NCBI GenBank assembly: GCA_026399755.1 | Contig: JAPLQI010000084.1 | Coordinates: 1 to 40,534 of the forward strand | Direction: 5' to 3' | Source: Pseudomonadota bacterium | Lineage (GTDB): Bacteria > Pseudomonadota > Gammaproteobacteria > Burkholderiales > Chitinibacteraceae | Length of the DNA: 40,534 nt | Shown here: in pieces, positions 1 to 40,534 of the stretch | How the letters are laid out: the number at the start of each line of letters is the position of its first letter | How positions within the stretch are numbered: the stretch's first letter is position 1 | Made by a program: the position numbers and the translations under genes | Notes under the pieces: model-generated | The model's input: the letters and a program-made list of their open reading frames with translations, nothing else | Told to the model about the DNA's origin: nothing | Database searches by the model: none

Positions 1-46
1 ATGATAGTGCAGATTACCTGTGTGAAAGTAGGTCATTGCCAGACAC
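1..46 (+). rRNA. rrf: 5S ribosomal RNA, 3' end only
   Basis: The first ~46 bases match the 3' third of a proteobacterial 5S rRNA: a GATAGTG segment, the GTGTGAAAGTAGGTCATTGCC block and a 3' terminal strand ending CCAGACA. The 5' part lies before the window. Two intrinsic terminators follow directly, as expected at the end of an rRNA operon. The exact 3' end is estimated from the family, not measured. Confidence 0.88.
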
Positions 47-54
47 CCCATAAG

Positions 55-86
55 CAAACCCCGATATCGAAAGATATCGGGGTTTT
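55..86 (+). terminator. rRNA operon terminator 1
   Basis: A perfect inverted repeat, AACCCCGATATC then a GAAA tetraloop then GATATCGGGGTT, is followed by a T run. This is a textbook intrinsic terminator about ten bases after the end of 5S rRNA. Confidence 0.95.
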
Positions 87-96
87 TGCTTTATTC

Positions 97-128
97 AACC
101 CCCGTACTCGAAAGAGGCGGGGGTTTTG
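97..128 (+). terminator. rRNA operon terminator 2
   Basis: A second hairpin has AACCCCCG/CGGGGGTT arms, an inner CTC-GAAA-GAG stem and a trailing TTTT. Tandem terminators are common after rRNA operons, where antitermination makes a single one leaky. Confidence 0.88.
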
Positions 129-191
129 CTTTGCGCGGAAGAAATGCACGTGTCAGTGCAATTACAAAATCAAGCCTCAGTGATTTGCTTG

Positions 192-300
192 TCGGGTTAC
201 GCATAAAGCCGCTAACCCAATCTCCGCGAGGTAAACCTCGCATGCAGAGCTGCTAACCCAACCTATGCGTTGTACGTTTCAAATTGTTAGCCCAATCTAC
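192..300. repeat. REP-like palindromic sequence cluster
   Basis: Three related units occur in ~100 bases: GGGTTACG...CGCTAACCCAA, then CTAACCCAACCTA, then TTAGCCCAATCTAC. Between the first two is a perfect 7-bp hairpin (GCGAGGT-AA-ACCTCGC, 226-241). The TTGGGTTA/TAACCCAA theme resembles REP-type palindromes found between genes in many proteobacteria. No coding signal is seen in this stretch. Confidence 0.6.
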
Positions 301-373
301 AGAACTAGCACTGTTGCTGATTAATCGCTTATTCTTATCGTTATAAAGGTGATGGTTTTTAAAGGGGGGACGA

Positions 374-826
374 ATGGGGCAACGTGGTGAGTATTGGGTG
401 TTTGTGCAGGCTATCTTGCTTGCAATACTGGCGTTCACTCCTGTTATTGGCCCAGCTTGGCGAGCGCCTTGGCTGTTTTCATATTTAGGATGGGGGTGTT
501 GCATCGCTGCTGCATTATTGTTAGTGGGCAGCGTGGTTAATTTAGGCCGCTCTCTTACCCCTTTTCCTCGGCCTCTAGCAAAAGGCGAGTTAGTCACTTC
601 AGGTGCTTATCGTTTCGTTCGTCATCCTATTTATTTTGGCGTTTTACTTGCAAGTTTTGGGCTAGCTTTGCTTACACATAGCCCACTACGCTTACTGATG
701 ACGCTGGTGCTATTTGTGTTTTTTGATTTGAAAGCGCGGCGTGAGGAGGTTTGGCTGGAGGAGCGCTATCCCTCGTATTTGGCTTATAAATCACGGGTAA
801 AGAAATTGCTTCCATGGCTTTATTGA
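374..826 (+). CDS. Isoprenylcysteine carboxyl methyltransferase (ICMT)-family membrane protein
   Basis: A 150-residue integral membrane protein with about four hydrophobic segments (roughly residues 8-26, 36-57, 87-101 and 105-119). The C-terminal half has the ICMT/PEMT-like signature: a GAYRFVRHPIY motif (78-88, RHP at 83-85), a later pair of glutamates (124-125) and a YPSYLAYK segment before a proline-containing end. In this superfamily these residues bind S-adenosylmethionine and methylate membrane or lipid-like substrates, but the bacterial members rarely have a known substrate. The ATG at 374 follows a GGGGGGA ribosome-binding site. The gene stands alone between the rRNA operon end and the GGDEF receptor gene. 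Confidence 0.85.
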   Translation: MGQRGEYWVFVQAILLAILAFTPVIGPAWRAPWLFSYLGWGCCIAAALLLVGSVVNLGRSLTPFPRPLAKGELVTSGAYRFVRHPIYFGVLLASFGLALLTHSPLRLLMTLVLFVFFDLKARREEVWLEERYPSYLAYKSRVKKLLPWLY

Positions 827-1049
827 TTGATGGTTTTTTTGCTACTTTATTTAGAAGATGACTCATTTGTTAATATTTTAAATACACTGCGTTAACTTGT
901 TTTGTTACTGATAGTCATTATTTATTCGAGACTTGTTTTGTCTGTTTTTTGTCGTGATTTTCTTGTGCAATTAGCTCTACCTCATTATTTCCACTATCAT
1001 TTAAAAAGGGCTTTTATATTTTAGTGTAAGTTTTTGTGCGAAATAACGA

Positions 1050-3014
1050 ATGAAATATATGCTACTGGCTTTATTTAGTTTGTTCATCATTTTACCCTGT
1101 GCAAGGGCGAATGATGCAGTGACGCTGCAATTAAAATGGGAGCATGCTTTTCAGTTTGCCGGTTACTATGCAGCCAAGGAAAAGGGCTATTACGAGCAGG
1201 CGGGCTTAAATGTAGAAATTAAAGCCGCCATGCCTGGGGTAGATCCAATGCTGGAGGTTTTATCTGGCCGGGCAGATTTTGGAACAGGCACCAGCAGCTT
1301 GTTGCTGGCGCGCAAAGTGGGCAAGCCTGTTGTGGTTTTGGGTGTTATCTTTCAGCACTCCCCCTATGCGCTGATTGCACTTGAAAAAAAACCTTTGCAA
1401 AGCATTCATGATTTAACCGATAAGCGCATTATGATCGAGCCGCTTGCGGAAGAGCTACTTGCCTATTTAAAGCGAGAAGGTATCGCGCTGGATAGTCTTA
1501 AGTTGCTTGCTCATAACTTCAAAACGGATGCGTTAATGGGGGGGGGCGTGGATGCAATCTCTGCCTATCTGACTAATGAGCCGTTTATTCTGGATCAGGC
1601 AGGCGTTAAATATCAGATCTATACCCCGCGTTCTGTGGGCATCGATTTTTATGGCGATAATTTATTTACCAGCGAGCAGCAAATTAAGCAAAACCCAGAG
1701 CGTGTTAAAGCATTCAGGGCGGCCAGCTTGCGAGGTTGGGAATATGCGATGGCGCATCCCGATGAAATCATTGAGCTGATTTTAAGAAAATATTCAAAGA
1801 ATAAAACCCACGCCCAGCTTGAATTCGAAGCCGCACAAATGACGGCTTTAATGCGTACAGATTTAATTGCCGTCGGATATATGAATCCTGGCCGCTGGCG
1901 GCATATTGCGGATATCTATGCCGAAATTGGCATGTTACCCAATGGCTTTTCTCTGGATGGTTTTTTATATGAGGCGAACCCCAAGGCGGATTTATCTTGG
2001 ATATATAGCCTGTTAGGAGTTGCATTAAGCCTACTGGTTTTGGTGGGTGCAATTGCGCTTTATATTCATTATTTAAATGGCAGGTTGGCAAAAAGCTTGG
2101 CTGAAGGTTTGTTAACTGAGCAGCGATTAAAAGTTTTTTCAACCGCAATTGAACAAAGCCCAACTCCCGTATTAATTACGGGGCCTGATCGGGTTATTCA
2201 ATATGTAAATCCTAAATTTTCTGAAGAAATGGGGTATTCAGCCGCCGAAGCGCTTGGGCGCACGCCTACTTTTTTACGATCTGAAGAGATGGATGATTCG
2301 GCCTACAAAGATATGTGGAGCCATTTGTGCCTCGGTCAACGTTGGGTGGGCGAACTGGTGACTAAGCGTAAGTCGGGTGAGTTGAACTGGGAAGAGGCTC
2401 ATGTGGGGCCGGTCAAAGATAGCTCAGGGGCGATTACGCATTTTGTGGCGGTATTGCTGGACATCAACGAGCGTAAGCAAATTAACCAGCAGCTCGCACA
2501 CTCGGCGCATTACGATATGCTGACGCAGCTTCCCAATCGTATTCTACTGTTTGAGCTGATCAGCCAAGCTTTATCCAGAGCCAAGCGCAATCAGTCCTGC
2601 CTTGCGCTCTTATTTATTGATCTGGATAAATTCAAACCCATTAATGATTTACACGGCCATGCCATCGGCGATTTGCTACTAGAAGAAGCCGCAAAACGCA
2701 TGCTGGGTTGCCTGCGAGATTCAGATAGCGTAGGCCGAATCGGCGGTGATGAATTTATGGTGTTACTGCCTGAAATCAGCAGTGAAAGCGACGCCAGCGC
2801 CGTGGCAGAGAAAATCCGTGCTGCAATCAATCAGCCATTTCTACTTAGTAGCAAAACCCTCGCCATTTCATCCTGCATAGGGATTGCCTTGTTCCCAGAG
2901 CATGGAGCTGACGTAGCCGAATTGGCTAAAAATGCCGATGCAGCGATGTATCAGGCGAAATCTTTGGGCGGGAATAGAGTGAGTTTGTTTACACTGCCGA
3001 GCGATTTTAGTTAA
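1050..3014 (+). CDS. Periplasmic NMT1/ThiY-like sensor fused to PAS and GGDEF (diguanylate cyclase)
   Basis: A 654-residue single-pass receptor. Residues 1-20 form a signal peptide ending ARA. Residues ~22-300 are an NMT1/THI5-like solute-binding domain of the kind used for pyrimidine, taurine or nitrate ABC uptake. Residues ~316-341 are a transmembrane helix, ~360-475 a PAS domain and ~487-650 a GGDEF domain. The GGDEF signature is intact at 565-569 and an RxxD inhibitory site sits at 556-559 with the canonical five-residue gap, so the enzyme should make cyclic di-GMP from two GTP and be product-inhibited. There is no EAL domain. The inference is that a small periplasmic ligand sets c-di-GMP output; the ligand is unknown. 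No cognate ABC transporter is adjacent. Confidence 0.92.
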   Translation: MKYMLLALFSLFIILPCARANDAVTLQLKWEHAFQFAGYYAAKEKGYYEQAGLNVEIKAAMPGVDPMLEVLSGRADFGTGTSSLLLARKVGKPVVVLGVIFQHSPYALIALEKKPLQSIHDLTDKRIMIEPLAEELLAYLKREGIALDSLKLLAHNFKTDALMGGGVDAISAYLTNEPFILDQAGVKYQIYTPRSVGIDFYGDNLFTSEQQIKQNPERVKAFRAASLRGWEYAMAHPDEIIELILRKYSKNKTHAQLEFEAAQMTALMRTDLIAVGYMNPGRWRHIADIYAEIGMLPNGFSLDGFLYEANPKADLSWIYSLLGVALSLLVLVGAIALYIHYLNGRLAKSLAEGLLTEQRLKVFSTAIEQSPTPVLITGPDRVIQYVNPKFSEEMGYSAAEALGRTPTFLRSEEMDDSAYKDMWSHLCLGQRWVGELVTKRKSGELNWEEAHVGPVKDSSGAITHFVAVLLDINERKQINQQLAHSAHYDMLTQLPNRILLFELISQALSRAKRNQSCLALLFIDLDKFKPINDLHGHAIGDLLLEEAAKRMLGCLRDSDSVGRIGGDEFMVLLPEISSESDASAVAEKIRAAINQPFLLSSKTLAISSCIGIALFPEHGADVAELAKNADAAMYQAKSLGGNRVSLFTLPSDFS

Positions 3015-3036
3015 CAGATATTTAAAAAGAGACTCA

Positions 3037-3507
3037 ATGTCCCAGCACACAGCAGAAATCCTTTGGCTTCGGGGTGAGCAAGATTTTTTAAGTAATCGAT
3101 ACAGCAGAAAACATCTGCTGCGCTTTGATGGTGGCTTAGAAGTCCCTGGCTCATCATCGCCACATGTCGTGCCCTTACCGATGTCAGATGCTGCAGCGCT
3201 AGACCCTGAAGAAGCCTTTATTGCCTCGCTTTCCAGTTGCCATATGCTGTGGTTTTTATCGATTGCCGCCCAGCAAAAATTTTGTGTAGATCGCTATTTT
3301 GATGCGGCCTTGGGTGAAATGGCTAAAAATTCAGCAGGGAAAAAATGGCTGGCGGTGGTCACGCTCAGGCCGGAAGTCAGTTTTTCTGGCGAGCGCCTGC
3401 CGACTCAAGCAGAGCTAGCCCAAATGCACCATCAAGCGCATGAAGAATGCTTTATTGCCAATTCGGTTAAATCAGAAGTGCGCTGCGAGCCGGTGTGGAG
3501 AACTTGA
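3037..3507 (+). CDS. OsmC family protein
   Basis: A 156-residue protein with the OsmC/Ohr fold pattern. One cysteine is in SSCHMLW (C68) at the start of the central helix and a second is in HEECFIANSV (C138). In characterised OsmC/Ohr proteins the equivalent pair reduces organic hydroperoxides with lipoyl or thiol reductants. The sequence looks more like the general OsmC branch than Ohr, so the peroxide substrate is inferred. It starts 22 bases after the receptor gene, and its stop codon overlaps the ATG of the next gene (TGATG), which suggests translational coupling. Confidence 0.87.
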   Translation: MSQHTAEILWLRGEQDFLSNRYSRKHLLRFDGGLEVPGSSSPHVVPLPMSDAAALDPEEAFIASLSSCHMLWFLSIAAQQKFCVDRYFDAALGEMAKNSAGKKWLAVVTLRPEVSFSGERLPTQAELAQMHHQAHEECFIANSVKSEVRCEPVWRT

Positions 3508-3956
3508 TGTTTGTTGTAGAGCGATTGCAGCAGCGTGACTCTAGTGTGGCGAAAGAAATCCATGCGGTACAAATGGCGGCTTATGCTCAGGAGGCTGAGC
3601 TGATAGGTGCAAAATACTTCCCGCCTTTAAACACCACGTTTGATGATATTTTACAGAGCGATGAACATTTCTTTGGTATTGCTGATGAAGGCGTATTGCT
3701 TGCTGTAATCAGCCTGTGTGAAATGGATATCTGCTCCTTAGTCGTGGCACCTGGCCATCAACGCAAAGGCTTGGCAACTTGCTTATTAAGCTTTGCCATT
3801 GAGCAAAGCGTTGAGTTGACGGTGATGACCGCTGTAAAAAACACACCAGCATTGGCTTTGTATGCCGCGTTTGGTTTTGCTGAGTACCAGCGCTATTTTA
3901 AAGGCTCGGAAGCCTTAGAGCTGGTTTTTTTACGGCGTGAGGCGGATAACAAATAG
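3507..3956 (+). CDS. GNAT-family N-acetyltransferase (1 of 5)
   Basis: A 149-residue single-domain acetyltransferase. The acetyl-CoA pyrophosphate loop is seen as LVVAPGHQRKGLATCLLSFA (the Q/RxxGxG/A motif), and NTPALALYAAFGF is the conserved C-terminal motif B. I chose ATG 3507 over an in-frame GTG at 3495 because it overlaps the upstream stop as TGATG and has GGAG six bases before it. The substrate is unknown. It probably shares a transcript with the OsmC gene. Confidence 0.85.
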   Translation: MFVVERLQQRDSSVAKEIHAVQMAAYAQEAELIGAKYFPPLNTTFDDILQSDEHFFGIADEGVLLAVISLCEMDICSLVVAPGHQRKGLATCLLSFAIEQSVELTVMTAVKNTPALALYAAFGFAEYQRYFKGSEALELVFLRREADNK

Positions 3957-4024
3957 CGGCTGTTTAAGTGATCCTTAGTTCGCAGCTAGGCAAGCTATCC
4001 ATACGGATTTAAAACGGAATCAAT

Positions 4025-4531
4025 ATGCAATATGTATTAATCAGCGCCTGTTTATTGGGGCGGCCTGTGCGTTATAACGGCAGTGCTGCTGCGAGTGATC
4101 ACCCGGTGTTGGCGGCTTGGGGGACTGAGGGGAGGTTAATTGTGGTCTGCCCAGAAGTGGCCGCAGGCTTGCCTATTCCCCGTCCTCCGGCTGAAATCGC
4201 TGCAATGCAAAGTGGCAGGGATGTTTTACAGGGCAAGGCTCAGGTGCTGGAAGCTAATGGCCAGAATGTGAGCCAAGCATTTGTGAGCGGAGCCAAGCAG
4301 GCATTGGCTATCGCAAAAGCCAAAAATATCCAAATCGCCATTCTCAAAGAAGGCAGCCCATCCTGTGGCTCGTCTTATATCTACGACGGCAGCTTCACTG
4401 GCACAAAGCATCCCCAAGCCGGAGTCACGGCGGCTCTGCTGCAAGATGCAGGAATTCGGGTATTTAGCGAGGAGGAGCTGGACGAGGCTGCTGCGTATTT
4501 AAATGGCTTAGAAGCAGATTTTCCTATCTAA
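4025..4531 (+). CDS. DUF523 family protein (TudS-like thiouracil desulfidase candidate)
   Basis: A 168-residue protein of the DUF523 family. Three conserved cysteines sit in SACLLG (C9), VVCPEV (C42) and KEGSPSCGS (C114). In the characterised relative TudS, three cysteines hold a [4Fe-4S] cluster that removes sulfur from 2-thiouracil. The SPSCGS segment and the Glu after CP match that pattern. The assignment as a desulfidase is by family; some DUF523 proteins have other partners or unknown roles. It is a stand-alone gene ~70 bases after the acetyltransferase. Confidence 0.85.
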   Translation: MQYVLISACLLGRPVRYNGSAAASDHPVLAAWGTEGRLIVVCPEVAAGLPIPRPPAEIAAMQSGRDVLQGKAQVLEANGQNVSQAFVSGAKQALAIAKAKNIQIAILKEGSPSCGSSYIYDGSFTGTKHPQAGVTAALLQDAGIRVFSEEELDEAAAYLNGLEADFPI

Positions 4532-4605
4532 GAGAACGAATAATATACTTAGCTCTTTCCTGTTAAAAAAGAAGATGGCTAGAGTGTTGACATAAAAACC
4601 ATAGA

Positions 4606-5169
4606 GTGAATATTTTGATTCAGCATGAAGAGCAATTTAAAGAATTAATTTCAAAATCAAGCTGGATTAATCAGGCGATTGAGATAGCAGAGAAACTTGT
4701 CTTGCCTGATTACTATATTGCTGGGGGTGTTGTTTCTCAAGTGATTTGGAATCAACTGACTGGCCAAGATATTCATTCAAATATTAAAGATGTCGATGTG
4801 ATTTATTTTGATGCCAGCGAATCTCAGGCGCAGCGTGCAGAAAGAGAGACTACGTTTACGGCTCTTTCCAAAGGTCAATTTGTACTTGATATGACTAATC
4901 AGGCCTTTGTGCATGAATGGTATCGCGATCAAGCTGGCGGGCAAGTTAAGCCATTGATGTGTACCGAGCAGGGAATTAATACGTGGCTATTTGCTTTTGC
5001 AATTGGAGTAAGAGGGCCTGATTATCAAATCTATGCGCCTTATGGCTTAGCTGATTTATTTGCAATGCAGCTACGCCCTAATTCATTACAAATGGACGAG
5101 GCCGTTTATTTAAAAATGGTGGCGAGTTATACCCAGCGATGGCCACAATTAATGGCTGAGCCTTGGTAG
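4606..5169 (+). CDS. NTP_transf_6 (DUF925) nucleotidyltransferase-like protein, copy 1
   Basis: A 187-residue protein of the COG3575/NTP_transf_6 type. A helix ends in YYIAGGVVSQVIWNQL (37-51), followed by the acidic DVDVIYFD motif (62-69) with D62 and D64 placed like the metal ligands of polymerase-beta-type nucleotidyltransferases. A conserved NQA segment and an APYGLADLFAMQLRP end follow. It starts with GTG and has only a weak ribosome-binding site, so the start is the least certain part. A second, more canonical copy lies at 7448. The biochemical function of the family is not known to me. Confidence 0.78.
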   Translation: MNILIQHEEQFKELISKSSWINQAIEIAEKLVLPDYYIAGGVVSQVIWNQLTGQDIHSNIKDVDVIYFDASESQAQRAERETTFTALSKGQFVLDMTNQAFVHEWYRDQAGGQVKPLMCTEQGINTWLFAFAIGVRGPDYQIYAPYGLADLFAMQLRPNSLQMDEAVYLKMVASYTQRWPQLMAEPW

Positions 5170-5188
5170 GCGCATTCGTTGTATTGCT

Positions 5189-5280
5189 CAGTAGCTTGGG
5201 CTAGAATTACCCGTCCAACATATCACAGTCAAGTAAATTATTGGGCTGTTAAGGCTTTAGCCCAACCTAGCTACTTTCGA
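5189..5280. repeat. REP-like inverted repeat between genes
   Basis: The 140-base gap holds outer arms GTAGCTTGGGCTA (from ~5190) and TAGCCCAACCTAGCTAC (ending ~5275), plus an inner TTGGGCT...AGCCCAA hairpin. The TTGGGCTA/TAGCCCAA theme matches the repeat cluster at 192-300, so both likely belong to one family. Confidence 0.55.
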
Positions 5281-5309
5281 ACGTATATACAATAAATTTG
5301 GCTTAATCC

Positions 5310-5732
5310 ATGAATATTGAAATCCTACAAAATCCACCTGCTGCTTTATTTGAAGAATTAGAAGAAAAAATCACGGCATTTAATGAAGAGCGTTGGGAAG
5401 TTAAAACTAAATACCCTTTAGCGATTGCTGTTCATGATGAAAATGGAGTGTTATTAGCAGGGGCCAGCGCAAGAACCTTTGGCTTGTGGCTGCTTATTGA
5501 AAATATCTGGGTGAGCGAGGCATTACGCGGGCAGGATATGGGTTCCAAAATATTGGCGCAATTAGAAACGGCTGCAATTGAGCGAGGCTGTCAATTTGCC
5601 CTTTTAGATACGCTTAATTTTCAGGCCCGGCCATTTTATGAAAAGTTTAATTATCAGGTGGGTTGGATTCAGCCATCGTATCCGGCCACAGGGTGCAAAT
5701 ATTTTATGAGTAAGCAGCTTATTGCGGCTTAG
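5310..5732 (+). CDS. GNAT-family N-acetyltransferase (2 of 5)
   Basis: A 140-residue single-domain acetyltransferase. The acetyl-CoA loop is IWVSEALRGQDMGSKILAQL and the C-terminal motif is LDTLNFQARPFYEKFNYQVG. The short GNAT of this shape is common in bacteria and its acceptor cannot be told from sequence. The gene is flanked on both sides by palindromic repeats and appears to be its own transcription unit. Confidence 0.85.
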   Translation: MNIEILQNPPAALFEELEEKITAFNEERWEVKTKYPLAIAVHDENGVLLAGASARTFGLWLLIENIWVSEALRGQDMGSKILAQLETAAIERGCQFALLDTLNFQARPFYEKFNYQVGWIQPSYPATGCKYFMSKQLIAA

Positions 5733-5765
5733 CACTTGGCTTATATTTACTTCTCGTTTGAAAAA

Positions 5766-5841
5766 CGTCGTCATTCCCGCGTGTCATTGGCTGGAATCTA
5801 GGAATGTTGCTGGATCCCCGATAAAGGCACTCGGGGATGAC
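5766..5841. repeat. Palindromic intergenic repeat (GTCATTCCCGCG ... CGGGGATGACGG)
   Basis: The outer arms are CGTCATTCCC near 5768 and GGGGATGACG at ~5833-5841. The inner part has GGAATCTAGGAATG and TGGATCCCCG, with a CCCCGA...TCGGGG hairpin at 5816-5835. This matches a widespread intergenic repeat in proteobacteria that begins with a TCATTCCCGC arm and ends in CGGGGATGACG. No transposase or coding frame is associated with it. Confidence 0.72.
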
Positions 5842-5916
5842 GGCTTTGTTTGATAAGCCATTTAGAGAAGCGATTTTGAGCCACATCCTTAGTATTATTA
5901 TTCATGGTTGCAATAG

Positions 5917-6438
5917 ATGGCATTAGAACTTGTGTTTGAAATTAAAAAAGCCACACAAGATGATTGCTTGAGCATCGCTCACGTTCATGTGCTTTCTTGG
6001 CAGCATGCCTATTGCGATTTATTGCCCGATGATTATCTGGCGCAATTATCGGTCGAAAAGCGCGCTGAAACGTGGCGCAATGCGCTGAATACGGGTAGTA
6101 GCCAAGTTTTAGTCGCTAGCTCTGGCGATGTGCTTTTAGGTTTTATCTCTTTTGCACCTTGCCGGGATGAAGATGCCGCAAGCGATCAGGCAGAAATTTG
6201 GAGTCTTTATGTCAGCCCCGTCCACTGGGCTGCAGGTGTGGGGCGTGCTTTGTATTTGGCTGCTAGGGTGCTGATTCAGGAACAGGGCTTTAAAACACTT
6301 AGCCTGTGGGTCATCAGGGGCAATCAGCGGGCGCTGCAGTTTTATACCAAGGCGGGCTTTACGCCAGATTCATCTAAAACTTTTGAGTTGGCTGGGATAG
6401 AGCTGCAAGAGCTGCGCTTAGTGCAGGCCATCGAGTGA
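5917..6438 (+). CDS. GNAT-family N-acetyltransferase (3 of 5)
   Basis: A 173-residue acetyltransferase with an N-terminal KKATQDDCLSIAHVHVLSW helix, typical of the RimI-like branch, the cofactor loop LYVSPVHWAAGVGRALYLAA and the C-terminal motif NQRALQFYTKAGF. Its TGA overlaps the ATG of the following DJ-1/PfpI gene (TGATG), so the two are probably translated together. The acceptor molecule is unknown. Confidence 0.86.
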   Translation: MALELVFEIKKATQDDCLSIAHVHVLSWQHAYCDLLPDDYLAQLSVEKRAETWRNALNTGSSQVLVASSGDVLLGFISFAPCRDEDAASDQAEIWSLYVSPVHWAAGVGRALYLAARVLIQEQGFKTLSLWVIRGNQRALQFYTKAGFTPDSSKTFELAGIELQELRLVQAIE

Positions 6439-7019
6439 TGAAGCTTGTTGCAGTATTACTTTACCCTGGTTGTATTTTCTTTGAGATTGCTGCCGCCGTG
6501 GAGCTCCTTGCCCAGCATGGCAGAGTGCAATATTTCACGCCCGATGGCAGGCCGCATGAGTCGTCCAATGGCGCGTGTATTGTGGCGACTGGCTCTTATG
6601 CTGATTTGGCCGGTTTGGCTGTCGATGCAGTGTTAGTGCCAGGAGGAAATCCAGACTCGATTATGGAATTAGGGTTGGCAAATGAATGTTTGCAAGCGGC
6701 TTATGCTAAAGGGGCTGTATTAGCAGGGATTTGCGCAGGGGTATTAGTGATCGCTGCGAGCGGCTTATTAGCAGGGCGGCGTGCAACGCACACATACACC
6801 GCAGAGTTTGCGCCATTGCACATCGTGAGCTTTGTGGCTTCTCTATGGCAGGGCGTTATTTATGAGCGGGCAAATACGGTGATCGATGGCCGCTTAATAA
6901 GCGCTCAGCCTTGGGCTGTGTTTGAGTTTGCGGCCTTAATCGGCGAAGCTTTGAGCGTAATGAATACTGAAGAACGTGCAAAATATCTGGCTTATTATCA
7001 GCTTGGTCGCTTGGGCTAA
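6438..7019 (+). CDS. DJ-1/PfpI family protein
   Basis: A 193-residue protein with the DJ-1/PfpI Rossmann-like fold. The nucleophile elbow is AGICAGV with Cys99, the conserved acidic residue is Glu16 in FFEIAAAVE, and the VLVPGG strand turn precedes the elbow. Family members act as glyoxalases, deglycases, chaperones or amidase-like enzymes; which applies here is open. I preferred ATG 6438 to a GTG three bases earlier because it gives a TGATG overlap with the upstream acetyltransferase gene. Confidence 0.86.
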   Translation: MKLVAVLLYPGCIFFEIAAAVELLAQHGRVQYFTPDGRPHESSNGACIVATGSYADLAGLAVDAVLVPGGNPDSIMELGLANECLQAAYAKGAVLAGICAGVLVIAASGLLAGRRATHTYTAEFAPLHIVSFVASLWQGVIYERANTVIDGRLISAQPWAVFEFAALIGEALSVMNTEERAKYLAYYQLGRLG

Positions 7020-7060
7020 AGCTTTATCACTCCAACATCTCACCTATAGGATTAATCACC

Positions 7061-7435
7061 ATGCACGCACTCAGCCCGGCCGATGTTATTCAACGCCAGC
7101 TTGATGCTTATAACGCCAAAGATGTCGATGCTTGGCTTGCTACTTATGCTGTAGATGCGCAGCAGTTTGCCTTGCATGGCGAGCTGCTGGCATCGGGACA
7201 TGCGGCGATTCGCTCGCGGATTCTTATCCGATTTGCCGAGCCTGATTTACACGCTGAACTTTTACAGCGCACGGTAATGGGGCCGATTGTGGTGGATTAT
7301 GAGCGCATCACGCGTAATTTCCCTGAAGGTAAAGGTACGGTAGAAATGCTTTGTGTTTATGAAGTGGCCGATGGCTTAATTCAGAAGGCTACGTTTGCCT
7401 TGGGCACGCCGCTAGTGAATACACTAGCCGCATAG
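7061..7435 (+). CDS. NTF2-like/SnoaL-like fold protein
   Basis: A 124-residue single-domain protein. It begins with the helix PADVIQRQLDAYNAKDVDAW, continues with LATYAVDAQ and HAAIRSRI segments, and ends in beta strands (VEMLCVYEVADGLIQKATFA). This is the steroid-isomerase/SnoaL cone fold, which covers many small enzymes and binding proteins. I see no residue set that fixes a reaction. It is close to both neighbours (41 bases after the DJ-1 gene, 12 bases before the nucleotidyltransferase-like gene), suggesting one transcript. Confidence 0.82.
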   Translation: MHALSPADVIQRQLDAYNAKDVDAWLATYAVDAQQFALHGELLASGHAAIRSRILIRFAEPDLHAELLQRTVMGPIVVDYERITRNFPEGKGTVEMLCVYEVADGLIQKATFALGTPLVNTLAA

Positions 7436-7447
7436 GCTCAGACTGAC

Positions 7448-7993
7448 ATGAGTTTTCATCAGCAATTAACACTCTGGTTAAAAGCCGATGATGTGCGCTG
7501 CCTTGCGTTAAGCCAAGCGGCAGAGCTGGGTTTGCCTGATTGGTGTATTGCGGCAGGCTTTGTGCGTAATCTGGTATGGGATCGCCTGCATGATTACGCC
7601 AAGCCAACGCCTTTAGCTGATATTGATCTCATTTATTTTAATGCTGAGGATAATTCGGAAGAAGCGGATAGGGCGCTAGAGCAGCGTTTGAGGCAAGAAT
7701 CAAATCTGCTCTGGTCGGTTAAAAATCAGGCCAGAATGCATGTACGCAATGGCGATGTGCCGTATTTAAATACGCTGGATGCGATGTCTTATTGGCCAGA
7801 GTTAGAAACGGCGGTTGGTATTCGGTTAGCGCCAGATGAATCATTTATTTCTCCCTTTCCCTTAGAAAGCCTCAGCCATTTGCAAATCACCCTAAATCCA
7901 AAACGCCCCAAAATAGCCGATTTTGAGGCGAGAATTTTAGAGAAAAAATGGCTAGAGACTTGGCCAAAGTTGAAGGTAAATAAAGCGTATTGA
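7448..7993 (+). CDS. NTP_transf_6 (DUF925) nucleotidyltransferase-like protein, copy 2
   Basis: A 181-residue canonical COG3575/NTP_transf_6 member. It has LPDWCIAAGFVRNLVWDRLH (29-48), TPLADIDLIYFN with D58 and D60 (54-65), and KNQARMHVRNG in the middle. The G-x-x-RN-x-x-WD and DxD arrangement resembles polymerase-beta-type nucleotidyltransferases. Compared with copy 1 at 4606 it keeps the RN and WDRLH residues that copy 1 has lost. It starts 12 bases after the NTF2-like gene. The substrate is unknown. Confidence 0.85.
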   Translation: MSFHQQLTLWLKADDVRCLALSQAAELGLPDWCIAAGFVRNLVWDRLHDYAKPTPLADIDLIYFNAEDNSEEADRALEQRLRQESNLLWSVKNQARMHVRNGDVPYLNTLDAMSYWPELETAVGIRLAPDESFISPFPLESLSHLQITLNPKRPKIADFEARILEKKWLETWPKLKVNKAY

Positions 7994-8029
7994 ATGCTTA
8001 ATCCGAGGTCAATTTAAATTTTTTTAAAT

Positions 8030-8614
8030 CTAAAAAGGTTTTCTTGGCTTTAGCCCAATATCTTCTGGGTTTGCGACATAAATCAGGTGATCGGTCCACT
8101 TCCCATTTTCAAACCAGTATCTTTTTTTGATCCCTTCTTTTTTCATGCCGATGGCTTTCACTAAGCGAATAGATTTGACGTTATCTAAATTAATCGCGGC
8201 TTCCAGCCGATTTAATTTAAGGTGGGTAAATCCTATCTTTAATCCTGCCCTACCTGCTTCTTGCCCATAACCTAATCCCCAATGGCGGTTATATATCCGA
8301 TAGCCAAAATTTGAAAATTGATGGGTACTTCTGATGAAAATATCAAAATCAAGATGGCCGACCATTGCGCCGGTCTTATTTTCGAAGATGCCATAAATAT
8401 AGCAATCATCTGTTTTTTCCATATGTTTATGGTTTTTTATGATTTTAATAAAACAAGATTTGGTGCATTTTTCAGGGGCCACTGGGCCTTCGTCCCATTT
8501 GCTTTGCATCGGCAAGCCATTTACAAAAGCGTCGAACCAAATAGGATAGTCGCTGGGCTTAATCGGTCTAATAGTAAGCCGTTCGGTTTTTACTTTACGT
8601 CTTTTAAAGGTCAT
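8030..8614 (-). CDS. GNAT-family acetyltransferase, RimJ/RimL type (4 of 5)
   Basis: A 194-residue protein with the RimJ/RimL pattern: TERLTIRPIKPSDYPIWFDA at the N-terminus, GYRIYNRHWGLGYGQEAGRA as the cofactor loop and LNRLEAAINLDNVKSIRLVK followed by IGMKKEG. Such enzymes often acetylate protein N-termini or small amines. Stretches are rich in Lys and Ile, so base use is somewhat more AT-rich than its neighbours. It is preceded on the same strand by a 34-codon ORF ending 15 bases before this ATG, and AAGAGA lies just upstream. Confidence 0.85.
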   Translation of the reverse strand: MTFKRRKVKTERLTIRPIKPSDYPIWFDAFVNGLPMQSKWDEGPVAPEKCTKSCFIKIIKNHKHMEKTDDCYIYGIFENKTGAMVGHLDFDIFIRSTHQFSNFGYRIYNRHWGLGYGQEAGRAGLKIGFTHLKLNRLEAAINLDNVKSIRLVKAIGMKKEGIKKRYWFENGKWTDHLIYVANPEDIGLKPRKPF

Positions 8615-8629
8615 AAATCTCTTGGTCAG

Positions 8630-8734
8630 TTAATCCCTAAGAGGGATGGTATTTGCAATGGGTCGTCGTTTTTTTTGATCTTGGTCTAATTTGTTATTAG
8701 CAAGACGCGCTGTGTTTTGTAGATTAAATTCCAT
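8630..8734 (-). CDS. Small ORF (34 aa), unrecognised, upstream of acetyltransferase gene
   Basis: A 34-codon frame runs from an ATG at 8734 to a TAA at 8630-8632. It is preceded by AAGGAGG, a perfect anti-16S match, with five bases before the ATG, which is a stronger ribosome site than almost any gene nearby. The peptide starts MEFNLQNTARLANN, has a basic centre (KKRRP) and ends TIPLRD. There is no signal peptide or membrane segment. It ends 15 bases before the RimJ-like gene, so it may be a leader peptide, a coupled small protein, or one half of a two-gene unit. I do not recognise the family. Confidence 0.6.
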   Translation of the reverse strand: MEFNLQNTARLANNKLDQDQKKRRPIANTIPLRD

Positions 8735-8850
8735 GGGAACCTCCTTGGGCTTTATTTAAAGTCTGCCTAGATGAGGCATAGGCTGGGTAATACTATTCTG
8801 TTCATTTTTGAAAATACTCAGCAAGCAAAGAGTATCGTTTTATTAAGTTA

Positions 8851-8903
8851 TTTTCTCCGTGAAACTACGTGTTCTCTGTTGCCTACGTGTTTCAAAATTT
8901 GGG
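8851..8903. repeat. Dispersed CTCCGTG-type repeat, copy A
   Basis: The sequence runs TTTTCTCCGTG...CTACGTGTTCTCTG...GTGTTTCAAAATTTGGG. It shares its ends with copies at 17953-18050 and 20348-20385. It sits in the 194-base noncoding stretch between the small ORF and the next acetyltransferase. Confidence 0.55.
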
Positions 8904-8928
8904 TATTGCAATATCTTTAAGTCTAGCC

Positions 8929-9504
8929 TTATGCCGTTCTCGCATATACCCGTGTATTGCGTAGCGTGCCATCGGGATCTATTTTTTCATTTCTCAGTAT
9001 GCCTTCAAGCTCAAATCCGGCTTTTTCCGCCACACGCCAGCTGGGGGTGTTTAAATCATCTGCAAAAATCTCTAAACGCTTGGCATTTAAATGCTCAAAT
9101 GCAAATTGGCTAAGCGCATTGATGGCTTCGGTGATTAGGCCGTGGCCGTGCAAGGAAGTACGGCACCAATAGCCGATTTCAAATTTGGGTACATTCCAAT
9201 CCATTCGCATCAAGCCTGCTGCGCCAATTAGTTGACCGGATTCTTTTAGAAAGATGAGGAAAGGCAAATCGCTGCGGGCAATAAATTGGGCATGGCTGTC
9301 GCGGCAATAGTTTTCTGATGCGGCTACAGATGGCTCAAAGAGGGCCCAGGGTAATGAAGCAGGAAAGCGACGTAATGCATGGATGGATTCATTAATAGCC
9401 GCAAAAACAAGCTCGCCATCTCCTGATTGTGGGCAACGCAACATTAAGCGCTTTGATGAAAAATGATCGGGGAAATCAAACAGGATGGGATTGGTATTCA
9501 TCAT
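8929..9504 (-). CDS. GNAT-family acetyltransferase, RimJ/RimL type (5 of 5)
   Basis: A 191-residue RimJ/RimL-type acetyltransferase. The signs are FSSKRLMLRCPQSGDGELVF, FEIGYWCRTSLHGHGLITEA (cofactor loop) and LNTPSWRVAEKAGFELEGIL, followed by a GTLRNTRVYA end typical of the branch. An in-frame second ATG at 9501 is an equally possible start. It lies nine bases after the glutaredoxin-like gene on the same strand and is probably cotranscribed with it. The acceptor is unknown. Confidence 0.85.
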   Translation of the reverse strand: MMNTNPILFDFPDHFSSKRLMLRCPQSGDGELVFAAINESIHALRRFPASLPWALFEPSVAASENYCRDSHAQFIARSDLPFLIFLKESGQLIGAAGLMRMDWNVPKFEIGYWCRTSLHGHGLITEAINALSQFAFEHLNAKRLEIFADDLNTPSWRVAEKAGFELEGILRNEKIDPDGTLRNTRVYARTA

Positions 9505-9513
9505 TTTGGCCTA

Positions 9514-9876
9514 CTAGCTCATTAATTTTTGCAAAAATTCATCAGAATCAAAGCCGTCTTTCATTTGCTGGCCACGCACAATCAGAAAAGGCGTACCGAT
9601 TGCACCATAGGCATTAAATTCTTGTTGGCAACGCTGATCGATGCTCATATTGCATTCGGTAAAAGCAAAGCCATTTTGATTGAGCCATGCCTTGGCTTGA
9701 TGGCAATAGCCACATTCGGTAGTGGAATACATAATGATTTCGCCAGGCTGGACTGAGCTTGCCAATTGGCTGATTTGCTCGCTACTTTGTTCGGTGTTGC
9801 TGTGGCTAGGGGAATATTGTTTCCAAGCGAATTGCACTGCACCAGCAATAATGAGCAGGATAATGAGGCGGCCCAT
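9514..9876 (-). CDS. Membrane-anchored glutaredoxin-domain protein
   Basis: A 120-residue protein. Residues 3-17 form an N-terminal hydrophobic anchor, ~18-43 a Ser/Gln-rich linker and ~46-120 a glutaredoxin/thioredoxin-like domain. The active site is TTECGYCHQ with Cys55 and Cys58, and GTPF supplies the usual cis-proline. The start at 9876 is supported by AAGGA seven bases upstream; longer in-frame starts have no ribosome site and place polar sequence before the anchor. The inference is that it faces the periplasm and acts on disulfides there. It is followed by an acetyltransferase gene nine bases downstream. Confidence 0.85.
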   Translation of the reverse strand: MGRLIILLIIAGAVQFAWKQYSPSHSNTEQSSEQISQLASSVQPGEIIMYSTTECGYCHQAKAWLNQNGFAFTECNMSIDQRCQQEFNAYGAIGTPFLIVRGQQMKDGFDSDEFLQKLMS

Positions 9877-9920
9877 AGCGTATTCCTTAGTCTCTTGTGC
9901 TGATAATAAGTTTAAATGGC

Positions 9921-9955
9921 AAAAAAAATGCTTCAAGTTAAGGCTTGAAGCATTT
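9921..9955 (-). terminator. Intrinsic terminator after the Ivy-like gene
   Basis: On the minus strand a perfect 12-bp stem (AAATGCTTCAAG / CTTGAAGCATTT) with a six-base loop runs into a run of T. It separates the lysozyme-inhibitor gene from the glutaredoxin gene. Confidence 0.9.
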
Positions 9956-10003
9956 GGCATATTACGGCCTTTTTTTAACAATTGTAAAATTGTATTACTT
10001 GTT

Positions 10004-10510
10004 TTAATCGATGCTAATAGGCAGCTTAGGATGGCTATCTAGTTTTTTTTGTAATGGGCTATTTGCTGTTTCAAATTCGCTGATGATTTTTTGTTCAAAA
10101 GCACTTGGCTCGCCTAGCCATTTAGGCTGGCCTGTTTCGGGCTTATATTGGGCGACTACCCGTTTTTGCTCAGGTGAATAAAGAACACTGACGGAGTGGG
10201 GGCAATTATGGGGCTGGCACACCGATCCTAGTAAATAGGTTTTTTGCGCCAAGATAATTGGAGTCATCGGTGTGGATGTGCCTTTTCCTAGCCAGCGCGG
10301 GGAGGGAATGCCTGCTGTTTTAAAGGCTTTGTTTAGCTGTTGGCGTAGCTGTTTGTCACCAGCATAGACATCAAAGAAATAGGCGCATTTTGATGATTCC
10401 ACGCAGGCCAGTGCATCTTTGGTGCTGATGTTTTTTGCCTGTGCGCTGAGAGGAATAAATAGTGAGGCGACGAGGATACTGCTGATTGAAATACGGCTAA
10501 TCCATTGCAT
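10004..10510 (-). CDS. ivy: Ivy-family C-type lysozyme inhibitor
   Basis: A 168-residue secreted protein. Residues 1-25 are a signal peptide ending SAQA. The mature part carries the Ivy hallmark loop CQPHNC (98-103), whose histidine plugs the lysozyme active site in characterised Ivy proteins, with two flanking cysteines that form a disulfide there. Ivy proteins act in the periplasm and protect peptidoglycan from C-type lysozyme; some also restrain lytic transglycosylases. The start at 10510 has AAGGA upstream, and a longer in-frame start would add a polar stretch before the signal peptide. A strong terminator follows. The call is by motif and architecture. Confidence 0.87.
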   Translation of the reverse strand: MQWISRISISSILVASLFIPLSAQAKNISTKDALACVESSKCAYFFDVYAGDKQLRQQLNKAFKTAGIPSPRWLGKGTSTPMTPIILAQKTYLLGSVCQPHNCPHSVSVLYSPEQKRVVAQYKPETGQPKWLGEPSAFEQKIISEFETANSPLQKKLDSHPKLPISID

Positions 10511-10563
10511 GTTGGTTCCTTGTTGCGGGCACGGCATTGCTAATGCGGTACCCGCTTGATCAC

Positions 10564-11640
10564 TTAGGGAATAACGGTCACAAATAAATAGACTGCAAAA
10601 ATCACTAAGAGCACTACACCTGGCAAGACGGTTGTTTTACCTGTAGCTAAGGCCAGCATGGTGGTAAAGAGCGAGAGCAGTAGCAAAACAGTGGATTTGA
10701 TATCAATACCCAATGTAAGCGTTAAGCCGCTCACCAAGGCCACAACGGCCACGGCTGGAATGGTGAGGCCAATGCTGGCGAGTGCTGATCCTAATGCGAG
10801 ATTCAAGCTATTTTGTAAGCGGTTGGCTCGAGCAGCACGTAATGCCGCAAGGCCTTCAGGTAGTAGCACAACACCTGCGATAATCACGCCAACTACGGCC
10901 TTAGGTGCGCCCATATTTGCAACTCCTAGCTCGATACTTGGTGCTAATGCTTTGGCTAATAACACCACGGCTGCGAGGCAAATTAGCAATAAAACTGAGC
11001 TGATTGAAGTTTCAAGTAAGGAGGGTGGAGCCGCATGTGTTTCTTCATCGCCTTCGGCATCACTGGGTAAGAAGTAATCACGATGTCTTACCGTTTGTAC
11101 CAGTACAAAAGTGCCATACAGGACAAGGGTGACGACTGAGATGAAAATAAGCTGACTAGAGGTGTAAAAAGGGCCAGCAGCGCTGGTGGTGAAGTTTGGC
11201 AAAATGAGCGTTAAGACCGCAATGGCCGCGAGGGTTGTGAGTGCGGCACTTACGCCGTGCAGGCTAAAAGTTTGTTCTTTAAATTTTAAGCCACCTGCTA
11301 ATAAGCAGATACCGACTATCCCATTCAGAATAATCATTACGGCAGCAAAGACCGTATCGCGAGCCAGCGCCGTGGTTTCAGGTCCACCTGCCATCATTAA
11401 AGAAACAATGAGTGCCACTTCAATAATGGTAATGGCGACAGCTAAAACGAGGGTGCCATAAGGCTCACCGACTCGGTGAGCAACGACTTCAGCGTGGTGA
11501 ACCGCGGCTAAAACACCGCCAAATAGGGCGACGGTTAGTAATGCTAGATAGATCACGCCCAAGCTTTGCCCAGGAGCAAGATAAAGTGCCCAAGCGATGA
11601 TGGGGGCGGCAATTGTCCAGATCGGTAGTGTTACTTTCAT
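10564..11640 (-). CDS. chaA: Calcium:proton antiporter, ChaA type
   Basis: A 358-residue polytopic protein with about ten or eleven hydrophobic segments in two halves, separated by an acidic cytoplasmic loop (SDAEGDEETHAAPPS). It contains the paired cation-exchanger motifs: ITIIEVALI in the first half and VVLLPEGLAALR in the second, each with the membrane-embedded glutamate used for ion exchange. ChaA relatives export Ca2+, Na+ or K+ in exchange for protons, mainly at high pH. ATG 11640 has GGAG six bases before it; an upstream in-frame start at 11712 would add a tail without a ribosome site. Confidence 0.88.
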   Translation of the reverse strand: MKVTLPIWTIAAPIIAWALYLAPGQSLGVIYLALLTVALFGGVLAAVHHAEVVAHRVGEPYGTLVLAVAITIIEVALIVSLMMAGGPETTALARDTVFAAVMIILNGIVGICLLAGGLKFKEQTFSLHGVSAALTTLAAIAVLTLILPNFTTSAAGPFYTSSQLIFISVVTLVLYGTFVLVQTVRHRDYFLPSDAEGDEETHAAPPSLLETSISSVLLLICLAAVVLLAKALAPSIELGVANMGAPKAVVGVIIAGVVLLPEGLAALRAARANRLQNSLNLALGSALASIGLTIPAVAVVALVSGLTLTLGIDIKSTVLLLLSLFTTMLALATGKTTVLPGVVLLVIFAVYLFVTVIP

Positions 11641-12180
11641 CGCAGCTCCAGAGTAAGAGAAATTAACATTGCAGGCTTCCGTAATAAGCGAAATATTCAG
11701 GAATGCATACATTGCTCAGGGTCCCTTATTGGGGAGTGAGCTTGTGTGTGACTAGTATGATATTAAACTTGTTTCAATGTTACAGGTATGGTCAATTATT
11801 GTTGACGATATCACGAACATGAGTAAGGCTTACACAGATGGTTTGCTTATCTGATTGTGCCTGGGCACTGATAGGCAGAGGGGATACGACAGATTTGCTC
11901 ACAAACATTGCTTATTACAATACTAATGAAGGCTGTGTGATGATTGGTGAATGAATGCAATGAGCGGCACGAAGAATCTCTGCTTGGATAAACGCAGGAA
12001 TAAAAAGTTCAATTTTTTTGATATTTTTTGTGGCTAAAGTGGCACGAGTCGCTTGTTCGCGTTAAGTTAGCTTTGCCAATCCTAATCCCAAAAGCCTTTT
12101 CTTGCTTCCAGCCCTTTGTACGTTTTAAGAAACGACTCGGGGCCTTTAGGCAGGATATTTTTTTTGGATCAGTCATGGCA
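11641..12180. other. Gene-poor intergenic stretch
   Basis: About 540 bases between the antiporter start and the terminator of the methyltransferase gene hold no frame I can support. The part next to chaA should carry its promoter on the minus strand, but I see no clear -35/-10 pair. AT-rich tracts lie near 12010-12035. A conserved small RNA cannot be excluded by eye. Confidence 0.5.
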
Positions 12181-12212
12181 AAAAAACGGCGATTAGTGAG
12201 GTCGCCCGTTTA
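12181..12212 (-). terminator. Intrinsic terminator after rquA-like gene
   Basis: On the minus strand a hairpin (AAACGGGCGA / TCGCCGTTT with one bulged base and an eight-base loop) is followed by seven T. It lies 25 bases after the methyltransferase stop codon. Confidence 0.75.
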
Positions 12213-12236
12213 TTTTCTTAAAAATGAAAAATACAC

Positions 12237-12944
12237 TTAAAGCGCTTTGCGAGTGACCGTTACAATTTGATAAACCCCGCCAAATATCGTGCGTTTTTGC
12301 CAATCATATTGATCGGAGTGCTTAGCGTAATGGCTGATTTCATTTTGCCATAGCGCTTCGGCAAAGGGTTCTAATTTGGTATTCACCCATTTTAATATCC
12401 AGCGTATGGGTTGCCAGAGTGCAGGGCGATGGTAATCCACAAAGAGGACTTTTCCCCCTTCCGGCATTTTGCTCAACATATGATCGACAATTTCATGCTT
12501 TTTATCGTCTGGCACTTCATGCAATAAAAAGAAGCTGCAAATCAAATCAAATGACTTATCGCATTGATAAGTAGCGGCATCTGCGCGGATGACTTTTGCC
12601 CAAGGGTAGATGGCTAATTTGGCTTGGCCATGCTCGATTTGTGCGGGAGTGATGTCGGTCAAATGAAAGCAGCCATCTGGCCCGACTCTTTGCGCCACTT
12701 TACGCACTAAATCACCGTAGACATGCGCCACTTGCCAGACTTTCATCCCCGGCTGAATTTCATTTAAATAAGCACGCATTAGGCGCTGATCATTACCAAA
12801 TAGCAGCACTTTAACCACGAGATTGTGGTCCAGCTGATTGACACGCCGTGGGTTGACGTAAGCCCAGTCATACACTTCGGTCATATAGTCAGGAACACCT
12901 TCGTAATAAGGGTTCTCAGGCAGTTTGGGATGATTTTTTGTCAT
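12237..12944 (-). CDS. rquA: Probable rhodoquinone biosynthesis methyltransferase-like protein RquA
   Basis: A 235-residue class I S-adenosylmethionine-dependent methyltransferase fold. The usual GxGxG motif is replaced by WQVAHVYGDL (70-79). The protein also has VYDWAYVNP (24-32), an LLFGN segment, SFFLLHEVPDD and VLFVDYHRP. From memory these features characterise RquA, the enzyme that converts ubiquinone into the amino-quinone rhodoquinone, rather than UbiE or UbiG. Rhodoquinone lets fumarate reductase accept electrons at low oxygen. The gene stands alone with its own terminator and is not near ubi or frd genes. The alternative is another UbiE-like methyltransferase. Confidence 0.72.
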   Translation of the reverse strand: MTKNHPKLPENPYYEGVPDYMTEVYDWAYVNPRRVNQLDHNLVVKVLLFGNDQRLMRAYLNEIQPGMKVWQVAHVYGDLVRKVAQRVGPDGCFHLTDITPAQIEHGQAKLAIYPWAKVIRADAATYQCDKSFDLICSFFLLHEVPDDKKHEIVDHMLSKMPEGGKVLFVDYHRPALWQPIRWILKWVNTKLEPFAEALWQNEISHYAKHSDQYDWQKRTIFGGVYQIVTVTRKAL

Positions 12945-13080
12945 GGCAGGGCTTCCTGAATAATGGATTTAGCTTAAATCTATTCAGCAGGAGGCATTTT
13001 GAGTTGGGCCAAGATTTGCGTACGACATATTCACAAATAGAATGATTTTATAATTGCAGGTCTATTCATTTTGTAGGCAT

Positions 13081-13108
13081 AAAAAAACGGCGCATATAGC
13101 GCCGTTTT
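13081..13108 (-). terminator. Intrinsic terminator after rhlE-like gene
   Basis: On the minus strand AAAACGGCGC-TATAT-GCGCCGTTTT is followed by further T residues, 22 bases after the helicase stop codon. The stem is ten perfect base pairs. Confidence 0.92.
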
Positions 13109-13129
13109 GCATGAAGCGATTAACGCCGC

Positions 13130-14902
13130 TTAGTGATGACGACCGCCAGAGCGCTTGATTGGTGCAAATAGCGCTGCAACAGGGGTGTTTTCATTGCTGC
13201 TCGGTTGTTGATCGCCGCGTGGCTTGCTAGCTGGGCGTGGCGCACTGCTGCGAGCATCGCTGCGTGGTGCGCGATCAGAATAGCTACGATCTTGCGGGGC
13301 ACGGCCTTGGGGCGCACGTGAATCTGTGCGGCCTTCCGGACGAGGTGCGCGACCTTCGCTAGCTGGACGAGGTGTTGCTGTACGTGTTTCGCCACGCGGG
13401 TTGTTATTAAAACGACCTTCTCCCGCTGGACGCGGGGCAGCAGCAGAGCGTGTTTCACCACGGGGATTGCTATTAAAGCTGCCTTCGCTAGCAGGACGAG
13501 CACGCGCTTCGCCACGTGGGTTATTGTTATAACGACCTTCCGTAGCAGGGCGAGCATCGGGGTTGAAGCGAGCGGCTGGGCGAGGTGCGCGTTCTTCATT
13601 GCTGCGCGGCGCACGCTCTTCTTGGCTGCGTGCTGGACGTGGTGCATCACCCGTTGGAGCACGGTCAGTACGATTATGCCCACGCGGAGGACGGCCGCTA
13701 TTTGGGTTGCGCGGATCATGCTTGCGCTGTGCACCATTGCGGCCATTTAAAATCGGCTCGGCTTTGATGCTTGGATCAACGGCAAAACCTTCTACGCTTT
13801 CACGGGTGATATCGCGTTTGATCAGGCGTTCGATATCGTTCAGCAGCTTGTGCTCATCCACACAAACCAGTGAAATCGCTTCGCCTTCTGAACCCGCACG
13901 GCCAGTGCGGCCAATACGGTGTACATAATCTTCGGCGACGTTAGGTAGCTCGAAGTTCACCACGTGTGGCAATTCTTCGATATCAATCCCACGCGCAGCA
14001 ATATCGGTCGCGCACAGCACTTGCAGCGTGCCAGATTTAAACTCGGCTAGTGCACGGGTACGGGCGGCTTGGCTCTTATTGCCGTGAATGGCTAGCGAGT
14101 TAATGCCGTCTTTGCTCAATTGCTCGGCTAAGCGATTTGCACCGTGCTTGGTGCGAGTAAACACCAGCACTTGGAACCAATTTTTTTCTTTGATCAGCTG
14201 GGTAAGCAGCTCACGTTTACGCTCACGATCAACAAAGTAAACCTTTTGCGTAATCATTTCGGCGGTCGCGTTACGGCGAGCCACTTCGATTAGCGCTGGG
14301 TTATCTAAGAGGCCATCAGCCAGTGTCTTGATTTCGTCAGAAAAAGTAGCGGAGAACAATAAGTTCTGACGCTTAGCAGGCAGTAGAGCCAGCACTTTTT
14401 TGATGTCGCGAATAAAGCCCATATCCAGCATGCGATCGGCTTCGTCCAGAATCAGCACTTCAACGCCGCTTAAATCAACGGTTTTTTGTGAGATATGGTC
14501 GAGCAAACGGCCCGGTGTGGCTACCAGAATATCCACATGGCCGCGCAGCTGTTTGATTTGCGGATTACTACTGACGCCGCCAAACATCATCATGGATTTT
14601 AGCGGTAAGTATTTACCATAGTCGCGCACGCTTTCTTCAACCTGAGCGGCCAATTCACGCGTCGGGGTCAGAATCAGAGCACGGATTTTTTTGCTAGTAG
14701 CCGGTGTGGTGCTCAGGATATGCAGCAGTGGCAGGGTAAAGCCGGCGGTTTTGCCGGTGCCGGTTTGTGCGCCAGCGAGTAAATCACCACCGGACAGCAC
14801 AGCAGGAATAGCCTGCTGCTGAATAGGGGTTGGTGTGGTGTAGCCAAGTTCAGTAACGGCGCGGACGATATCGTCCGCAAGCCCTAGGGCGGAAAAACTC
14901 AT
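13130..14902 (-). CDS. rhlE: DEAD-box ATP-dependent RNA helicase, RhlE type, with repetitive basic tail
   Basis: A 590-residue helicase. The core (1-~375) has the Q motif (PTPIQQQ, 24-30), Walker A AQTGTGKT (45-52), PTRELA, TPGRL, DEAD (153-156), SAT, and HRIGRTGR (328-335). The ~210-residue C-terminal tail is disordered and rich in Arg, Pro, Asn and Gly. It contains three close 17-residue repeats of the form RPAxEGxxNxNPRGExR (451-467, 469-485, 491-507). Tails of this kind bind RNA non-specifically. RhlE proteins act in ribosome maturation and RNA decay, often at low temperature. A second helicase gene, dbpA, follows upstream on the same strand. The long 5' region suggests regulation by its own leader. 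Confidence 0.92.
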
Positions 14903-15265
14903 TCAAACTCCAGAGGAGAGTATCGGCCTGTCGCCAAGAATGGCGCCAGTCAAAGGCAGATGGGGTAGGTGTTTAGAAACCTTAGCCAAATAGAACATCA
15001 AGATAGATCACTCAGCCGCATTCTGCCAAGACTGGCTAGGGAATGAGCTTTAACAGTTTGAGGATAATGTGCTTGATGGCGTACTTGGATGGTGTAGCGC
15101 GGAGACTGGGTAACGCACTCACCGGCGGCATTATACCTGTGTACTTGCCGCGCCGTGCAAGGCAATCGCCAATTAGTTCGCAATACCGCCGTTAGTCGGT
15201 GGGGATGAGGCTATTTTGATGCCTAATAGGTATCAAGTAATTTATGACAGGTTGGGGGAAAATCA
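14903..15265 (-). other. Upstream region of rhlE-like gene (possible long leader)
   Basis: About 360 bases before the helicase ATG contain no supported frame. RhlE/DeaD-type genes often have long regulatory leaders, so part of this may be a 5' untranslated region. No promoter or folded element was convincing by eye. Confidence 0.35.
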
Positions 15266-15336
15266 CGTAGGGCGGGTGAAACCCGCCGTTTATTCGCTTT
15301 TGAGGCATCAATCTGGCGGGTTTCACCAGCCCTACG
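15266..15336. repeat. Long near-perfect palindrome (22-base arms)
   Basis: Left arm 15266-15287 begins CGTAGGGCGGGTG and ends AACCCGCC. Right arm 15315-15336 is its reverse complement with a single mismatch. The spacer is 27 bases. Repeats with a GTAGGGCGGGTGAAACCCGCC-like core occur between genes in many proteobacteria. It lies between dbpA and rhlE, which point the same way, and could act as a transcription stop or mRNA end structure for dbpA. Confidence 0.8.
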
Positions 15337-15378
15337 ATAGGTTTAGCTGGGGCAATGCCCCAGCTCTGACTACATTAA

Positions 15379-16764
15379 TTACTCGCCCAAAAAACGCATC
15401 TTAAAGCTGCGGCCTTTGATATTGCCTTGGCTTAGGCTATTAAAAGCTTTGCTGGCTACGCGTCTGTCGATGGCGACATAAGTTAAAAATTCAAACACAT
15501 TGATTTTGCCAACCTGCTCTTTAGTCAGGCCCGCGTCACCAGTCAGTGCGCCGAGTAAGTCACCTGGGCGCAGCTTGTCTTTCTTGCCGCCCATAATGCA
15601 CAGCGTGACCATAGGTGGGCGCAAAGGGCCGCTGGCTTCTGGCTCTAGTGTTTCCAAGTCAAACCAGCGTACCGGCCCGCCTTGATATTCTTCGATCAGC
15701 GTGACCCATTTCTTTTCATTGGGCGCGGCTAGGCTGAGTGCCAGGCCCTTATCGTGGCCACGGCCAGTGCGGCCGATGCGGTGGATATGCACTTCGGTGT
15801 CTTTGGACACGTCGACGTTAATCACCGCACCCAGGCTTTGAATATCCAAACCACGCGCGGCTACATCGGTGGCGACAAGGATCGAGCAGCTTTGATTAGA
15901 AAACTGCACAAGGATCTCGTCGCGCTCGCGTTGTTCTAATTCGCCGTAGAGCGCCAAGGCGCTAAAACCTTGATCTCGCAGCTCGGCTGCAAGCTCGCGG
16001 CAGTGGATCTTAGTATTGCAGAAGGCCAGTGTTTGAACGGGCTTGTAGTGATTGAGTAGCTGCGCCACGGCGGCGTTGCGCTCCTCGTGTTCAACACTGT
16101 AGAAGCGTTGTTCGATTTGGCTGTCAGCATGTTGCGCCTCTACTTTTACTTCGGCAGGCAGCTTCAGAAACTTTGCGCTGTCTTTGCGAATATTGTCGGG
16201 ATAGGTGGCAGAAAACAGCAGGGTTTGGCGGCGCGTTGGGCAAGCGCTCACAATACCGGCGATCTCGTCGTAAAAGCCCATATCGACCATGCGGTCGGCT
16301 TCGTCTAATACCAGCGTTTGTACGGTGGATAAGTCAATCGAAGCGCGGCCAAGGTGATCGCGCAAGCGGCCCGGCGTGCCCACAATAATGTGTGCCCCGT
16401 GTACCAGTGATGCGATTTGCGGGCCCATCGGCGAGCCACCGCAGAGCGTTAAAATTTTGATGTTGTCGGTAAAGCGGGCCAAACGGCGCAGCTCTTTAGC
16501 GACTTGATCGGCCAGCTCGCGCGTTGGGCAAATCACCAAGCCCTGAATGGCAAAATAGCTAGGGTTGAGCTTATGCAGCATACCAATCCCGAAAGCTGCG
16601 GTCTTGCCGCTGCCGGTCTTAGCCTGTGCAATTAAATCGCGGCGCGCCAAAATCAGGGGCAGGCTTTGCGCCTGAATTTCCGTCATCTCGACGTAACCCA
16701 AGCTATCCAAGTTTTGCAGCATGGCCGGCGAGAGGGGAAGATTGGCAAAAGATGTAGTGTTCAC
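15379..16764 (-). CDS. dbpA: ATP-dependent RNA helicase DbpA
   Basis: A 461-residue DEAD-box helicase. The core has AQAKTGSGKT (46-55), PTRELA, GTPGRL, DEAD (154-157), SATYPD and HRIGRTGR. Residues ~383-461 form the DbpA RNA-binding domain, recognised by MGGKKDKLRPGDLLGALTGD, VAIDRRVASKAF and GNIKGRSFKMRFL. In E. coli DbpA this domain binds hairpin 92 of 23S rRNA and targets the helicase to assembling large ribosomal subunits. Length is as expected for the family. The first ATG of the frame is used. Confidence 0.95.
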   Translation of the reverse strand: MNTTSFANLPLSPAMLQNLDSLGYVEMTEIQAQSLPLILARRDLIAQAKTGSGKTAAFGIGMLHKLNPSYFAIQGLVICPTRELADQVAKELRRLARFTDNIKILTLCGGSPMGPQIASLVHGAHIIVGTPGRLRDHLGRASIDLSTVQTLVLDEADRMVDMGFYDEIAGIVSACPTRRQTLLFSATYPDNIRKDSAKFLKLPAEVKVEAQHADSQIEQRFYSVEHEERNAAVAQLLNHYKPVQTLAFCNTKIHCRELAAELRDQGFSALALYGELEQRERDEILVQFSNQSCSILVATDVAARGLDIQSLGAVINVDVSKDTEVHIHRIGRTGRGHDKGLALSLAAPNEKKWVTLIEEYQGGPVRWFDLETLEPEASGPLRPPMVTLCIMGGKKDKLRPGDLLGALTGDAGLTKEQVGKINVFEFLTYVAIDRRVASKAFNSLSQGNIKGRSFKMRFLGE

Positions 16765-17178
16765 AATGACTTAACTCGCTGGCCAAAAGGGGCAGTAGTC
16801 TAACAGGGGAAGCGCTTTAGAGCCAGCCATCACTACCGACGGTTTCAGCCCATGAACGCTACGGGGTGCATCTTTCAGCTTGATGACAGTTGTTGCATGC
16901 CTAGGTATTTGCGGGGGCGGGTGATTATGTCGCGAGACCTAAATACTGAAGCACGGCGTTTCACTGAGGAGAGTATGTTTATCAAAACAAGCAATTTAAT
17001 ATTGTGTGTTTTCAAGCCCACAGCTGCTAGGTGGTCAATAAAGAAAGGTTTCGTAGGGCCGCAGTAGCAAAATCTACGTGCTGAAGAGGTCTTTTCGAGT
17101 TTGCGTAGCACATGTACAAGCTTACATCTATTCTAGCCAATGCACCGAGGGCTATGCTCTGATAAAGGAAAATGATTG
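16765..17178. other. Gene-poor divergent intergenic region dbpA/tatD
   Basis: About 410 bases separate two divergent genes and must hold both promoters, but I see no clear consensus pair. One 30-codon frame (16975-17067, +) follows a GAGGAG site, but the peptide has no recognisable features and I do not annotate it as a gene. Confidence 0.4.
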
Positions 17179-17940
17179 ATGTGGATAGACACTCATTGCC
17201 ATCTAGATGCCCCTGAATTTGCCGCCGACCGAGATGATGTCGTGGCAACAGCAAGGCGGGTGGGGATTACGCAAATTGTGGTGCCTGCCGTTAGCGAGGC
17301 AACTTTTACCGATGCGCTCACCATGCGCGAGCGCTATGGCTGCTTTCCTGCTTTTGGTCTGCACCCGATTTATACGGCGGTGCATCGGGATGAGCATCTG
17401 CTGACTTTGCAGCACTATTTAGAGCAGCATCAGCCGGTAGCCGTAGGAGAAATTGGTCTGGATTTTTATGTGCCAAATTTAGATGCCACAAGACAGGTCG
17501 AGTTACTTGAAGCCCAGCTTAGGTTGGCGCGGGATTTTGATTTGCCGGTGCTGCTGCATTTGCGCCGCGCTCAGGATCCGCTGCTTAAGTATTTACGCAA
17601 ATGGCGAGTCAAAGGCGGCATCGCCCACGCTTTTAATGGCAGCGTGCAGCAGGCCGAGGTGTTTATATCGCTAGGGTTTAAGCTGGGTTTTGGTGGGGCA
17701 ATGACTTATACAGGCTCGCAGCGGATACGTAAATTAGCCCGAGATTTGCCCTTAGAAGCACTGGTAATGGAAACCGACGCCCCGGATATCCCGCCTGCGT
17801 GGCTAGATCGCCAACGCAACCAACCTGCCGAACTCGTCAAAATGGCCGTGGTGCTGGCAGAGTTGCGGGGGATTAGCTTGGAAGAATTAGCCGCTGCCAC
17901 CAGTGCTAATGCAAGGGCTGTGCTGCCTAGATTGTTGTAG
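17179..17940 (+). CDS. tatD: TatD-family metal-dependent hydrolase
   Basis: A 253-residue TIM-barrel hydrolase. All expected metal ligands are visible: DTHCHLD (His6, His8), AVGEIGLDFY (Glu), LLHLRRA (His), GIAHAFNGS (His) and METDAPD (Asp). TatD-like proteins are 3'-5' exonucleases acting on DNA or RNA and also D-aminoacyl-tRNA or phosphoester hydrolases in some cases. The ATG at 17179 is used; an in-frame TTG one codon earlier is an alternative with a similar AAGGA spacing. It is monocistronic and followed by an intergenic repeat. Confidence 0.92.
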   Translation: MWIDTHCHLDAPEFAADRDDVVATARRVGITQIVVPAVSEATFTDALTMRERYGCFPAFGLHPIYTAVHRDEHLLTLQHYLEQHQPVAVGEIGLDFYVPNLDATRQVELLEAQLRLARDFDLPVLLHLRRAQDPLLKYLRKWRVKGGIAHAFNGSVQQAEVFISLGFKLGFGGAMTYTGSQRIRKLARDLPLEALVMETDAPDIPPAWLDRQRNQPAELVKMAVVLAELRGISLEELAAATSANARAVLPRLL

Positions 17941-17952
17941 CAGGCTGTATAA

Positions 17953-18050
17953 AACCCCCAAATCTTGAACCACGGAGTTTAGGAGGACACGGAGGATAAC
18001 GGAGAAAACCCTAGTATGTTTTTCTCCGTGTTCTCCGTGTTTTAAGACGT
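17953..18050. repeat. Dispersed CTCCGTG-type repeat, copy B (inverted pair)
   Basis: CCCCAAATCTTGAACCACGG starts the left half, which continues with repeated ACGGAG units and ends ACGGAGAAAA. The right half reads TTTTTCTCCGTGTTCTCCGTG. The two halves are complementary over much of their length and could form a long hairpin. The same sequence family appears as single halves at 8851-8903 and 20348-20385. Confidence 0.7.
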
Positions 18051-18105
18051 GAATTTTTTTAAGCGGGTGAAGTTCTTGTTGCTATTAGCTTGTGAAGTTG
18101 CTGAG

Positions 18106-19104
18106 TTAGCTAAAATAGTCCAACTCCAATGCAGACTTTACTTCGGCAAGGGTTGCCGCCGCCACGGTGCGTGCATGGGCTGTGCCGGTTTTTAAAATTT
18201 GCATCACATGTGCCGGGTTTTTAGCAAGCTCCAAGCGGCGAGTGCGTATCGGTTCGATTAGCTCTTGTAGGCGCACTTCTAAGTGCTGCTTGATCACTGA
18301 ATCAGCCAAGCCACCCTTGCGGTATTTGGCTTTTAAATCGTCCACAAAGCTGATATCCGGCTCAAATGCATCCAAAAAGGTAAATACGGCATTGCCAGCG
18401 ACTTGGCCTGGATCGTTAATTTTTAAGTGTTTAGCATCGGTGTACATGCTCTTAACAAATTGGCTAATTTCATCAGGGCTGGCCGATAAATGCAGCGCAT
18501 TGCCCTGAGATTTACTCATTTTAGATTTGCCATCTGGCCCAGGTAGACGGCCTGTTTGCGGGATAATGGCGCGTGTTTCTAGCAAAATATCCTTGCCCGC
18601 TATGGCATTAAAACGGCGAACAATTTCATTAGTCTGCTCAATCATCGGCGCTTGATCGGCACCTACGGGCACAGCCGTGGCTTTAAAGGCGGTAATGTCG
18701 GCGGCTTGGCTAACTGGGTAGGTTAAAAATCCTGCGGGGATATCGCGCTGGAAGTTCTTTTGGCGGATTTCTTCTTTTACCGTTGGGTTGCGCTCTAAAC
18801 GCGCCACGGTCACCAGATTCATAAAGTAGTAAGTCAGCTCAGATAATTCCGGCACTTGCGACTGAATAAAAATGGTGTTTTTTGCGGGATCAAGGCCAAC
18901 AGCAAGGTAGTCGAGCGCCACTTCCAGCACATTGCGATGCACTACATCGTGATCGGTATCGGTGAGGGCTTGGGCGTCAGCCAGCATTAAGAATTGCGTG
19001 TGCTTGTCTTGAAAGGCGAGGCGGTTTTGTAATGAGCCTACGAAGTGGCCTAAATGCAGTGGGCCAGTAGTTCGGTCGCCCGTCAGAATAATATGCGAAG
19101 TCAT
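18106..19104 (-). CDS. trpS: Tryptophan--tRNA ligase
   Basis: A 332-residue class Ic aminoacyl-tRNA synthetase that charges tRNA-Trp. The HIGH-type motif is PLHLGH (15-20) and the KMSKS loop is exact (195-199); the PVGADQ segment that contacts ATP and tryptophan lies at 146-151. Length matches the 330-340 residues usual for bacterial TrpRS. The ATG at 19104 has AAGGA eight bases upstream and starts the conserved strand (ILTGDRTTGPLHLGH); a longer in-frame extension reaching 19185 has no ribosome site. Confidence 0.96.
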   Translation of the reverse strand: MTSHIILTGDRTTGPLHLGHFVGSLQNRLAFQDKHTQFLMLADAQALTDTDHDVVHRNVLEVALDYLAVGLDPAKNTIFIQSQVPELSELTYYFMNLVTVARLERNPTVKEEIRQKNFQRDIPAGFLTYPVSQAADITAFKATAVPVGADQAPMIEQTNEIVRRFNAIAGKDILLETRAIIPQTGRLPGPDGKSKMSKSQGNALHLSASPDEISQFVKSMYTDAKHLKINDPGQVAGNAVFTFLDAFEPDISFVDDLKAKYRKGGLADSVIKQHLEVRLQELIEPIRTRRLELAKNPAHVMQILKTGTAHARTVAAATLAEVKSALELDYFS

Positions 19105-19336
19105 GTTCTCGATCCTTGTTTGGATTAAAAGCCGCCGAGCCCATGGGGAGTGTAGATACAACAATGCCGCCTGGATCGGCGGCATTGGTCAATTAAATGA
19201 GTCTAGGCCGCCAGTAAGATATACGGGCGGTAGCACCAGCTCTGGGCTGGGAAGGTAGCAAAAAGGGGGCGTTGCATTGCTTTCATGGGTGTCACTATTG
19301 CAGTTTTTATGCCGCTTGTCTACGTGAAAGATTCGC

Positions 19337-19470
19337 TTAAGTTGCATTCACCGCCAAGGGCGAGCGCACAGGGCAGGCAGTATCCGGCTTATAGAGCATT
19401 TCTCGCTATTACATACCGTGCATCAAGTCGTTGAAAAGGATACTGCGGGCACTATAGCCCGATGATCAGC
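19337..19470 (-). pseudogene. Decayed duplicate of the 3' end of moeB
   Basis: This stretch repeats the last ~125 bases of the moeB-like gene at a spacing of 125-130 bases, with scattered mismatches and small indels. Shared blocks include CACAGGGCAGGCAG, CTTATAG-GCATTTCTCGC and CGTGCATCAAGT. Read on the minus strand it still spells LIIGL, then a stop, RLDAR, and after a frame change YKPDTACPV, matching LIIGLGR...LLDAR...YKADPACPV of the intact gene. It is not translatable as a unit and is best read as a remnant of a tandem duplication or of an older downstream gene copy. Confidence 0.8.
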
Positions 19471-20268
19471 TTACAAGGCTAGTGCAGAGCACACAGGGCA
19501 GGCAGGATCCGCCTTATAGCGCATTTCTCGCCACTGCATGTTACGTGCATCAAGTAGCTGTAAGCGCCCAAGTAGTGGGCGACCTAGGCCGATGATGAGT
19601 TTGAGCGCTTCTGCCGCTTGTGCCGCCCCAATCATCCCAACGAGCGGGGCAAATACGCCGAAAGTTGCACATGGGCCATCGCTGGCTTCACCTTCCTCAC
19701 CAAACAGGCAGTGATAGCAGGGGGCGTTGTCTTGCCGTGAATCAAATGTGGTGAGTTGCCCATCAAACCGCACTGCCGCGCCAGAAACTAGGGGCACTTT
19801 ATGCGCCACACAGGCGCGGTTTACTGCGTGGCGAGTCGCAAAGTTATCGCAGCAATCGAGCACGATATCGGCAGCGGCAACGAGTTGAGCCAGCTCATCC
19901 CCAACCGCCCTTGTCGTGATCGCGTTGACCTTGATCTGTGGATTAAGTGCGTAAATGGTTTGAGCCGCAGATTCGGCTTTATTTTGGCCAATACTCGCGG
20001 TGTGATGAATGATTTGGCGCTGTAGATTGGATAAATCAACCTGATCATCATCCACAATCGTCAGCGTGCCCACACCGGCAGATGCCAAGTACAGCGCGGC
20101 AGGCGATCCTAAGCCGCCCGCACCAATGAGCAGTACATGAGCTTGGCTGATTTTTTCCTGCCCTTCGATGCCAATCTCATCGAGCAATATATGCCGGCTA
20201 TAGCGTAGCAGCGCTTGGTCATCAAGCTCGTCTACGGTGGTGCTAGGAGGATTGGGGCAGAAGCTCAT
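19471..20268 (-). CDS. moeB: HesA/MoeB/ThiF-family adenylyltransferase (MoeB-like)
   Basis: A 265-residue E1-like enzyme. It has RYSRHILLDEIG (22-33), the ATP loop GAGGLGS (49-55), DNFATR (141-146), a crossover-loop Cys200 in GPCATFGVFAPLVG, and a zinc site C184-x2-C187 and C257-x2-C260. MoeB adenylates the C-terminal glycine of MoaD for molybdopterin synthesis; ThiF does the same for ThiS. No moa or thi gene is adjacent, so the partner is not fixed by context. The ATG at 20268 lacks a strong ribosome site, and a TTG at 20283 is possible. It follows a small unknown gene in the envC-ctpA block. Confidence 0.9.
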   Translation of the reverse strand: MSFCPNPPSTTVDELDDQALLRYSRHILLDEIGIEGQEKISQAHVLLIGAGGLGSPAALYLASAGVGTLTIVDDDQVDLSNLQRQIIHHTASIGQNKAESAAQTIYALNPQIKVNAITTRAVGDELAQLVAAADIVLDCCDNFATRHAVNRACVAHKVPLVSGAAVRFDGQLTTFDSRQDNAPCYHCLFGEEGEASDGPCATFGVFAPLVGMIGAAQAAEALKLIIGLGRPLLGRLQLLDARNMQWREMRYKADPACPVCSALAL

Positions 20269-20347
20269 GGCAGAAGATCGCAATTAAAGACTGAGTGATT
20301 ATACGAGAAGGGCGATAAAGGGGCGCTATGCTTCACTTCAACCCCTG

Positions 20348-20385
20348 TTTTTCTCCGCGTCCTCTGTGTTTCAGGATATGGGTTT
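20348..20385. repeat. Dispersed CTCCGTG-type repeat, copy C (partial)
   Basis: TTTTTCTCCGCGTCCTCTGT continues as GTTTCAGGATATGGGTTTT. It corresponds to half of copy B and ends like copy A (GTGTTTCA then A/T-rich TGGG). It lies in the 133-base gap between moeB and the next upstream gene. Confidence 0.55.
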
Positions 20386-20401
20386 TCCAATAACACCGTA
20401 C

Positions 20402-20803
20402 TTACAAATATCGCCGTAATTCTTCCGGCGTTTCATCATGATCGCCGTGAGGGTGATTGTCCCAGACCTTAACGTAAACATCGCGGCTTTTGATATTGTG
20501 TTCGGGGATCTCTAAATTACTACAGGCGATATCTTCGCAATAGTGGACGAGGGCGCGTTTGATTTTACTCAGTATGCTTTCATCTAAATGAAAGCCAGCT
20601 TGTTTTAGATGGTTTTCTATCTGGGTCAAGCTGCATTCGGGTAGGCGATAGTGGACGCTAATACAGGGTGCGTCGCTAAGAGCTTGCGCGCTTACGCCAT
20701 CTAAAGTGCTTAAATAGACCGCTGCATGAGCGGCTTGATTACAGGGGAGTGGGTAGAGCTGAATCAGCTGATGCTTGGCATTATGGTCTGGGCTGGGTTT
20801 CAT
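20402..20803 (-). CDS. Uncharacterised small protein, possible ferredoxin-like fold
   Basis: A 133-residue soluble protein that I do not recognise by name. The pattern of alternating strands and helices (IQLYPLPC, AAVYLSTLDGV, CISVHYRL, SLTQIENHLKQAGFHLDE) resembles two heavy-metal-associated/ferredoxin-like halves, and there are several Cys and His residues, but no CxxC metal motif. The C-terminus is acidic and His-rich (NHPHGDHDETPEELRR). GGAG lies seven bases before the chosen ATG. It sits between ctpA and moeB, separated from ctpA by a terminator. Confidence 0.72.
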   Translation of the reverse strand: MKPSPDHNAKHQLIQLYPLPCNQAAHAAVYLSTLDGVSAQALSDAPCISVHYRLPECSLTQIENHLKQAGFHLDESILSKIKRALVHYCEDIACSNLEIPEHNIKSRDVYVKVWDNHPHGDHDETPEELRRYL

Positions 20804-20852
20804 GGCGATTCTCCAAGGCATTCTCAGTTTAGGCCGATGAAGCTTGCAACGC

Positions 20853-20874
20853 AAAACAGCTCCCGAAGGAGCTG
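20853..20874 (-). terminator. Intrinsic terminator after ctpA
   Basis: On the minus strand CAGCTCC-TTCG-GGAGCTG followed by TTTT lies 22 bases after the protease stop codon. The UUCG tetraloop makes the hairpin very stable although the T run is short. Confidence 0.82.
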
Positions 20875-20895
20875 CGTTGATTTAATCCAGATGGC

Positions 20896-22362
20896 TTACT
20901 TTGCAGGTACGGATACAGGTGCAGCCTTATTTTGCAAAATTTGCTGAACTTTAAGAATATTCAGCGCTTGTTGCAATTGGTAATCGTTTTTAGAAGCCAG
21001 CTCACGCGGGTTTTCTTCCGCTGTTTCGCTGGCGATAGGTTTCAGCTTTTTAATTTCAGTTTTGATTTCCGTCTTGGTTTCAGATGCTGTTTTTTTGTTG
21101 CCAGCCTCTTTATCAGTCGGGTTATCTAAGCGATGCCCTAAATCGGCTTCACGAATGCGGAAGGCGCTTTGTTCCTTACCATTCAGTACTGCTTCTTCGA
21201 CTTCGATATCTGGCGTAATGCCTTTCAACTGAATCGAGCGGCCAAGTGGCGTGAAGTAACGTGCCGTGGTGAGCTTGAGCGCTGTTTTGTTATCGATAGG
21301 CATAATGGTTTGCACAGACGCCTTCCCAAAAGTCTGGGTGCCAACCACGATGGCCCGTTTGTAGTCTTGCAATGCGCCAGCCACAATTTCAGATGCAGAA
21401 GCGGAGCCACCATTTACCAGTACAACCAGCGGGACGTTTTTCACATCTTTAGGCGTGTTCTTAAAGTAGTCATCACGGCCACTTTCACGCAGATAGTTTT
21501 CTTTGCTGGCGGTGAGCTTAATCTTGGAATCAGGCGTGCGGCCTTCGGTGTAAACCACCAAGGCATCTTTAGGCAAGAATGAAGCAGATACACCCACCGC
21601 GCCATTTAACAGACCACCTGGGTTGTTACGCAAATCAAGCACAATACCTTTGAGCGGTACTTTATTTTCTTTATAAAGCGTTTCTATCGCCTGAGCGACG
21701 TTGGCTGTGGTGTGTTCTTGGAATTGCGCAATACGGATGTAGCCATAGCCCGGTTCCGCCATTTTAGACTTCACGCTTTGCACTTTAATCACGGCGCGTT
21801 TTAGCGTCACAATAATGGGCTTACCTTCGCCTTTACGTAGCATGGTGAGGGTCACAGATGTGCCAATTTTGCCGCGCATTTTAGTGACGGCGTCGTTTAA
21901 GGACATTCCTTGAACGGGGGTTTCGTCAATTTTGGCAATAAAGTCACCAGGCTTGACCCCAGCACGATAGGCAGGGGTGTCTTCGATCGGTGAGACCACA
22001 CGCACTAAGCCGTCTTCCATGCTGACTTCTATACCTAGGCCACCAAACTCGCCTTGAGTTTGGATTTGCATATCTTTAAAGGCTTCTGCATCCAGATAAC
22101 TGGAGTGCGGATCCAGGCCAGACACCATGCCTTTGATGGCTTCCGTAATCAGTTTTTTATCTTCAACAGGCTCTACATAGCTTTGTTTGATCAGACCAAA
22201 AACAGTAGAAAATGCACGTAGCTCTTCAACCGGCAGCGGGTTGCCACCCGCATCTTTATCGGCAACGGCATTAAAGGAAAGACTCAGGGCAACGCCCAGA
22301 CCTGCTCCGGCTAGGAGCAAGGCGATTTTTTGGAGCTTTGGTTTTTTTTGGCTCGAGGACAT
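20896..22362 (-). CDS. ctpA: S41-family carboxy-terminal processing peptidase (CtpA)
   Basis: A 488-residue periplasmic protease. Residues 11-34 are a signal/anchor, ~95-185 a PDZ domain (FGGLGIEVS at 106-114) and ~195-390 the S41 catalytic domain. The nucleophile is Ser322 in NGGSASASEI and the general base Lys347 in FGKASV, spaced 25 residues as in E. coli Prc. A lysine/threonine-rich linker and a ~50-residue C-terminal helix follow. Such proteases cleave from hydrophobic C-termini and in other bacteria trim peptidoglycan hydrolases, which fits the upstream envC. The gene starts 30 bases after envC on the same strand. Confidence 0.94.
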   Translation of the reverse strand: MSSSQKKPKLQKIALLLAGAGLGVALSLSFNAVADKDAGGNPLPVEELRAFSTVFGLIKQSYVEPVEDKKLITEAIKGMVSGLDPHSSYLDAEAFKDMQIQTQGEFGGLGIEVSMEDGLVRVVSPIEDTPAYRAGVKPGDFIAKIDETPVQGMSLNDAVTKMRGKIGTSVTLTMLRKGEGKPIIVTLKRAVIKVQSVKSKMAEPGYGYIRIAQFQEHTTANVAQAIETLYKENKVPLKGIVLDLRNNPGGLLNGAVGVSASFLPKDALVVYTEGRTPDSKIKLTASKENYLRESGRDDYFKNTPKDVKNVPLVVLVNGGSASASEIVAGALQDYKRAIVVGTQTFGKASVQTIMPIDNKTALKLTTARYFTPLGRSIQLKGITPDIEVEEAVLNGKEQSAFRIREADLGHRLDNPTDKEAGNKKTASETKTEIKTEIKKLKPIASETAEENPRELASKNDYQLQQALNILKVQQILQNKAAPVSVPAK

Positions 22363-22392
22363 CCGTGTTTCCCTATTAATTGCTCTTAGAGC

Positions 22393-23703
22393 CTAGCCTG
22401 CCCACGCCTGCGGGTCGATTGGGCGGCCGTTTTGTCTGAGTTCAAAGTATAAGCCGGAATCAGCCATTCCACCGCTATTCCCACTGGTGGCAATGCTGTC
22501 TCCAGCCTTAATCGTATCACCTACTTGCTTAAGCAGGCTTTCATTTGCTGCGTAAATACTCATGTATCCACCGCCGTGATCCACAATCAGCATATTGCCA
22601 AAGCCACGCAGCCATTCAGCGAACACGACTCGGCCACTGGCAATCGCTTTCACACTTTGACCGGCGGCGGCACGGATAAAGACCCCTTTCCATTGCCCAC
22701 CTTCGCCACGCGCCGTGCCATAGCGGCCGGTTATTTCACCTTTAATTGGTAAGCGCAGCTTTCCTTTGAGTGAGGAAAAAGCTTGGCCAGATTGGCTAGC
22801 ATCTGGGAGAGCCGTGTTGACTTCGGGCTCAGGCTCGGCCTTAGGTGTGGGTTTGCCAGCTGCTTTTGCTTTCGCTTTGGCCGCAGCATTTCTTGCTGCG
22901 CGCTCTCGGGCGTTTTTCTCGGCAAGGGCTTTCGCTTGTGCTGCTTTTTGGGCGCGCTCTAGCTCTTGTCGCTTAATAATGGCATTTAGTTTATCTACTA
23001 GCCCTGTTAGGCGCTTTTCATCGGCGGCTAATTTTTGGATTTGATTGCGCTGGCTGCTAATTTCCTGAGATAGCTTACTGACAATTTCTTGTTTTTCTTC
23101 TTGCTCAGAAACTAGCACTTCTTTTTGTTGTTTTTTTCGCAACGCCAGTTGCTGTAAGGCTTCATTCTTTTGGCGGATATCTTCAGATAGGCGAGATAAC
23201 TCACCCAGCTGTGCTTCTAATTTATTGGCTAATTGCAATTGGGAGCGGCTGATATAGCGATAGTAAGTGAGCTCGCGGCTGACTTGATTAGGGTCTTGCT
23301 GGTTAAGCAGCAAACGCCAAGCTTCAATTTGCCCAGCTTTGTAACGTGTTTTTAGGATCTTTCCTAGCCGATGTTGGCTGGCCTGAATGCCGCTGCGGGT
23401 TCGGCTGATATCATCTTCTAGGCGGGAAATTTCGGCCCTGCTGAGGGCTTGCTCTTGCTGCATGGAGTTGAGGATGCGATTCGCATCAGAAATGGCAGTT
23501 TCTGAATCTTTTAATGCATCGCTGGCTTCACTGCGCTGAGATTCATTGGCGGCCAAATCTTTTTTGAGCTCTTGTAGCTGACCGCGTAAATCTTTTAACT
23601 CGGCCTGTTTGCTGGCTGATTCTTGCTTAGGGGCGGGCGCAGCAAAAACCGGTGTAGTCACTACACCGGTTGTAAGCATTAAAAGAAAAAGCGGTTTAAG
23701 CAT
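22393..23703 (-). CDS. envC: Murein hydrolase activator EnvC
   Basis: A 436-residue exported protein. Residues 1-22 form a signal peptide; ~28-290 are heptad-rich coiled coil followed by an Ala/Lys linker (AARNAAAKAKAKAAGKPTPK); ~318-434 are a LytM/M23 domain. The zinc ligands of active M23 peptidases are missing: the HxxxD region reads KGVFIRA and the HxH region reads LYFELR. EnvC proteins have this degenerate domain and activate amidases at the division site instead of cutting peptidoglycan themselves. The ATG at 23703 lies two bases after the gpmI stop. A 25-bp perfect palindrome occurs inside the signal-peptide codons. Confidence 0.92.
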   Translation of the reverse strand: MLKPLFLLMLTTGVVTTPVFAAPAPKQESASKQAELKDLRGQLQELKKDLAANESQRSEASDALKDSETAISDANRILNSMQQEQALSRAEISRLEDDISRTRSGIQASQHRLGKILKTRYKAGQIEAWRLLLNQQDPNQVSRELTYYRYISRSQLQLANKLEAQLGELSRLSEDIRQKNEALQQLALRKKQQKEVLVSEQEEKQEIVSKLSQEISSQRNQIQKLAADEKRLTGLVDKLNAIIKRQELERAQKAAQAKALAEKNARERAARNAAAKAKAKAAGKPTPKAEPEPEVNTALPDASQSGQAFSSLKGKLRLPIKGEITGRYGTARGEGGQWKGVFIRAAAGQSVKAIASGRVVFAEWLRGFGNMLIVDHGGGYMSIYAANESLLKQVGDTIKAGDSIATSGNSGGMADSGLYFELRQNGRPIDPQAWAG

Positions 23704-23705
23704 TC

Positions 23706-25191
23706 TTATAAGTTTACCAAGGATTTACCTGTCATTTCTTCAGGCTGATCTAAGCCCATCAAGGCCAGCATGGTGGGGGCAATATCGCGTAATGCCCCAT
23801 TGCCACGCGCCACCATGGTTGCTGGACGGCCAATATACACAAATGGAACTTGGTCGGTTGTGTGCTGGGTATGCGGTTGATGTGCTGTGTGGTCAAACAT
23901 CAATTCACAATTCCCATGATCGGCCGTAATCAGAATTTCTCCACCTGCTGCAAGCATGGCGTCAACACATTGTGCTACACACTCATCCAAAGCTTCAACT
24001 GCTTTAACTGCGGCGTCAAAAATACCTGAGTGGCCGACCATATCACCATTGGCAAAATTACAGATAATGGCTGAGTATTGCTTGGATTCGATGGCAGCGA
24101 CCAGCTGACGAGTCACTTCCGGTGCACTCATTTCTGGTTGCAAATCGTAAGTGGCCACTTTCGGAGAAGGCACTAAGATGCGGTCTTCGCCAGCAAATTC
24201 TTTTTCTTCGCCACCGGAGAAGAAATAAGTCACATGCGGGTATTTTTCGGTTTCAGCGATGCGCAGCTGTTTTAAGCCCTGATCGGCAATATATTCACCA
24301 AAGCTGTTTTTAACCTTAGGCTTGTCATAAGCCACCAGCAGTGTTGGGTAGGCCGAGCCGTAATTAGTGGCGGTGCTAAAGGATGCAAATTTCGGCTGAC
24401 GCGCTTTAAAACCATCAAAGCTAGCGTCGGTGAGTGCTGTTGTTATTTGGCGCGCACGGTCGGCGCGGAAATTCATAAAGATCACTACATTCGTCGTTTT
24501 CATCACGGGCATAGGCCGCAGACAACGCATCGGCAGCGTTTACAGCGTGGAATAAGCCTTCGCCTTCAACCATTACTTTGTAGGCAGGCTCTACGCGCTC
24601 CCAACGTTTATCTCTATCCATTGCCCAGTAGCGACCAGTTACTGACACGATACGTGCTGTAGGATGTATGTCACAGACAGCTTGTAGTTTGGCTAGGTAA
24701 ACTGCGGCACTGCGCGGAGGGGTATCTCGGCCATCAAGGAAGGCGTGGATATGAATTTGGCTAACGCCTGCTGTCGCCGCTGCGGCAATCAGCGCATTCA
24801 CATGGGCTTCGTGGCAATGCACGCCGCCATCAGAGATTAATCCTAAAATATGTAGCGTTTTACCGCTGCTGCGTGCTTGCTCGATGGCCGCAGCAAACAC
24901 AGGGTTTTGGCCAATAGAGCCATCTGCAACGTCGCAATCGATTCGGCTGATGTCTTGCTGCAACACACGACCTGCACCAATATTGAGGTGACCTACTTCA
25001 GAATTTCCAAACTGGCCTTTAGGCAAGCCTACGTATTCTTCTGAAGCATTAATCGTGGTCCACGGGTAGGTGGCAAACAAGCGATCTAGGTGTGGTTTTT
25101 TTGCTGCGGCGATGGCGTTATCAGTCGTCTCTTCACGGTAACCGAAGCCGTCTAAAATCAGTAAAAGGACGGGCTTGACGTTATGGCTCAT
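23706..25191 (-). pseudogene. gpmI: Phosphoglycerate mutase (iPGM), interrupted by a deletion and frame change
   Basis: Two frames together cover the cofactor-independent phosphoglycerate mutase, which interconverts 3- and 2-phosphoglycerate. The first (25191 to ~24490) has LILDGFG with Asp14 and the phosphoserine site GNSEVGH with Ser64, and ends its family match at AYARDENDE. The second resumes at VVIFMNFRADRARQIT and runs to the stop at 23706, including ADHGNCE metal ligands. Between them, E. coli GpmI has about 21 residues (FVKATVI...GD) that are absent here, and the frame shifts. This fits loss of ~62 bases at about 24489. Unless it is an assembly error, the enzyme should be inactive. 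It heads the envC-ctpA block. Confidence 0.88.
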
Positions 25192-25325
25192 ATTTATTTA
25201 TCCCTGTGATGGATGCTGCTGCGATGCTGTTGCATTTTGAAAAATAAGCAATGCTTGCTCAGCAGACAAACAAATTTTAAATATCACTAGTATTCTAACT
25301 CATTGCATAATAGCCTCTATGACGT

Positions 25326-25353
25326 TTGGCAATATTTCTACCATATTTACCAA
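25326..25353. promoter_or_regulatory. Candidate operator dyad upstream of the ArsR gene
   Basis: An imperfect AT-rich dyad, TTGGCAATAT then a seven-base centre then ATATTTACCAA, lies ~50 bases before the regulator's ATG in the gpmI/arsR divergent region. A second pair, TATTCTAA (25291-25298) and TTAGAATA (25361-25368), surrounds it. ArsR proteins usually bind AT-rich dyads at their own promoter. The assignment is a guess from position and symmetry. Confidence 0.35.
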
Positions 25354-25402
25354 GAAATAATTAGAATATCCCCTTAAACCTTTTTAATTTTAGATAGCGA
25401 TT

Positions 25403-25708
25403 ATGGCCAATTCCATTGAGCATATGGACGACCCCCACATTGATCAGGCTTCGCGTGCAATGAAAGCGATGTCTCACCCATTACGCTTAAAAATTCTCTG
25501 CGTTTTGGGTGATAAAGAAGTGAGCGTGCAAGATATTGTTGAGCAGGTTGGCACCACTCAATCGAATATTTCTCAGCATTTAGCTTTGATGCGGGAAAAA
25601 GGCGTGTTGCGCACACGCAAAGATGCTAATCGGGTCTATTACCGTGTGGGGGATTTGCGTACGCTAGAAGTGATTGTCATGCTAAGAAACGTATTTTGCG
25701 GTTTCTAG
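25403..25708 (+). CDS. ArsR-family repressor of the SqrR/BigR/YgaV persulfide-sensing type
   Basis: A 101-residue winged-helix protein: KAMSHPLRLKILCVL, then the recognition helix region TTQSNISQHLALMREKGVL, and a wing ending RVYYRV. It lacks the ELCVCDL metal-site motif of classical ArsR/SmtB. It does have a cysteine in ILC (C33) and one near the C-terminus in LRNVFCGF (C99). Their 66-residue spacing equals that of the reactive-sulfur sensors SqrR (C41/C107) and BigR (C42/C108), and the AMSHP...ILC and N-V-[FY]-C segments match E. coli YgaV. The inference is derepression when the cysteines form a polysulfide bridge. The target is unknown. Confidence 0.88.
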   Translation: MANSIEHMDDPHIDQASRAMKAMSHPLRLKILCVLGDKEVSVQDIVEQVGTTQSNISQHLALMREKGVLRTRKDANRVYYRVGDLRTLEVIVMLRNVFCGF

Positions 25709-25718
25709 GCTGCATACA

Positions 25719-25739
25719 TCGCGTACTTCTAGTACGCGA
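25719..25739. terminator. Hairpin between convergent arsR and tlpA-like genes
   Basis: A perfect nine-base stem, TCGCGTACT-TCT-AGTACGCGA, lies 11 bases after the ArsR stop and 25 bases beyond the tlpA-like stop. No T run follows, so it may be an mRNA-end structure rather than a classical terminator. Confidence 0.5.
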
Positions 25740-25763
25740 CGTTGCTGCTTAAATCGCCGGTGA

Positions 25764-26231
25764 TTACCGAGTTAATTCTTTTAAATAATTTTCTAGTTTT
25801 TCTTTCTTTAGCCGCCCAAGCTCAATTGCAATACGTTCTCCTTTTGCATTATAAATTGCAGTAAAAGGCAGCCCGCCTAGCTTATTTCCTTCTTTACGCA
25901 TTAATTCCATTGCATTGGCTTCGCCGATTAAGGTTGGATAATTAATCCCATATTGCTTGGCAAAGGCGGCAACATCTTTCACTTCATCAATGGCAATACC
26001 CACAAAGCGTACTTTTCCTGAGTATTCTTTTTGTAATGCAATAAATTCAGGGATTTCCTCTCTGCAAGGGCTGCACCATGTGGCCCAAAAATTAATAATT
26101 AGCGGTTTCCCTTGCCATTGAGAGAATTTCTGAGGTTTGTTTTGTAAATCAGGGAGTTGCGCCGAAAAAATCGCTGCCTCAGCCTGCGCTAAACCACTCA
26201 GTAAACTCAATACGATCAACCAGTTTCTCAT
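25764..26231 (-). CDS. TlpA/ResA-like thiol-disulfide oxidoreductase
   Basis: A 155-residue exported thioredoxin-fold protein. Residues 1-19 are a signal peptide. The active site is NFWATWCSPCREEIP with Cys53 and Cys56, and GGLPFT contains the cis-proline. The ~25-residue insert (AIDEVKDVAAFAKQYGINYP) is typical of TlpA/ResA. It likely reduces periplasmic disulfides, for example in cytochrome c maturation. Its ATG overlaps the dsbD stop (ATGA), so it is translationally coupled to the membrane protein that would keep it reduced. Confidence 0.92.
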   Translation of the reverse strand: MRNWLIVLSLLSGLAQAEAAIFSAQLPDLQNKPQKFSQWQGKPLIINFWATWCSPCREEIPEFIALQKEYSGKVRFVGIAIDEVKDVAAFAKQYGINYPTLIGEANAMELMRKEGNKLGGLPFTAIYNAKGERIAIELGRLKKEKLENYLKELTR

Positions 26232-27766
26232 TTTTTTTCCTGTTTAATGCGCTGCAAAGTGGCTTTAAATAATGCGGGGCTTTGATAGCCAATCACGCGC
26301 TCATTTAAAAATTGGCCATTACTACCGGTAAACAAAATAGCGGGTGGCCCAAATAATTGAAAGCGTTTTAATAGGGCTTGGTCTGCTGCGTTATTCTGTG
26401 TGACATCGGCGCGCAATAGCACCATGCTTGAGAGTGTTTTTTGAATTTCTGGATCACTCAAGGTATCGCGCTCGAATTCTTTGCATGCAATACACCAATC
26501 GGCATAAAAATCTAACATCACCATTTTGCCATTGGCATTGCTAATCGCTTGATCTAATTCTTGCTCAGAGGCAATAGGAGCAAATTGTGGCCCAGTGTGA
26601 GCGCCTGCTTGCTCCCACAGTGGCCGAGCGACCCATATCGCCATGCCAAGTAACAGCACGCCAAATACTATTTTTATGCTGCGCATGATTTTGCCTGAGA
26701 GCTTGGGCAAGATGCTGCCGCCAAAAGCACCAATGGCCAGCAGGGGTAAGCCTAGCCCCAGTGCCAACATATAGAGCGAGCTACCGCCTAAAAGTAGATC
26801 GCCCGTTTGGCCTAAATAGGCAAGGGCTGCAGCCAGTGGTGGGGCGATGCAAGGGCCAACAATGAGGGCGGAAAGCGCACCCATGGCAAACACCGAAGTG
26901 AATTGGCCGCCAGGGAGGCGATTTGACCATTCATTCATTTTGCTTTGGATGCGGCCAGATAATTGCAAATTAAATAGGCCAAACATGGCGAGCGCCATGA
27001 GGACAAAAAATAGTGAGAATAGTGCGATAACAAAAGGTTGTTGTAAGGCTACAACAAGCAAGGTGCCGGTAGCAGCCGCAGCAATGCCGATTAGGGTGTA
27101 GCTTAGCGCCAAGCCTTGTACATAGGTAAAGGTGAGCCCCACTGCACGCATTTTTCCTTTTTGGCCATTACCCAGCACGATGCTCGAGACAATTGGGATC
27201 AAGGGATACATGCATGAGGTGAGTGCGAGCGCCAGCCCCGCTAAAAAAAACACCCCCAGTGTAGCAAGGAAGCCACCATTGAAATAAACATCGGCCCCAC
27301 TGGGGCCGATGGTCGCAGGCGTGGCGCTTTTTCCAAACAGCTGATCAAGTGCGTCTTTGGGAGGGGGGCCTGGTTTTAAAACCTGTGTTTGTGGCGGGTA
27401 GCACACGCCTACTTCTGCACAGCCTTGGAATTTGGCGGTGATGGCCGCATCTAAGGGGAATGGGGCGGTAGATTTTATCGATACGGAGGTGTCATGTTTA
27501 TAAACTTGCACCTTGCCAAAGCTAGGGTCGTTTTTCTCGGTGCCCACGGGCAGTTGGGGCTGGATGGCCTGATCTGCTTTAAAGGTAATCCGATCGCGGT
27601 AGAGGTAATAGCCAGGTGCGACTTGAAAACGCACTTCCAAGGTATGGTCATCCATCTGTACCATGTAAGCTTGAAACGCTTTTTCTGGGGGCAGTAAGTC
27701 GCTCGCAGCTTGGGCGCTGCTAAAAAGCACCAGTAAAAGACAAAGGGAGCGGAATAAGCTCATCAT
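26228..27766 (-). CDS. dsbD: Thiol:disulfide interchange protein DsbD
   Basis: A 512-residue inner-membrane reductase with all three DsbD modules. Residues 1-20 are a signal peptide; ~25-135 the periplasmic N-domain with Cys116 and Cys122; ~165-385 the eight-helix membrane domain with Cys185 (TSCMYP) and Cys306 (GPCIAPP); ~395-512 the C-terminal thioredoxin domain with ADWCIACKE (Cys425, Cys428). It passes electrons from cytoplasmic thioredoxin to periplasmic partners. It is shorter than E. coli DsbD. ATG overlaps at both ends (with cutA upstream and tlpA-like downstream) show a tight cutA-dsbD-tlpA operon. Confidence 0.95.
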   Translation of the reverse strand: MMSLFRSLCLLLVLFSSAQAASDLLPPEKAFQAYMVQMDDHTLEVRFQVAPGYYLYRDRITFKADQAIQPQLPVGTEKNDPSFGKVQVYKHDTSVSIKSTAPFPLDAAITAKFQGCAEVGVCYPPQTQVLKPGPPPKDALDQLFGKSATPATIGPSGADVYFNGGFLATLGVFFLAGLALALTSCMYPLIPIVSSIVLGNGQKGKMRAVGLTFTYVQGLALSYTLIGIAAAATGTLLVVALQQPFVIALFSLFFVLMALAMFGLFNLQLSGRIQSKMNEWSNRLPGGQFTSVFAMGALSALIVGPCIAPPLAAALAYLGQTGDLLLGGSSLYMLALGLGLPLLAIGAFGGSILPKLSGKIMRSIKIVFGVLLLGMAIWVARPLWEQAGAHTGPQFAPIASEQELDQAISNANGKMVMLDFYADWCIACKEFERDTLSDPEIQKTLSSMVLLRADVTQNNAADQALLKRFQLFGPPAILFTGSNGQFLNERVIGYQSPALFKATLQRIKQEKK

Positions 27767-28092
27767 GTTTGCACCTCTTTACTAACCCAATTGAGATAGG
27801 CGGGCAGACCTGCGCTGGGGCTTAGAGCAATAATTTCAGCGACCTCGTAAGGGTGGTTTTCCTGCAACCAAGCTTCTAAAGCAGGATAGACGGCGGCGGT
27901 CGTTTTTATCAAAAGGGGAACTTCTTGCGCGATTTCGATTCTCTCATTCCATCGGTATGTAGATTGTACTGGCGCTAATTGGTTCACACAGGCAGCCAGC
28001 CTAGCCTCAATAACACCGATGGCTAAACGATTTGCTGCATCTTCGTCTGGGCAATTGCACAGGACGATCAAAATATTCTCTGGAGTTGTCAT
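27763..28092 (-). CDS. cutA: Divalent-cation tolerance protein CutA
   Basis: A 109-residue CutA1 protein, a very stable trimer related to PII. The family pattern is clear: IVLCNCPDEDAANRLA, RLAACVN, YRWNERIE, LIKTT and HPYEVAEIIAL. Its role in copper tolerance in E. coli may partly reflect the adjacent dsbD gene, an arrangement kept here. Its stop overlaps the dsbD start as ATGA. Its own start codon shares two bases with that of the divergent fxsA gene. Confidence 0.95.
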   Translation of the reverse strand: MTTPENILIVLCNCPDEDAANRLAIGVIEARLAACVNQLAPVQSTYRWNERIEIAQEVPLLIKTTAAVYPALEAWLQENHPYEVAEIIALSPSAGLPAYLNWVSKEVQT

Positions 28093-28531
28093 GCCTTACC
28101 TGTTGTTATTACTTTTTGTGGCGTACCCAATTGCTGAAATTATCACGATTGTTTTGCTGGCAAAAGCCATTGGTACTTTTTGGGTCGTGTTATGGCTGAT
28201 TGGCGCTTTCTTCGGTGGCCTACTGATGCTGCGCCATCACAAATTAGCGGTAGGCGCTGCTTTGTTTGGTGACCTGCGCTCTGGGCGCTTGACGATTCAT
28301 AGCTTGTTTGCTGTGGCTCGTTACTATATTGCAGCCGTTTTGCTTTTGCTTCCAGGTATTTTGGGCGATGTAGTGGCACTCGTTTTATTGTTGCCTTGGG
28401 GCAAGTTGGCCGGAAAAAATGCTGCCCCAGCCGCTGCTGGTCCATATTCATCACCTAATAATGCAAGTGGTGATGTGATTGATGGTGAGTATCGCCAAGT
28501 AAAGCCGGATGCGGATCGTTTAAAAGGCTAA
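28091..28531 (+). CDS. fxsA: FxsA family membrane protein
   Basis: A 146-residue membrane protein with three or four hydrophobic segments (about 3-24, 28-47 and 73-99) and a hydrophilic tail. The N-terminus LLLLLFVAYPIAEIITIVLLAKAIG and the following GGLLMLR turn match FxsA, which in E. coli can suppress F-plasmid exclusion of phage T7 when overproduced; its normal role is unclear. GGAG lies six bases before the ATG, within the cutA coding sequence on the other strand. A bidirectional terminator follows. Confidence 0.9.
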   Translation: MPYLLLLLFVAYPIAEIITIVLLAKAIGTFWVVLWLIGAFFGGLLMLRHHKLAVGAALFGDLRSGRLTIHSLFAVARYYIAAVLLLLPGILGDVVALVLLLPWGKLAGKNAAPAAAGPYSSPNNASGDVIDGEYRQVKPDADRLKG

Positions 28532-28533
28532 TT

Positions 28534-28570
28534 AAAAATCGCCGCGTGGGCTGCCCACGCGGCGATTTTT
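28534..28570. terminator. Bidirectional terminator between fxsA and yggT
   Basis: A perfect 17-bp stem (AAAAATCGCCGCGTGGG and its complement) has a three-base loop. It is flanked by A and T runs on either side, so it can stop transcription from both converging genes. Confidence 0.96.
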
Positions 28571-29164
28571 TTACTTCAGCATAATCATGCTAACGCCCTG
28601 CAATATCATTTGTTCTAAGCTAGGCACCACCACATTCAGCACTAATTGAATCGCCAGTATCAACACCAGCGGTGTGATATCTACGCCACCAATCGGTGGG
28701 ATAAACCGATGTAATGGGCGCAGAAAAGGCGCGGTGAGTGCGGTTAGAATTGGCATGAGCGGGTTATACGGCGCTAGCCAAGACATCAGTGCTTGGCCGA
28801 TTACGGTGGCAAACAGCAGATATAAAGACATCTTGCAGATTTCTAGCAAGGCCGCCAGTGCTAAAGAAAACAGCGAGAACGGCGCAGTAAAATCAAATGG
28901 CCATGGGGAGAGTGCGAGCAAGACCGCATGCATCAACAGGGCGACTAGCCATGCCAGCATAAGGCTAGCGCTATCGAGCCCACGAAACGGCGGCAAGATA
29001 CGCCGCACAGGAATCACGACCCAATTGGTGAGGGACAAAACAAACTGGGTGAGCGGGTGCTTAAATGGAATCCGCGCTGCTTGTAAGAAGAAGCGGGCCA
29101 AGAGTAGCAGGATAAAAAATTCGGATAAATTACGAATTAAAAAATTGAATGTGTTTGTCAGCAT
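28571..29164 (-). CDS. yggT: YggT family membrane protein
   Basis: A 197-residue protein with two YggT repeats, each containing a pair of transmembrane segments and an arginine-rich loop (TNWVVIPVRRILPPFRGLD in the first, TAPFLRPLHRFIPPIGGVD in the second). YggT-type proteins are linked to membrane organisation and osmotic tolerance, and plant/cyanobacterial relatives to nucleoid or thylakoid structure. ATG 29164 has AAGGA six bases upstream, read from inside the 3' end of proC; an upstream TTG is less likely. It is the third gene of yggS-proC-yggT. Confidence 0.93.
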   Translation of the reverse strand: MLTNTFNFLIRNLSEFFILLLLARFFLQAARIPFKHPLTQFVLSLTNWVVIPVRRILPPFRGLDSASLMLAWLVALLMHAVLLALSPWPFDFTAPFSLFSLALAALLEICKMSLYLLFATVIGQALMSWLAPYNPLMPILTALTAPFLRPLHRFIPPIGGVDITPLVLILAIQLVLNVVVPSLEQMILQGVSMIMLK

Positions 29165-29173
29165 AGTCAATCC

Positions 29174-29992
29174 TTAGACCTCAAGATTGCGGGTGGACTC
29201 TTCTCCCAACTCGCGGGAGCGAGCGGCAGCGGCAGAGGCAGCAGCAATGATAGTGGTACGGACTTGGCTGGTTTCGAGGGCATTAATGGCCCGCTCGGTG
29301 GTGCCGCCCTTAGACGTCACTTTTTGCCTTAGGGTAGCGGCGTCGTCTTCACTTTGTAGGGCCAGTTTCACGGCACCTGCAAAGGTTTGGTAAGCCAGCT
29401 TACGGGCGATCTCGGGGCCAAAGCCCTGAGCGCGAGCGGCCGCTTGTAATGCTTCCATAAAATAAAATACATAGGCTGGGCCAGAGCCTGAAATCGCCGT
29501 AATCCCGTCGATATCGCTTTCTTTTTCTACCCATACCATTTCACCAATCGCTGCCAGCATGCGCTCGGTTAATTCCCGATCACTATCCGTTACCGCCGCC
29601 GTAGCGTATGCGCCCGACATGCCAGCTTGCACCAGAGCGGGTGTATTGGGCATGACGCGTACAATTCGTGGGTAAGCCCCCAGCCATTGGGCCAAGGTGT
29701 CCGCCCTAATGCCCGCAGCAATGGAGAGGACCAGCGCACCATCAAGCTGCTGCTGCAAAGATTTGGCGACGGTTTGTAATTGCTGTGGCTTCACGGCAAA
29801 TAAAATAGCATCACTTTTAGGAATTGCGGTGTCAGCTGCGCCGGTGCTTACACCAAAGTCGTGGCTAAGTTGTTCGCGCTTGCTCGCATCAGGCTCAAGT
29901 ACATGGATTTGGTCTGCAGCAAAGCCCTGCTTAATCATGCCGCCTATCATCGCGATGGCCATGTTTCCGCCACCGATAAAAGTGATTTTCAT
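29174..29992 (-). CDS. proC: Pyrroline-5-carboxylate reductase
   Basis: A 272-residue enzyme that makes L-proline from pyrroline-5-carboxylate using NAD(P)H. The dinucleotide loop IGGGNMA (5-11), VKPQQL, VRVMPNTPALV, the AISGSGPAYVFYF active-site segment and VTSKGGTTERA near the C-terminus are all present. The ATG at 29992 follows AAGGA and begins directly with the dinucleotide-binding strand. It lies seven bases after the yggS stop, in the common yggS-proC-yggT operon. Confidence 0.97.
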   Translation of the reverse strand: MKITFIGGGNMAIAMIGGMIKQGFAADQIHVLEPDASKREQLSHDFGVSTGAADTAIPKSDAILFAVKPQQLQTVAKSLQQQLDGALVLSIAAGIRADTLAQWLGAYPRIVRVMPNTPALVQAGMSGAYATAAVTDSDRELTERMLAAIGEMVWVEKESDIDGITAISGSGPAYVFYFMEALQAAARAQGFGPEIARKLAYQTFAGAVKLALQSEDDAATLRQKVTSKGGTTERAINALETSQVRTTIIAAASAAAARSRELGEESTRNLEV

Positions 29993-29999
29993 ATATTCC

Positions 30000-30692
30000 T
30001 TACAGGTAAGTACGAGCGCCGAATAAAGCCGTGCCAACTCGTACGAGGGTAGAGCCCTCGCTAATGGCGATTTCTAAATCACTCGACATGCCCATTGATA
30101 AAGTATCAAGGGAGATGCCCTCTGCAATAAGCTGGTTTTGTAAGTCTCGCAGTAGCTTAAATTGCTGTGCTAACTGCGTTAAATCGTGCGTGGCTTCAGG
30201 AATGCACATTAAGCCGCGTAATTGTATACGAGGTAATTGACAGATTTTTGTCGCTAGCACCAAGCATTCATCGGGAGTCACGCCTGACTTAGAGGCTTCA
30301 CCCGATACATTCACTTGGATACAGACATTCAAATCGGCTAGATGTTCCGGACGCTGTGCAGAAAGTCGTTCCGCTACTTTTAAACGGTCAATTGAATGAA
30401 CCCAGTCTGCTAACTCTGCCACAGATCGGGTTTTATTGCTTTGTAGCGGCCCGATAAAGTGCCAAATCAGTCCATTACAGTCTTTTAAAGCTGCGTGCTT
30501 CTCTATGAGCTCTTGCACATAATTTTCGCCAAAGGCACGCTGGCCTATTGAATACAGCTCTCTTATGGCTGATGCAGGGAATGTCTTACTGACCGCCAAC
30601 AGCGAAACGCAGTTTAATTCTCTTTGACTTCTCGCCGTGGCTTTTGCAATGCGCGCGCTCACACCTTGCCATGCTGTAAATATCGTTGCCAT
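30000..30692 (-). CDS. yggS: PLP homeostasis protein, YggS/PLPBP family
   Basis: A 230-residue fold-type III pyridoxal phosphate protein. The PLP lysine is Lys36 in LLAVSKTFPA; GENYVQE, WHFIGPLQSNK, VNVSGEASKSG and SMGMSSDLEIAI are the standard family motifs. It has no known catalytic activity but buffers PLP and affects amino-acid pools. It is the first gene of the yggS-proC-yggT operon and divergent from pilT, an arrangement common in beta- and gammaproteobacteria. Confidence 0.96.
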   Translation of the reverse strand: MATIFTAWQGVSARIAKATARSQRELNCVSLLAVSKTFPASAIRELYSIGQRAFGENYVQELIEKHAALKDCNGLIWHFIGPLQSNKTRSVAELADWVHSIDRLKVAERLSAQRPEHLADLNVCIQVNVSGEASKSGVTPDECLVLATKICQLPRIQLRGLMCIPEATHDLTQLAQQFKLLRDLQNQLIAEGISLDTLSMGMSSDLEIAISEGSTLVRVGTALFGARTYL

Positions 30693-30794
30693 AATGGGTT
30701 ATCAACTCTAGTTTGGTGCTCTCTCATCAGAGATGAATGGAATATCATTCTTTCTACGTAGCCTGTCAGACTGAAGGGATGTCTGATAGCTTGC

Positions 30795-30823
30795 TTGGGC
30801 ATTATTACGCGAAAACCTAGTAT
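30795..30823 (+). promoter_or_regulatory. Candidate sigma-70 promoter of pilT
   Basis: TTGGGC and TAGTAT are separated by 17 bases, 18 bases before the pilT ATG. The -35 box is weak, but the spacing and position fit. A nearby dyad, TCAGAC...GTCTGA (about 30764-30786), could be a regulator site. Confidence 0.45.
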
Positions 30824-30840
30824 GCGGACAGGATTAAACC

Positions 30841-31881
30841 ATGGAAATTTCTGAATTATTAGCCTTCACCGTGAAGAACAAAGCATCAGACTTACATCTT
30901 TCGTCTGGTTTGCCACCGATGATTCGCGTTGATGGTGATATTCGTCGGATTAATACGCCTGCGCTTTCGCATAAAGACGTGCACGATATGGTGTACGACA
31001 TCATGAACGACGGCCAGCGTAAGATTTACGAAGATACGCTGGAATGCGATTTTTCTTTCGAAATACCGCGCTTAGCCCGTTTTCGGGTGAATGCCTTTGT
31101 GCAAAATCGCGGAGCGAGTGCGGTTTTTCGGGTGATTCCATCGGATATCAAAACGCTGGAAGAGCTGGGTTGCCCTCGCATTTTCCAGGATATTGCCGAA
31201 ACACCGCGCGGCTTGGTGCTGGTTACAGGGCCAACGGGGTCGGGTAAATCCACTACTTTGGCTGCGATGATTAACTACATTAACACCAATGAATATGGTC
31301 ATATCTTAACGGTGGAAGATCCGATTGAATTTGTCCACACCTCGCAAAAGTGCCTGATTAATCAGCGCGAAGTCGGCCCGCATACCATGAGCTTCTCTAA
31401 TGCTTTGCGCTCGGCACTGCGTGAAGACCCTGACGTCATTCTGGTTGGAGAAATGCGTGATCTGGAAACCATTCGTTTGGCGCTGACCGCCGCTGAAACC
31501 GGCCACTTGGTGTTTGGTACTTTGCATACCTCGTCAGCGGCTAAAACCATTGACCGTGTGGTGGATGTATTTCCTGCCGCAGAAAAAGAAATGGTGCGTT
31601 CGATGTTGTCCGAATCATTACGCGCGGTGATTTCTCAAACGCTGCTTAAAAAGAAAGAGGGCGGCCGGGTCGCGGCACATGAAGTGATGATTGGCATTCC
31701 TGCGATTCGTAACTTGATTCGTGAAAATAAAATTGCACAAATGTATTCAGCGATTCAAACCGGCTCGCAATTTGGCATGCAAACCTTGGATCAGTGTTTG
31801 CAAGGCTTATTGCAACGCAATATTATTTCTTTGCCAGAAGCCAGAATGAAAGCGGCAATTCCTGACAATTTTAGAGGTTAA
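30841..31881 (+). CDS. pilT: Type IV pilus retraction ATPase PilT
   Basis: A 346-residue hexameric ATPase that drives pilus retraction and so twitching, surface sensing and DNA uptake. Walker A GPTGSGKST is at 130-138, the Asp and His boxes follow (TVEDPIEF, FGTLHT), and the PilT-specific AIRNLIRE motif, needed for retraction, is at 288-295. Length is standard. The ribosome site AGGA lies seven bases before the ATG. pilU follows after 213 bases with a hairpin between them. Confidence 0.97.
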   Translation: MEISELLAFTVKNKASDLHLSSGLPPMIRVDGDIRRINTPALSHKDVHDMVYDIMNDGQRKIYEDTLECDFSFEIPRLARFRVNAFVQNRGASAVFRVIPSDIKTLEELGCPRIFQDIAETPRGLVLVTGPTGSGKSTTLAAMINYINTNEYGHILTVEDPIEFVHTSQKCLINQREVGPHTMSFSNALRSALREDPDVILVGEMRDLETIRLALTAAETGHLVFGTLHTSSAAKTIDRVVDVFPAAEKEMVRSMLSESLRAVISQTLLKKKEGGRVAAHEVMIGIPAIRNLIRENKIAQMYSAIQTGSQFGMQTLDQCLQGLLQRNIISLPEARMKAAIPDNFRG

Positions 31882-31883
31882 TT

Positions 31884-31936
31884 AAAGAGTGGGCCATTGT
31901 GATTTGAGATCACTACTGAGCACAATGGTCTCTTTT
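31884..31936 (+). terminator. Hairpin between pilT and pilU
   Basis: CCATTGTG pairs with CACAATGG, and outside it AAAGAG pairs with CTCTTT, ending in TTTT. It lies just after the pilT stop and could end or reduce transcription into pilU. The 19-base loop makes it weaker than the other terminators here. Confidence 0.6.
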
Positions 31937-32094
31937 AAAGTCACAAACAAGTGATTGAATTTAATGATTTTTCATTTTAAATTACACGCTAGATAAGATT
32001 TTTAATGGGCTAGCTTATTAATAAAGTAAAATAGCACTAGCTTAAATAAGAGTGCTTACAATTTTTTAACTCACGCATAGCGGAAAAAAGAAAA

Positions 32095-33231
32095 ATGGAA
32101 AAAGAACAGGCCGCAAAATTTATGCATGATCTTTTGCGGCATATGCGTGGTAAAGGCGCTTCAGATTTATTTATCACTGCCGATTTTCCACCAGCGATGA
32201 AAATTGATGGGAAAGTGACGCCTGTTTCTAATCAAATTCTAACGGCTCAGCACAGTAAAGAATTGGCGCGGGCAATTATGAATGATCGTCAAGCTGAGGA
32301 TTTTGAAGGCAGTAAGGAGTGTAACTTTGCGATTAGCCCCGGCCAACTTGGGCGCTTTCGGGTGAATGCCTTTATGCAGCAAGGCCATGTTGGTATGGTG
32401 TTGCGCACGATTAATTCAGAGATTCCTACGCTGAGTGAGCTAGGCTTGCCGCCGGTGCTGAATGATATCGCCATGGCGAAACGGGGCTTGGTGATTTTCG
32501 TGGGCGGCACGGGGTCGGGTAAATCAACTTCTTTGGCGGCAATGATTGGGCATAGAAACGAGCACGGCTATGATCACATCATTACCATCGAAGACCCGAT
32601 TGAATATGTGCATGCCCATAAGAACTGCATTGTGACCCAGCGCGAAGTAGGGGTGGACACGGATAGCTGGCAGGCCGCACTTAAAAATACCTTACGCCAA
32701 GCGCCCGATGTGATTTTGATTGGTGAGATTCGTGATCGCGAAACCATGGATTATGCAATTGCATTTTCTGAAACCGGTCACCTTTGCATGGCTACTTTGC
32801 ATGCCAATTCCGCCAATCAGGCGCTGGATCGGATTATCAACTTTTTCCCTGAAGAGCGTCGTCAGCAACTCTTGATGGATTTATCTTTAAATCTACGCTC
32901 TTTTGTTTCACAACGTTTGGTTCCGCATCGCACCGGTAAAGGCCGTGTGGCAGCCGTGGAAGTCATGCTCAATAGCCCCTTGATTTCAGAATTGATTTTT
33001 AAAGGTGAAGTGCACGAAATCAAAGAGATCATGAAAAAATCTCGTGAACTGGGCATGCAAACCTTCGATCAAGCGCTATTTGATCATTATGAAGCCGGAA
33101 AAATCACTTATGAAGATGCATTGCGAAATGCAGACTCGGTCAATGATTTGCGCTTAAGTATTAAGCTGCAGGGCTCAGAAGCAAAACACACTGATATTCT
33201 TTCTGGTCTTGATCATCTGGATATTGTTTAA
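32095..33231 (+). CDS. pilU: Type IV pilus PilT-dependent retraction ATPase PilU
   Basis: A 378-residue PilT paralogue. Walker A is GGTGSGKST (137-145), with TIEDPIEY and ATLHAN boxes. It lacks the PilT motif AIRNLIRE (here NSPLISELIFKGE) and has a longer C-terminus (LQGSEAKHTDILSGLDHLDI), both typical of PilU. PilU boosts PilT-driven force but cannot retract pili alone. An AT-rich stretch upstream (31980-32090) probably holds its own promoter. Confidence 0.95.
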   Translation: MEKEQAAKFMHDLLRHMRGKGASDLFITADFPPAMKIDGKVTPVSNQILTAQHSKELARAIMNDRQAEDFEGSKECNFAISPGQLGRFRVNAFMQQGHVGMVLRTINSEIPTLSELGLPPVLNDIAMAKRGLVIFVGGTGSGKSTSLAAMIGHRNEHGYDHIITIEDPIEYVHAHKNCIVTQREVGVDTDSWQAALKNTLRQAPDVILIGEIRDRETMDYAIAFSETGHLCMATLHANSANQALDRIINFFPEERRQQLLMDLSLNLRSFVSQRLVPHRTGKGRVAAVEVMLNSPLISELIFKGEVHEIKEIMKKSRELGMQTFDQALFDHYEAGKITYEDALRNADSVNDLRLSIKLQGSEAKHTDILSGLDHLDIV

Positions 33232-33239
33232 GTGTGCCT

Positions 33240-35180
33240 ATGCGATTAATTCGGTTTTTAATTTGCTCAAGCTTGTTTGTGCAGCCCTTGCATGCCGCTG
33301 TCTTGGGAGATATCCAAGTTCGGTCTGCTTTGGGCGAGCGATTTAATGCCCGAATTAATGTGATTGCCAATGAAAATGAAGAGCTGTTTAGTCAGTGTTT
33401 TCGTCTAATTTCAATTCAAGATGGCAATAGTGTGCGTTTAAATGCACGTTTGTCATTTGAAGCCAATGAAAATGGCGGGGTGCTGACGCTGAGAGGCGAA
33501 GAGCCGTTGCAAGAGCCATTGCTAGGGTTTTCGATTCGCATGCGTTGCCCTAGTGAAAAAAGTGCTAGTTTTCAACGTGATTACAATGTGCTGCTTGATC
33601 CGCGTGAATACCATGCCAAGCAGGGTAGTGACGCTCCCCTTATTACGCCTTCAACTCGGCGGAAATTGCCTGCGTTTGCGAGTGTTTGGCAAAGCCAAGA
33701 AGGGGATTCGGTTGAGCGGATTGCGCGTGCTTATTTCCCGCAAGATCGGGCCAGCCGTGGTCGTATGGTCGATGAAATTTATAATCTGAATCCAGATCTA
33801 GCGCAAAACACCCATGCTCGACTTGCGCTCAACACCGAGGTGAGATTACCCGATCGTAAGAGCTTACTGCCCAGTGCGGCCGTTATAAAGAATGCCGTCG
33901 CTCCTGAGGAGCAAGTGCAAACTGCCGGCTCTCAAGCGCTTAAAGAATCCTTACAAATCACTCCTGATCGAACCTTGCCGAGCGTGACTCAGGATGGTTT
34001 TCATCTTCGTATGTCTGAGCTTAGCCTTACGACAAATAAAACCTCACAACTCAGTCCAGAAGAAAGCTTACGGGCTCGTGAACGTTTACAGCTATTAGAA
34101 ACAGATGATCAAACGGCGCAGTTATTGCAGTTTAAGTATCAAATTACTCAGTTAGAAAAGCAGCTGCTGGCATTGCAGATGGCAGGGCAGCCTCCAGTAC
34201 CGCATGAGGCCGCAGCTGGTTTTATGAGCATCAATACGGAGCGCTTACCGAGTGCATGGTGGCTATCACTGCTGTTATTGCTCTTGCCTCTAGTGTATTT
34301 GTCGCGCTGGCAGCGTCGGCGTGGAGATGATCCCGAGCAGGATTTTCCGCTGGGGCAGAGTATTTTTGCGGCAAGCACTGTCCCAGCACCTTTGGGTGAG
34401 CGATTGCGGGGTGCTATTCCAGATCGAAGCCAAGTGTTGGGGGCGGTCAATCGCTTTTCTCAGGCGGCCTCTGATTGGGGGAGTGATGATGTGGATGTGG
34501 TGCAGCCTAAAAATGCTTCTGAAGAAGCCCAAATGCTGCTTGATCATGGCTTAATTACTCAGGCTATTAATTTGTTGAAGAGCGAAATTGAACAATATCC
34601 AAGTGCTTTGGTGCTGTGGATGAAGTTGTTTGAGGTTTACGTTCAGCAAGGAATGCGTCAAGAATTTCAAAATCGAGCGGTTGGTTTTCGTTTGCAGTTT
34701 TCGAGCGATAGTCTGTGGCAACAGGTGCAAAGCATGGGTAGGGGGTTAGACGCAGATAATCCACTTTATCTTTCTTTAGATGAAAATCTAGATGCGGCTT
34801 TGATGTTTCCGCAATCGGCTGTTGTGTTGAGCAAGCCGGATCAAAGCGTTGAGCATATTGATTTTATTTCTGGTGAAGTGGTGGAGCCTAAGAATGAGGC
34901 TTGGAATCATGATCCTAATAGCATCGAATTTACTTTGCCTATTGATGTGATTGATGCGCAGTCTAGCTCGGAGCGCTCTGTGCAGGTTAGGGGGGTAAAG
35001 CTTGATTTGAGCGCTTTCTTAACAGATGACCCGCAGTTAAAGCAGGTTGTTCATCGCTTAGAAGAAAACAATATTCAAGTGGCCTGCCAAGAGCTAGAGC
35101 AATTGCTTTATCGCGGCAGCATGGAGCAGCGCCAAGTCGCGATTAAGTGGCTGGATATTTTGATTCCGTTGCAGATGTAA
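33240..35180 (+). CDS. FimV/TspA-like pole-organising protein
   Basis: A 646-residue inner-membrane protein of the FimV/TspA type, by domain order. Residues 1-19 form a signal peptide, ~21-115 the FimV N-terminal domain (AVLGDIQVRSALGERFNARI), ~148-205 a LysM-like peptidoglycan-binding unit, ~276-314 a coiled coil and ~340-354 a transmembrane helix. The cytoplasmic part has helical repeats near 425-495 and ends in a helical segment (VKLDLSAFLTDD...WLDIL). FimV organises type IV pilus and chemosensory proteins at the cell pole. It directly follows pilU, with eight bases between stop and ATG; a GTG at 33234 is possible. Confidence 0.85.
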   Translation: MRLIRFLICSSLFVQPLHAAVLGDIQVRSALGERFNARINVIANENEELFSQCFRLISIQDGNSVRLNARLSFEANENGGVLTLRGEEPLQEPLLGFSIRMRCPSEKSASFQRDYNVLLDPREYHAKQGSDAPLITPSTRRKLPAFASVWQSQEGDSVERIARAYFPQDRASRGRMVDEIYNLNPDLAQNTHARLALNTEVRLPDRKSLLPSAAVIKNAVAPEEQVQTAGSQALKESLQITPDRTLPSVTQDGFHLRMSELSLTTNKTSQLSPEESLRARERLQLLETDDQTAQLLQFKYQITQLEKQLLALQMAGQPPVPHEAAAGFMSINTERLPSAWWLSLLLLLLPLVYLSRWQRRRGDDPEQDFPLGQSIFAASTVPAPLGERLRGAIPDRSQVLGAVNRFSQAASDWGSDDVDVVQPKNASEEAQMLLDHGLITQAINLLKSEIEQYPSALVLWMKLFEVYVQQGMRQEFQNRAVGFRLQFSSDSLWQQVQSMGRGLDADNPLYLSLDENLDAALMFPQSAVVLSKPDQSVEHIDFISGEVVEPKNEAWNHDPNSIEFTLPIDVIDAQSSSERSVQVRGVKLDLSAFLTDDPQLKQVVHRLEENNIQVACQELEQLLYRGSMEQRQVAIKWLDILIPLQM

Positions 35181-35188
35181 TAGCTAAA

Positions 35189-35217
35189 AAAGAAGCCAGC
35201 GCAATGCTGGCTTCTTT
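35189..35217. terminator. Bidirectional terminator between the fimV-like gene and uvrA
   Basis: AAAGAAGCCAGC-GCAAT-GCTGGCTTCTTT is a perfect 12-bp stem. A further A run on the left and T residues on the right let it serve both converging genes. Confidence 0.93.
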
Positions 35218-35239
35218 GTCTTTATCGGGCATTCACAAA

Positions 35240-38101
35240 TTAAACAGTTTTATGTGCCGCTAAAGTTTTAGCCAAATACTGCCCAGTGTGGCTGGTCGTG
35301 CAGGCAGCCAATTCTTCGGGTGTGCCACTCATTAAGATACGCCCGCCACCCGCGCCGCCTTCTGGCCCCAGATCAATCACCCAGTCTGCAGTTTTCACCA
35401 CATCCAGATTGTGCTCGATTACCACTACCGTATTACCGTGCTCACGCAGGCGATGCAATACAGCGAGCAACTGGTCGATATCATGGAAATGCAAACCCGT
35501 CGTTGGCTCATCCAAGATATACAGAGTGCGGCCGGTATCGCGTTTGGATAGCTCCAGCGCCAGTTTCACGCGTTGCGCTTCGCCGCCAGACAGCGTGGTG
35601 GCGCTTTGGCCTAAGCGAATGTAATCCAACCCCACATCGGTTAGCGTTTTAAGCTTACGTGCTACCGTTGGTACGGCCTCAAAAAACGCCAGCGCTTGCT
35701 CTACGGTCATCCCCAATACTTCGGTGATGTTTTTGCCTTTGTACTGAACTTCAAGTGTTTCGCGGTTGTAGCGTTTGCCGTGGCAAACATCGCAAGGCAC
35801 GTAGACATCCGGCAGAAAGTGCATCTCTACCTTAAGAACGCCATCACCTTGGCAAGCTTCGCAGCGGCCACCTTTGACATTAAAGCTAAAACGCCCCGGC
35901 CCATAGCCGCGTTCACGGCTGGTTGGCACGCCGGCAAACAGCTCACGAATCGGCGTAAACATGCCGGTATAGGTGGCAGGATTAGAGCGCGGAGTGCGGC
36001 CAATCGGTGATTGATCGACGTTAATCACTTTATCAAAGTGATCCAGCCCAGTGATGCTTTCAAATGGTGCTGGCTCGCCCGATGCGCCGTTGAGTTCTTT
36101 CGCTGCGATGGTATACAGCGTGTCGTTAATCAGCGTGGATTTACCCGAGCCTGATACGCCAGTAATGCAGACAAATAAGCCGACCGGCAGCCTCAACTCA
36201 ACTTGCTTCAGGTTATTGCCGGTTGCACCTTTCAGCGATAGCCATTTTTCCGGATCGGGTTGGCGACGTACTTCCGGAATAGCAATGCGCCGCGCACCAG
36301 ATAAAAACTGCCCAGTGATTGAGCGTGGCTCATTCATGATGTCTTCGGGAGTACCCGCTGCCACCACTTCACCACCATGCACGCCCGCGCCCGGCCCCAT
36401 ATCCACCAGATAATCGGCCATGCGGATCGCGTCTTCATCGTGCTCAACCACAATCACGGTGTTGTCTAGGTCGCGCAGATGGCGCAGCGTGCCCAGCAGG
36501 CGATCGTTATCGCGCTGATGCAGACCAATCGACGGCTCATCCAGCACATACATCACGCCAGTCAGGCCAGAGCCAATCTGGCTGGCTAGGCGAATCCGCT
36601 GGGCTTCACCGCCCGAGAGGGTATCGGCACTGCGATCTAGGCTAAGGTAATCCAAGCCAACGTTAACCAAAAAGCCAAGGCGCTCACGAATTTCTTTAAC
36701 GATTTTTTCTGCGATCTGGGCTTTGGCGCCAGTCAGCGTTAAGCCTGCAAAATAAACTGCCGTGTCTTTCAATGCCATACGGCTGACTTCGTGCAGATTA
36801 CATTCGCCAACGCGCACATTACGTGCCTCAACGCGCAATCTTGCGCCGCCGCAATGTGGGCAGGGCTGATTGTTTTGGTATTTGGCTAATTCTTCACGCA
36901 CGGCCATCGAATCGGTTTCAACATAACGCCGCTCTAAGTTGGGGATAATCCCTTCAAAGGCGTGCGAGCGGGAAACCTTATTGCCTCGCTCGTTCATATA
37001 GGTGAAAGCAATTTCTTCTGTGCCCGAGCCATGCAATACGGCTTGCTGCACTTCTTCAGTCAGCCCCGTCCATGCTTCACTGACATCAAAGCCATAGTGC
37101 TCTGAAATACTGGTCAGCATCTGGAAGTAAAACTGATTGCGCTTATCCCAGCCCTTAATCGCACCCGCCGCTAGGCTTAAATCGGGGTGAGCCACGACGC
37201 GCTTAGGATCAAAGAAAGTGATCTGGCCCAAGCCTTCACACTTAGGGCAAGCGCCCATCGGATTATTAAACGAGAATAAGCGAGGCTCTAGTTCTGGTAG
37301 GCTGTAGCTGCAAATCGGGCAGGCAAACTTGGCCGAGAACCAATGCTCTTTACCGCTATCCATTTCCAAAGCAATCGCACGGCCTTCGGCATGGCGCAGG
37401 GCGGTTTCAAAGGATTCGGCGAGGCGCTGCTTCACGTCTTCGCGTACTTTTAGCCGATCGACCACCACTTCGATAGTGTGTTTCTTGTTTTTGTCTAGCT
37501 TAGGCGTTTCATCCAGCTCGCAAATTTCGCCATCGACGCGAACGCGTACAAAACCTTGCGCGCGTAGCTCGTCAAATAGATCAACGTTCTCGCCTTTTTT
37601 GCCGACCACGATCGGCGCCAGAATCATTAGCTTGGTTTCTTCCGGCAGTGCTAAGACGTGATCAACCATCTGGCTGACGGTTTGCGATTGCAAAGGCTGC
37701 TTATGCTCGGGGCAAAACGGCGTGCCGACGCGAGCAAATAAGAGGCGCAGATAATCGTGAATTTCCGTCACCGTGCCAACGGTGGATCGTGGATTATGAC
37801 TGGTGGCTTTTTGCTCGATGGAGATCGCAGGGCTGAGGCCCTCGATCAGATCGACATCGGGCTTTTCCATTAATTGTAAAAATTGCCGCGCATAAGCAGA
37901 CAGCGATTCCACATAGCGACGCTGTCCCTCGGCATACAAGGTATCAAACGCCAGAGACGATTTTCCTGAGCCGGAAAGCCCCGTAATCACAACTAAGCTG
38001 CCGCGTGGCAGGTCGAGATTGACGTTTTTTAAATTGTGCGTGCGAGCGCCACGAATGCGAATTTGTGGGGCTTCGGATGATTCGATACGACGGTACGACA
38101 T
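35240..38101 (-). CDS. uvrA: Excinuclease ABC subunit A
   Basis: A 953-residue damage sensor of nucleotide excision repair, slightly longer than E. coli UvrA (940). It has two ABC ATPase halves: Walker [10 protein letters not shown] (41-49) and GVSGSGKST in the second half, with two LSGGE signatures, [11 protein letters not shown] and [11 protein letters not shown]. The zinc modules are visible as CPICS...CPKCEGLG and CEACQGDG...CDVCHGKRY. Start is the first ATG. No LexA-type box is visible upstream. It converges with the fimV-like gene and diverges from the MFS gene. Confidence 0.98.
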
Positions 38102-38145
38102 AAAGGCCGGTATCTGCAGTAAAGAGGAATCGGATAATATACCGG

Positions 38146-38162
38146 ACTTTCCTGTCGAAAGT
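38146..38162. promoter_or_regulatory. Dyad in the uvrA/MFS divergent promoter region
   Basis: ACTTTC-CTGTC-GAAAGT is a perfect 6-5-6 dyad in the 124-base region between two divergent genes, next to the TA-rich ATAATATACC. It could be an operator or chance; no regulator is known. Confidence 0.3.
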
Positions 38163-38225
38163 GTGTTGGAAGCATTTACTTGACCATTACATTTGTATTG
38201 GAATCTGTAGGGTGGGCATGGTTTT

Positions 38226-39677
38226 ATGCTTACTTACTATGATAACGATGCAAGCCAAACACACCAGACACCACTTCAAATTGCTGCCATGACTCCTATA
38301 GAACTGCGTGCCTCGCTCGGCCTAGCTGGGCTTTATGCCCTGCGTATGCTGGGAATGTTTCTTATTCTGCCTGTGTTTGCTGTTTACGCAGGCAAATTAC
38401 CCGGTGGAGATAATCATACGATGGTTGGGCTGGCGTTTGGCGCTTACGGCCTGACGCAAGCCTTATTGCAACTGCCTTTCGGTATGTGGTCGGATCGGGT
38501 TGGCCGCAAGAAAGTCATCTATATTGGTCTCGCCCTGTTTGCGGTGGGCAGCGTGATGTGTGCCATGGCCGATCATGTGGCATGGCTGATTGTTGGGCGT
38601 GCCGTACAGGGGGCAGGGGCGATTTCTGCAGCGATTACCGCGTTGCTGGCAGATTTAACGCGTGAAGAAAATCGTACCAAGGCGATGGCGATGATAGGCG
38701 GCAGTATTGCCAGCACTTTTGCGATTTCTTTGGTGGCTGCGCCTACTTTGGCCGCATGGATCGGTTTGCCAGGCATCTTTTTGCTAACTGCCGCACTGGC
38801 CATTGCCGCCATCATCGGCGTGCGACAAATTATTCCTGACCCGATTATTTCGCGTTTTCACTCCGATGCCGAAATCAGTACCACGCGTTTGCCCGCCGTA
38901 TTGCGCCATCCGCAGCTATTACGTATGAACTATGGTGTATTTGCCCTGCATGCGGCGCAAATGGCCATGTTTACCGTGATGCCGCTGTTGCTGACCAAGT
39001 TGGGTGGAATTAGCTTGGAGCATCATTGGTGGGTGTATTTACCTGTGGTGCTGGTCAGCTTTGTGCTGATGGTGCCCGCGGTCATTTATGGTGAAAAGAA
39101 ACAACACTTAAAAGAAGTATTTATTTTTGCGATCGGCCTAATGTTGCTGGCTCAGCTGGGCATGGCGCTGTATATGCCTAATCTGACGATGATTGTGGTG
39201 TGGTTATCGGTGTACTTCATTGCATTCAATATTTTGGAAGCCACGCAACCTAGCCTGATTTCGAAAATTGCCCCAAGCGATGCCAAGGGCACGGCGATGG
39301 GCGTGTACAACACTTGCCAATCCTTAAGCATGTTTTTAGGCTCAGCGATTGCGGGCTGGTTGTATCAGCAACACGGAAGCGTGACAGCGATCTTTTTGCT
39401 TTGTGCTCTATTGATGGTGATCTGGCTGTTTTTTGCTGCAGGTATGCAGCCACCGTTGCCGGTAAAAACACAAATGTTCCACATCGGCGATAATTGGGAA
39501 GGCAGCGCACAGGCTCTGTCTGTTAAACTTGCTGCTATTGACGGTGTAAAAGAAGCCGTTGTGTTAATTGACGAACGCGTGGCCTTGCTGAAAGTCCTGC
39601 AAACAGGCTGGGATGAAGCTGCGGCGCGGCAAATTATTGAAGAGACGGTGGGTTTTACCTCTCCGTCTGCCCCGTAA
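38226..39677 (+). CDS. YajR-like MFS exporter with C-terminal ferredoxin-like domain
   Basis: A 483-residue major facilitator with twelve predicted membrane helices and the MFS motif A in [11 protein letters not shown]. The N-terminal [20 protein letters not shown] and [20 protein letters not shown] resemble E. coli YajR. Residues ~405-480 form a soluble ferredoxin/HMA-like domain ([20 protein letters not shown]), the YAM domain of YajR. The transported substrate is unknown. Two starts are possible: ATG 38226 used here, nine bases after GGTGGG, or ATG 38289, which aligns with the YajR core MTPxExRA and overlaps the stop of a small upstream frame. It is divergent from uvrA and 23 bases before ssb. 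Confidence 0.9.
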
Positions 39678-39700
39678 AAGATAAAAGAAGAGATAAGCAA

Positions 39701-40204
39701 ATGGCTTCATTGAATAAAGTAATTTTGATCGGTAACTTAGGTAAAGATCCTGAGAATCGCTTTCTGCCATCGGGCGGCGCAGTGTGTAATTTCAGTATTG
39801 CCACCACCGAAAGCTGGAAAGACAAAGCCACCGGTCAAAAGCAGGAAAAAACCGAATGGCACAATATCACTATGTACAACCGCTTAGCCGAAATCGCAGC
39901 GCAGTATCTGAAGAAAGGCTCGTCGGTTTATGTTGAAGGCCGTTTGCAAACACGTAAATGGCAAGATAAAACTACTGGTCAAGATCGCTACACCACAGAA
40001 ATCATTGCCGACCAAATGCAAATGCTAGGTGGGCGTTCTGGTGGCAGCAGCGCACCAGCAGATAGTGGTTTTGATGATGGCGGCTTTAATCAGCAGCCCG
40101 CCTACCAGCAACAACAAGCTGCCCCAGCTCGCCGGCCAGCACCTGCCCCAGCAGCCGCAGCACCGAAAAGCTTTGATGATTTTGAGGACGATATTCCTTT
40201 CTAA
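39701..40204 (+). CDS. ssb: Single-stranded DNA-binding protein
   Basis: A 167-residue SSB. Residues 1-~110 are the OB fold ([49 protein letters not shown]). A Gly/Gln/Pro/Ala-rich linker follows, and the acidic C-terminal tip ends DDIPF, which recruits replication and repair enzymes. The ribosome site AGAGA lies before the ATG. Its position beside uvrA and an MFS gene is common in betaproteobacteria. Confidence 0.98.
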
Positions 40205-40254
40205 AGTGCAAGTTACTTGTTTTGCCCGATAAAACGGATGTCTGAGTAAAGGCT

Positions 40255-40280
40255 AAGCCCACAGCAATGTGGGCTTTTTT
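40255..40280 (+). terminator. Intrinsic terminator after ssb
   Basis: AAGCCCACA-GCAA-TGTGGGCTT forms a nine-base stem with a tetraloop, followed by TTTT. It lies about 50 bases after the ssb stop. Confidence 0.94.
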
Positions 40281-40375
40281 ATGCCTGAGTGTTTGATTCG
40301 TACTGATGTTTATTTTGTCTTTTTATATAAATCAACCACTTAACCTGTTTTATGCACTTTATTGCTACATAGGTG

Positions 40376-40404
40376 TTGACCGAAGCGGCCAAGGCCCGTA
40401 TATT
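40376..40404 (+). promoter_or_regulatory. Strong sigma-70 promoter, probable rRNA operon promoter
   Basis: TTGACC and TATATT are separated by exactly 17 bases. A/T-rich DNA upstream (40310-40370) could be an UP element, and a GC-rich discriminator (TCGGCCTC) follows the -10 box, as in growth-rate-controlled rRNA promoters. There is no coding frame downstream to the window end. Confidence 0.82.
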
Positions 40405-40534
40405 TCGGCCTCTCGCTGCAGCACACACAGCAACACGGTGTTCTAGCAGTAGCGAATGATCTTTAAAAAAATACAGTCGATGAGTGTGAGTGCTTGATTC
40501 GGAAGCGAAACAAGTGCTTGCATTAGTAAGGAGT
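40405..40534 (+). other. Leader of a probable rRNA operon, upstream of 16S
   Basis: This 130-base leader contains the boxA site and a hairpin, CTTGATTCG-GAAG-CGAAACAAG (40493-40514), bracketed by two copies of AGTGCTTG. It has no open frame. Its content matches the pre-16S leader of betaproteobacterial rRNA operons; the 16S gene itself would begin beyond the window. Confidence 0.7.
40457..40469 (+). promoter_or_regulatory. boxA-like antitermination site in rRNA leader
   Basis: TGATCTTTAAAAA resembles the rRNA boxA consensus TGCTCTTTAACAA and lies ~50 bases after the predicted start of transcription. NusB/NusE bind such sites so that the long untranslated rRNA is read through. Confidence 0.68.

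Follow-up and report, generated by a model that had tools for sequence, protein, structure and literature searches.

The gpmI locus of this contig raises a direct question: is a gene for phosphoglycerate mutase broken in the organism, or only in its assembled sequence? The window, meaning the whole 40,534-nucleotide stretch of DNA that was analysed, is the entire contig C88 of the draft G000 (4.95 Mb, 145 contigs).

Two frames and a 50-base gap in gpmI

The break in gpmI is confirmed. The gene is distributed over two overlapping minus-strand frames (Table 1), and neither the ORF list nor alignment with relatives yields a single uninterrupted GpmI frame of ~510 residues at the window locus. The two pieces match consecutive stretches of the GpmI/iPGM family (TIGR01307; Pfam PF06415 and PF01676), whose gene is unbroken in eight Iodobacter genomes. 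Specifically, along the 504 positions of the NCBIfam profile TIGR01307, the 5′ piece covers positions 1–228 with a score of 305.6 bits, below the cut-off of 330.65, while the 3′ piece covers positions 244–504 and scores 361.5 bits, above it. These strong family matches of both pieces, together with an open full-length frame in all 8 relatives (ATG start, open for at least 511 residues in each), exclude a chance split. A sequence-only reading of the window had already placed gpmI in two frames, and the ORF list, the profile pieces and 8/8 relatives bear it out.

Alignment to the 8/8 same-genus genomes reveals one block of exactly 50 bases absent after position 24490, with residues 235–251 (17 residues) lost and the frame shifted, leaving the window copy, in contrast to the GpmI genes of the relatives, with no full-length frame. 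Placement of the junction is ambiguous by 2 bases, which we read from the alignment as 2 bp of microhomology. The sequence-only reading had estimated, from E. coli, a loss of ~62 bases and ~21 residues, figures that the measurement against the genus replaces; its view that tens of bases were lost holds, since the 50-base gap recurs in all 8 comparisons, which also rules out a one-base sequencing slip. It had further stated that reads or relatives with the missing bases in one frame would speak against a real break; all eight relatives carry these bases in a single frame, and the gap is thereby shown to be confined to the present assembly.

Table 1. Coordinates of the gpmI locus, its neighbours and other broken genes of the draft. 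Plain positions refer to the window; the others give locus label, positions and, in brackets, the contig.
Feature	Position	Strand	Description
gpmI locus	23706-25191	-	two frames meeting near 24490
gpmI 5′ part	24421..25191	-	256 aa frame; residues 1-234 native, then 22 out-of-frame residues; ORF list, TIGR01307, iPGM_N 1-152
Deletion junction	24489..24491	-	50 bases absent here, present in 8/8 same-genus genomes; alignment
gpmI 3′ part	23706..24530	-	274 aa, different frame; native from ~residue 252 to the stop; ORF list, TIGR01307
Putative envC (label from the sequence-only reading)	22393..23703	-	unbroken; start 2 bases past the gpmI stop
Putative ctpA (label from the sequence-only reading)	20896..22362	-	unbroken
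dnaK	L222:12073-13991 (C31)		43 bases absent, present in 8/8 relatives; private
hrpA 3′ part, broken	L149:11529-12109 (C23, near end)		19-base deletion (19 bases absent vs G008)
hrpA 3′ part, unbroken	L154:18278-18876 (C28, end)		overlapping contig, same stretch without the deletion
prmB	L259:6659-7503 (C68)		70 bases absent vs G008
Alcohol-dehydrogenase-like gene	L127:124-1208 (C1)		79 bases absent vs G008
ABC-transporter-like gene			2 additional bases vs G008

The next two genes downstream of gpmI occur in the same order as in the relatives G002 and G008. Concerning the suggestion that translation into envC, two bases downstream, may suffer from the break, the window and G002 both have this spacing, but G008 has 107 bases at this point, which makes obligatory translational coupling of gpmI and envC unlikely.

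One way for the locus to retain function would be for the two frames to be translated separately, or through a frameshift, and for the parts to form a working enzyme. Both parts are still conserved, and the ATG of the downstream frame at 24530 overlaps the upstream frame, an arrangement compatible with such a split enzyme; yet the 17 absent residues fall inside the aligned length of the solved iPGM structures 5vpu and 1ejj, no good ribosome site is seen by eye just before the ATG at 24530, and the conservation is explained by the recency of the break. This reading is extremely unlikely.

Selection on the two halves and the search for another mutase

Substitutions in the two halves bear on the age of the break. 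On the window branch since its split from G002, polarization with all outgroups yields 34 synonymous and 7 non-synonymous changes over both halves (6 of unclear direction set aside), and polarization with three outgroups yields 35 and 4 (13 set aside); the G002 branch is similar, with 39 synonymous and 6 non-synonymous changes when all outgroups are used. A simple Poisson bound, which assumes a neutral ratio of 2.7 non-synonymous changes per synonymous change and baselines of 0.12 and 0.2, limits the neutral share of the window branch to at most 8–11%. This pattern indicates that selection acted on both gpmI halves up to a very recent time, so that the break is either very recent or not real; the claim that the event looks recent is in this respect upheld, under the assumed ratios, and a long-standing pseudogene is ruled out on the same grounds. 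As a check for a haplotype switch exactly at the junction, divergence from G002 was compared between the halves: it amounts to 26/702 bases in the 5′ half, the closer of the two, and 66/780 in the 3′ half, without a sharp step where they meet.

Profile searches find no second gpmI in the draft: iPGM_N matches this locus only, and so does the stretch of a relative spanning the deletion site when searched against the draft. The remaining Metalloenzyme matches are DeoB, over its own cut-off, and a protein that we read as lipoprotein-like. The GpmA/dPGM model (TIGR01258) has no match above its cut-off in any of the nine genus genomes (the draft and 8 relatives), the best score in the draft being 35.6 bits against a cut-off of 81.7, whereas 6 of 14 control genomes exceed it. 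ApgM (PF10143), searched in the draft and the controls, has 0 matches in the draft and matches 7/14 control genomes; the relatives were searched with the dPGM model alone. The DUF4147 glycerate-kinase family likewise has no match in the draft. Three histidine-phosphatase genes are present, namely a CobC-like gene, a CobC/GpmB/PhoE-like gene encoding 222 aa on contig C82 and a SixA-like gene, all of them below the curated cut-offs; the CobC-like gene adjoins cobT- and cobS-like genes in our reading of its neighbourhood. By these profiles, gpmI is the sole phosphoglycerate mutase recognised in the draft. The sequence-only reading had held that, if the break is real, the cell must use a GpmA-type mutase and proposed a genome search for gpmA or a second gpmI; neither was found in the draft, and no dPGM match exceeds the cut-off there or in the 8 relatives.

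Passages of Foster et al. 2010 (PMC2964296) report that an E. coli strain without both phosphoglycerate mutases was not obtained, cite the enzyme as essential in several bacteria, and report 16 genomes without any phosphoglycerate mutase, all of them reduced intracellular ones. The same passages name iPGM pseudogenes in Bradyrhizobium sp. BTAi1 and Pseudomonas putida F1, which resemble the present case in being gpmI copies unable to give a full protein (PMC2964296). They differ from it in that P. putida F1 has another full-length iPGM frame, whereas no second mutase is recognised here, and in that the BTAi1 copy retains its first 225 residues only, followed by a transposase (PMC2964296); unlike in that comparison, moreover, the draft has similar breaks in other genes. 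Of the papers searched, none treats phosphoglycerate mutase together with Iodobacter.

If the deletion is real, recent and fixed, a heterotroph that has lost its only recognised mutase would live with glycolysis cut in two or depend on an unrecognised mutase. In the former case the cell would have no known interconversion of 3- and 2-phosphoglycerate, and substrates would feed both halves of the pathway; in the latter, the mutase might be sought among the histidine phosphatases, of which the 222-aa CobC/GpmB/PhoE-like protein on C82 is a candidate. The clean and recent break is compatible with such a loss, but the lack of any dPGM match over cut-off, of ApgM and of a DUF4147 glycerate-kinase match in the draft, together with the essentiality reported elsewhere (passages of PMC2964296), argues against it, as do the similar breaks in dnaK, hrpA and prmB. 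These private breaks elsewhere in the draft make fixed loss a less likely reading, and we regard it, in both its forms, as very improbable. If true, it would put to the test whether a cell can live with no known phosphoglycerate mutase.

Similar frame breaks elsewhere in the draft

Although the draft's listed completeness is 100% and its contamination 1.47%, frame-breaking gaps occur in its gpmI, dnaK, hrpA and prmB genes. An orthologue test was applied to 1,209,263 bases of the draft, six all-N contigs included, and 1,260,000 bases of G008. Among 875 G008 ORFs, 199 have a testable orthologue in the draft sample, and 5/199 are frame-broken, as against 0/201 in the reverse test (Fisher p 0.03), a break rate that rests on 5 events and a comparison in which G008, a single-contig genome, does not match the draft as a control. 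One control from a draft genome, the contig C61 of G002, was available; it gives 0/25 broken and is small. An earlier run on a smaller sample had given 4/139 against 0/138. The five broken genes are gpmI, hrpA, prmB and two genes named by our own reading and compared with G008 only, the alcohol-dehydrogenase-like and ABC-transporter-like genes (Table 1).

The breaks in gpmI, dnaK, hrpA and prmB are private to the draft: hrpA is unbroken in 8/8 relatives, and prmB in 7/8, the remaining genome (G001) having no match over the cut-off. Similar private breaks, as expected of an assembly artefact, are thus found elsewhere in the draft (5/199 testable genes, and dnaK). No second, unbroken gpmI, dnaK or prmB occurs in the assembly, which counts against an artefact; the only other match at the threshold used for dnaK lies below the DnaK cut-off. 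Mid-size deletions number 4 in 213,543 tested bases, from which, as a rough extrapolation, the whole draft could hold ~93 such deletions (95% range ~25 to 237).

A coding-potential scan for frame breaks returned 11 candidates in the draft (1,195,101 bases), 3 in G008 (1,260,000 bases) and 1 in G002 (30,950 bases), recovering 3 of the 5 orthologue-test breaks (gpmI, hrpA and prmB). Family matches for its candidates also led to dnaK as a broken gene and to motD as a probable further one. A looser version of the scan, at 87 candidates in the draft and 80 in G008, has no power. The scan candidate at umuD-umuC (L229) is, in our reading, an ordinary gene overlap, and 5 of the 11 candidates received no assignment. 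At motD (L257:101-1020, C66), the gene apparently occupies two frames whose pieces match profile positions 1–210 and 202–252 of 253; the aligned stretch contains a TAA in G002 and G006.

Within the window itself, gpmI is the only split ORF in the part compared, a point that counts against an artefact: 1/44 ORFs listed against G002 (~10.0–40.2 kb) and 1/29 against G008 (~17.2–40.2 kb), for ORFs of at least 100 aa with spurious antisense frames included. Relative to G002, ~166 bases are absent, in nine pieces, at 31951–32009, and 125 additional bases are present at 19366.

Duplicate contig ends and the origin of the gap

The 3′ part of hrpA occurs twice in the draft, broken near the end of C23 and unbroken at the end of C28. 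The two copies are identical over 142 bases on one side and 136 bases on the other, and between these flanks they differ by the 19-base gap, by 14 mismatches and by one base in length. Among 88 contig ends sampled, 8 pairs have identical starts of 138–141 bases, and end-to-end overlaps of 141 and 102 bases are seen in 2 pairs. Near-end overlaps with 91–99% identity occur in five contig pairs, that of hrpA included. Some contig-end pairs may be ordinary repeats. The largest default k of MEGAHIT is 141, and the contig-end pattern agrees with a de Bruijn graph of k close to 141 in which closely related strains are mixed. The record titles of two relatives contain 'k141'.

Judged from the assembled sequence alone, the gpmI gap is most likely an artefact of mixed-strain draft assembly. 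The draft resembles a short-read de Bruijn assembly in which closely related Iodobacter strains are mixed: at scattered sites its path jumps over tens of bases, with 0–3 bases of microhomology in our reading, and interrupts housekeeping genes (gpmI, dnaK, hrpA, prmB and others) that relatives have intact. The jumps would stem from mixed strains or chimeric joins, the organism itself would keep a whole gpmI, and we infer that the draft itself is a metagenome or mixed assembly. An artefact is favoured over real gene loss by the similar private gaps in other housekeeping genes; it is further supported by the open full-length gpmI of 8/8 same-genus genomes, by the standing of gpmI as sole recognised mutase combined with the essentiality reported elsewhere (passages of PMC2964296), by the unbroken second hrpA stretch with the divergent or identical contig-end overlaps, and by the mostly synonymous substitutions of the window branch.

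False pseudogenes occur in draft or metagenome assemblies. The present case resembles them in that clean, private gaps break the frames of housekeeping genes in a single draft and in its divergent duplicate contig ends, and differs in that the gaps measure 19–79 bases rather than being one-base homopolymer slips. It counts against an artefact that a real deletion, too, can leave 2 bases of microhomology at its junction, and that false joins by a de Bruijn assembler normally require longer overlaps.

The main rival is a real deletion allele carried by part of a mixed population, in which other cells keep a whole gpmI and the assembler reported the deleted form. The divergent duplicate contig ends speak for it, as does hrpA, present with and without its deletion in two copies separated by point changes as well. 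Given the 14 mismatches and one-base length difference, the C23 copy with the deletion may represent a genuine allele from a co-resident strain, which counts against an artefact. The gpmI junction, too, resembles an ordinary short-homology deletion. On the other side, several unrelated housekeeping genes would need such alleles as their reported form, and the other gpmI allele is not found in the assembly. We consider this rival unlikely, and an assembly artefact remains the preferred reading.

The sequence-only reading was therefore right about the break apart from its size, but recent loss with takeover by GpmA is not the best reading, because the draft has no recognised GpmA and its other housekeeping genes include some with private gaps of this kind. 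The gpmI case serves mainly as a warning: gene losses claimed from this draft should be checked against reads.

Two further sequence similarities link contigs of the draft. Positions 1–265 of the window resemble the end of contig C35 (L226) in inverted orientation, with 87% identity over 266 alignment columns. In addition, a dispersed repeat of ~250–340 bases, 85–93% identical, occurs in many contigs, at L129:9780-10034 and similarly in L131, L132, L133, L136, L139, L146, L148, L231 and L245.
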